Notes under the pieces: generated by a model
What the model was told of the DNA's origin: nothing
What the model saw: the letters and a program-made list of their open reading frames with translations, nothing else
Databases searched by the model: none
Part shown: one piece after another, positions 1-36,819 of the stretch
How the letters are laid out: each line of letters starts with the position of its first letter
How positions within the stretch are numbered: position 1 is the first letter of the stretch
Made by a program: the position numbers and the translations under genes
DNA from: Fulvivirga kasyanovii
Lineage (GTDB): Bacteria > Bacteroidota > Bacteroidia > Cytophagales > Cyclobacteriaceae
Direction of reading: 5' to 3'
Assembly: GCF_009711405.1 (NCBI RefSeq)
Contig: NZ_SMLW01000654.1
Location: forward strand, 1 to 36,819
Length of the DNA: 36,819 bases

Positions 1-1395
1 ATGTCAAAGAAATATGATCTTTTAGTATTAGGTAGTGGACCTGGTGGTTATGTTGCCGCTATTCGCGCTGCTCAGTTGGGATTACAGGTTGGTGTTGTGG
101 AGAAGGAATCTTTGGGAGGTATTTGTCTTAACTGGGGGTGTATTCCCACCAAGGCTTTATTAAAAAGTGCTAATGTTTTTGAATACATATCACACGCTGC
201 TGATTACGGAATCAGCGTAAAGGATGCCAAAGCAGATCTCGACGGCATGGTGAAGAGAAGCCGTGGAGTTGCCGATGGTATGAGCAAGGGTATCCAGTTC
301 TTATTTAAAAAGAACAAGATCGATGCTATTATGGGCTTTGGCAAGTTGAAAGCCGGTAAGAAAATAGAGGTTACTTCTGAGGATGGAAAAACCGAAACCT
401 ACAGCGCAGATCATATTATCGTTGCTACCGGTGGCCGGTCAAGGCAATTACCTAACCTGCCGATAGATGGTAAAAAGATCATAGGTTACAGAGAAGCATT
501 GGTGCTCGACAAAGCTCCTAAGAAAATGGTTATTGTTGGTTCAGGTGCTATAGGCGTTGAGTTTGCATATTTCTACAACACTATTGGTACTGAGGTGACC
601 ATAGTTGAGTTTATGCCAAGGATCGTTCCTGTTGAAGATGAGGAGGTGTCAAAGGCACTGGAGAGAAACTTTAAGAAAGCAGGTATGAAAGTAATGACCA
701 GCTCGGAAGTTACTAACGTAGATACTAAAGGTAAGGGTTGTAAAGTGACCGTTAAAACCAAAAAAGGAGATGAAACCATAGACTGTGATGTTGTGCTGTC
801 TGCGGTAGGTATCTCTACAAACCTTGAAGGCATCGGTCTTGAAGATATTGGCGTAGCTACAGATAAAGGCAAGGTAATCGTTGATGATTACTACAAAACC
901 AACATACCTGGTGTATATGCCATCGGAGATATCGTACATGGTCCTGCATTGGCGCACGTAGCTTCTGCAGAAGGTATTATTTGTGTGGAAAAGATAGCAG
1001 GTGAAAACCCTCAGCCTCTGGACTACAACAATATACCGGGATGTACTTATTGCAGCCCTGAGATAGCTTCAGTTGGTTATACAGAAGCAGCCGCCAAAGA
1101 AGCAGGCTATGAGCTTAAAGTGGGCAAATTCCCATTCTCAGCATCAGGTAAAGCCAGTGCGGCCGGAGCTAAGGATGGTTTTGTGAAACTGATCTTTGAT
1201 GCTAAATATGGTGAACTGCTTGGAGCACATATGATCGGAGCCAATGTTACAGAAATGATTGCGGAGATCGTGGCAGTGAGAAAACTGGAAACCACCGGCC
1301 ATGAGATCATAAAAGCTGTACACCCTCACCCTACCATGTCGGAGGCAGTGATGGAAGCAGCCGCAGCGGCTTACGATGAAGTGATCCATATATAG
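1..1395 (+). CDS. lpdA: Dihydrolipoamide dehydrogenase (E3)
   Basis: A 464-residue flavoprotein disulfide reductase that reoxidises the lipoyl groups of 2-oxoacid dehydrogenase or glycine-cleavage complexes with NAD+, in the cytoplasm. Seen: the N-terminal FAD-binding GSGPGG (residues 11-16), the redox-active disulfide in GGICLNWGCIPTK (C42 and C47, CxxxxC spacing), a second nucleotide-binding GSGAIG near residue 180, the FAD motif YAIGD near 305, and the C-terminal catalytic HPT..E (H443, E448) that completes the partner subunit's active site. Length is normal for the family and the ATG is the first base of the window, so the upstream context is not visible. No E1/E2 genes are in the window, so which complex it serves is unknown. 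Identification as E3 rather than mercuric or glutathione reductase rests on the CxxxxC context and the C-terminus. Confidence 0.96.
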   Translation: MSKKYDLLVLGSGPGGYVAAIRAAQLGLQVGVVEKESLGGICLNWGCIPTKALLKSANVFEYISHAADYGISVKDAKADLDGMVKRSRGVADGMSKGIQFLFKKNKIDAIMGFGKLKAGKKIEVTSEDGKTETYSADHIIVATGGRSRQLPNLPIDGKKIIGYREALVLDKAPKKMVIVGSGAIGVEFAYFYNTIGTEVTIVEFMPRIVPVEDEEVSKALERNFKKAGMKVMTSSEVTNVDTKGKGCKVTVKTKKGDETIDCDVVLSAVGISTNLEGIGLEDIGVATDKGKVIVDDYYKTNIPGVYAIGDIVHGPALAHVASAEGIICVEKIAGENPQPLDYNNIPGCTYCSPEIASVGYTEAAAKEAGYELKVGKFPFSASGKASAAGAKDGFVKLIFDAKYGELLGAHMIGANVTEMIAEIVAVRKLETTGHEIIKAVHPHPTMSEAVMEAAAAAYDEVIHI

Positions 1396-1415
1396 ATAAT
1401 AAAGGTTTATTCCCT

Positions 1416-1511
1416 GAAAGGGACTGTTCAGAGGTCAGAGCAAGTGTCATGTCTGCCGACTATTGACAAGTGCATATTCGAAACTATTTGACTTTTGATA
1501 CAGTCCCTTTC
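1416..1511. repeat. Long imperfect inverted repeat, MITE-like or hairpin
   Basis: The arms 1416-1427 and 1500-1511 are a perfect 12-bp inverted repeat (GAAAGGGACTGT / ACAGTCCCTTTC). With one unpaired base (t1499) the pairing continues between 1428-1439 and 1487-1498, three of those pairs being G-U in RNA. The result is a stem of about 24 bp around a 47-nt interior. It fills most of the gap between lpdA and the sigma-factor gene. The termini resemble the GGGACTGT(A)TCAAAAGT-type ends of Bacteroidota transposons, which suggests a miniature inverted-repeat element or an IS relic, but no target-site duplication is obvious. It could instead act as an lpdA terminator or mRNA 3' stabiliser. Confidence 0.6.
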
Positions 1512-1541
1512 TATCTTTAACTCCCCACTAACCTATACCTG

Positions 1542-2099
1542 ATGTCCCCAATCTATAAGGGTAAATTGACTGAAAGCGAGCTTATTGCTTTACTGAAGCA
1601 GAAAGATAAAGCGGCATTGGGGTATCTCTATGATAATTATTCAGCAGCACTTTTTGGTGTAATCCTGCGCATTTTGCAAGACAAGAAAGTAGCCGAAGAA
1701 GTACTTCAGGATGCTTTCATGAAGGTATGGGACAAGATTGACACGTATGATGATAAAAAGGGCAGACTGTTTACCTGGATGCTGAACCTGTGCAGGAACC
1801 TGGCCATTGACAAACTCCGCTCGAAAGAAATAAAGAAGGTCGGTAAAACTGATGATATAGAAGAAAACGTATATCATGTAGAAAAAGATTATCTTGTTCA
1901 GCAGAGTGTGGACGGTATAGGTGTAAAGGAGCTTTTAGTCAGGTTGCGTGATGAGGAGAGGTTAATACTTGAGCTGATTTATTTTAAAGGCTATACGCAA
2001 TCAGAGGTCTCGGAAAGTCAGGGTATACCTTTAGGAACCGTAAAAACCAGGTTAAGGATGGCCTTGATTAATTTAAGAAAGGAGCTAGGGGTAGAGTGA
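1542..2099 (+). CDS. ECF-family RNA polymerase sigma factor
   Basis: 185 residues with the two-domain layout of extracytoplasmic-function sigma factors. Region 2 spans about residues 25-95 (the LYDNYSAALFG start, the EEVLQDAFMKVW core-binding/-10 helix, and a W-x-x-NLCRN-x-AID-x-LR end). Region 4 is about 125-183, with the helix-turn-helix GYTQSEVSESQGIPLGTVKTR. It is followed by, and overlaps through GTGA, the gene for an RskA-type anti-sigma factor, the usual arrangement for SigK/RskA-like pairs. It would recruit RNA polymerase to a small regulon when the membrane partner releases it. Neither the inducing signal nor the target promoters can be read from the sequence; the nearest downstream candidate is the lipoprotein gene at 3315. 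Confidence 0.93.
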   Translation: MSPIYKGKLTESELIALLKQKDKAALGYLYDNYSAALFGVILRILQDKKVAEEVLQDAFMKVWDKIDTYDDKKGRLFTWMLNLCRNLAIDKLRSKEIKKVGKTDDIEENVYHVEKDYLVQQSVDGIGVKELLVRLRDEERLILELIYFKGYTQSEVSESQGIPLGTVKTRLRMALINLRKELGVE

Positions 2100-2902
2100 A
2101 CATTCAGGAATATATATCATCAGGAATATTAGAGGCATATGTGCTTGGAGAGCTCCCCAGGGAAGAAGCTCTTGAAGTGGAAAAAATGGCTTTGGAGCAC
2201 CACGAGGTTAGGGAGGAAATTACCCGTATTGAAATTACACTTGAGAGTGTGGCCTTTGAAACGGCAGTGAAGCCGGCAGCAGATCTTAAAGACAAGATCA
2301 TGCAACAGGTGGATAGCAGTCAACAGCAGGCCGGAGCAAACGTAGTGTCGATGCCGATTTCCAACAAACCCAATTACTGGAAATATGCCATGGCAGCCTC
2401 AGTTTCTATAGCTCTGGTTACTACAATTTTAGCTTTTAACTTCTGGAGCAAGTGGAAAAGCACGGAAGTTGAACTGAATAATTTAATAGCTCAAAATGAG
2501 CGCATCGCCCGGGACTACAATACTGTCAACAATAAGCTTGAAGACATTGAGCATGAGTTCAGCATTTTAAGTGATGCCTCCTATCGTAAAGTAGTTTTGC
2601 AAGGTACAGAAAATGCCCCCCAGGCACTGGCAAACATTTATTGGAATCCAGCATCGGAAGAAGTCTACCTCAATATACAAAACCTGAAAGAGCTTACCCA
2701 GGAACAACAGTACCAGTTGTGGGCAATAATTGATGGAACCCCCGTAGACGCAGGGGTTTTTGACAGTGGCCAGAGCGGTCTTTTAAAAATGAAAAACATT
2801 GCACGAGCCTCCGCCTTTGCCGTTACCGTAGAGCCCAGAGGTGGTAGTGAAAACCCTACTTTGGATACCATGCAGGTAATGGGTGCCGTGGGTGAGTCCT
2901 GA
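2096..2902 (+). CDS. RskA-type membrane anti-sigma factor
   Basis: 268 residues, starting at a GTG that overlaps the sigma-factor stop (GTGA, 4 bp), so the two are translationally coupled. Residues 1-60 form a helical anti-sigma domain with the YVLGELPREEALEVE pattern of RskA-like proteins. The Cys residues of zinc anti-sigma domains are absent. A single membrane span lies at about 97-115, followed by a predicted coiled coil (about 119-158) and a C-terminal RskA domain (about 160-268), recognisable by QYQLWAIIDG, DAGVFD and FAVTVEPRGG. The topology places the N-terminus in the cytoplasm, holding the sigma factor, and the sensing part in the periplasm. Release probably requires regulated proteolysis, as in the family; no protease gene for this lies next to it. 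Confidence 0.9.
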   Translation: MNIQEYISSGILEAYVLGELPREEALEVEKMALEHHEVREEITRIEITLESVAFETAVKPAADLKDKIMQQVDSSQQQAGANVVSMPISNKPNYWKYAMAASVSIALVTTILAFNFWSKWKSTEVELNNLIAQNERIARDYNTVNNKLEDIEHEFSILSDASYRKVVLQGTENAPQALANIYWNPASEEVYLNIQNLKELTQEQQYQLWAIIDGTPVDAGVFDSGQSGLLKMKNIARASAFAVTVEPRGGSENPTLDTMQVMGAVGES

Positions 2903-3314
2903 AAAACTTGTTGGTCTCCGTGTCATTCCCCTGGTTTTGAAATATCTGAGGGGCTAAGAAAGAAATATTGTCCTCTGCCTGCCACCTTTTTGGTTAATTA
3001 ATTCCCCAAAGTGTTGTTTATTCAAACATAAAATGTGTCAGGAATTACTTCTTCATTCAAGATAACAGGTTGATTGTTATGGATTAACTATTCCGTAGAT
3101 CAGTTTAATTAATTAACAAAATCAGTCAATCAATTAAATGTCTGCCTTCTTAATAATTAAAAAATACGTGAATTAATCTTCTCGATTCTGGGTTATAGTG
3201 TTTGATAGTGCTATATCAGTAAACAGGTTTCACAACTTAATAGGTGAGTTGGGTGCGAAAGTTGCCCCTTGGTTTAACACAAAGATGTTTTAACTCATAT
3301 AAACTATTAATAAG
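2903..3314. other. 412-bp AT-rich gap without a gene
   Basis: No open reading frame of convincing coding character is present. The first 60 bases include a weak 5-bp inverted pair (cccct 2928-2932 / agggg 2949-2953) without a T-run, not enough to call a terminator. Positions 3050-3180 are rich in TTAATTAATT/ATTAAT tracts. The last 100 bases must carry the promoter of the lipoprotein gene at 3315, but I find no exact TAnnTTTG box. Confidence 0.6.
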
Positions 3315-4106
3315 ATGAAATCACATGTTTACACTCTAAGAATACTGTGCCTGGCAGTGGCAGTGCTCATTGCTGGCTGCTCAGAAGAAGATGATCCATC
3401 TGCCGATCCTGGCGAAGAAGAAGTAGTTGATCCGCCAACGCCCTCTCTCAGTTTTGCGACCCCCTCAGATTCAACAGGAATTGCCTTTGACGTAATTGGT
3501 AACCCTGAAGTTAACGGTACAAAGTACACCTTTAATATGGTTGATGAAGATAACGGTTGCGGAATGCCCGGTGGTGATTACATTCAACTGGATACCCTTG
3601 AACCTATGTGGGACAACGGCTTTGCTGTAGCTGCATGGGTAGAGTTTCAGGATGAAGAGCGCTACTATGAAAGGATTCTTGACTTCGGCAACGGATGGGG
3701 TGAAAACGGAGGAATGAATGTTACGCTGTCCCGGTTGGCCCGTTCTGCTGATCTGGTCTTAACCAGTTGGATAGATTCCGATTCGCTGACCAACAGAGAG
3801 AAAGGCAGGCTTATAGCCCGGGATGCGATAGTGAACGGAGAAACCTTGTTTTATGCCGCGACTATCAGTCCTACAGGAGAGATGAAATTATACGTAAACG
3901 GAGAAATGGTTGCCGAAAAGGCTGACGGCCATCCTGTGGCCAATGTGGCACGTAACCAGAACTTCATAGGCCACTCTAATTGGTGCCAGGAAGATTATGA
4001 TTTTAAAGGAAGTGTTGATGGTATGTATATATACAACAGGGCTATTACCCCAGGAGAAGTACGTGCCTTGTATGATCTCAGGTCCGGCTCCGATCAGGCC
4101 AAATAA
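3315..4106 (+). CDS. LamG-like surface lipoprotein
   Basis: 263 residues. The N-terminus is a lipoprotein signal with lipobox LIAGC (lipidated C22). Directly after the cysteine comes an acidic stretch (SEEDDPSADPGEEE), which in Bacteroidota favours export to the cell surface. Residues about 60-260 look like a concanavalin A/laminin-G-like (LamG_3) beta-sandwich: FAVAAWVEF strand, LYVNGEMV hairpin, FIGHSNW, and a final strand region GMYIYNRAITPGEVRALY, the standard ending of this family. Such domains bind glycans or protein ligands; here the ligand is unknown. The gene stands alone and converges on the TonB-receptor gene. It could belong to the ECF sigma regulon upstream, but nothing in the sequence proves that. 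Confidence 0.8.
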   Translation: MKSHVYTLRILCLAVAVLIAGCSEEDDPSADPGEEEVVDPPTPSLSFATPSDSTGIAFDVIGNPEVNGTKYTFNMVDEDNGCGMPGGDYIQLDTLEPMWDNGFAVAAWVEFQDEERYYERILDFGNGWGENGGMNVTLSRLARSADLVLTSWIDSDSLTNREKGRLIARDAIVNGETLFYAATISPTGEMKLYVNGEMVAEKADGHPVANVARNQNFIGHSNWCQEDYDFKGSVDGMYIYNRAITPGEVRALYDLRSGSDQAK

Positions 4107-4132
4107 AGAAATTAAAGTTGTCTCATAAGTAA

Positions 4133-4163
4133 AAGGCCATTTCCTTTCCCGGGAAATGGCCTT
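4133..4163. terminator. Bidirectional terminator between convergent genes
   Basis: Perfect 12-bp arms AAGGCCATTTCC (4133-4144) and GGAAATGGCCTT (4152-4163) with a 7-nt loop. It lies between the lipoprotein gene (ends 4106) and the minus-strand TonB-receptor gene (ends 4193). T-rich sequence follows on the plus strand (CATTTTA) and the arm runs into TTTTA on the minus strand, so it can serve both. Confidence 0.85.
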
Positions 4164-4192
4164 CATTTTATACACCTTGTATCAAGTGGCTT

Positions 4193-6445
4193 TTAAAAGA
4201 AAAAGCTGATGCTTGCCCTGGCAAATAGCGGGCTTCCCGGTGTAAAGTGTATCTCTGATACGGGGGCAGTCTCGTTGAAGAGCCTTGACTCCGTATCAAA
4301 TTGTGCTTCCTTCCATTCGTTATCCAGAAGGTTTACGATGGAAAAACCTACTTCATATTTCGGTTGGGTATAATTTAAAGTAGCATCTAAAAGAAAATAC
4401 CCCTCAGCCTCTACAGAATTATCCTCATTGGCAGGTCTGTCGCCCAGATACCTGTAGCGAAGGCTTCCGTTGATCCCGTTTTTCATATTAAAGCTTATCC
4501 CACCAATGCTGGTGAAAGTCGGAGCCAGCGGAATATGGTCAGCCCCTTCTGGTTCGTTAACTGCTAGCGGATCTGTAAAATTCAAGTCCGCATCCAGGTA
4601 AAGCCACTGGAGCAGTTGGTACCTGAATGACAGGTCAACACCTCTCCTTCTGGTTTCCCCGCTGGGCTCTACTATACCTTCATCACCTACGTATACAAAC
4701 TCCTGATCAAGGTTGAGCTGCCATACGGCCGCATTAATGGAAAGATTGGGAACAGGCTTAAAAAAACCTCCAAAATCGAAACCGTAAGCTTTAGGAAGTA
4801 TATCCTTGCCGTTTTGTGCTACTACTACCCGGGTATCGTTTGAGTGAAAGCCAATTCCGGCTTTGGCAAACAAACCAAATTGAGAGGTAAGCTTGTATGA
4901 TGCACTCAGCTTTGGGGAGAATGTACCTTCGCTTTCGCTTTGTCTTTCATAAGTGGTTGCCAAAGCATCCACGTAGTTGAATATGAAATGGTCATAACGA
5001 AGGCTACCGTTAACAGAGAATGCAGGTGTTATATCCAAAGTTTCGCTGATATATGCATACACATTGGTCTCATCCACATCCCCCCTGGCCAGGTCATCCA
5101 ACACCTCTTTGCGGTTAAGGGTGTGCGATAAACGAATATCATTGACATCATCATACCTGAAGCCGGCACCTGCTTTTGATCTGATACCCAGATTGCCCAG
5201 ATAGCCATCCTTCGTGTAAGCGCCGGAGTACCCATAAATACTTCTGCTTTCAGATTGTGTTATCTGATCTCCATTGATGGGGTCGTTCAGGAAGAAAGTG
5301 AAGTTGGAAACCAACATAAAATCATAACGCGAAAAGAAAACCTGGTGCTCAAGACCGGCATCATTGCCCAGGTCAAGATTATATTTCACATTCAGGTTTG
5401 TTCGGCTGGTTTCCCCTCCTTCAGTATCATCAATAGCTCCAAATCGCCCTATTAGTCCGCTTTCAACAGCCCGTACAGGGATTTGACCTGATGCGTCCCA
5501 TTTGCTGGTAAATCTGGAAGCAGATATTGAAAGTAACTTTTTGTCATCAAAATATCCGGTGTACTTACCCATAATATTGATACGCGAGAAATTTTGATCG
5601 CTATCGAAATAGCCATCCGTAAGGTACAGTTCAGATGCGATATACAGGTTTTCGCGAAGCCCGTCCTGCTGTCTGTTAAGCAGGTCAATAAGTCCTACGG
5701 TTCTTAAGGTACCATATTGTCCTCCTTCCAGCTTTATCATACTGCTGTCCAACCTGTCCCGGGTATGGAATGCTGCATATCCGGCGGTGGTAAAGTTGCC
5801 CTGATCGACATAGTAAGGGCCTTTATTAAAATTTACACGCTGGATCGTTTCAGGTATTAGAAAGTGAAGGTCAGAATAGCCCTGGCCATGGGCATGCGAC
5901 ACCATGTTAACTGGCATCCCGTCCACGGTGAGGTTAATGTCCGTACCATGGTCTATATCGAAACCACGTAGAAATATTTGTTCGGCTTTACCTCCGCCCG
6001 CATGTTGTGCTATAAAAAGTCCGGGCACAAGCCTCAGTACATCCTGAGAACTTTCAGTGGGTCGCAGTTTGATATCGTAGGCGGATATGGAGCTAAGGCT
6101 TTTAACCTCTTCCGAAGTAATGACCACATCAGCCAGCTCAATGTCTCCCTGTTTCAGGAAAAAGTCCTGCCTCCGCTCACTATCTGTTATTTCTATTTCC
6201 TGCTGTTGGCTTTCATATCCGATGAAGGATACAGTAACGGTAAAAGTACCTGCAGGTAATTTGAATTTAAAGTTTCCAAAAGCATCGGCAGAGGTGCCAG
6301 CCCCGTTGTCAATCACAATATTGGCTCCTGGTAAAGGTTCTCCCTGCTGATTGTAAATTCGCCCGCTGAAAATGTGTTGCTGGGCGAAAAGGTCCTGGCA
6401 ATAGCATAGCACTGCTACCAGTATAAATAGCTTGAATTTTGTCAT
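4193..6445 (-). CDS. TonB-dependent outer-membrane receptor, metal-related candidate
   Basis: 750 residues. Order: signal peptide (about 1-21, ending LFA), a carboxypeptidase-regulatory-like beta-sandwich (about 23-105, with GEPLPGANIVI and FKFKLPAGTFTVTVSFIGY), a TonB plug (about 110-220, with LRGFDIDHGTDINLTVDGMP), and a long beta-barrel ending in aromatic residues (ISFFF) as outer-membrane insertion signals do. The plug has an unusual His-containing patch, SHAHGQGYSDLHF, near residues 180-190. The gene follows the His-cluster protein gene on the same strand, 99 bp downstream. Receptors of this type import scarce ligands using TonB energy. The His patch and neighbour suggest a metal ion or metal complex, but the substrate is inferred. 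No SusD partner is present, which argues against glycan uptake. Confidence 0.9.
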   Translation of the reverse strand: MTKFKLFILVAVLCYCQDLFAQQHIFSGRIYNQQGEPLPGANIVIDNGAGTSADAFGNFKFKLPAGTFTVTVSFIGYESQQQEIEITDSERRQDFFLKQGDIELADVVITSEEVKSLSSISAYDIKLRPTESSQDVLRLVPGLFIAQHAGGGKAEQIFLRGFDIDHGTDINLTVDGMPVNMVSHAHGQGYSDLHFLIPETIQRVNFNKGPYYVDQGNFTTAGYAAFHTRDRLDSSMIKLEGGQYGTLRTVGLIDLLNRQQDGLRENLYIASELYLTDGYFDSDQNFSRINIMGKYTGYFDDKKLLSISASRFTSKWDASGQIPVRAVESGLIGRFGAIDDTEGGETSRTNLNVKYNLDLGNDAGLEHQVFFSRYDFMLVSNFTFFLNDPINGDQITQSESRSIYGYSGAYTKDGYLGNLGIRSKAGAGFRYDDVNDIRLSHTLNRKEVLDDLARGDVDETNVYAYISETLDITPAFSVNGSLRYDHFIFNYVDALATTYERQSESEGTFSPKLSASYKLTSQFGLFAKAGIGFHSNDTRVVVAQNGKDILPKAYGFDFGGFFKPVPNLSINAAVWQLNLDQEFVYVGDEGIVEPSGETRRRGVDLSFRYQLLQWLYLDADLNFTDPLAVNEPEGADHIPLAPTFTSIGGISFNMKNGINGSLRYRYLGDRPANEDNSVEAEGYFLLDATLNYTQPKYEVGFSIVNLLDNEWKEAQFDTESRLFNETAPVSEIHFTPGSPLFARASISFFF

Positions 6446-6473
6446 AATCTATGTTTAAAATATTAATGATCAG

Positions 6474-6513
6474 GCAGTACAGTTTCATCTTTACTCGGAG
6501 TAAAGGGTACTGC
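6474..6513. promoter_or_regulatory. Nested palindrome upstream of the TonB-receptor gene
   Basis: The inner palindrome CTTTACTC-G-GAGTAAAG (6489-6505) has 8-bp arms around one base. It is bracketed by 7-bp arms GCAGTAC (6474-6480) and GTACTGC (6507-6513). It lies in the 99-bp gap between the His-cluster gene and the receptor gene, about 30-70 bases upstream of the receptor start. The tight dyad fits an operator for a dimeric repressor. As RNA on the minus strand it would form a compact hairpin between the two cistrons. No T-run follows, so a terminator is unlikely. Confidence 0.55.
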
Positions 6514-6544
6514 TGCTGAAATACGCGAATATTTTTTGTGTAAA

Positions 6545-6958
6545 TTATGACTGTATGGGAGGAGGCGTTGGCGGAGCAATTACATGTGTGTTTGCAAGGG
6601 TTTTCACCTTGCAGTGGAAAGGAATATCAGTGCCGTTGTTTGCAAATACAAACACACTGTTTTCAGTTATGTAATTGAGCAGGAATATAATTTTTAATGG
6701 AGAGTGGATCGGTGTTTCGTTGTTCTCCATCTTTTTGAGGCTTTCGAAAGCTGCATTATGATCTTCCACATGATGATGGTGGTGGTCATGACTATGATGG
6801 TGAATGATATTAGGAATGTGGTGCAGCGTGTCATGCACAATAGTAAAGACACCATACCCCATAAAGGAACCTGTGTAAAACAACAATAACGATATGGCAA
6901 TGAATTTACTCAAATGATTCTGGATATAATCTGTTTTGTGTTTGATGTATTTTAACAC
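6545..6958 (-). CDS. Small membrane-anchored protein with histidine cluster
   Basis: 137 residues, no family recognised. One hydrophobic segment lies at about residues 19-40. It is followed by a dense histidine run (13 His between residues 42 and 67, including HHHSHDHHHHH) and then a soluble part with a second, weaker hydrophobic patch (about 88-105) and a Pro-rich end (PPTPPP). If the first segment is a signal anchor, the His cluster sits in the periplasm. Such clusters bind Zn, Ni, Co or Cu. The gene lies directly upstream of the TonB receptor on the same strand, so a role in capturing or sensing the metal brought in by that receptor is a reasonable inference. The His codons are mixed CAT/CAC, so the run is not a simple mononucleotide artefact. 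Confidence 0.75.
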   Translation of the reverse strand: MLKYIKHKTDYIQNHLSKFIAISLLLFYTGSFMGYGVFTIVHDTLHHIPNIIHHHSHDHHHHHVEDHNAAFESLKKMENNETPIHSPLKIIFLLNYITENSVFVFANNGTDIPFHCKVKTLANTHVIAPPTPPPIQS

Positions 6959-7355
6959 GGGTCTATACTCAGTGCCTGCATCTTGCGTGTACCTTTCCCC
7001 TATAGATTAAACAGCTTTGGGTTCAGAAGTAATACCCTCATAGCGATCATTTTTTTTATGTTCTCCTTTTGTAAAACAACATGCATTAAGGAGCCTATTG
7101 GTTTTGACCTGTTTTTTGCTTCTTGTTTAAAACAGTCTGTACTTCATTAAAACCTTCACCTAATTTGGTATGCAAGGTTATCGAATATTTGTTATACATG
7201 CCAAAGCTTTTATTTAAGGTGACCGTTTCAGGCCTCCGGGGTTTTCAAAACCTTGAAGCTCTTTCGTGGAGGTCTTTGCTATGATTTTTGTAAATTGATA
7301 TCGTTTAAAGCCGTATTTTAATAACTTTACTATCCGTCAATTTTTTGAAAAGCAT
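6959..7355. other. 397-bp divergent intergenic region
   Basis: It separates the minus-strand His-cluster gene from the plus-strand TPR gene and must contain both promoters. I see no gene or tRNA. Structures visible are the 13-bp dyad GGTTTT-C-AAAACC at 7240-7252, and around it the potential outer stem AGGCCTCC (7230-7237) with GGAGGTCT (7268-7275), one pair being G-T. These lie 80-125 bases before the TPR start. T-rich runs near 7050 and 7110 would fit the upstream region of the minus-strand gene. Confidence 0.6.
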
Positions 7356-10300
7356 ATGAATAAGCATATTTACTTACTCTCTACGGTATTTTTTTGTCTG
7401 ATAGCAGCAGTGGCCGTGGCTCAGGGAGATGAAGCCCTGGATAAAGCCTATGCAAGGGCTAATGAAAAACTTGAAAGTGGTGACTTTCGAAGTGCCATAC
7501 TCGATTATTCACAACTGATCAACTCTAAGTTTGGCAATGATGAAGTGTATGTTAAAAGGGGTATAGCCTATTATCAGACCAAGGATTATGATAAAGCTGC
7601 TTCTGACTTTGATGATGCCGTTAAAGCCCGGGTTGATAGCCCTGAATTGTATGGGTACCGCGGACTCACCAAATATGAGCAAAAGGATTATCAGGGTGCA
7701 GCCAGTGAACTGGAAAAGGCAGTTAACATGGGCTTTAGAAAGCCCGAAGGCCTGTTCAATTTAGGCAATGCCAAGTTCAGGCTGGATAGTTATCAGGATG
7801 CCATAAAATACTACGACATGGCTGAGCAGGCCGGTTATAAAGATGCCACACTGCTTAATAACAGGGGTAAAGCTAAGTTTACACTAAAAAATTATGATGC
7901 GGCCGTTCAGGATTACAACAAAGCTTTGGCTGCAGATAGCAAGTATGACAAGGCTTTGGAAAACCGTGCAGAAGCTTATTTTGAATTAAAGAAGTGGAAA
8001 GAAGCTGCTGACGACTATGATGCCCTCATAAAATCAGGTAAAGTAACCGATGAAAATTTTGCCAGAAGAGGGATAGCCCTATACCAGTTGAAAAACTATG
8101 ATGAGGCTGCCAAGGATATAGAAAGTGCCATTCAGAGAGGCAGCAAAATACCTGAACTCACCTATTACCTGGGCAATATCTATTTTGACAAAAAAGACTA
8201 TAAAAAAGCCGCCCTTTATTATGAGCAGGCTCAAAGAGCCAACGCGGAGGCCAAAGACCTTAATGCAAAGCTTGGGCAGGCCTATTTTCTTAGCGATAAC
8301 TATGCGGCTGCTGAAACTACCTTTACCAATGCCATTGACAAAGGGGACAACGATCCGTCAAATTACCTGTATCGCGGCTTGGCAAGGTATGAATTGAAAA
8401 ATGATAACGGTGCATACCAGGATCTGAAGCAAGCAACAGATAAAGGACAAAAGAATTACAAGGCCTTCTTCTATCTTGGTAATTTGCAGTTTAAGCAAGA
8501 AGAGTATCACCTGGCAGAAGCCAGCTACGACAAGGCCTTAGCCCTTGAGGCCACTGACCCTGTGGCTTTCAACAATCGCGGAAAATCAAAATTTAACCTG
8601 GATAAGCATGCCGAAGCACTTAAAGATTACAATCAGGCTCTTTCCCTAAAAGCGGACTATGATAAAGCTCTTGAGAACAGGGCGGAAGCATATTTCAAAC
8701 TTGAAAAGTGGCAGGAGGCTGTAACTGACTATAATGCATTGGTCGAAGCTGGTAAACTTACAGATGAGAATTTTGCCAGGAGAGGAATAGCACTTTATAA
8801 GCAGAACAAGTACGATGAAGCCATTAAGGACCTGGAGAGTGCAGTGCAAAGAGGAAGTAAAATTCAGGAGTTGACCTTCTATCTGGGTAATGCTTGGTTT
8901 GCCAAAGAAGATTATAAAAAAGCTGCACTGTATTATGAGCAGGCCCAGCGGGCAGGTGTAACCGCAGCAGATCTTAGTACTAACCTTGGTAAGTCATATT
9001 TCTATAATAAAAATTATGCAGCGGCAGAAACTACACTGTCAGATGCTATAAGCAAAGGCAGTGCAGATGCCAACAGCTATTTGTACAGAGGGTTGGCCCG
9101 GTATGAATTAAAAAATGATGAAGGTGCTCTGTCAGATTTACAGCAGGCGGTATCCAAAGGAGTGAAAGATTATAATGCCTATCACTACCTGGGCAATTTG
9201 CAGTTCAAAAAAGAAGAATACGCCAATGCCATTGCCAGCTACGACAGAGCCATCGCTCTGGATGCATCTGATGCCGTGGTGTTCAATAACAGAGGAAAGG
9301 CCAAACTTAATCTTCAAAAGTACAGTGAGGCTATTGCTGATTTTGACAAAGCACTGGCCTTGCAGGGCGACTACAGCAAAGCCCTTGAAAACCGTGCTGA
9401 GGCAAAGTTTGCAGCCAAAGACTGGCCAGGAACTATTGCCGATTATGAAGCCATCAAAAAATCAGGAAGTTCAGATCCCGTCATTTATGAAAGAATAGGT
9501 GTCGCCCGCTTCAATACAGGTGATTTTCAGGGAGCAGTTTCAGACCTAAAGTCTGCTATTCAAAGAGGTGCTACAGGGGATGATCTCAATCTAAAGCTGG
9601 GTATGGCACTTTACAAGACCGGAGGAAACAAGGAAGCTTATACCTATTTACAAAAAGCAGAACAGGCCGGACAGGCTACACCCCAGGTATATGAGATGCT
9701 GGGTGTTTCGGCTTATGAAAACAAGAGCTTTGGCAAAGCCGAGGAGTATATCACCAAAGCCCTTGACGGAGGAGTTAAAAATAATGACCTGTACAAATAC
9801 CGTGGAGCGGCCAGGTACTCCACCAGCAATGTTGATGGTGCCTTTGAAGACTTAAAAAAAGCAGAATCTTTAGGTGTTGCGGATTATGAAACTTTTAAAT
9901 CCTTAGGAGATATTTATTATTCCCGCAATGAGTTTGAGAATGCCATAGCGGCATATAATAAGGCCATTGCACAGAAAGCGGATGATCCCGTTGTATTGAA
10001 TAACCGGGGTAAGGCAAAACTCCTGCTCAAAAATTACCAGGGTGCCGTTGAGGATTTTGACAAAGCCATAGCCTTAAAGTCTGATTATGGAAAAGCACTG
10101 CTCAACCGGGGTACTGCCAGATTTGAACTTAAGAATTATTCCGGAGCAATTTCAGACCTTGAGAAAGCAAAAGAGGCATCAGGCCAAAGCAAAGAAGTAG
10201 TCAAAATGCTGGGACTTGCTTATTATGAAACCGGAAATAAGCAGGAAGCTCAAAAGTATCTTGATAAGGCCATTCAGGAGGGAGCCAAAGATGCTCAAGT

Positions 10301-12266
10301 ATATGTGTATAGTGGTTTGCTGAGCTATGACCAAAGTGATTATAAGAAAGCCTCCGGCTATCTGGACAAAGCGGAAGAGCTTGGAGAAAAATCGCCTGAA
10401 ATATATGAGAAAAGAGGTCTGGCCAAATACAACCTGAAAAACTATCAGGGAGCGGTAGACGATCTTACAAAGGCTGAGAAGGCAGGGGTGGCCAATGCAG
10501 ATTTGCATGCAAAAGTGGGTATAGCCCAATATGAGCTTAAGAATTATGCAGAGGCCGCAGGTAATTTGCAAAAAGCTGTGGCCAAAGGCTCAAAAGATAA
10601 GGAAGTGTATTACAACCTCGGTAATGCGCAGTTCAGGCTTGAACAATATGACCAGGCCATTAAGAGCTATGATCAGGCTATAACTTTGGGGGCTGATGAC
10701 GAATTGGTTTATAACAACAGAGGTAAAGCCAAAATGCTGACCAACAAACTGTCGGAGGCTATTAGTGACTTTGATAAATCGCTACAGGTTAAGCCCGGAT
10801 ATAATGTAGCCTTACTCAACAGAGGTACGGCCAAGTACCTTTCTGAAGACTACAAAGGAGCCATTGCCGATCTTAACAAAATTATTGAGGCCAATCAGGG
10901 AGGTAAGGAAGAATACCTTTATCTGGGTGTATCCAGGTTCCAGACCAAAGACTACGAGGGTGCCCTGACGGCGCTTGAAAAAGCACGCTCTTTGGGTGTA
11001 GATGATAAGTTGCTTTATTATGGGTTAGGAAACGCCTTGTACTACAAAGGTGATTTTGAAAAAGCTCTGCCCAATCTTGAAAAAGCTATCCAGATGGGGG
11101 CAGCGGATGTTCAGACCTATGCCAACAAAGGAGCAGCAGAATACAAACTGGAGAAATATCAGGCCGCAGCCAGTGACCTTAAAAAGGCGGTTGAATTGGG
11201 GGCTACGGATGCAGAAGTTTTCCATAATCTTGGACATGCCCTTTATGAAACCGGAGATTTTGAGGGGTCTATTTCAACCTTGAATAAGGCCATCAGTGCT
11301 AAAAGTGACTACGGATCAGCATACTTTCATCGTGGCAATGCCAAGTTCAGGTTGAAAAACTATGAAAGTGCCATTAAGGATTATGACGAAGCCATAGCCA
11401 AAGGAGTTAAAAATCCTATCATTTATAACAACAAGGGTAAGGCGTATCAATTGGCGGATAAACTGGACGAGGCTATTGAAAGTTATACCAGGGCTATTGA
11501 GTCTGACGGCAACTACGGAAGGGCGTACGAGAATAGAGGAAAGGCTTATTTTATGATGGAGAAGTATGAAGAGGCAGCCAAAGACCTTTCCAAATATGAA
11601 AGGCTCGAAGAGAAGCCCGATGGAGAGACAATCTTTTACCTGGCAGAGTCATACTATCACATGGAAGAATACGTAAGGGCACTGTCCTACTTTGACAAAA
11701 CCATAGAATCAGGCAATAAGAGTGGAGAGACTTACCAGCACCGGGCAAGGACCCTTATGGAAACCCAAGACTATGAAGGTGCTATTGCTGATTTGCAAAA
11801 TGCAATAAATGCAGGGAAGAAAGATGCTTCTGTCTATATGGATCGTGCACGGGCCAACCTGTATTTGGGTAATATACGAGCTGCTTCCAATGACCTTGAC
11901 GATGTTATTGCAAAAGATCCGGGTAACGCCGATGCTTACTACAACCGTGCGTATCTGAAAGAGGAGGCTGAGGATTACGAAGCGGCAATAACTGATTATA
12001 AAAAAGTCGTAGAACTTACACCGAATGACGATGCCGCACATTTTCATCTTGCAAATGCTACAGTATCCTCCGGCAACGTGGGAGGTGCCCTGGAATCTAT
12101 CAATAAAGCCATTGAATTGAATGGCAAAGATGCCTCCTACCATAAAGTAAAAGGTAATATTTTATATCAGCTTGAACGTGAAGGAGACGCGTGTGAGAGC
12201 TGGAGAAAGGCGGTAGAGCTTGGTGATAAAAAAGCATCTTATTTTATCAGCCAGTATTGCGATTAA
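7356..12266 (+). CDS. Giant exported TPR protein with 7-TPR super-repeat
   Basis: 1636 residues: a signal peptide (1-22, ending AVA), then from residue 29 to 1626 an array that divides into 47 units of 34 residues, with a 10-residue tail ending ISQYCD. TPR signature residues (LG/RG at 7-8, A/Y, then DY.EAI.DY.KA) recur in each unit. A higher-order period of 238 residues is visible: the segment beginning KALENRAEAYF recurs at residues 199, 437, 675, 913 (KALLNRGTARF), 1151 and 1389, and the preceding unit is NNRGKAK-like in nearly every copy. The first five TPRs correspond to positions 3-7 of the super-unit. TPRs are protein-binding scaffolds; the export signal puts this one in the periplasm. 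The last full unit has ACESWRKAVELG, as in many Bacteroidota TPR proteins. The partner is unknown. The gene is monocistronic, with a strong terminator downstream. Confidence 0.93.
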   Translation: MNKHIYLLSTVFFCLIAAVAVAQGDEALDKAYARANEKLESGDFRSAILDYSQLINSKFGNDEVYVKRGIAYYQTKDYDKAASDFDDAVKARVDSPELYGYRGLTKYEQKDYQGAASELEKAVNMGFRKPEGLFNLGNAKFRLDSYQDAIKYYDMAEQAGYKDATLLNNRGKAKFTLKNYDAAVQDYNKALAADSKYDKALENRAEAYFELKKWKEAADDYDALIKSGKVTDENFARRGIALYQLKNYDEAAKDIESAIQRGSKIPELTYYLGNIYFDKKDYKKAALYYEQAQRANAEAKDLNAKLGQAYFLSDNYAAAETTFTNAIDKGDNDPSNYLYRGLARYELKNDNGAYQDLKQATDKGQKNYKAFFYLGNLQFKQEEYHLAEASYDKALALEATDPVAFNNRGKSKFNLDKHAEALKDYNQALSLKADYDKALENRAEAYFKLEKWQEAVTDYNALVEAGKLTDENFARRGIALYKQNKYDEAIKDLESAVQRGSKIQELTFYLGNAWFAKEDYKKAALYYEQAQRAGVTAADLSTNLGKSYFYNKNYAAAETTLSDAISKGSADANSYLYRGLARYELKNDEGALSDLQQAVSKGVKDYNAYHYLGNLQFKKEEYANAIASYDRAIALDASDAVVFNNRGKAKLNLQKYSEAIADFDKALALQGDYSKALENRAEAKFAAKDWPGTIADYEAIKKSGSSDPVIYERIGVARFNTGDFQGAVSDLKSAIQRGATGDDLNLKLGMALYKTGGNKEAYTYLQKAEQAGQATPQVYEMLGVSAYENKSFGKAEEYITKALDGGVKNNDLYKYRGAARYSTSNVDGAFEDLKKAESLGVADYETFKSLGDIYYSRNEFENAIAAYNKAIAQKADDPVVLNNRGKAKLLLKNYQGAVEDFDKAIALKSDYGKALLNRGTARFELKNYSGAISDLEKAKEASGQSKEVVKMLGLAYYETGNKQEAQKYLDKAIQEGAKDAQVYVYSGLLSYDQSDYKKASGYLDKAEELGEKSPEIYEKRGLAKYNLKNYQGAVDDLTKAEKAGVANADLHAKVGIAQYELKNYAEAAGNLQKAVAKGSKDKEVYYNLGNAQFRLEQYDQAIKSYDQAITLGADDELVYNNRGKAKMLTNKLSEAISDFDKSLQVKPGYNVALLNRGTAKYLSEDYKGAIADLNKIIEANQGGKEEYLYLGVSRFQTKDYEGALTALEKARSLGVDDKLLYYGLGNALYYKGDFEKALPNLEKAIQMGAADVQTYANKGAAEYKLEKYQAAASDLKKAVELGATDAEVFHNLGHALYETGDFEGSISTLNKAISAKSDYGSAYFHRGNAKFRLKNYESAIKDYDEAIAKGVKNPIIYNNKGKAYQLADKLDEAIESYTRAIESDGNYGRAYENRGKAYFMMEKYEEAAKDLSKYERLEEKPDGETIFYLAESYYHMEEYVRALSYFDKTIESGNKSGETYQHRARTLMETQDYEGAIADLQNAINAGKKDASVYMDRARANLYLGNIRAASNDLDDVIAKDPGNADAYYNRAYLKEEAEDYEAAITDYKKVVELTPNDDAAHFHLANATVSSGNVGGALESINKAIELNGKDASYHKVKGNILYQLEREGDACESWRKAVELGDKKASYFISQYCD
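7950..12233 (+). repeat. Six tandem 714-bp repeats inside the TPR gene
   Basis: In-frame tandem repeat with units starting at 7950, 8664, 9378, 10092, 10806 and 11520, each exactly 714 bp (7 x 34 codons). Anchor codons encode K/V/R-A-L/Y-E/L-N-R at each start. By eye, units 1 and 2 are closest (94 of 136 residues identical over their first four TPRs, hand count); later units are more divergent. This indicates growth by stepwise tandem duplication, the most recent involving the first two units. Confidence 0.9.
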
Positions 12267-12291
12267 GCGGCTGGAATAGCTAATTTTAAGT

Positions 12292-12323
12292 AATGCCCGG
12301 TAGCTCTCAGTTTACCGGGCATT
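12292..12323 (+). terminator. Rho-independent terminator after the TPR gene
   Basis: Perfect 11-bp arms AATGCCCGGTA (12292-12302) and TACCGGGCATT (12313-12323), 10-nt loop, followed by TTATTTA. It begins 26 bases after the TPR stop codon. Confidence 0.9.
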
Positions 12324-12389
12324 TTATTTAAAAATTCTGTTACCTATGCTTTCCCTTACGTATATATCCATACCAGCTAAAGCTCTGTC

Positions 12390-12869
12390 ATGATCAAACT
12401 TTTTATTACAATTTTCTCCATTTTTAACATCGGGACGCCGGAAACCATATCAGGCAAAGTAATCCGTGTAATTGACGGTAACACCATCGAAATACTGGAT
12501 TCGGAGAAAGAGGTGGTCAAAATCATGCTCAGCGAAGTAGACTGCCCGGAGCTGGGGCAGGAGTTTTCGGAAGAGGCTAAAAAGCTTACCGAAAAACTTG
12601 TGCTTAAGAAAAGGGTTGTGGTTGAACTGAAAGGCAAAGACCGTTGGGGAAATAAGCTGGGGCAGGTCATGCTAAATAATGGAAAGCTGCTCCATCATGA
12701 GTTACTGCAAAACGGCCTGGCCTGGGCCAAAGAAGAAGATAACGAAGCCCTGGTAAATATGCAGGCTACTGCCAAAGCCAGTAAAAGTGGCTTATGGATA
12801 AGTGAAGACCCCACACCTCCCTGGATCTACAGGAGACAACAAACCATGATGGCTCCCAAGGGCCGTTAA
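12390..12869 (+). CDS. SNase-like (thermonuclease-fold) protein, catalytic residues altered
   Basis: 159 residues. A short hydrophobic N-terminus (about 2-14, possible signal or anchor) leads into a staphylococcal-nuclease-like OB domain (about 20-140): ISGKVIRVIDGNTIEI, then VDCPELGQEF, DRWGNKLG, and LLQNGLAW...GLW. Compared with S. aureus nuclease, D19, D40 and E43 have equivalents (D29, D51, E54). Catalytic R35 aligns with M46, Ca-ligand D21 with N31, and R87 with N88 (followed by K89). On established mechanism, loss of both arginines should strongly reduce phosphodiester cleavage, so this may be a nucleic-acid-binding or otherwise repurposed SNase domain. The alignment was made by eye; a one- or two-residue shift could bring K44 or K89 into play. 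The gene stands alone. Confidence 0.8.
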   Translation: MIKLFITIFSIFNIGTPETISGKVIRVIDGNTIEILDSEKEVVKIMLSEVDCPELGQEFSEEAKKLTEKLVLKKRVVVELKGKDRWGNKLGQVMLNNGKLLHHELLQNGLAWAKEEDNEALVNMQATAKASKSGLWISEDPTPPWIYRRQQTMMAPKGR

Positions 12870-12891
12870 CCATTTATTTGAACCTATCTTG

Positions 12892-12899
12892 TAGCTTTG
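12892..12899 (+). promoter_or_regulatory. Candidate Bacteroidota -7 box (TAGCTTTG)
   Basis: Exact match to the TAnnTTTG -7 consensus, 55 bases upstream of the lysine-rich protein gene at 12954. I cannot pick out a clear -33 TTTG at the expected distance, so this is only a candidate. Confidence 0.35.
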
Positions 12900-12953
12900 T
12901 GGTTTATTGTGGCTGTACACAATAAAAAACGCTATCTTCAGTTTTATAACTGA

Positions 12954-13364
12954 ATGAAGAAAAGAAAGTTAGTTATGAGATTCGTGTTAGTCATTCTGAT
13001 ATGCTTCCTGGGAGTTGCCTTTAATGCAAACGCTCAAAAAGCAAAAAAAACAAAAAAAAGTAAAGCAGAACAGGTCGATAATGCTTACGAACCCTTTGCC
13101 CCGGAGGAAGTAAAGGCCCCGGTTCAAAAAAGCAGCAAAAAGGGTAAGAAATCTTTTCGAAGCAAGTACAATAAAACACTTGAACAAACGAGGGAGGACT
13201 TTGCCAAGCGCATGGAGGCCAACGCTAAGAAGGAGCGAAAAATGCAGAGGCAAATGGAAAAGCCACAATATTCCGACCCCTCTTATTTTGGGCATAAAAA
13301 GAAACCCAAAAAAAGAAAGCCCGGCAAAAGGAAGTTTTGTAAAGAGTGTGGAATAGTTCACTAG
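12954..13364 (+). CDS. Small exported lysine-rich protein of unknown function
   Basis: 136 residues, no family recognised. A clear signal peptide (hydrophobic core about 8-22, cut after ANA near residue 27) is followed by a strongly basic, low-complexity chain with KKTKKSK, KKGKKSF and KKKPKKRKPGKRK clusters and a Pro/Glu-rich spacer. The C-terminus ends FCKECGIVH, a CxxC pair that could bind a metal or form a disulfide. The composition suggests an unstructured periplasmic or surface protein interacting with polyanions such as LPS, DNA or RNA. It stands alone between the SNase-like gene and deoC. Confidence 0.7.
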   Translation: MKKRKLVMRFVLVILICFLGVAFNANAQKAKKTKKSKAEQVDNAYEPFAPEEVKAPVQKSSKKGKKSFRSKYNKTLEQTREDFAKRMEANAKKERKMQRQMEKPQYSDPSYFGHKKKPKKRKPGKRKFCKECGIVH

Positions 13365-13412
13365 CACACCTCCTGCACATTCATTCCTGCTCATAAAAAA
13401 ATTGATCCATTG

Positions 13413-13431
13413 ACCCCGGAGTGTTCGGGGT
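13413..13431 (+). terminator. Possible weak terminator hairpin
   Basis: Six-bp arms ACCCCG (13413-13418) and CGGGGT (13426-13431) with a 7-nt loop, followed by TTAACAG. It lies between the lysine-rich protein gene and deoC. The T-tract is short, so termination would be weak. Confidence 0.4.
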
Positions 13432-13461
13432 TTAACAGTACTATTTCTTATCTTAGATTCA

Positions 13462-14115
13462 ATGAACAACCTCAACCGATTCATTGAACAAACCAACCTG
13501 AAGCCGACTTTTGTAGCCGGTGATGTGGATGTGCTTGTAAAACAAGCCGTTGATCATAATTTCCTGGGTATATGTGTTCCGCCATTCTGGGTAAAAAAAG
13601 CCAGCAGGGAGATTGGCGACAGGGATGTCCAACTTGTAACCGTTATCGGTTTTCCTTTAGGATATAACATGACAGAAACCAAGATCCAGGAGATCGATCT
13701 TGCCATTCGAGATGGTGCCGATGAGCTGGATATCGTGATGAACATATCTTCCTTCAAAACAGGACTACCCTGGACCAAGATAGAACTGGCCAAGTGTTGC
13801 AACCTTATCCATGACCACTATAAGCTGGTAAAAGTAATTATTGAAACGGCCTATTTGTCGTCAGAGGAAATAGAAACAGCATGCAAGCTATGTGCTGATG
13901 CAGGAGTTGATTTTGTGAAAACCTCAACCGGTTTTGCGGGAGCAGGGGCTAAAGTGGAGCACATTGAGCTGATGCGTAAGGTATTACCATCCAATGTGGG
14001 AATAAAGGCATCAGGGGGTATTAAGACATATCAGCAGGCCGTGGAGCTTATTATGGCAGGTGCTGATAGAATAGGTACATCTTCCGGAGTAGAAATTTTA
14101 GCCGAAGCGAAATAA
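13462..14115 (+). CDS. deoC: Deoxyribose-phosphate aldolase
   Basis: 217 residues, class I aldolase with a TIM barrel. It cleaves 2-deoxy-D-ribose 5-phosphate to glyceraldehyde 3-phosphate and acetaldehyde in deoxynucleoside catabolism. Seen: the Schiff-base lysine K153 in FVKTSTGF, the catalytic lysine K182 in GIKASGG, the general acid/base aspartate D90 in ELDIVMN, GFPLGYN, and the closing GADRIGTSSG phosphate-binding loop. Length is typical for the short bacterial form. Acylphosphatase follows after 2 bases on the same strand, so the two are probably co-transcribed. No other deo gene is nearby. Confidence 0.96.
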   Translation: MNNLNRFIEQTNLKPTFVAGDVDVLVKQAVDHNFLGICVPPFWVKKASREIGDRDVQLVTVIGFPLGYNMTETKIQEIDLAIRDGADELDIVMNISSFKTGLPWTKIELAKCCNLIHDHYKLVKVIIETAYLSSEEIETACKLCADAGVDFVKTSTGFAGAGAKVEHIELMRKVLPSNVGIKASGGIKTYQQAVELIMAGADRIGTSSGVEILAEAK

Positions 14116-14117
14116 CT

Positions 14118-14390
14118 ATGGAGCATTTTAACATCAGGGTTTTGGGCAAAGTGCAGGGCGTATTTTACAGGGCCAACACGCGCAAAAAAGCTTATGATCT
14201 GGGCATAACAGGATATGTTCGCAATGAACCCGATGGCAGCGTGTATATCGAGGCAGAGGGCAGGTTGGATAAGCTCAATGAATTTGTTTCCTGGTGCCGT
14301 ACCGGTCCTGATAGGGCAAAGGTTGATGAAGTGCAGGTTAAATCATCCGGGGAACTGAAAAACTTTACCCGATTCGAAATAGAAAGCTAA
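14118..14390 (+). CDS. acyP: Acylphosphatase
   Basis: 90 residues, the full ferredoxin-like acylphosphatase fold. It hydrolyses carboxyl-phosphate bonds such as acetyl phosphate or 1,3-bisphosphoglycerate. Seen: the signature GKVQGVFYR with catalytic R18, the GYVRNEPDGSV segment with catalytic N36, and a typical C-terminal strand. It begins 2 bases after the deoC stop, suggesting translational coupling, although the functional link to deoC is not obvious. Confidence 0.95.
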   Translation: MEHFNIRVLGKVQGVFYRANTRKKAYDLGITGYVRNEPDGSVYIEAEGRLDKLNEFVSWCRTGPDRAKVDEVQVKSSGELKNFTRFEIES

Positions 14391-14418
14391 AAATATAAGA
14401 ATCTGAAAACCTCGGTCT

Positions 14419-14922
14419 TTAAGCAATTTTCATTTTAACAATGCCCTTATACTTATAGATTTTGAGCTCAAAATGCTGGTGGATGAAAGCCTTCATCCGG
14501 CTCTCAGCAAGCTCGGCCTTACGGCCTTCGGGGTAAAAAACGGTGAGTTCAAGTACTGCCTTTAAAAAGTTGGGGCGCAGGCAGAAATCTACCAGCCACT
14601 CTTCGTAGGTGGCTACCCAGTCTACAGTATACTTGTCGTAATGATCCTTGCCATCAAAAAGAAATTCCAACTGGTTGTTGCCATGCTTGTATCTGTAAAC
14701 ACCCGCAAGGTTGCGATAGAACTCTACCAAACGATCGGTGTACTCAGTGTTGTGTGCTTTAATTTGCTTTACAGTGTCATCTTCCAGCCCCAGCGGATTA
14801 AACTGATCAAGATAAAATTTCTTGGCAAAATCTATCAGATACACGATTAGTCGCTCCTCTTGATCGAGTTGCGCCTGCTCAAGTATATAGTTTTTGTCCA
14901 GTGGGAAATATTTCTGAATCAT
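14419..14922 (-). CDS. Conserved-looking hypothetical cytoplasmic protein
   Basis: 167 residues, no domain recognised. There is no signal peptide or membrane segment. The sequence is rich in aromatic and acidic residues (FYLDQFNPLGLEDD, YDKYTVDWVATYEEWLVDF) and looks like a compact helical protein with a basic C-terminus (IYKYKGIVKMKIA). Codon use and composition match the neighbours. It converges on the deoC-acyP pair with a 28-bp gap that has no clear terminator, and is divergent from the metallo-beta-lactamase gene across a 152-bp gap. I cannot assign a function. Confidence 0.75.
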   Translation of the reverse strand: MIQKYFPLDKNYILEQAQLDQEERLIVYLIDFAKKFYLDQFNPLGLEDDTVKQIKAHNTEYTDRLVEFYRNLAGVYRYKHGNNQLEFLFDGKDHYDKYTVDWVATYEEWLVDFCLRPNFLKAVLELTVFYPEGRKAELAESRMKAFIHQHFELKIYKYKGIVKMKIA

Positions 14923-15074
14923 CGTTTAAATATTTGACTCGCCAAATATAATAGTTTCTTTTCAAGTATGAAGATTAAAAAGGCAGAAATGATGGTGTAA
15001 TTGACGCAATAATATTACATCGCATTTTGAGGAAAAAGACATACAGCGTAACTTGACGGCTTAATTTAACCCCT

Positions 15075-15791
15075 ATGAGAATATTACTTGCCACTCTGCT
15101 TCTGACCTTGTTTACTATCAATGGTTATGCTCAGAATGAACCTTATCAAATAGATGTCACCAAACTGGACAGTGGGCTTTACCTCTACCATTCTTACGCA
15201 GAATACAAGGGTAATAAAGTCTCTGCCAACGGCATTGTGATTGAGGCAGGTGATAGTGTGGTCGTGATTGATTCGCCCTGGGACAATGAGCAAACCATCC
15301 AGCTTCTTGACTGGGTAGAGGCCGAAATTGTCAAACCGGTAGCGGCTGTGGTAATCACCCACGCACATAACGACAGGATCGGTGGGATTTCAGTGTTGCA
15401 TGAAAGGAATATTAAGACTGTGAGTAGTCAGCTTACAAAAGTTTATGCCCTGAAACGGGGCTTTGAGGCCCCAAAGAAAATATTTGAAAAGGAAACTACT
15501 TTGAATGTAGGGGAAGTGACTGTTAATGTATTTTACCCGGGAGCCGGGCATACTGTAGACAACACTGTGGTTTACATATCTCCTTATGAAGTCCTTTACG
15601 GAGGCTGTTTCATCAAAAGCAGCGGGGCCAAAGACTTGGGCAACATCGAAGATGCCGATCTGGATTCCTGGGGAGGAAGCATCAAAAATATGCAAAGGCG
15701 CTTTCCTGCGCCAAAAATGGTTATACCCGGGCATGGAAATTATACCCCCGGAGCCATTGAAAACACCCTTAAGCTACTCGGATATCAATAG
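15075..15791 (+). CDS. Subclass B1-like metallo-beta-lactamase
   Basis: 238 residues with a signal peptide (about 1-19, ending GYA), so exported to the periplasm. The alpha-beta/beta-alpha fold carries a complete B1 di-zinc site: HAHND gives H96, H98 and D100, H159 is in GAGHTVDN, C178 is in YGGCFIKS, and H220 is in PGHG. K181, three residues after the Cys, is the residue that holds the beta-lactam carboxylate in B1 enzymes. The downstream block GAKDLGNIEDADL is also typical of B1 enzymes. The Cys ligand separates it from glyoxalase II-type hydrolases, which have Asp there. It likely hydrolyses beta-lactams, possibly carbapenems; the spectrum is not predictable here. It is a lone chromosomal gene with no transposon or integron beside it, which suggests an intrinsic gene. 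Confidence 0.88.
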   Translation: MRILLATLLLTLFTINGYAQNEPYQIDVTKLDSGLYLYHSYAEYKGNKVSANGIVIEAGDSVVVIDSPWDNEQTIQLLDWVEAEIVKPVAAVVITHAHNDRIGGISVLHERNIKTVSSQLTKVYALKRGFEAPKKIFEKETTLNVGEVTVNVFYPGAGHTVDNTVVYISPYEVLYGGCFIKSSGAKDLGNIEDADLDSWGGSIKNMQRRFPAPKMVIPGHGNYTPGAIENTLKLLGYQ

Positions 15792-15793
15792 GT

Positions 15794-16600
15794 TTATTGA
15801 AGAGGTGAATTTTCCTCTTTCGCCATTACATTATAAACCATTTTATCCATCATACCCGGAAACCACTTATTGAGGAAAACTGTTATTTTACCCTGAGCGG
15901 TCAGTATCAGATGTTTTTTTCTTTTTTTGGTTGCTTTATAGATGTGCTGGGCACACTCTTCGGCCGTCATCATTTTTTCCTCCTTTCGGGGAGATTCTCC
16001 CTGTTGCGATCCATCAGCAGTTAGCGAGGACTTTCTGATATTGGATGCCGTGAAACCGGGACATGCTGTTAAAACATGAACTCCCTTTTTCAACATCTCT
16101 GTTCGGAGAACCTCTAGAAAGCCTTGAAGGGCAAATTTTGATGCTGAATACCCAGTCCTTCCCGGCAGACCACGATAACCCGCAATAGATGATACACCAA
16201 CAACTGAACCCTTGTTCTCAAGTATGGACGGAAGGCAATACTTTGTGGCATAAAGCACACCATAAAAATTGATGTCCATAACCTGCTTCACCACATTCAG
16301 GTCTACATCCTCAAAAAGTGCCCTCATGGATATACCTGCATTATTGATTAAAATGTCAATCTTTCCATAGTGCTGGATGGCTTCTTCTGCCATCTTCCGA
16401 TTGTCTTCTTCCTTGCTTACATCCGATTGAAAGCCAATAACCTCAATGCCTTGGTTTTGTAACTCCTTTACAGCCTGGTCAAGGGCTTGCTGTTTTCGGC
16501 CGGTGATCATGATCTTTGATCCGTTTTTACCAAACACTTCTGCCAAAGCCTTGCCTATCCCGGAAGACCCGCCTGTAATTACTACAACTTTATTTTTCAT
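15794..16600 (-). CDS. Short-chain dehydrogenase/reductase
   Basis: 268 residues, classical SDR fold. Seen: the nucleotide-binding TGGSSGIG (about residues 9-16), the stabilising NNAG near 87, the catalytic Ser in VGVSSIAG near 140, and YSASK with catalytic Tyr and Lys near 153-157. An R in ITGRK after the second strand suggests NADPH preference. The C-terminal part (FLNKWFPGMMDKMVYNVM) resembles DHRS7-like SDRs that act on lipophilic substrates; the substrate is not predictable. The 3' end lies 2 bp from the convergent lactamase gene. It is divergent from the acyltransferase gene at 16727. Confidence 0.9.
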   Translation of the reverse strand: MKNKVVVITGGSSGIGKALAEVFGKNGSKIMITGRKQQALDQAVKELQNQGIEVIGFQSDVSKEEDNRKMAEEAIQHYGKIDILINNAGISMRALFEDVDLNVVKQVMDINFYGVLYATKYCLPSILENKGSVVGVSSIAGYRGLPGRTGYSASKFALQGFLEVLRTEMLKKGVHVLTACPGFTASNIRKSSLTADGSQQGESPRKEEKMMTAEECAQHIYKATKKRKKHLILTAQGKITVFLNKWFPGMMDKMVYNVMAKEENSPLQ

Positions 16601-16726
16601 GAGGCTATTTTAAGTGGTTTGCAGTATTCAAAGATAGGAGATGTTATGCTTACTGAAACAATTGATTCTGTTTTGTTTAATCCATGTTCTTAGGAATTGC
16701 CTATTTTTGGCTGATTTTTGAATATT

Positions 16727-17581
16727 ATGATTCTATTGAAACTCTTCTCACGGCTGCCCATGTGGCTGCTCTATGTCCTTTCAGACCTCATGTTTGTGGC
16801 GGTATATTATCTGGCAGGATACCGAAGGCGGGTGGTAGCCACCAACATCAGAAACTCATTCCCCGATATGTCTGAGCAAGAGGTAAAAGTGGTTGTGAAG
16901 GAGTTTTACCGACGGTTTATGGACTTTACTATGGAGACGCTCAAAGCCTTTACTATTACCAAAGAAGAGCTGACCCGTAGAGTGAAATTCATTAATGTTC
17001 CTGACGTTCAGCCTTATGCTGATAAACACCAGTCCATTCTCGTCATTGCGTCGCACCAGTTTAACTGGGAATGGGCACTGCTCACCGGTTGTATTGTACT
17101 TCCCTTTCCGGTCGATGCTGTTTATCAAAAGCTGTCAAACAAAGGCTTTAACGATCTCATGCTCAATACACGATCAAGATTTGGAGGTCAGCCTATAGAG
17201 AAAAGCAATATACTCCGGGCGGTGCTGAAATCACCTGACAGGTTAAGAGCACTGGGCATAGTTGCGGACCAGTCACCCAGAAGAAAATCACCCAAATACT
17301 GGACTCACTTCCTGAACCAGGAAACTGCCTTCTTTCTTGGGCCGGAGCAGATTGCCAAACTGGCAAAATACCCAACGTTCTTTTTTAAAGTCAACAGGGT
17401 TAAAAGAGGGTATTATACCGTGGAGCTCGTGAAATTAACAGAACCGCCTTACGGGAAAACTGATCATTCGATTTTGGAAGCCTATGCAAAAGCCACTGAA
17501 GCCTTGGTAAAGGAAGACCCTGCAGGGTATCTATGGTCACATAAACGCTGGAAGCTAAAGAAAGAGGAGGCAGGAGATTAG
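16727..17581 (+). CDS. LpxL/HtrB-like lysophospholipid acyltransferase
   Basis: 284 residues from the ATG at 16727. A TTG three codons upstream (16718) is possible but less likely. An N-terminal membrane segment (about 5-27) anchors the protein to the inner membrane. The catalytic HX4E motif is in ASHQFNWEW (H110, E115), followed by the ADQSP block used in acyl-acceptor binding. This family adds secondary acyl chains to Kdo2-lipid A or makes related O-acylated aminolipids; Bacteroidota carry several paralogues, so the acceptor is uncertain. The gene is a single unit, followed by a hairpin at 17637. Confidence 0.88.
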   Translation: MILLKLFSRLPMWLLYVLSDLMFVAVYYLAGYRRRVVATNIRNSFPDMSEQEVKVVVKEFYRRFMDFTMETLKAFTITKEELTRRVKFINVPDVQPYADKHQSILVIASHQFNWEWALLTGCIVLPFPVDAVYQKLSNKGFNDLMLNTRSRFGGQPIEKSNILRAVLKSPDRLRALGIVADQSPRRKSPKYWTHFLNQETAFFLGPEQIAKLAKYPTFFFKVNRVKRGYYTVELVKLTEPPYGKTDHSILEAYAKATEALVKEDPAGYLWSHKRWKLKKEEAGD

Positions 17582-17636
17582 GAACTGTTCAAGAAATCAG
17601 ATGCTGGGAAAGTCGGGAGACCAACGATATAAAATT

Positions 17637-17663
17637 GGAGCCCGACCCATGATTCCGGGCTCC
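17637..17663 (-). terminator. Terminator for the PLP-enzyme gene
   Basis: Eight-bp arms GGAGCCCG (17637-17644) and CGGGCTCC (17656-17663), 11-nt loop. On the minus strand the hairpin is followed by AATTTTAT, so it reads as a terminator for the gene ending at 17685. The plus-strand side lacks a T-tract. Confidence 0.75.
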
Positions 17664-17684
17664 GTCAGCGGTTTAGGCCAACTA

Positions 17685-18938
17685 TTAACTCGTTTGTACT
17701 TTTTCCAGTGCTTGTTTGATATCCCAAATGATATCCTTATAATTTTCCACGCCCACCGATAAGCGTATCATCTTATCTGTTATCGACATTTTTTTCCTCA
17801 GTTCCGGGTCCACGTCAGCATGAGTCATGGTAGCAGGGTGTTCCGCAAGACTTTCGGTGCTGCCCAGACTTACTGCCAGTTTGATGAGTTTCATGCTATT
17901 CAAAAATTTGAAGGCTTCTTTTTCCCCACCTTTAATGTCAAAAGATAACATGGCACCATTACTCTTACTTTGCCTTTGGTGGATTTCATACTGGCGGCCA
18001 TCTTCCGGAGTGATATTTCCCAGGTAGTACACCTTTTCCACTAAAGGATGCTGGTTTAAGAATTCAGCCACCTTTTCAGCATTTGCGGCCTGCTGGTCCA
18101 TCCGCACTTTTAAAGTTTCCAGGCTTCTCATGAGCAACCAGCCGGTCCAGGGGCCGGCCATGCAGCCAAGGAATGTCCGTAGTACTTTTACCCTGCCGAT
18201 CAGTTCTTTGGAGCCGAGGCAGGCGCCGGCAATCACATCGCTATGCCCACCTATGTATTTTGTGGCAGAATATATGACCAGGTCAGCCCCATGCTCAAGC
18301 GGGTGTTGCCAGAGTGGACCCATATAGGTATTGTCAACGGCCATGTAAACTTGCTTATCTGCCGTGGAGTATTGCTGGGCTACAGCTTTGTACATGGCGA
18401 TATCAATGAGTGCATTGGTTGGGTTTGCCGGTGTTTCCAGGTAGATAAACGCCAGTTTACTGCCATGCTCATGGTTTTGAAGTTTTTCAAGTACCTCTTC
18501 CCGGGTGTCATATGCCGTTACACCCAGCGTATGGATGCCAAATGAAGGAAGTATTTTAGAAATAAAATGATCCGTGCCGCCATAAACCGGGCTGGAATAT
18601 AATACAAGGTCTCCTGGCTTTAAAAACTCAAGTAGCGTAGTGCTTATGGCCGACATACCACTTTCAAATACCGCTGCATCCTCGGCTTTATCCCATAGAG
18701 TAAGCCGGTTTTCCAGTATTTCCAAGTCAGGATTGTTCAGCCTGCTGTAAATAAGGCCAAGCTCTTCATCCGGGTGTTTCTCGCGCAGGCCGTAAGCCAC
18801 TTCAAAGAAATTCTTGCCTTCCTCAGCGTTTTTAAACACAAATGTTGAGGTTTGGAATATAGGACACTTTATGGCTCCCTCCGAAAGTTCCGGTTTGTAG
18901 CCATAAGACATCATTAAGCTTTCAGGTGAAAGGTTCAT
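17685..18938 (-). CDS. Cys/Met-metabolism PLP enzyme, methionine gamma-lyase or cystathionine type
   Basis: 417 residues, fold-type I PLP enzyme of the trans-sulfuration family. Seen: YSRLNNPDLEILE phosphate/dimer contact, ESGMSAIST, the substrate-side tyrosine region SSPVYGGTDHF, ETPANPT, and the PLP lysine K227 in YSATKYIGGHSD. The C-terminus has SLGSTESLAEHPATMTH, with S/T at the carboxylate-binding site. Members cleave or form C-S bonds: methionine gamma-lyase, cystathionine beta/gamma-lyase or gamma-synthase. The Cys after YG that marks many methionine gamma-lyases is Gly here, so the exact reaction is open. Divergent from an Lrp/AsnC regulator, as in the mdeA-mdeR arrangement of Pseudomonas putida, which hints at amino-acid-controlled degradation of a sulfur amino acid. 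Confidence 0.88.
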   Translation of the reverse strand: MNLSPESLMMSYGYKPELSEGAIKCPIFQTSTFVFKNAEEGKNFFEVAYGLREKHPDEELGLIYSRLNNPDLEILENRLTLWDKAEDAAVFESGMSAISTTLLEFLKPGDLVLYSSPVYGGTDHFISKILPSFGIHTLGVTAYDTREEVLEKLQNHEHGSKLAFIYLETPANPTNALIDIAMYKAVAQQYSTADKQVYMAVDNTYMGPLWQHPLEHGADLVIYSATKYIGGHSDVIAGACLGSKELIGRVKVLRTFLGCMAGPWTGWLLMRSLETLKVRMDQQAANAEKVAEFLNQHPLVEKVYYLGNITPEDGRQYEIHQRQSKSNGAMLSFDIKGGEKEAFKFLNSMKLIKLAVSLGSTESLAEHPATMTHADVDPELRKKMSITDKMIRLSVGVENYKDIIWDIKQALEKVQTS

Positions 18939-18985
18939 TGCTATGTTGTTTTAAAATTCGCAATGAATCTGGTGTTTTATTCTGT

Positions 18986-19047
18986 AAAAGTAAATAAGTA
19001 TGGAAAATACATCTAATATTATTAATTTGGTGGTTTAATTTACTTTT
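18986..19047. promoter_or_regulatory. Paired inverted sites in the Lrp / PLP-enzyme intergenic region
   Basis: AAAAGTAAAT (18986-18995) and its exact reverse complement ATTTACTTTT (19038-19047) lie 52 bp apart centre to centre, close to five helical turns. They sit in the 132-bp gap between the two divergent starts. Lrp/AsnC proteins bind multiple AT-rich half-sites in helical phase and wrap DNA, so these are good candidate binding sites for control of both genes. The flanks are AT-rich, so chance similarity is possible. Confidence 0.5.
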
Positions 19048-19070
19048 TAGATATTATTTAAGGGCTCCAT

Positions 19071-19553
19071 ATGGAAAATATATCTTTTCTCAAACTTGAT
19101 CAGCTTGACCTGAAATTACTTGACCTGCTCCAACGCGATGCAAAAATGAAACACAAAGAACTGGCGGCGGAGCTAAACCTCACGGTGACACCAGTTTATG
19201 AGCGAATTAAAAGACTTGAAAGGACTGGTGTTATTCAGAAATACGTGGCACTGCTGGATCGTAATAAAATTGATCGCGAGCTGATAGCTTTCTGTATGGT
19301 AAAACTGGAAAAACACTCATTGCCTAACCTCAAGGTCTTTGAAGAAAAGATATTGAATATCCCGGAAATAATGGAGTGCTTTCATTTGGCCGGTGAGTAC
19401 GACTATATACTCAAGGTAGCCGTCAAAGATATGAACGCCTACCAGGAGTTTACGGTCAAAAAGCTTTCTGTCATCGAAGGAGTAGCCATCATTCATAGCT
19501 CCTTTGCCATGTCCGTACTCAAATCTACTACAGCCTATCCTTTAGGAGAGTAG
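19071..19553 (+). CDS. Lrp/AsnC-family transcriptional regulator
   Basis: 160 residues. The N-terminal AsnC-type winged helix-turn-helix (about 8-65) begins LDQLDLKLLDLLQRDAKMKHKELA and has the recognition region LTVTPVYERIKRLERTGVI. The C-terminal RAM/AsnC ligand-binding domain (about 75-155) includes the strand and loop ECFHLAGEYDYILKV, where GxYDY is the family's effector-site motif. These proteins form octamers and sense amino acids. Divergent transcription from the PLP enzyme suggests it regulates that gene and senses a sulfur or other amino acid. The last 12 bp overlap the convergent SNF2 gene. Confidence 0.95.
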   Translation: MENISFLKLDQLDLKLLDLLQRDAKMKHKELAAELNLTVTPVYERIKRLERTGVIQKYVALLDRNKIDRELIAFCMVKLEKHSLPNLKVFEEKILNIPEIMECFHLAGEYDYILKVAVKDMNAYQEFTVKKLSVIEGVAIIHSSFAMSVLKSTTAYPLGE

Positions 19554-22472
19554 GGATTCAATATCCTCTTTCGATAAGCTCTTTACAAAGCTTTCTTCAG
19601 TGGTGATAAGCTCACTGGCAAGTTTTCGCTTGTGCTTCTGAAGCGCCAGTATTTTCTCTTCCACAGTGTTTTTGGAGATGAATTTATAGGTAAATACTTT
19701 GTTCTCCTGACCAATACGGTGTGCCCGGTCAACAGCCTGTGCTTCTATAGCAGGGTTCCACCATGGATCCAGTATAAACACATAATCTGCCTTTGTGAGG
19801 TTTAAACCAAGACCCCCTGCTTTCAAAGAAATAAGGAAAACCTTTAGTGATGCATCGTTTTGGAACCTTTCTACCTGAGCCTGACGATCTTTTGTAGACC
19901 CGTCCAGATAAGCAAAATCTATATTCTTTTCTTTCAGGTGCTCGGCAAGTATGGACAAGTGCTTTACAAACTGACTGAAAATCAAAATCTTATGATCATC
20001 GCGAATGGCATTGTCCAACTTGAGTATTACATCCTGCATTTTACCGGAATCGCCGCTATATTCCAGGTCAACCATCTTCGGGTGATTGGCAATCTGGCGA
20101 AGTTTGGTAAGACCCTGAAGCAATAGTAGCTGCGACTTATTAAGTCCTTGCATCTCAATATTTTCAAGGATCTTATTTCTGTAATAAGATTTTACCTTGT
20201 CGTATTCTTTCTCCTGGGAAGGGGTAAGATCGCTGTATTGGACGTTCTCTACTTTTTCAGGAAGTTCGGTTGCTACCTGGGACTTATGCCTGCGCAGAAT
20301 GAACGGTTTAATAATTGCATTGAGCTTTCTGGTTTTTTCCTCATCATTCTTCTTCTCAATAGGGTTGAGGAACTCATTTTTAAAGAATGACTGCGAACCC
20401 AGAAGTCCAGGATTAATAAAGTTCATTTGTGACCAAAGGTCCATAGTGCTGTTTTCCAGCGGTGTACCCGTTAGGATTAGCCTGCTGCGTGAGTTAAGCT
20501 GTCTTACAGCTTTTGCTATGTTCGAAGCAGGGTTCTTTATGGCCTGGGATTCATCCAGGATTACATAGTTGAAATAATAATCCGTGAGCAAATCAATGTC
20601 AAGCCTCACTATACCGTAAGATGTGATGATGACATCATACTTGGCAAACTTTTCAGGGTTTTTGTCCCTGTTGGTTCCGGTATAGGTGAAAACCTTCAAT
20701 TTTGGGGTGAATTTCTTGGCCTCAGCCTCCCAGTTATATACCAGTGATGTAGGCATGATGAGGAGAGAAGCACCCTGTGCCCCGGCTTCTTTTTGAGATA
20801 GCAGCATGGTCAGGGTTTGTACTGTCTTACCAAGACCCATGTCATCAGCAAGGCAGCCTCCAAATTTGTATTGGTTAAGGAAGTGCAACCAGTTGTAGCC
20901 GGCAAGCTGATAAGGTCGTAGTTTTCCTTTGAAATTCTTAGGTATAGGAGCATCTTCAATAGTCTCGAAGCCTTTAAGCGATTCGAGTTTTTTGCTCATG
21001 GTAACCTTGGCCAGATTGCCGTTCTCCAGGTCCTGGACTAAGGCAAGGTGGTGTTTTTTAAGCTTCGGATCGCCATTTTCATCTTCCTCAGAGAAGGCAA
21101 ACAGCTCCGAATATTCGTTCAGCCACGATTCCGGTATTACTGCAATCTCCCCGTTTGGCAGCTCCAGTTCCATTTTCTTTTTACTGATCAGTTTGCGGAG
21201 CTCTTTAAAGGAGATCTCATACTTGCCAAACTGTATTACAGCGTGAATATCAAACCAGTCGATATTCTCCCTTACCTCAACACTGATCTTGTATTCACCA
21301 ATGAAGTACTTCTTGGATGACTTTCCTTTTTGATCTATAATGAACTTGCGACGCTCCAGTTCTTCCCGGTATTCGTCTAACCATGCAAAAGCAGTGGTTT
21401 TGGAAATGGCGGCTTTGGAATTCCTGATAGGAAGCCCGGAGCCGGTCATAAATTGGATGATCTCTTTTTCATCGTCCAGTTTACGCGCTACCCTGTGGAA
21501 AGTGTAATTGTCTCCCTGCTTATCAACGGAAACACTTACAGGGCCAATGTTGCTTGCCTTGAATTTGAAAGGCCCATACTGGAAGGATAGCTCCAGAAGG
21601 ATTTTTTCGTTTTCTTCAGTTGCCTGCCCATTGTTGTTGTCCCCAAATAATGACATACTTGTACCACTACCGGCCAGCTCAGATATGGTCAGAATGGGAA
21701 TGGGATTGTAGCGTTCACTATTGATCTCAAAGCCTTTGGCATAAACGTCAAAGGAGGCGATAAGCGGAGCCACAAACTTATTATAGTAAGTTTCTTCAAC
21801 GTTTTTGGGGATCACTATAAACTTCTTGTTCAGAAAAGGCGCCAGTTTCTTGCCGTCAACATCCTTTTCAAAGGAGTATAGCTTGCCTTCAAGCACCATC
21901 CAGGCCGGACTTTTACAAATAATATACGCCCCTTTATATTGAAAATCCACTTTCTCTCCATTGTATTTTATGGTAGGGAAGTAGTGGGTGTTTTCTTCGT
22001 TTCTTCTAAAATGGAAAAGGACAGTTGCTTTTTGCTCCAGCACTTCTATTTTTTTCCATGCAGGCTCACCATCATTGCCCATTTCATACAGCCATTTGCC
22101 CTGTATCCTTTCCAATATTCTGGATCGCCTTCTTTCCAGATAATTTTCTATTTCTGATTTAAGAAGGTCGTTGTTTTTACCATTGTCATATATTTTAGGA
22201 AAAAACTCCTCAGGCTTTACATTCTTTTTATTGAAATGCTTGATCACTGCTTCCTGCTGCATCTGGTCCATAAGCTCTATAAGCTCATAATCGGTATTGT
22301 CTAAGCGGGATGCAAACTCCTTTGCATTTTTGGAAGAGATGTTTTGGTGTTGTAGCGTTAGTTTGCCTTTATCGTCAAGATGCACCACGAATGACTCGAA
22401 TATGTATCCAAGATATTCGTGTTCATATAACGAGTATATGATTTGGAATGGTTGGGCTGCTGATATCTTCAT
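19542..22472 (-). CDS. SNF2-family DNA-dependent ATPase (helicase-like)
   Basis: 976 residues. The N-terminal half (about 1-500) is the poorly conserved accessory region usual in bacterial SNF2 proteins; no SWIM zinc finger is visible. The SNF2 motor follows: motif Q region LRPYQLAGYNWL, motif I DDMGLGKT (about 540-550), motif II DESQ (about 638; DEAH-like with SQ), LTGTPLEN, then the second RecA lobe with FSQFVKHL, YLDGST, LISLKAGGLGLNLT and the motif VI DRAHRIGQ (about 915). It should translocate on double-stranded DNA and remodel protein-DNA or RNAP complexes (RapA-like group). It stands alone, with no methylase or nuclease partner nearby, so there is no sign of a DISARM-like or restriction defence locus. 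Confidence 0.95.
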   Translation of the reverse strand: MKISAAQPFQIIYSLYEHEYLGYIFESFVVHLDDKGKLTLQHQNISSKNAKEFASRLDNTDYELIELMDQMQQEAVIKHFNKKNVKPEEFFPKIYDNGKNNDLLKSEIENYLERRRSRILERIQGKWLYEMGNDGEPAWKKIEVLEQKATVLFHFRRNEENTHYFPTIKYNGEKVDFQYKGAYIICKSPAWMVLEGKLYSFEKDVDGKKLAPFLNKKFIVIPKNVEETYYNKFVAPLIASFDVYAKGFEINSERYNPIPILTISELAGSGTSMSLFGDNNNGQATEENEKILLELSFQYGPFKFKASNIGPVSVSVDKQGDNYTFHRVARKLDDEKEIIQFMTGSGLPIRNSKAAISKTTAFAWLDEYREELERRKFIIDQKGKSSKKYFIGEYKISVEVRENIDWFDIHAVIQFGKYEISFKELRKLISKKKMELELPNGEIAVIPESWLNEYSELFAFSEEDENGDPKLKKHHLALVQDLENGNLAKVTMSKKLESLKGFETIEDAPIPKNFKGKLRPYQLAGYNWLHFLNQYKFGGCLADDMGLGKTVQTLTMLLSQKEAGAQGASLLIMPTSLVYNWEAEAKKFTPKLKVFTYTGTNRDKNPEKFAKYDVIITSYGIVRLDIDLLTDYYFNYVILDESQAIKNPASNIAKAVRQLNSRSRLILTGTPLENSTMDLWSQMNFINPGLLGSQSFFKNEFLNPIEKKNDEEKTRKLNAIIKPFILRRHKSQVATELPEKVENVQYSDLTPSQEKEYDKVKSYYRNKILENIEMQGLNKSQLLLLQGLTKLRQIANHPKMVDLEYSGDSGKMQDVILKLDNAIRDDHKILIFSQFVKHLSILAEHLKEKNIDFAYLDGSTKDRQAQVERFQNDASLKVFLISLKAGGLGLNLTKADYVFILDPWWNPAIEAQAVDRAHRIGQENKVFTYKFISKNTVEEKILALQKHKRKLASELITTEESFVKSLSKEDIESLLS

Positions 22473-22659
22473 TTTTAGTACACAAACAGAACCCGCAAAT
22501 TAAGAAAAAAACATCATTTTATAGTGGTTTTTTTATTCTAAATCGATCAATATCTAACATGGTCGGTAAAAGAATTTTTTATGCGGATCAGTGGTCTATA
22601 ACGTGGAATTAGCCATTTATGTTATTAATACGTTAATATTTTGTTAGAAAACTTGCATA

Positions 22660-23883
22660 TCAGAGGTTTTCAACGGAGTTATATCTTGTGGCAATTACGG
22701 CCGGTCGGTAGGATATAATGAGGGTGATAAAGATGAGACTGAGGGATGTATAGACGAAGTCTGTAACCTTCATTTCTACAGGATAATTTTCCATCACGGA
22801 AGTTTCCATGCCCATGGAAACAATACCAAATGTCTGTTGAAGCCAGCAGATAAGGCCGCCCAAAACAAGCCCCATAGCAGCACCTCCCAGAGAAATAATA
22901 GCACCTTCTGAAACGAATATGCTTTTTATAAGCCGGTTGCCAGCACCCATGGCATACAGTATGGAGATATCCTTCTTCTTGTCGATGGCAAGCATGGTCA
23001 AAGCAAAGAAAATGTTGATAGAGCCCACAGCCATAATAAAGGAGAATGCAATAAATACGAATAGCTTTTCCAGGTTTAAAAGCTTATACAGGTCAGCATG
23101 CTGCTCTTCATTGTCCAAAACTTTAAAGTCATCACCCAGCTTATCAGTCAGATCCTGTTCTACTTTGTGGATGCTAAATCCTTCTTTTACTTTTATTTCG
23201 AGCGAAGTTCGCTTGTTTCCATAGTCCAGTAAATCGCGGGCAAACTCCAGCGGCACGAATATGTAGTTCTCATCGTAGTTTTTCTCTATGGCGAAAACAC
23301 TGCCCGGCAATATATTTCTGCGGCTGTAAAGATTGCTGATGTCGATGCTGCCCGGCTTTACATCTTTTATATAATGCACCTGAAGCGGATATATGTCACT
23401 TCCCGGCATTATGGAAAGGCTATACTGCACACCCCGGCCTATAATAGCATAGTTTACATCATTTTCTTTCAGCTTCAGCTCACCACTGACAATGGCTGTA
23501 TCTATGCGATTTTGTTCCAGAAAGTTTTCGCTGACCCCTTTGATAGTGGCTACCATATCGGCATCGCGATATTTTACATAGGCATAGTCTTCGATAACCT
23601 CCGTTACAATGTCAACGCCTTCCACATTTTGAATGGCCCGGGACAGACTGTCTGAAAAAATAAATGACTTGCCCTTTGTGGCTTCTATTTTGATTTGAGG
23701 GTCAAATGAGCCATAAAGAGACCTTAGCAGGCCTTCAAGGCCATTAAAAACGGAGAGTACAATGATCAATGCAGCGGTGCATATGGCAACGATGAGCATC
23801 GATATGATGGAGATCACATTGATGAAGTTCCTTTTCCTTTTCGAAAAGAAGTATTTCCGCGCTATGAAAAAAGACAGGTTCAA
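22660..23883 (-). CDS. LolC/LolE-type ABC transporter permease
   Basis: 407 residues with the FtsX/LolCE layout: an N-terminal membrane helix (about 23-50), a large periplasmic domain (about 50-265), and three C-terminal helices (about 277-303, 325-350, 375-398). The N-terminus FFIARKYFFSKRKRNFINVIS is the typical Bacteroidota form of the lipoprotein-release permease. Such permeases extract lipoproteins from the inner membrane with a LolD ATPase; no LolD gene is in the window. It lies 3 bp downstream of rbfA on the same strand and is certainly co-transcribed with it, an arrangement seen widely in the phylum. Confidence 0.9.
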   Translation of the reverse strand: MNLSFFIARKYFFSKRKRNFINVISIISMLIVAICTAALIIVLSVFNGLEGLLRSLYGSFDPQIKIEATKGKSFIFSDSLSRAIQNVEGVDIVTEVIEDYAYVKYRDADMVATIKGVSENFLEQNRIDTAIVSGELKLKENDVNYAIIGRGVQYSLSIMPGSDIYPLQVHYIKDVKPGSIDISNLYSRRNILPGSVFAIEKNYDENYIFVPLEFARDLLDYGNKRTSLEIKVKEGFSIHKVEQDLTDKLGDDFKVLDNEEQHADLYKLLNLEKLFVFIAFSFIMAVGSINIFFALTMLAIDKKKDISILYAMGAGNRLIKSIFVSEGAIISLGGAAMGLVLGGLICWLQQTFGIVSMGMETSVMENYPVEMKVTDFVYTSLSLIFITLIISYRPAVIATRYNSVENL

Positions 23884-23886
23884 AAA

Positions 23887-24267
23887 TTAGTCGTTTTCGC
23901 CATCCTTATCTTCAGGCGGAATATTTAGGTTATCAATCAATTTGTCAATTTTTTGTGCGTTCTCCTCTACCTCATCTACATAAAAATTAAGTTGAGGCAC
24001 TATCCTTACCTGTTTGCCGATTTTATTGCCCAGGTCTCTTCTGATTTCGTTTTTATGCTTTTCTATTTTTTCCAGCATGGCATCCTTGTCTTTAACCATG
24101 AGCATAGACAGGTACACTTTAGCTATACTCAGGTCGGGACTGATAATAACGTCAGCCACGGTAACAAAGGTGTTGGCGAAAATGCCCATCTTATCTTTCT
24201 GAAATATATCGCTAAGGTCCCGCTGGATTAATCTTGAAAATTTTTGCTGTCTTTTACTTTCATTCAT
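23887..24267 (-). CDS. rbfA: Ribosome-binding factor A
   Basis: 126 residues, KH-like fold protein that binds the 30S subunit and helps mature the 5' end of 16S rRNA. Seen: the N-terminal RLIQRDLSDIFQK helix, the VTVADVIISPDLSIAKVYLS strand pair, and the C-terminal LGNKIGKQVRIVPQLNFYVDE. The acidic tail is usual. It is the first gene of a two-gene operon with the LolC/E-type permease. Confidence 0.95.
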   Translation of the reverse strand: MNESKRQQKFSRLIQRDLSDIFQKDKMGIFANTFVTVADVIISPDLSIAKVYLSMLMVKDKDAMLEKIEKHKNEIRRDLGNKIGKQVRIVPQLNFYVDEVEENAQKIDKLIDNLNIPPEDKDGEND

Positions 24268-24496
24268 AGTTGCAAATATCCGATTAAATTTACTTTTTTC
24301 ACGTGCATGAGCTAATTTTCAGGTGGTGGGCAATCCATATTTTATGGCTCTGTTCCGTCAGTGAATATTGCTGTTATGCATGTTTAAATTTGGTATTGCC
24401 GGAATAAAGCAGGTTAATCTCAATTTAGGCCGTCACAATGGCCATGTTATCTTAAGATTCGCTTAATTTCGTGCACCCCATAAAACCGGATGAATC

Positions 24497-25900
24497 TTGC
24501 TGAATTACTTTAGAATAAACGACCCATACAGGCTTATCATTATATTTCTGCTGCTTCTGGCAATCAGATTGCCCATCATGCTTGATGATAATGCCCTTAC
24601 TCTTCCGGAGCTGAACTACATGCTGGTAGGAGAGATGCTCAATGATGGATCTACACTATACGAAGGTATATGGGATAATATCGCACCGCTTTCTGCGTCT
24701 GTTTACATGGTCATTGACTTTCTTTTCGGGCGGTCACAACTGGCATATCAGATCATAGCTTTGCTGTTGGTGGCGTTTCAATGCCTCGTGTTTAACAGGT
24801 TGCTGTTGCTCAACAAAGCTTACAATGAAAACACATACATTCCCGGTCTGGTCTATGGCCTGCTGATGTCTTTCTTTTTCGACTTTCTCACGCTCACCCC
24901 GGTGCTGATGGGGACTACATTTCTTTTGCTCGCGTTAAATAATATTTTTAACCATATAGAGTTCAGGGCAAAGCAGGATGAAATGATATTGAATATTGGC
25001 CTTTATCTGGGTATTGCTTACTTGTTCTACCTGCCTAATATTATCTTTGGTATCGCCGCACTGCTTGTTTTTGCAGTGTTTACAGGTACAGTAGCACGTC
25101 GTTATATCCTTATGCTGTTTGGGTTTTCACTGCCAATGCTGCTGGCGGCATGCTATTTTTTACTCAAAGGTCGATTGGCCATTTTTATTTACAACTTCCT
25201 GGACCCCCTGCTCAATTATGAAGTTGAGCAGTATATGTCATTCAAGGAAATCCTCATACTGTTTTCGGTTCCGATAGGTCTTCTTATTCTGGCCTTAGTG
25301 AGGGTCAATCAGCGGGCAAGGTTTACCAATTATCAGGCAAGGCTGACCCAGGTAATGTTTGTGTGGATAGTTTTTTCTATTGGGTTTGTTTTTCTTAGCG
25401 GGGTTTTTGCTCCCAATACCTTTATGGTTTTTGTACCATCCGGAGCTTTTTTTCTAAGCCATTATTTATTGCTCATAAAGAAAAGGTGGATGGCCGAAAT
25501 TGCTTTTCAGGTTCTTTTTGCTTCTGTTATCCTTTTCAACCTCGGTACATTTTTTGACTTCTTCTACAGCTCCAAATTGCTGCATTACGACGATTATCTG
25601 GTAAAAAAAGTTGATCAGTGGGCTGATAAGCGTATCCTGGTGCTGGATTATGATATGGCTCCCTATGTGAACGCCTACCCCGCTACCCCTTTTCTCAACT
25701 GGCAGTTGTCCGAAGAATTGTTCAGGAACCCGGAATATTATGACAACCTGACTATTCTTCAAAAAGGGTTTTCAGGAGACTTTCCTGAGGTTATTATTGA
25801 CAAGCATGGCGTAATGTCGCCTGTATTTGACAGGTTACCAGCCCTTGAATCCAAATACGATAAAAAGGCTGGTAATATTTATTATCTGAAGAAAGGTTAA
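24497..25900 (+). CDS. Multi-pass membrane protein, GT-C glycosyltransferase-like
   Basis: 467 residues. About ten membrane helices occupy residues 12-365, and a soluble C-terminal domain of about 100 residues follows. The first periplasmic loop has acidic and aromatic residues (DDNALTLPELNY, DGSTLYEGIWDN) in the arrangement of GT-C/ArnT-like enzymes that use polyprenyl-phosphate sugars, but no subfamily is certain. The reading frame has no ATG at its start: TTG at 24497 gives MLNYFRINDPYRL. An out-of-frame ATG at 24490 overlaps it; removing one G would fuse the two as MNLLNYFRIN, so a frameshift or sequencing error at 24499 is possible. The 3' end overlaps the convergent rpiB by 4 bp. Confidence 0.75.
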   Translation: MLNYFRINDPYRLIIIFLLLLAIRLPIMLDDNALTLPELNYMLVGEMLNDGSTLYEGIWDNIAPLSASVYMVIDFLFGRSQLAYQIIALLLVAFQCLVFNRLLLLNKAYNENTYIPGLVYGLLMSFFFDFLTLTPVLMGTTFLLLALNNIFNHIEFRAKQDEMILNIGLYLGIAYLFYLPNIIFGIAALLVFAVFTGTVARRYILMLFGFSLPMLLAACYFLLKGRLAIFIYNFLDPLLNYEVEQYMSFKEILILFSVPIGLLILALVRVNQRARFTNYQARLTQVMFVWIVFSIGFVFLSGVFAPNTFMVFVPSGAFFLSHYLLLIKKRWMAEIAFQVLFASVILFNLGTFFDFFYSSKLLHYDDYLVKKVDQWADKRILVLDYDMAPYVNAYPATPFLNWQLSEELFRNPEYYDNLTILQKGFSGDFPEVIIDKHGVMSPVFDRLPALESKYDKKAGNIYYLKKG

Positions 25901-26328
25901 CAGCTTATTTTATCCACCCTTCTTTCATGCCTTCCGCCCTCGAAAGAAGTGGAAAGAAATGCCTCGGCCATCTGCTCGGCAAGGTCATAATCTACAAATC
26001 TTGAAGGGATGCATAGTACATTGGCATTGTTGTGTTGCCTGGCCAGTTCAGCAAGCTCTGTTTGCCAGCAGATTGCCGCACGTATGCCCTGATGCTTATT
26101 GGCAGCCATAGCCACACCATTGGCACTACCACAAATAAGTATACCATGATCATATTCTTTGCCTTCTACAGCAGAAGCTACCGGGTGGGCGAAGTCAGGG
26201 TAATCAACCGAATCAGCACTGTGCGTGCCAAAATCTTTTACAGTATGGCCTTTTGATTCCAGCCATGCAACTAGTTTGCTTTTATATTCATATCCGGCAT
26301 GGTCTCCGCCGATAGCTATTTTACTCAT
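25897..26328 (-). CDS. rpiB: Ribose-5-phosphate isomerase B
   Basis: 143 residues, RpiB/LacAB fold. It interconverts ribose 5-phosphate and ribulose 5-phosphate in the pentose-phosphate pathway. Seen: the N-terminal GGDHAGYEYK with the phosphate-binding His, DYPDFAHPVA, the GILICGSANGVAMAANK catalytic loop (Ser in place of the Cys found in many RpiB), and HNNANVLCIPSRF. It is the last gene of glyA-tatC-rpiB and starts within the tatC stop (4-bp ATGA overlap). Confidence 0.95.
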   Translation of the reverse strand: MSKIAIGGDHAGYEYKSKLVAWLESKGHTVKDFGTHSADSVDYPDFAHPVASAVEGKEYDHGILICGSANGVAMAANKHQGIRAAICWQTELAELARQHNNANVLCIPSRFVDYDLAEQMAEAFLSTSFEGGRHERRVDKISC

Positions 26329-27176
26329 GATTGTGTGTATTTTTTCTGCTCTAATAGTTCTTTCTTGCGCTGTCTCCTGTGAACCGAACTTGATATCAAG
26401 ATACTGAATTCATACAGGCCAAACAATGGCAATGCTATCAATACCTGGCTTAAAGGATCGGGAGGAGTAAGCATAGCGCCTAAAATAAGTATGACAACTA
26501 TGGAATGTTTCCTGTATGCCTTCATCAGTGCCGGTGTAACAATCCCTATTTTTGAAAGGAAATAGACTACGATCGGTAGTTGAAACAATATACCGCTTCC
26601 GAGTACCAGTGTTGTTACGGTACCCACATACGAGGTAATGTCAAACTCATTATATATCAACTCACTGACCTGGTAGTTGGCCAAAAAGTTGACCGATAAA
26701 GGAGCCATAATATAGTAACCGAACATGATGCCCAGTGTGAACAGGACGGTAACCGAAAATACGGCACCTCTGCTTACGGAACGTTCATTCATGTGCAGTC
26801 CGGGACTTATGAACCTCCAGAATTCCCAGAAAGCATAAGGGAAGGCTACAATTATACCAATAACAAATGACGAGGTAATGTGCATGGTAAATTGCCCCGT
26901 CATTTGCCGGCTTTGGATCTTAAAGGGTATATCCTCAATACAAAGTGCAGAGGAGTTGATCAGGTCACCCAGCTTACAGAGCATTCTGAATGTCCAGAAG
27001 TCAGGCTTTGCAGGCCCAAGTATGACTGTATTAAAAACAAAGTCTACTGAGATAAAAGCAACAATTGTAATTGCAAAAATAGCAATCAATGACCTGATAA
27101 GATGCCACCTCAGCTCCTCGAGATGATCTATAAAAGACATCTCTTTCTCTACCCCTTGATCCAGATGTTTTGTCAC
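26325..27176 (-). CDS. tatC: Sec-independent translocase subunit TatC
   Basis: 283 residues, six membrane helices. TatC is the receptor for twin-arginine signal peptides. Seen: SFIDHLEELRWHLIRS near the N-terminus, with the conserved Glu of the signal-peptide site, AFPYAFWEFWRFISPGL between helices, and LTPPDPLSQ near helix 5. The first periplasmic loop is longer than in E. coli, as in other Bacteroidota. It lies 3 bp after glyA and overlaps rpiB by 4 bp. TatA/B genes are not in the window. Confidence 0.96.
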   Translation of the reverse strand: MTKHLDQGVEKEMSFIDHLEELRWHLIRSLIAIFAITIVAFISVDFVFNTVILGPAKPDFWTFRMLCKLGDLINSSALCIEDIPFKIQSRQMTGQFTMHITSSFVIGIIVAFPYAFWEFWRFISPGLHMNERSVSRGAVFSVTVLFTLGIMFGYYIMAPLSVNFLANYQVSELIYNEFDITSYVGTVTTLVLGSGILFQLPIVVYFLSKIGIVTPALMKAYRKHSIVVILILGAMLTPPDPLSQVLIALPLFGLYEFSILISSSVHRRQRKKELLEQKKYTQS

Positions 27177-27179
27177 TTT

Positions 27180-28469
27180 TTAAACTGCAGAAACTTGTTC
27201 TTTATAAAGAGGAAAACTATTCATCCAGTTGTTGATCTCTGACTTAACGGCGCTGATTTCATCGTCATTGTCATGGTTCATCAGCACTCTGTCGATCAAG
27301 TCAACTATTTTCACCATATCGTCTTCCTTCATGCCTCTTGTAGTAACTGCCGCTGTTCCTATTCGCATACCTGAAGTCACGAAAGGCGACTGGTCGTCAA
27401 AAGGAACCATGTTTTTGTTGATAGTGATATCAGCTTTGATCAATGTGTTTTCAGCCAGTTTACCGGTCATGTCTTTTGACCTAAGGTCGATAAGCATCAT
27501 GTGGTTATCTGTACCGTCTGAGATCACTTTATATCCTTTGTCTACAAACTGCTTGGCCATAACTTTGGCATTTTTGCTCACTTGTACCACGTAATTCAAG
27601 TATTCCTCACTCAGTGCTTCTTCATACGCAACAGCCTTTGCAGCTATTACATGCTCAAGAGGCCCACCCTGAGTACCGGGGAATACACCTGAATCAAGAA
27701 GTGAGGATATTTTTCTAACCTCACCTTTTGGTGTTTTAAGTCCCCATGGATTATCAAAATTTTCGCCGATCATGATCATACCGCCACGTGGTCCGCGCAG
27801 GGTTTTGTGGGTAGTAGTAGTTACGATGTGGCAATACTCGAGAGGGTCATTGAGCAATCCCCGGGCGATGAGGCCTGATGGGTGGGATATATCGGCAAGC
27901 AATAGAGCGCCTACTTCGTCCGCAGTGTTTCTCAGGCTTTCATAATCCCAGTCACGGCTATAAGCCGATGCACCGCAGATGATCATTTTGGGTTTTTCCT
28001 TTTTGGCTGTTTCAGCCACTTTGTCCCAGTCAATAAGACCAGTCTCTTTATCTACACCGTAAAAAGTCGGTTGATATAGTTTTCCTGAAAAGTTAACCGG
28101 AGAACCGTGAGTAAGGTGGCCACCATGAGAAAGGTCGAAACCTAATATTTTATCTCCGGGATTAAGAGTGGCAAGCATTACCGCAGCATTGGCCTGTGCT
28201 CCTGAGTGAGGCTGTACGTTGACCCAGGTAGCGCCGAATAATTTTTTAGCGCGGTCAATGGCCAACTGTTCAACTTCATCCACAACCTCGCAACCTCCAT
28301 AATACCTTTTGCCGGGCAAGCCTTCAGCGTATTTGTTGGTAAGTACACTGCCCATGGCTTCCATTACCTGTGGTGATGTAAAATTTTCAGAAGCAATCAA
28401 TTCAATCCCGGATTGTTGTCTTTGCTTTTCTTTGTTGATCAGATCAAATATAAGCTTATCTCTTTGCAT
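27180..28469 (-). CDS. glyA: Serine hydroxymethyltransferase
   Basis: 429 residues from the ATG at 28469, giving [18 protein letters not shown]; an in-frame extension to 28553 is unlike the family and is rejected. A fold-type I PLP enzyme that interconverts serine and glycine while charging tetrahydrofolate. Seen: [25 protein letters not shown], the PLP lysine K222 in [14 protein letters not shown], and the C-terminal [13 protein letters not shown]. It is the first gene of the glyA-tatC-rpiB operon, and is divergent from the GIN-domain lipoprotein gene across 127 bp. Confidence 0.97.
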
Positions 28470-28596
28470 AATAATATTATAGAGGTGTGAAAATGGAAGC
28501 CCAAAAATAGTGTATGTATGAGATATAACCAATATTGTAAGAGGTGATTCCATTTAAGAGACAAATTTTTTAATTTTAGCCGAAACACAACCAGCT

Positions 28597-29331
28597 ATGA
28601 AAAAACCATCCATATACCTATTTGCAATTTTTAGTTTCCTGTTTCTCTCCTATTGCGACAGCTACAGGCAGGAGAGAGGGAACGGTAATATCACTTCTCA
28701 GGAGAAAGAGGTTGAAGATTTTAAGGAATTAGAAATAGGCGGTAACTACGAAGTATTCCTTCAAAAAGCGGAAAAACCAGGCCTTACCATTGTTGCCGAT
28801 GAAAATCTCCATGAATTTATAAAGATTGACCAACATGGTGACGTGCTTGAAATTACCAGTGAAGCCACATTGAAAAGTGAGGAGGGGATCAAACTTTATG
28901 TTGATTATGTTGAGTTGATGGCGATCAATACCAGTGGTGCAGCAGTTATAAAAAGTGATGATGTTATAACTGGGGATTACCTGCGCCTGGAAATGTCCGG
29001 CGCCGGGGTGATTGATCTGGAGGTTGAGCTTAAGGCGCTGAAAATTAATGTCTCCGGCGCCGGTGCTGTTGAGCTTGCAGGTAACGTGATAGAACAAAAT
29101 ATTCAAATGAGCGGAGCAGGAGGATTGGAGGCATACGATCTGATAAGCCAGAAAAGCAAGATTGATATCAGTGGTGTGGGAGGAGCCGCCGTTACGGTCA
29201 AAAAGCAACTTGAAGCTACCGTGAGTGGTGTAGGTGGAATAAGCTACAGAGGAAACCCTGAGGAGGTAAGTACTAATGTTTCAGGCTTGGGCACCGTGGT
29301 TAAAGATGAAGAAGAGGATGAGGACATTTAA
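28597..29331 (+). CDS. GIN-domain (DUF2807) lipoprotein
   Basis: 244 residues. The lipoprotein signal ends LFLSYC (C20), a slightly relaxed lipobox with Tyr before the Cys. A head-GIN/DUF2807 right-handed beta-helix-like domain follows (about 40-225): FKELEIGGNYEVFLQK, then repeated SGAG/SGVG/SGLG turns (INTSGAAV, EMSGAGV, NVSGAGAV, QMSGAGG, DISGVGG, TVSGVGG, NVSGLG) that close each coil. The acidic tail is DEEEDEDI. The family is abundant in Bacteroidota and thought to be cell-envelope associated; no activity is known. The gene is monocistronic and converges on the TPM-domain pair. Confidence 0.88.
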   Translation: MKKPSIYLFAIFSFLFLSYCDSYRQERGNGNITSQEKEVEDFKELEIGGNYEVFLQKAEKPGLTIVADENLHEFIKIDQHGDVLEITSEATLKSEEGIKLYVDYVELMAINTSGAAVIKSDDVITGDYLRLEMSGAGVIDLEVELKALKINVSGAGAVELAGNVIEQNIQMSGAGGLEAYDLISQKSKIDISGVGGAAVTVKKQLEATVSGVGGISYRGNPEEVSTNVSGLGTVVKDEEEDEDI

Positions 29332-29375
29332 GTGCTCATCCTGGCTGGCCTGACCAATTAAATTCAGAATCTATT

Positions 29376-30269
29376 TTACCAGGAGCCACTGGACCCGCCA
29401 CCACCAAAGCTGCCACCACCGCCCGAAAAGCTGCTTCCACCCGACGACCAGCCTGAACCGGATGAAGAACTGCGGGAAGCAATGCTGGTAGCACGGCTGT
29501 CGTAGAATTTTTTACCGGCAGGCGTTTTGAAATAGAAGATTTTCAGGAACAAAAAGCCGAAGAAATAAAGCAGGAAAAGAACACTCCCTACGGTAACACC
29601 AAATATGAACATGGGGAATGTGAGATAAAAAGGTATAAGGAAAACATATAACCCCCAGCCTGAGCAACCTTTGGAAAAAAGGGCTAAGTAGGTAAAGGTA
29701 CCGACGACAATTAAAAATATACCTCCCATGAATAACCGGAAATACCATGGTATTTCAGCGTTCATATCCGAAAAGTCCGTTGAAGCCATATCTGCGGTGT
29801 ATTCACCTTTTATGGCTGCAATTATGGCCTCAGCCCCTGCTCTGATCCCCTCACTGTAATCATCAATTCTGAAAGCGGGGGTAATTTCGTTCCGGATAAT
29901 CTGGCTCGATAAGGCATCGGTCAAGGCTCCCTCAAGCCCATAGCCAACCTCTATTCGCAGTTTTCTGTCCCCCAGGGAAATTAGTAGTAAAACACCGTTG
30001 TCTTTATTCTTTTGTCCCAGAGCCCATGTTTCTGCCACCTTAAGGGAATAATCTTCCAGAACCTCGCCCTCCAGAGACTGGATAATGAGTATAGCAATTT
30101 GGTTTGATGTACTGTCTTCATGCACTTTCAGCAGGTTATTTAAATAACTGACTGTTTCCTGATCAAGCACACCCACTTCATCCACAACCCGTCCTGACAG
30201 GTAAGGAACTTCCCGGGCCTGAATAGTGAGTCCCGATATGAACAAAGCCATTAATAACAGATATCTCAT
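29376..30269 (-). CDS. TPM-domain membrane protein, YgcG-like
   Basis: 297 residues: a signal peptide (about 1-18), a TPM domain (about 25-150) with VVDEVGVL, IAILIIQSL, NGVLLLISLGDRKLRIEVGYGLEGALTD and YSEGIRAGAEAI, then membrane segments (about 172-195 and 203-245), and a Ser/Gly-rich C-terminus (SFSGGGGSFGGGGSSG). This architecture is that of YgcG/TPM_phosphatase proteins, mostly linked to membrane maintenance or photosystem repair in plants. It is co-transcribed with a second TPM gene upstream (4-bp ATGA overlap). Many genomes have lemA first in this operon; it is absent here. Confidence 0.88.
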   Translation of the reverse strand: MRYLLLMALFISGLTIQAREVPYLSGRVVDEVGVLDQETVSYLNNLLKVHEDSTSNQIAILIIQSLEGEVLEDYSLKVAETWALGQKNKDNGVLLLISLGDRKLRIEVGYGLEGALTDALSSQIIRNEITPAFRIDDYSEGIRAGAEAIIAAIKGEYTADMASTDFSDMNAEIPWYFRLFMGGIFLIVVGTFTYLALFSKGCSGWGLYVFLIPFYLTFPMFIFGVTVGSVLFLLYFFGFLFLKIFYFKTPAGKKFYDSRATSIASRSSSSGSGWSSGGSSFSGGGGSFGGGGSSGSW

Positions 30270-30919
30270 AGCTCCAGTCTTAAATGGTCAGGCAATTCAT
30301 TTTTATCATCAGCATCTCTTGTGAAACCTTTCTCCAGAAGTATGTTTCCGCAAGTTTCAATGGCTTTTTCGAGGCCTTCCAAAAGCTGCCCTTTCTTGAT
30401 ATGACCAGTTAAATTGTGAATGAGGTCATCCCATTCTTTTTGATCCACTTTGCTTGAGATACCGCTATCGGCCATTACAATCACCTCGTGTTCCAGGAAG
30501 GAAATTAATATCAATATACCCGTACGCTGACTGGTATCAAAAATTTCTTCTTCAAGAAAAACGGTTTCTGCTTTTTGTGTTGCGGCATGCTTCTTTTCTG
30601 CGTCAGTTACTAAAAAAGCTTTGAGAGAAGGCAACCAAAAAGGGAGTACTGCTCCTACAGCCCCTGTACCGGCAACGATGAGAAAATAATATAACGGATC
30701 ATAGATATCAAAGCCTGGGATCCATCGGTCTCCTGCCACCAGTACCATGAAACCCACCAGGACAAAAAGTGTGGCAGACTTCCATTTTACAGAGGGATAA
30801 TGATGGCTCTGCCCTATCAACGCAGGCCTTATCTCTCCTGATATTTTACTTTCCGCCTGAAAAACAGCCTGTTTGATCCTGTCCAGTTCCTGTGTTGATA
30901 ACTTTGGATAAGCTGCCAT
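30266..30919 (-). CDS. Second TPM-domain protein
   Basis: 217 residues from the ATG at 30919 (MAAYPKLSTQELDRI). A TTG at 30964 would add 15 residues unlike the family. An N-terminal helical stretch is followed by two membrane segments (about 50-75 and 78-100), then a TPM-like domain (about 105-215) with DTSQRTGILILISFLEHEVIVMADSGI. It corresponds to the second TPM gene of lemA-TPM-TPM clusters. It overlaps the downstream YgcG-like gene by 4 bp, so the two are translated together and likely act together in the envelope. Confidence 0.85.
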   Translation of the reverse strand: MAAYPKLSTQELDRIKQAVFQAESKISGEIRPALIGQSHHYPSVKWKSATLFVLVGFMVLVAGDRWIPGFDIYDPLYYFLIVAGTGAVGAVLPFWLPSLKAFLVTDAEKKHAATQKAETVFLEEEIFDTSQRTGILILISFLEHEVIVMADSGISSKVDQKEWDDLIHNLTGHIKKGQLLEGLEKAIETCGNILLEKGFTRDADDKNELPDHLRLEL

Positions 30920-31086
30920 TTTACTGATTTTGATTAGTATCTCAATATAAAAGGAAATTCTCAAAAACCTGAAAACTTTTTAAGACAGAATATAACCCCT
31001 GCCTCGCTCTACCCAAGTATTGAGTCCACTTATCAACCCTAGCCGCAGTTAAGCTGATAGAAATATTAGAGAACCGGTCAAACTAA

Positions 31087-31094
31087 TATGTTTG
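31087..31094 (+). promoter_or_regulatory. Candidate Bacteroidota -7 box (TATGTTTG)
   Basis: Exact TAnnTTTG match 30 bases upstream of the astacin-like gene start. The expected -33 TTTG is not evident, so confidence is limited. Confidence 0.4.
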
Positions 31095-31123
31095 CGCTTT
31101 ATTCAACCTAAACCTAAGTTTTT

Positions 31124-32131
31124 ATGAAGAAAATTTTGATGCTGGCCGGAGCGCTGGCTTTCTTATCGGCATGTGATGACAACACCGAGGAAGTTAAACC
31201 AGGTAAACATGCCATTGACCTTAGTCAGGGAGAGGTCGCTTTTATCCACAAAAAAGGAAAAACCGTAGAGGCTTTTTATCGCGGAAAGCAGGTAACCCTG
31301 GAGCTTATTGAGGGACAGTATGTACTGAGTGGAGACATTCTTGTGAGTGAGGATGAGCTGAGTTTTATGGCCCCACCAGCCGGGAATGGCGCCAATGAGG
31401 AAAGTGTTGGAAGAACCGGAGGCAGATGGCCGGGCAACACGGTTTATTATAACATCAGCTCCTCTTTGCCCAATAAAGACAGGGTTTATGATGCCATAGC
31501 CCATTGGGAGGCCAACACCAACCTCACTTTTGTGCAGCGTACCAACCAAAGCGATTACATAACTTTCAGGTCAGGAGGTGGATGTTCTTCTTCAGTTGGC
31601 AGAGTAGGAGGCCAGCAGTTTATCAATCTTGCCAGCGGTTGTTCTACAGGTAATACCATCCATGAAATTGGCCATGCTGTCGGACTTTATCATGAGCATA
31701 CCCGTGGAGACCGGGATGATTTTGTGAATGTTAATTTTAACAACATTCAGAGCGGTTATGAGCATAATTTTTACACCTACATTCAGCGAGGTACTGATGG
31801 GAAAGATTATACAAGCTCCCTGGATTTCGGTTCTATTATGTTATACAGTTCTTATGCCTTCTCCAGCAATGGCCAACCTACAATAACCAAGCTGGACGGA
31901 AGTACATTTAACACTCAAAGGAGCCAACTGTCGGCCGATGATATAAACGGTATCAACCAAATGTACCCTGCTGATGGAGGAGATGGTGGCTCTGAACAAT
32001 ATATTAATGGCAATTGGTATACCATTGATGGAGTGAGGGTGTACCGTTACTACGACAAGTGGTGGTACTATACAGAGAGTGAAGGGTGGAGAGAAGTAGT
32101 TAATGTAAACGGTACCTGGTATTACGCGTAA
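31124..32131 (+). CDS. Astacin-like (M12A) zinc metalloprotease lipoprotein
   Basis: 335 residues. Lipobox LSAC (C17) with acidic residues after it (DDNTEE) suggests a surface lipoprotein. A pro-region (about 20-95) precedes the astacin catalytic domain (about 100-285): the zinc motif HEIGHAVGLYHEH gives ligands H180, H184 and H190 with catalytic E181, followed by RGDRD. The Met-turn SIMLYS gives M239 and Y241 (astacins usually have SIMHY). Residues after about 290 form a separate 45-residue tail dense in Trp and Tyr, with two NGxWY elements. The gene is monocistronic with a clear terminator. It probably degrades or processes extracellular protein; the substrate is unknown. Related to flavastacin-type proteases of Bacteroidota. 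Confidence 0.9.
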   Translation: MKKILMLAGALAFLSACDDNTEEVKPGKHAIDLSQGEVAFIHKKGKTVEAFYRGKQVTLELIEGQYVLSGDILVSEDELSFMAPPAGNGANEESVGRTGGRWPGNTVYYNISSSLPNKDRVYDAIAHWEANTNLTFVQRTNQSDYITFRSGGGCSSSVGRVGGQQFINLASGCSTGNTIHEIGHAVGLYHEHTRGDRDDFVNVNFNNIQSGYEHNFYTYIQRGTDGKDYTSSLDFGSIMLYSSYAFSSNGQPTITKLDGSTFNTQRSQLSADDINGINQMYPADGGDGGSEQYINGNWYTIDGVRVYRYYDKWWYYTESEGWREVVNVNGTWYYA

Positions 32132-32154
32132 TTCCCGCCAGTGTGAAGAGAAAG

Positions 32155-32186
32155 ATGCCCCACGGATGAATTTATCCCTGGGGCAT
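32155..32186. terminator. Bidirectional terminator between astacin-like gene and pdxJ
   Basis: Arms ATGCCCCA (32155-32162) and TGGGGCAT (32179-32186), with inner pairing GGAT/ATCC. Followed by TTATATTATT on the plus strand. It sits between convergent stops at 32131 and 32195. Confidence 0.8.
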
Positions 32187-32194
32187 TTATATTA

Positions 32195-32917
32195 TTATCT
32201 GTAATGGCCTAATTGCCTCAGGTAAAGTTGAATAATATTTTCAAGACCGTAATATATGGCATCACAAATCAATGCGTGACCTATAGACACCTCATCAAGA
32301 TAAGTAATACTTTCCTTTAAATAAGACAGATTATCCAGGTCAAGGTCATGTCCTGCATTTAGCCCAAGGTTCAGATTTTTGGCCAGGTCTGCCGCTTTAA
32401 GGTATGGGGCAATGGCCGCTTCCTTGTTACTATGATAGCCTCTTGCATAGGCCTCGGTATATAGTTCTATTCTGTCAGTTCCTACTTTGGCAGCCCCTTC
32501 GACCATTTTTTGTACAGGATCTACAAAAATTGAAGCCCGAATGCCTTCTTTCTTTAGCTCGGAAATAATTTCTTTCAAAAACGTCTCATTCTTCACCGTA
32601 TCCCATCCGGCATTAGAGGTTATCACATCCGGTGCATCGGGAACAAGTGTGGCCTGGGCAGGCTTAACTTTCTTTACCAGTTCCATATACCGCTCGTCAG
32701 GATACCCCTCAATGTTAAACTCTGTGGTCACAACTTTTGACAATTCAATGACATCGTTATACCTGATATGCCTTTCATCAGGCCGTGGATGCACGGTAAT
32801 TCCCTGGGCCCCAAACCTTTCACAATCCAGTGCTACTTTAACTACATCAGGGTTGTTACCTCCCCTGGCATTTCTCAGCGTGGCGAATTTGTTGATATTT
32901 ACACTTAACCGGGTCAT
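32195..32917 (-). CDS. pdxJ: Pyridoxine 5'-phosphate synthase
   Basis: 240 residues, TIM barrel. It condenses 1-deoxyxylulose 5-phosphate with 3-amino-2-oxopropyl phosphate in the DXP-dependent vitamin B6 pathway. Seen: [57 protein letters not shown], and the phosphate loop [11 protein letters not shown] near residue 190. Length is normal. Divergent from the yqeY operon across 74 bp; no pdxA is in the window. Confidence 0.96.
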
Positions 32918-32936
32918 TCCTTTTTTTGAATATTTA

Positions 32937-32944
32937 TAACTTTG
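32937..32944 (+). promoter_or_regulatory. Candidate -7 box of the yqeY operon (TAACTTTG)
   Basis: Exact TAnnTTTG match in the 74-bp gap between divergent pdxJ and yqeY, 48 bases before the yqeY start. A -33 box is not clear. Confidence 0.4.
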
Positions 32945-32991
32945 CTATCATTTATTGCAAATTAACAAATTGAAATTTAAACACTAACCAT

Positions 32992-33444
32992 ATGGGTCTG
33001 AAAGAAACCATTGATCAGGAGATAAAAAAAGCCATGCTTGCAAAAAAGAAAGATGAGCTTACAGCGCTGAGATCGATTAAATCCGCAATACTCCTGGCAG
33101 AAACAGAAAAAAGTGCCGGGTCTGCCCTTGCAGAAGATGCAGAGCTAAAACTATTGACAAAAGCTGCCAAGCAGAGAAAAGACTCTGCAGATCTGTATTT
33201 GAAAGAAGGCCGCAACGACCTGGCCGAAAAAGAGCTCTTTGAGCTGGAGGTGATCAACAGGTTCTTGCCGAAGCAATTGACAGAGGATGAGATCAGAGGA
33301 GAGCTGATGAAAATAATTGACACGGTAAAAGCCACTGGCCCTCAGGATATGGGTAAGGTGATGGGTGTGGCTACTAAAGATCTTGCCGGAAAAGCAGACG
33401 GTAAAATAATTTCAGGTATTGTTAAAGAACTTTTAAATAAGTAA
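32992..33444 (+). CDS. yqeY: GatB/YqeY-domain protein
   Basis: 150 residues, the stand-alone YqeY form related to the C-terminal helical domain of GatB. Seen: LKETIDQEIKKAMLAKKKDELTALRSIKSAI at the N-terminus, FLPKQLTEDEI in the middle, and GPQDMGKVMGVATKDLAGKADGKIIS at the C-terminus. These proteins are thought to bind tRNA or act in amidotransferase-related steps, but the role is not settled. It is the first gene of a tight operon; the next start follows its stop directly. Confidence 0.93.
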   Translation: MGLKETIDQEIKKAMLAKKKDELTALRSIKSAILLAETEKSAGSALAEDAELKLLTKAAKQRKDSADLYLKEGRNDLAEKELFELEVINRFLPKQLTEDEIRGELMKIIDTVKATGPQDMGKVMGVATKDLAGKADGKIISGIVKELLNK

Positions 33445-33981
33445 TTGAATACGCTTGACATTATCCTGCTTGTGCCATTGGCCTATGGAGCATATCGTGG
33501 ATATAAAAAGGGCTTCCTGCTGGAGATTATTGCTATTCTGGCTTTTATTTTGGCCATAATTGGCGGGTTTAAGCTATTGCATTTGGGCATGAATTTCCTT
33601 GACCAGCACTTTAATATCAGTGGAGAACTGCTGCCTTACGTAGCGTTTGTTCTCATTTTCATACTGATCATTTTGCTGGTCAACCTGTTAGGGAAGCTGG
33701 TTAAAAAAGTTGTTGATATGACCTTGCTAGGTTCTATTGACAACCTCGCCGGGGCTGTCCTTTCGGTTATAAAATGGGCATTTGGCATAAGCATAATCTT
33801 ATGGCTGAGCAGCTCTTTTGGAGTAGAGATACCACATTTGTATACCCAGGAGTCCTGGTTATATCCGTACATTTTGCCTTTTGCTCCTACAGTTGTAGAA
33901 TACTTCTCAGCCCTGGTACCCTTTGCCCATGACCTGTTCGACACCATAAAAACCATGCTGCAGGGTGATTCTACTTCTTGA
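33445..33981 (+). CDS. CvpA-family inner-membrane protein
   Basis: 178 residues, four membrane helices (about 4-20, 27-48, 65-85, 105-125) followed by a short amphipathic end. The N-terminus LDIILLVPLAYGAYRGYKKGF is the CvpA family signature. The start is a TTG immediately after the yqeY stop, which fits the family N-terminus exactly and implies translational coupling. CvpA proteins are linked to colicin V export and envelope homeostasis; the molecular role is unclear. The 3' end overlaps the next gene by 17 bp. Confidence 0.88.
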   Translation: MNTLDIILLVPLAYGAYRGYKKGFLLEIIAILAFILAIIGGFKLLHLGMNFLDQHFNISGELLPYVAFVLIFILIILLVNLLGKLVKKVVDMTLLGSIDNLAGAVLSVIKWAFGISIILWLSSSFGVEIPHLYTQESWLYPYILPFAPTVVEYFSALVPFAHDLFDTIKTMLQGDSTS

Positions 33982-34537
33982 TAATTTCGACTCCTTTACG
34001 TACAACCTGGTTGATTATTTTGAGCAACTGGGCGTAAAGTGTGAGGTAGTCCGCAATAATGTTCCACTGGAAGCCATCACTTCCGGTCATTATGAAGGTG
34101 TGGTTTTGTCTCCCGGGCCGGAGGTTCCTGAGAAGGCAGGGAACCTGATGGAGGTTTTAAAACACTACAGTGGTAAGGTGCCGGTGCTCGGCATATGCCT
34201 GGGACATCAGGCTATAGGGCAGCTTTTTGGCGCAGAGCTTATTAAAGCCATTAGGCCAATGCATGGCAAAATTTCCAGGATTAGTTTAATGGAAGATATG
34301 CTCTTTGCAGGTTTGCCACGGAGCATTAGTGTGGTGAGGTATAATTCGCTGGTGGTCACTCAGGAGAAGGAAACAGCTATCAGAGCTATAGCCCGATCGG
34401 AAGAAGGGGAAATAATGGCGTTAAGGCACAGGGAGTTGCCCATATGGGGTGTGCAATTTCACCCCGAAGCTGCATTGACAGAATACGGGTTAGATATTTT
34501 AAAAAATTGGCTAACTTATAATCAGATAGCAGTATAA
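33965..34537 (+). CDS. Glutamine amidotransferase subunit, PabA/TrpG type
   Basis: 190 residues, class I glutaminase of aminodeoxychorismate synthase or anthranilate synthase. The GTG start at 33965, inside the cvpA-like gene, gives the family N-terminus MILLLDNFDSFTYNLVDYF. Seen: the catalytic nucleophile C78 in GICLGHQAIG, and H166 and E168 in QFHPEA. It supplies ammonia to the chorismate-using subunit. The gene is far from any trp or pabB gene in the window, so it may serve folate (PabA), tryptophan (TrpG) or both; sequence alone does not decide. It is embedded in the yqeY-cvpA run. Confidence 0.92.
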   Translation: MILLLDNFDSFTYNLVDYFEQLGVKCEVVRNNVPLEAITSGHYEGVVLSPGPEVPEKAGNLMEVLKHYSGKVPVLGICLGHQAIGQLFGAELIKAIRPMHGKISRISLMEDMLFAGLPRSISVVRYNSLVVTQEKETAIRAIARSEEGEIMALRHRELPIWGVQFHPEAALTEYGLDILKNWLTYNQIAV

Positions 34538-34581
34538 TTGCTCAATTTTGTTTACTTTGTAGCAAGCACATTAAGACAATT

Positions 34582-35349
34582 ATGGCTCTAACAATAAGAG
34601 AAGAAAAAGAATTTAAGTATATCGATGAAGGTTCCGGTGAAGTGTTGTTGTTGCTTCATGGCCTGTTTGGTGCGCTGAGCAATTGGGAAGGAGTAGTTAA
34701 TAGTTTTAAAGGTAAGTACCGTGTGGTAATTCCGCTGCTACCGATTTATGATATGCCATTGAAGCAGGCCGGACTAGACGGACTAAAGAATTTTTTGGAA
34801 AGATTTGTGTCCCTGAAGGGACTTAAAAATATGACATTGATCGGGAACTCTCTAGGGGGGCATGTGGGGTTAATATATACACTTAGCAATCCTGAAAAGG
34901 TAAAAAGCCTGGTGCTTACGGGCAGTTCAGGTCTTTTTGAAAATTCCATGGGGGGCTCATTTCCAAAAAGGGGCAGCTATGACTATATAAAAGAAAGAGT
35001 GGCGTATACCTTTTATGATCCGGCAACAGCAACCAAAGAACTCGTTGACGAGGTGTTTGAGACAACAAAAAGCATTCCCAAGTGTTTGAGGATTGTAGCT
35101 ATTGCCAAATCAGCGCAGCGACACAACATGGCTAAAGAGATACAAAGAATAAAACAACCTACACTACTCGTTTGGGGGCTTAATGATACGATCACTCCAC
35201 CTATGGTAGCGCATGAATTTAATAAACTGATACCTAATTCCGAGCTTCATTTTATAGATAAATGCTGTCACGCGCCAATGATGGAACACCCTGAAAAGTT
35301 TAATGATATACTAAACAAATTTTTAGATGCTAAACGTGATGATAGCTGA
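34582..35349 (+). CDS. Alpha/beta-hydrolase
   Basis: 255 residues. The fold shows LLLHGLFGALSNW (oxyanion-hole HG), the nucleophile elbow GNSLGG with S90, the acid in WGLNDTITPP, and the catalytic His in CCHAPMMEHPE. An internal cap (about 120-180) is short. The acyl or ester substrate is unknown; similar proteins sit next to the CBS and NAD kinase genes in other Cytophagales. The 3' end overlaps or abuts the CBS gene, so they are co-transcribed. Confidence 0.9.
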   Translation: MALTIREEKEFKYIDEGSGEVLLLLHGLFGALSNWEGVVNSFKGKYRVVIPLLPIYDMPLKQAGLDGLKNFLERFVSLKGLKNMTLIGNSLGGHVGLIYTLSNPEKVKSLVLTGSSGLFENSMGGSFPKRGSYDYIKERVAYTFYDPATATKELVDEVFETTKSIPKCLRIVAIAKSAQRHNMAKEIQRIKQPTLLVWGLNDTITPPMVAHEFNKLIPNSELHFIDKCCHAPMMEHPEKFNDILNKFLDAKRDDS

Positions 35350-36004
35350 GGAGTTGATTAACCATATGATCCCGCCATTGAAGCCTAAGGATTCTGCCAA
35401 GAAGGCAAGACTCTGGATGGAGGAATTGCGGTGTAATCAACTGCCGGTAGTGGAGGATGAAAAGTTTCTTGGGCTGGTATCAGAGGACTTAATATTCGAA
35501 GCCAATGATGCTGAAAAGAGCGTTGCTGATTTCGATCTTATTGGTAAGCGATGTGTTGTCTATGGAAGTTCCCATTTTTATGATGTTATCAAAATAGCCT
35601 CGGATAACAGTGTGCAAATGGTTGGTGTATTAAACAATCAGGAAAAATATATAGGTGTAATAACAGTACAGGATACCATCACCTCTTTTGCCCAGTCAGC
35701 GGCCATACAAATTCCCGGTGGCATACTGGTGCTGTCCATGAACCAGATTGATTATTCTTTGGCAGAGATCAGCAGGCTGATTGAAGAAAACAATGCGAAG
35801 ATATTAAGCAGCAGTATAAAGGAAGATGAATTAGACCCATCCAAACTCAAGTTGACTTTAAAAGTTAACAGACTAGATCTCACCCCCATAGTGGCCACAC
35901 TGGAAAGGTTTGGATATAAAATTATTGCAAGATTTCAGGAAACCAAAGTGCTGGATGAAGAAAAGGGCAAGATTGATATGCTCCTAAAATACCTGGATAT
36001 ATAG
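35339..36004 (+). CDS. CBS-domain-pair protein with ACT-like C-terminus
   Basis: 221 residues from the ATG at 35339 (MIAEELINHMIPPL); an in-frame ATG at 35327 would add four residues, and both lie inside the end of the hydrolase gene. Two CBS motifs (about 5-60 and 75-125) bind adenosine nucleotides in this family. The C-terminal part (about 130-205; GGILVLSMNQIDYSLAEISRLIEENNAKILS) resembles an ACT-type ligand-binding domain. It lies 3 bp before the NAD kinase gene, so it may sense adenylate or NAD state in relation to NADP synthesis; this is inferred from position. Confidence 0.85.
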   Translation: MIAEELINHMIPPLKPKDSAKKARLWMEELRCNQLPVVEDEKFLGLVSEDLIFEANDAEKSVADFDLIGKRCVVYGSSHFYDVIKIASDNSVQMVGVLNNQEKYIGVITVQDTITSFAQSAAIQIPGGILVLSMNQIDYSLAEISRLIEENNAKILSSSIKEDELDPSKLKLTLKVNRLDLTPIVATLERFGYKIIARFQETKVLDEEKGKIDMLLKYLDI

Positions 36005-36007
36005 TTT

Positions 36008-36819
36008 ATGAAGTTTGGCATTCACGGCAAAGAGTTCGATAAAGAAACGATCCCTTACATAAAAGAGGTATTTCGGGAACTGGGCAAACGCAAAGCAGAG
36101 GTAGTTGTCTCCGAAGCGTTTGAAGATCACCTGAAACAGAATCGCATTGATATAGGAGATATCTCTACCTATGCGGAAGGGGATAATCTGGATTACCTGG
36201 ATTTTATGTTGACCCTGGGTGGTGACGGTACCCTTTTGGAAGCCCTGACCCATGTAGGAAAAACAGAGGTTCCTTTACTCGGTATCAATACCGGCAGGCT
36301 GGGCTTTCTTGCCACTACCGCCAAGCAGGATATCAGCAATGCAATAGACTGCCTGTTTGCGTCAAACTATGATTTTGACCGTCGCACACTGATACAACTG
36401 AAATCAGACGGGCTGTTCGACGGGCTTAATTTTGCATTAAATGATTTTACGATCCTGAAAAAGGATACTTCGTCTATGATTGTGGTGCACGCATATATCA
36501 ATGGCGAGTTTCTGAATTCTTACTGGGCTGATGGCATAATAGTATCCACCCCAACAGGATCCACTGGTTATAATATAAGCTGTGGAGGGCCATTGGTGCT
36601 TCCACAATCGAATAATTTTATAATTACCCCTGTAAGTCCCCATAACCTTACGGTCAGGCCCATTGTTGTACCTGATGATTCTGAATTGTCATTTACCATT
36701 GAAGGTAGGAGCAAGAATTTTCTTATCTCCCTTGATTCGAGATTTGAAGTTGTTGATGATTCAGTTAGGCTTAAAGTAGTTAAGGAAGATTTTAAGGCGA
36801 AGCTGGTAAAATTGAAAGA
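36008..36819 (+). CDS. nadK: NAD kinase, 3' end cut by the window
   Basis: The open frame from the ATG at 36008 runs to the last base with no stop (270 codons visible; the family has about 290). It phosphorylates NAD to NADP, in the cytoplasm. Seen: the catalytic GGDGT in LTLGGDGTLLEA, NTGRLGFL, NDFTI (NE/D motif), and DGIIVSTPTGSTGYNISCGGP, followed by PHNLTVRPIVVPD. It starts 3 bases after the CBS gene and belongs to the same operon. Only about 20 C-terminal residues are likely missing. Confidence 0.96.
   Translation, partial: MKFGIHGKEFDKETIPYIKEVFRELGKRKAEVVVSEAFEDHLKQNRIDIGDISTYAEGDNLDYLDFMLTLGGDGTLLEALTHVGKTEVPLLGINTGRLGFLATTAKQDISNAIDCLFASNYDFDRRTLIQLKSDGLFDGLNFALNDFTILKKDTSSMIVVHAYINGEFLNSYWADGIIVSTPTGSTGYNISCGGPLVLPQSNNFIITPVSPHNLTVRPIVVPDDSELSFTIEGRSKNFLISLDSRFEVVDDSVRLKVVKEDFKAKLVKLK

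Follow-up and report, generated by a model that had tools for sequence, protein, structure and literature searches.

The giant TPR protein encoded at 7356..12266 on the plus strand of the window, by which we mean the whole 36,819-nucleotide stretch of Fulvivirga DNA analysed here, is organised on a period of 714 bp, or seven repeats of 34 aa, and this period is concentrated in the putative ligand groove. Judging from sequence, we give a probability of roughly one half to the reading that the protein is an exported TPR superhelix that serves as a scaffold for binding peptides multivalently, each seven-TPR super-unit contributing one clamp-like site. The gene is a single ORF of 1636 aa, which segmentation of the translation divides into 47 repeats of 34 aa, beginning at residue 29, and a short C-terminal tail; Pfam assigns the repeats to the helix-turn-helix TPR families (TPR_2, E=1.6e-151; TPR_1, E=1.5e-149). 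Residues 1-23, ending in AVAQ (7356..7424, plus strand), look signal-like when the translation is read by eye, as the initial annotation had proposed, and the protein is probably exported, the signal and its cleavage site being putative. At the other end, a C-terminal cap (12132..12266, plus strand) carries the pair C1613/C1635. The same tail, Cys x20-26 Cys at the C-terminal end, occurs in 94/94 homologs, and a disulfide between its cysteines may close the cap.

In the literature that was searched, no paper on the giant Fulvivirga TPR protein was found, and PMC8944806 gave no value for the turn length of TPR superhelices. Pfam returned no glycosyltransferase domain at E<=0.001, which places the protein outside the OGT family, and no Trypsin_2 hit, which sets it apart from Trypsin_2-TPR fusions. 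The protein scores above the curated whole-protein cut-offs of NCBIfam PrsT (TIGR02917; 431.7 vs 312.2) and MamA (NF040959; 409.9 vs 200), in our reading through the adding up of many TPR matches; no PEP-CTERM/XrtA or magnetosome families were found among the other window proteins scanned (ten, then five of these again with others). Elsewhere in the window, two tandem 22-bp copies (13456-13498) overlap the start of a DeoC-like gene at 13462.

Anchor segments 714 bp apart mark the period within the gene: KALENR at 7950, 8664 and 9378, KALLNR at 10092, VALLNR at 10806 and RAYENR at 11520. An NNRGKAK-like repeat, described initially as preceding nearly every anchor, directly precedes all six (7848, 8562, 9276, 9990, 10704 and 11418). 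The initial annotation had called the 714-bp repeat exact, which holds for the spacing and fails for the sequence, units sharing 27-57% protein and 40-59% DNA identity. Neighbouring 714-bp units are 46-59% identical in DNA, the longest identical run at lag 714 is 14 bp, and the array went unreported by Tandem Repeats Finder, whose longest period is 500. Just past the last KALENR-like anchor (11520), the step from repeat 41 to the next is 35, with one extra residue. Autocorrelation of the protein at lag 238, the check that had been put forward for a super-unit of seven TPRs, gave 37.1% identity and the top BLOSUM62 score among lags 1-1299, compared with 29.7% at lag 476, 26.1% at 34 and 25.4% at 714; the remaining multiples of 34 gave 18.9-24.1% up to lag 544 and 18.0-24.1% for those listed up to 986. 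When repeat order was shuffled, k=7 stood at z=11.8 and 0/1000 shuffles matched its value at any lag from 1 to 14. The period of 714 bp (7 x 34 aa) is thus confirmed as real in the window protein, and the super-unit of seven is upheld.

A TPR superhelix makes one turn per about seven to eight repeats, and with seven so near the turn, long TPR arrays in general might show k=7; the peak might also be chance. We consider this generic or chance origin very improbable, both from the shuffles of repeat order and from a control set of 20 further TPR arrays, 10-23 repeats long (the related L134 excluded), none of which had 7 as its best lag. That control is small and mostly of short arrays, 15/20 being long enough for lag 7, three having at least 20 repeats and several having weak TPR scores. 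In one of the three longest arrays, 7 was the second-best lag (z 2.3).

The period is shared by most of the relatives. Of the named records, F. marina (86%) and F. imtechensis (75%) come closest to the genome of the window. A homolog at E<=1e-60 was found in 25/58 relatives and in 100/245 genomes of the family, the window's own genome being included in both counts; in a phylum sample of 296 genomes, 17 matched at E<=1e-30; four of these matches fall below E=1e-200, all in the family of the window. The set used here comprises 94 proteins from 33 genera, after eight loci were dropped: L022 (a fragment of an interrupted copy), L026 (a partial copy of the L090 gene), L040 and L098 (incomplete frames), L045 and L089 (without a full frame), L134 and L135. 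Loci L029-L037 are additional partial pieces, from genes counted elsewhere or unused, and several genomes with matches were covered incompletely, among them G058, G097, G212, G231, G233 and G234. In G005, a single-contig genome from the genus of the window, the gene (L144/L022) is broken by stop codons. Among the 94 homologs, the best of 14 lags was k=7 in 75 and k=14 in five; z at k=7 exceeded 3 in 66, and fewer than 1% of shuffles matched the k=7 value at any lag in 60. At the level of genera, k=7 was best in at least half of the members in 26/33, and the k=7 signal was not significant in nine (g13, g47, g51, g70, g84, g92, g97, g98 and g100). Peaks at k=6 and 13 were discarded as an artefact of a segmentation that missed 31-33-aa repeats. 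Cyclic phase profiles trained on five Fulvivirga proteins scored seven phases above six and eight in most rows, with eight phases at least equal to seven in about a dozen divergent rows; outside Fulvivirga, a profile without phases often equalled or exceeded the phased ones, and these profiles were not relied on.

Relatives differ in length mostly by steps of about seven repeats. With counting accurate to about one repeat, the totals (number of proteins in brackets) were 26 (3), 27 (5), 30 (6), 32 (2), 33 (20), 34 (7), 38 (1), 39 (12), 40 (32) and 47 (6), so that 61/94 fall exactly on the series 26/33/40/47, 26 are off by one, one is off by two and the remaining six make up the 30-repeat class. 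Measured between the presumed signal cut and the last Cys, the 50 inner-clade proteins span 1611-1614 (6), 1369-1380 (21), 1133-1140 (17) or 1035-1039 (6) residues, classes that step by about 238 residues apart from one clade, within a single genus, that is three repeats short. Members of this 30-repeat clade (L079, L080, L083, L084, L087 and L091) have lost three repeats near the N-terminus, with a phase string running AB then FG in four of the six, and form the only clear out-of-register class among the 94. Parsimony on a tree built quickly from the last 480 aa, with totals lumped within one or two, required at least 15 length-class changes, eight of them in the inner clade and one of these leading to the 30-repeat clade; these counts are rough because the tree has long branches and open forks, and they do not make each length step a single event.

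In many outer-clade relatives (34/94 homologs), about 180-260 aa not read as TPR precede the array, a stretch that the inner clade lacks; a six-repeat step suggested for the outer clade by lengths alone vanished once this N-terminal sequence was recognised. Pfam detected Trypsin_2 in four of 10 such N-termini (L028, L086, L106 and L134; two above cut-off, of which one is the cross-family relative) and did not find it in those of L112, L104, L119, L093, L124 and L127. By eye the catalytic residues look degraded, and the Trypsin_2 domains of the outer relatives are probably degenerate. The cross-family relative, L134 of G043 (another family of the same order), is a protein of 2253 aa on the minus strand, up to 7356 in the coordinates of its own locus, with Trypsin_2 and about 59 TPRs; it shows k=7 at z=9.5 and a C-terminal cap similar to that of the window protein. 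Its repeats 3-9 and 10-16 (numbered from 0) are very similar, a Pro/Ala-rich insert lies near residues 980-1010, and beside it (8608-15474, minus strand) is an ORF of 2288 aa with, by eye, an apparent T9SS-type C-terminal sorting domain.

Whole blocks of seven repeats have been duplicated within these arrays. In the window protein, residues 199-436 (copy 1; 7950..8663, plus strand) and 437-674 (copy 2; 8664..9377, plus strand) are 66.8% identical in protein and 64.4% in DNA, and the 40-repeat congeners L014 and L015 have a single block where the window has both copies. The position of the duplicated block varies by lineage: in Fulvivirga it involves repeats 5-11 and 12-18 (numbered from 0, as are those that follow; 78.2% in L011, 66.8% in the window), in L095 repeats 11-17 and 18-24 (74.4%; L082, L049 and L025, siblings of L095, are 33-repeat proteins), and in genera g46, g55 and g105 repeats 4-10 and 11-17 (61.8-72.3%). 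The 40-repeat L014 is 71-76% identical to its 47-repeat sisters L012 and L013, whose own two copies share 54-60% with each other; that L014 is closer to the sisters than their copies are mutually points to loss of seven repeats. Between copies, third codon positions agree at 0.39-0.49 and first and second positions at 0.72-0.86. At sites with the same residue, the same codon is used at 0.43-0.54, against 0.40-0.49 expected from the codon use of the gene (seven genes); in L001, L095 and L011, whose copies share 66.8-78.2% protein identity, the values are 0.43-0.46 against 0.40-0.41. Synonymous codon choice between copies is thus near random, which indicates that the duplicated blocks are old and have been kept by selection on the protein, and which rules out recent duplication or ongoing gene conversion in the seven genes.

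These duplications allow an explanation by history and recombination bias, in which an ancient tandem duplication of seven TPRs set the period and the number seven itself is without function. Each repeat would be maintained by purifying selection on separate grounds, and since the stretches most alike are those at a distance of 714 bp, unequal recombination between them would add or remove repeats in sevens. Exact DNA runs of at least 11 bp are more frequent at lag 714 (0.50-1.35 per kb) than at other lags from 1 to 13 repeats (<=0.40) in four gene sets, and the longest exact runs, up to 29 bp, fall at lag 714 in three of the four. The duplicated blocks are internal to the array, as PMC1553488 describes to be common for domain repeats; loss of three repeats has been tolerated once, in the 30-repeat clade, and the cross-family relative with its 59 or so repeats lies outside the 26/33/40/47 series. 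Against these points, synonymous codon choice is near random between the copies of the seven genes tested, which argues that no homogenisation of their DNA is under way. We regard recombination bias as a serious rival to selection for seven, albeit on the doubtful side, and two further observations, on the groove and on the triads below, are not predicted by it alone.

The first concerns where in the repeat the period sits. Positions 2, 5, 9, 12, 13, 33 and 34 of the TPR are, according to PMC1261162, the hypervariable concave positions that contact ligand. In 49 proteins from 13 genera, identity at this concave set was 0.12-0.15 at 12 lags and rose to 0.314 at lag 7 and 0.271 at lag 14, while the other positions rose from 0.24-0.28 to 0.357 and 0.306, respectively. 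Permutation over the 34 positions, which are mutually non-independent, gave p=0.005 for the concave set against the rest, and 0.002 once ortholog and other-lag identity were regressed out; for all 63 proteins of 20 genera, the values were 0.005 and 0.008. The lag-7 excess of the concave positions lies above that of the rest in 25/28 genera, the groove positions being without a lag-7 signal in g70, g84 and g98. The period is therefore concentrated in the putative ligand groove, and the periodic binding face suggested in the initial annotation agrees with these sequence comparisons. Across genera, the groove is more conserved than the whole repeat in phases 1 and 2 (0.545 vs 0.510 and 0.512 vs 0.491) and less conserved in the remaining five phases. 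The largest lag-7 excess of any position is at position 24, a packing position, so the period is not purely a groove effect. Recombination bias does not by itself predict a period concentrated in the groove.

The second concerns a set of three successive repeats that recurs once per super-unit. In the window protein, six such triads have a clamp-like pattern and are candidate groove sites, all on the plus strand: residues 131-232 (7746..8051), 369-470 (8460..8765), 607-708 (9174..9479), 845-946 (9888..10193), 1083-1184 (10602..10907) and 1321-1422 (11316..11621). The first reads F5 N9 / N5 N6 K9 Y34 / K2 N6 and the fourth K5 D9 / N5 N6 K9 Y34 / K2 N6; the sixth has R at position 2. A relaxed rule (N/D9, N6, K/R2 and N/R6) describes five of the six, the fifth triad failing through V at position 2 of its third repeat; the strict form is N9, N6 and K/R2. 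With phases counted from the C-terminus, the relaxed rule holds for 166/233 phase-2 triads and 0/1529 triads in other phases in the 50 inner-clade proteins, a count that is descriptive and no independent test, because the rule was noticed in the data before counting. The strict form holds for 86/233 and 0/1529. In the outer clade (31 proteins), the relaxed rule holds for 50/141 against 8/937 and the strict form for 43/141 against 15/937. The residues concerned are strongly kept in 43 inner-clade proteins: N5 (90%), N6 (93%), K9 (91%) and Y34 (87%) in phase 1; N9 (59%, or D in 35%), F12 (89%) and Y24 (95%) in phase 2; and K2 (64%) and N6 (87%) in phase 0. Conservation of one triad per unit is likewise not something that recombination bias by itself predicts.

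The canonical five-residue carboxylate clamp (K5,N9 / N6 / K2,R6, in the TPR position numbers that we take to be those of the Tah1 clamp residues) was found in 0/2840 triads in 81 proteins, which leaves the family outside that class. Most inner-clade phase 2-1-0 triads keep three of the five clamp positions; most have a residue other than Lys at position 5 and N in place of R6, which makes the triad clamp-like rather than a clamp. The Tah1 clamp residues themselves were taken from PMC13153604 and PMC4058522. Triads 131-232 and 845-946 match RPAP3, SPAG1, STI1, TOM70 and PP5 at E<=1e-4, and the control triads 233-334 and 743-844 match none of these five at that threshold. Among PDB sequences, designed TPRs score highest with triad 131-232, followed by co-chaperone TPRs as the top natural ones; site triads are more consensus-like than controls, and also match OGT, and match designed TPRs better still. 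The N6 of the fourth triad aligns with the clamp anchor Asn172 of RPAP3, which, according to PMC4058522, holds the C-terminal Asp of the Hsp90 peptide; Asn 6 is also described as frequent in TPRs generally (PMC1261162).

An AlphaFold2 model of residues 29-742, covering three super-units and built from a three-sequence input (pLDDT 92.9, pTM 0.57, 42 helices), confidently predicts a continuous all-TPR solenoid of helix pairs. The top row of a VIA-align search with the model was 1w3b, the OGT TPR domain (Z 28.8, rmsd 10.3 A over 388), and fits to that domain overall gave 8.1-10.3 A over 342-388 residues; designed consensus TPR superhelices fitted at 4.4, 4.7 and 6.1 A over 256-271 residues, and in Foldseek one conformation of SPINDLY fitted at 6.4 A over 414 columns, its other entries at 17-18 A. 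The Foldseek top 20 (CTR9, SKI3, IFT-A) were set aside as long TPR proteins at 18.7-44.1 A rmsd with no specific relation. The initial annotation had proposed that a super-unit of seven matches one turn of the superhelix, which would bring equivalent surfaces into line along one side of a rod, perhaps for a polymer or a row of identical partners in the periplasm. Such a register would fit the turn of about seven to eight TPRs, the continuous solenoid of the model and the array lengths that step by about seven repeats; yet the superhelix fits above, to consensus TPR, OGT and SPINDLY, speak neither for nor against that turn length, and the periodic residues are strongest at inner-groove positions, not on the outer surface. 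We think it unlikely. A periodic groove is possible without seven repeats per turn, so the groove reading is independent of turn length, and a periodic groove, in which each block of seven repeats offers one clamp-like site, describes the mechanism better than a striped rod does.

As a multivalent scaffold, the protein would be an exported, probably periplasmic, TPR superhelix whose functional unit is seven TPRs (238 aa), each unit presenting, across three consecutive repeats, one clamp-like site in the groove. The site would consist of N9 or D9 in the first repeat, N5-N6-K9 and Y34 in the second, and K2 and N6 in the third, with Asn 6 gripping the backbone or the C-terminal carboxylate of an extended peptide, after the model of the Hsp90-peptide clamp and the asparagine ladder of OGT, and Lys side chains adding charge. 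The window protein carries six such triads, and its relatives would have roughly three, four or five, as arrays grow and shrink by whole super-units. What we infer from these patterns is peptide binding and its ligand, where the protein is located, how many sites each relative has, and selection for one site per unit.

The setting of the gene offers a possible link to regulation. The window encodes an ECF sigma factor (1542..2099, plus strand), a homolog of which lies upstream of the TPR gene in several genera, and an anti-sigma factor (RskA_C; 2096..2902, plus strand), here 4.5 kb from the TPR gene with other genes between. Across 29 genera, with flanks of varied length, an anti-sigma gene (with an ECF sigma gene) is upstream on the same strand in seven, a lipoamide dehydrogenase gene upstream in 11 and an SNase gene downstream in six; where the anti-sigma gene is present (ten loci), the gap between its end and the TPR gene downstream is 93-526 bp in nine loci and 3310 bp in the tenth. 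The TPR gene may possibly be regulated by the ECF sigma/anti-sigma pair.

A family-wide higher-order period that is strongest at ligand positions points to the location, and possibly the number, of binding sites, and suggests that this number changes in whole blocks. A giant TPR protein without an assigned function thereby becomes testable with a fragment of 102 or 238 residues, and the natural series of about 3, 4, 5 and 6 sites lends itself to studying the evolution of valency and of superhelical register.

Several known systems share parts of this architecture. OGT and SPINDLY are likewise long TPR superhelices, and OGT has an Asn-lined channel (PMC5967971), whereas in the window family Asn 6 is dominant in only two of seven phases, the array has a seven-repeat period, and there is no glycosyltransferase domain. 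Carboxylate-clamp co-chaperones (RPAP3/Tah1, Hop/STI1, PP5 and TOM70) have the triad in the same register and share N/D9, N6 and K2, but theirs is a three-TPR domain, while the window family has one site per seven repeats and mostly lacks K5 and R6. The designed CTPR8 and CTPR16 have the same unbroken 34-aa repeats and are the best-scoring solved sequences for the window protein; their repeats are near-identical, whereas the window protein is natural and has a period of seven. Nebulin, from muscle, binds actin. Its super-repeats are described in PMC1553488 as growing mainly by units of seven small domains, with an autocorrelation peak at lag 7, and the expansion by seven-domain blocks seen here is the same; nebulin is eukaryotic and of another fold, the window protein is made of bacterial TPR helices, and the likeness is one of architecture, not homology. 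By this analogy, and only tentatively, since we rate it as rather doubtful, the protein might be a TPR ruler in the periplasm, the bacterial counterpart of nebulin, with a binding capacity that comes in quanta of one seven-TPR super-unit each; it would possibly stand under ECF sigma/anti-sigma control, and its partner would be an extended or repeated chain meeting a clamp-like site every 238 residues. If so, evolution would tune how many partners are bound (about three to six) through the gain or loss of whole super-units.
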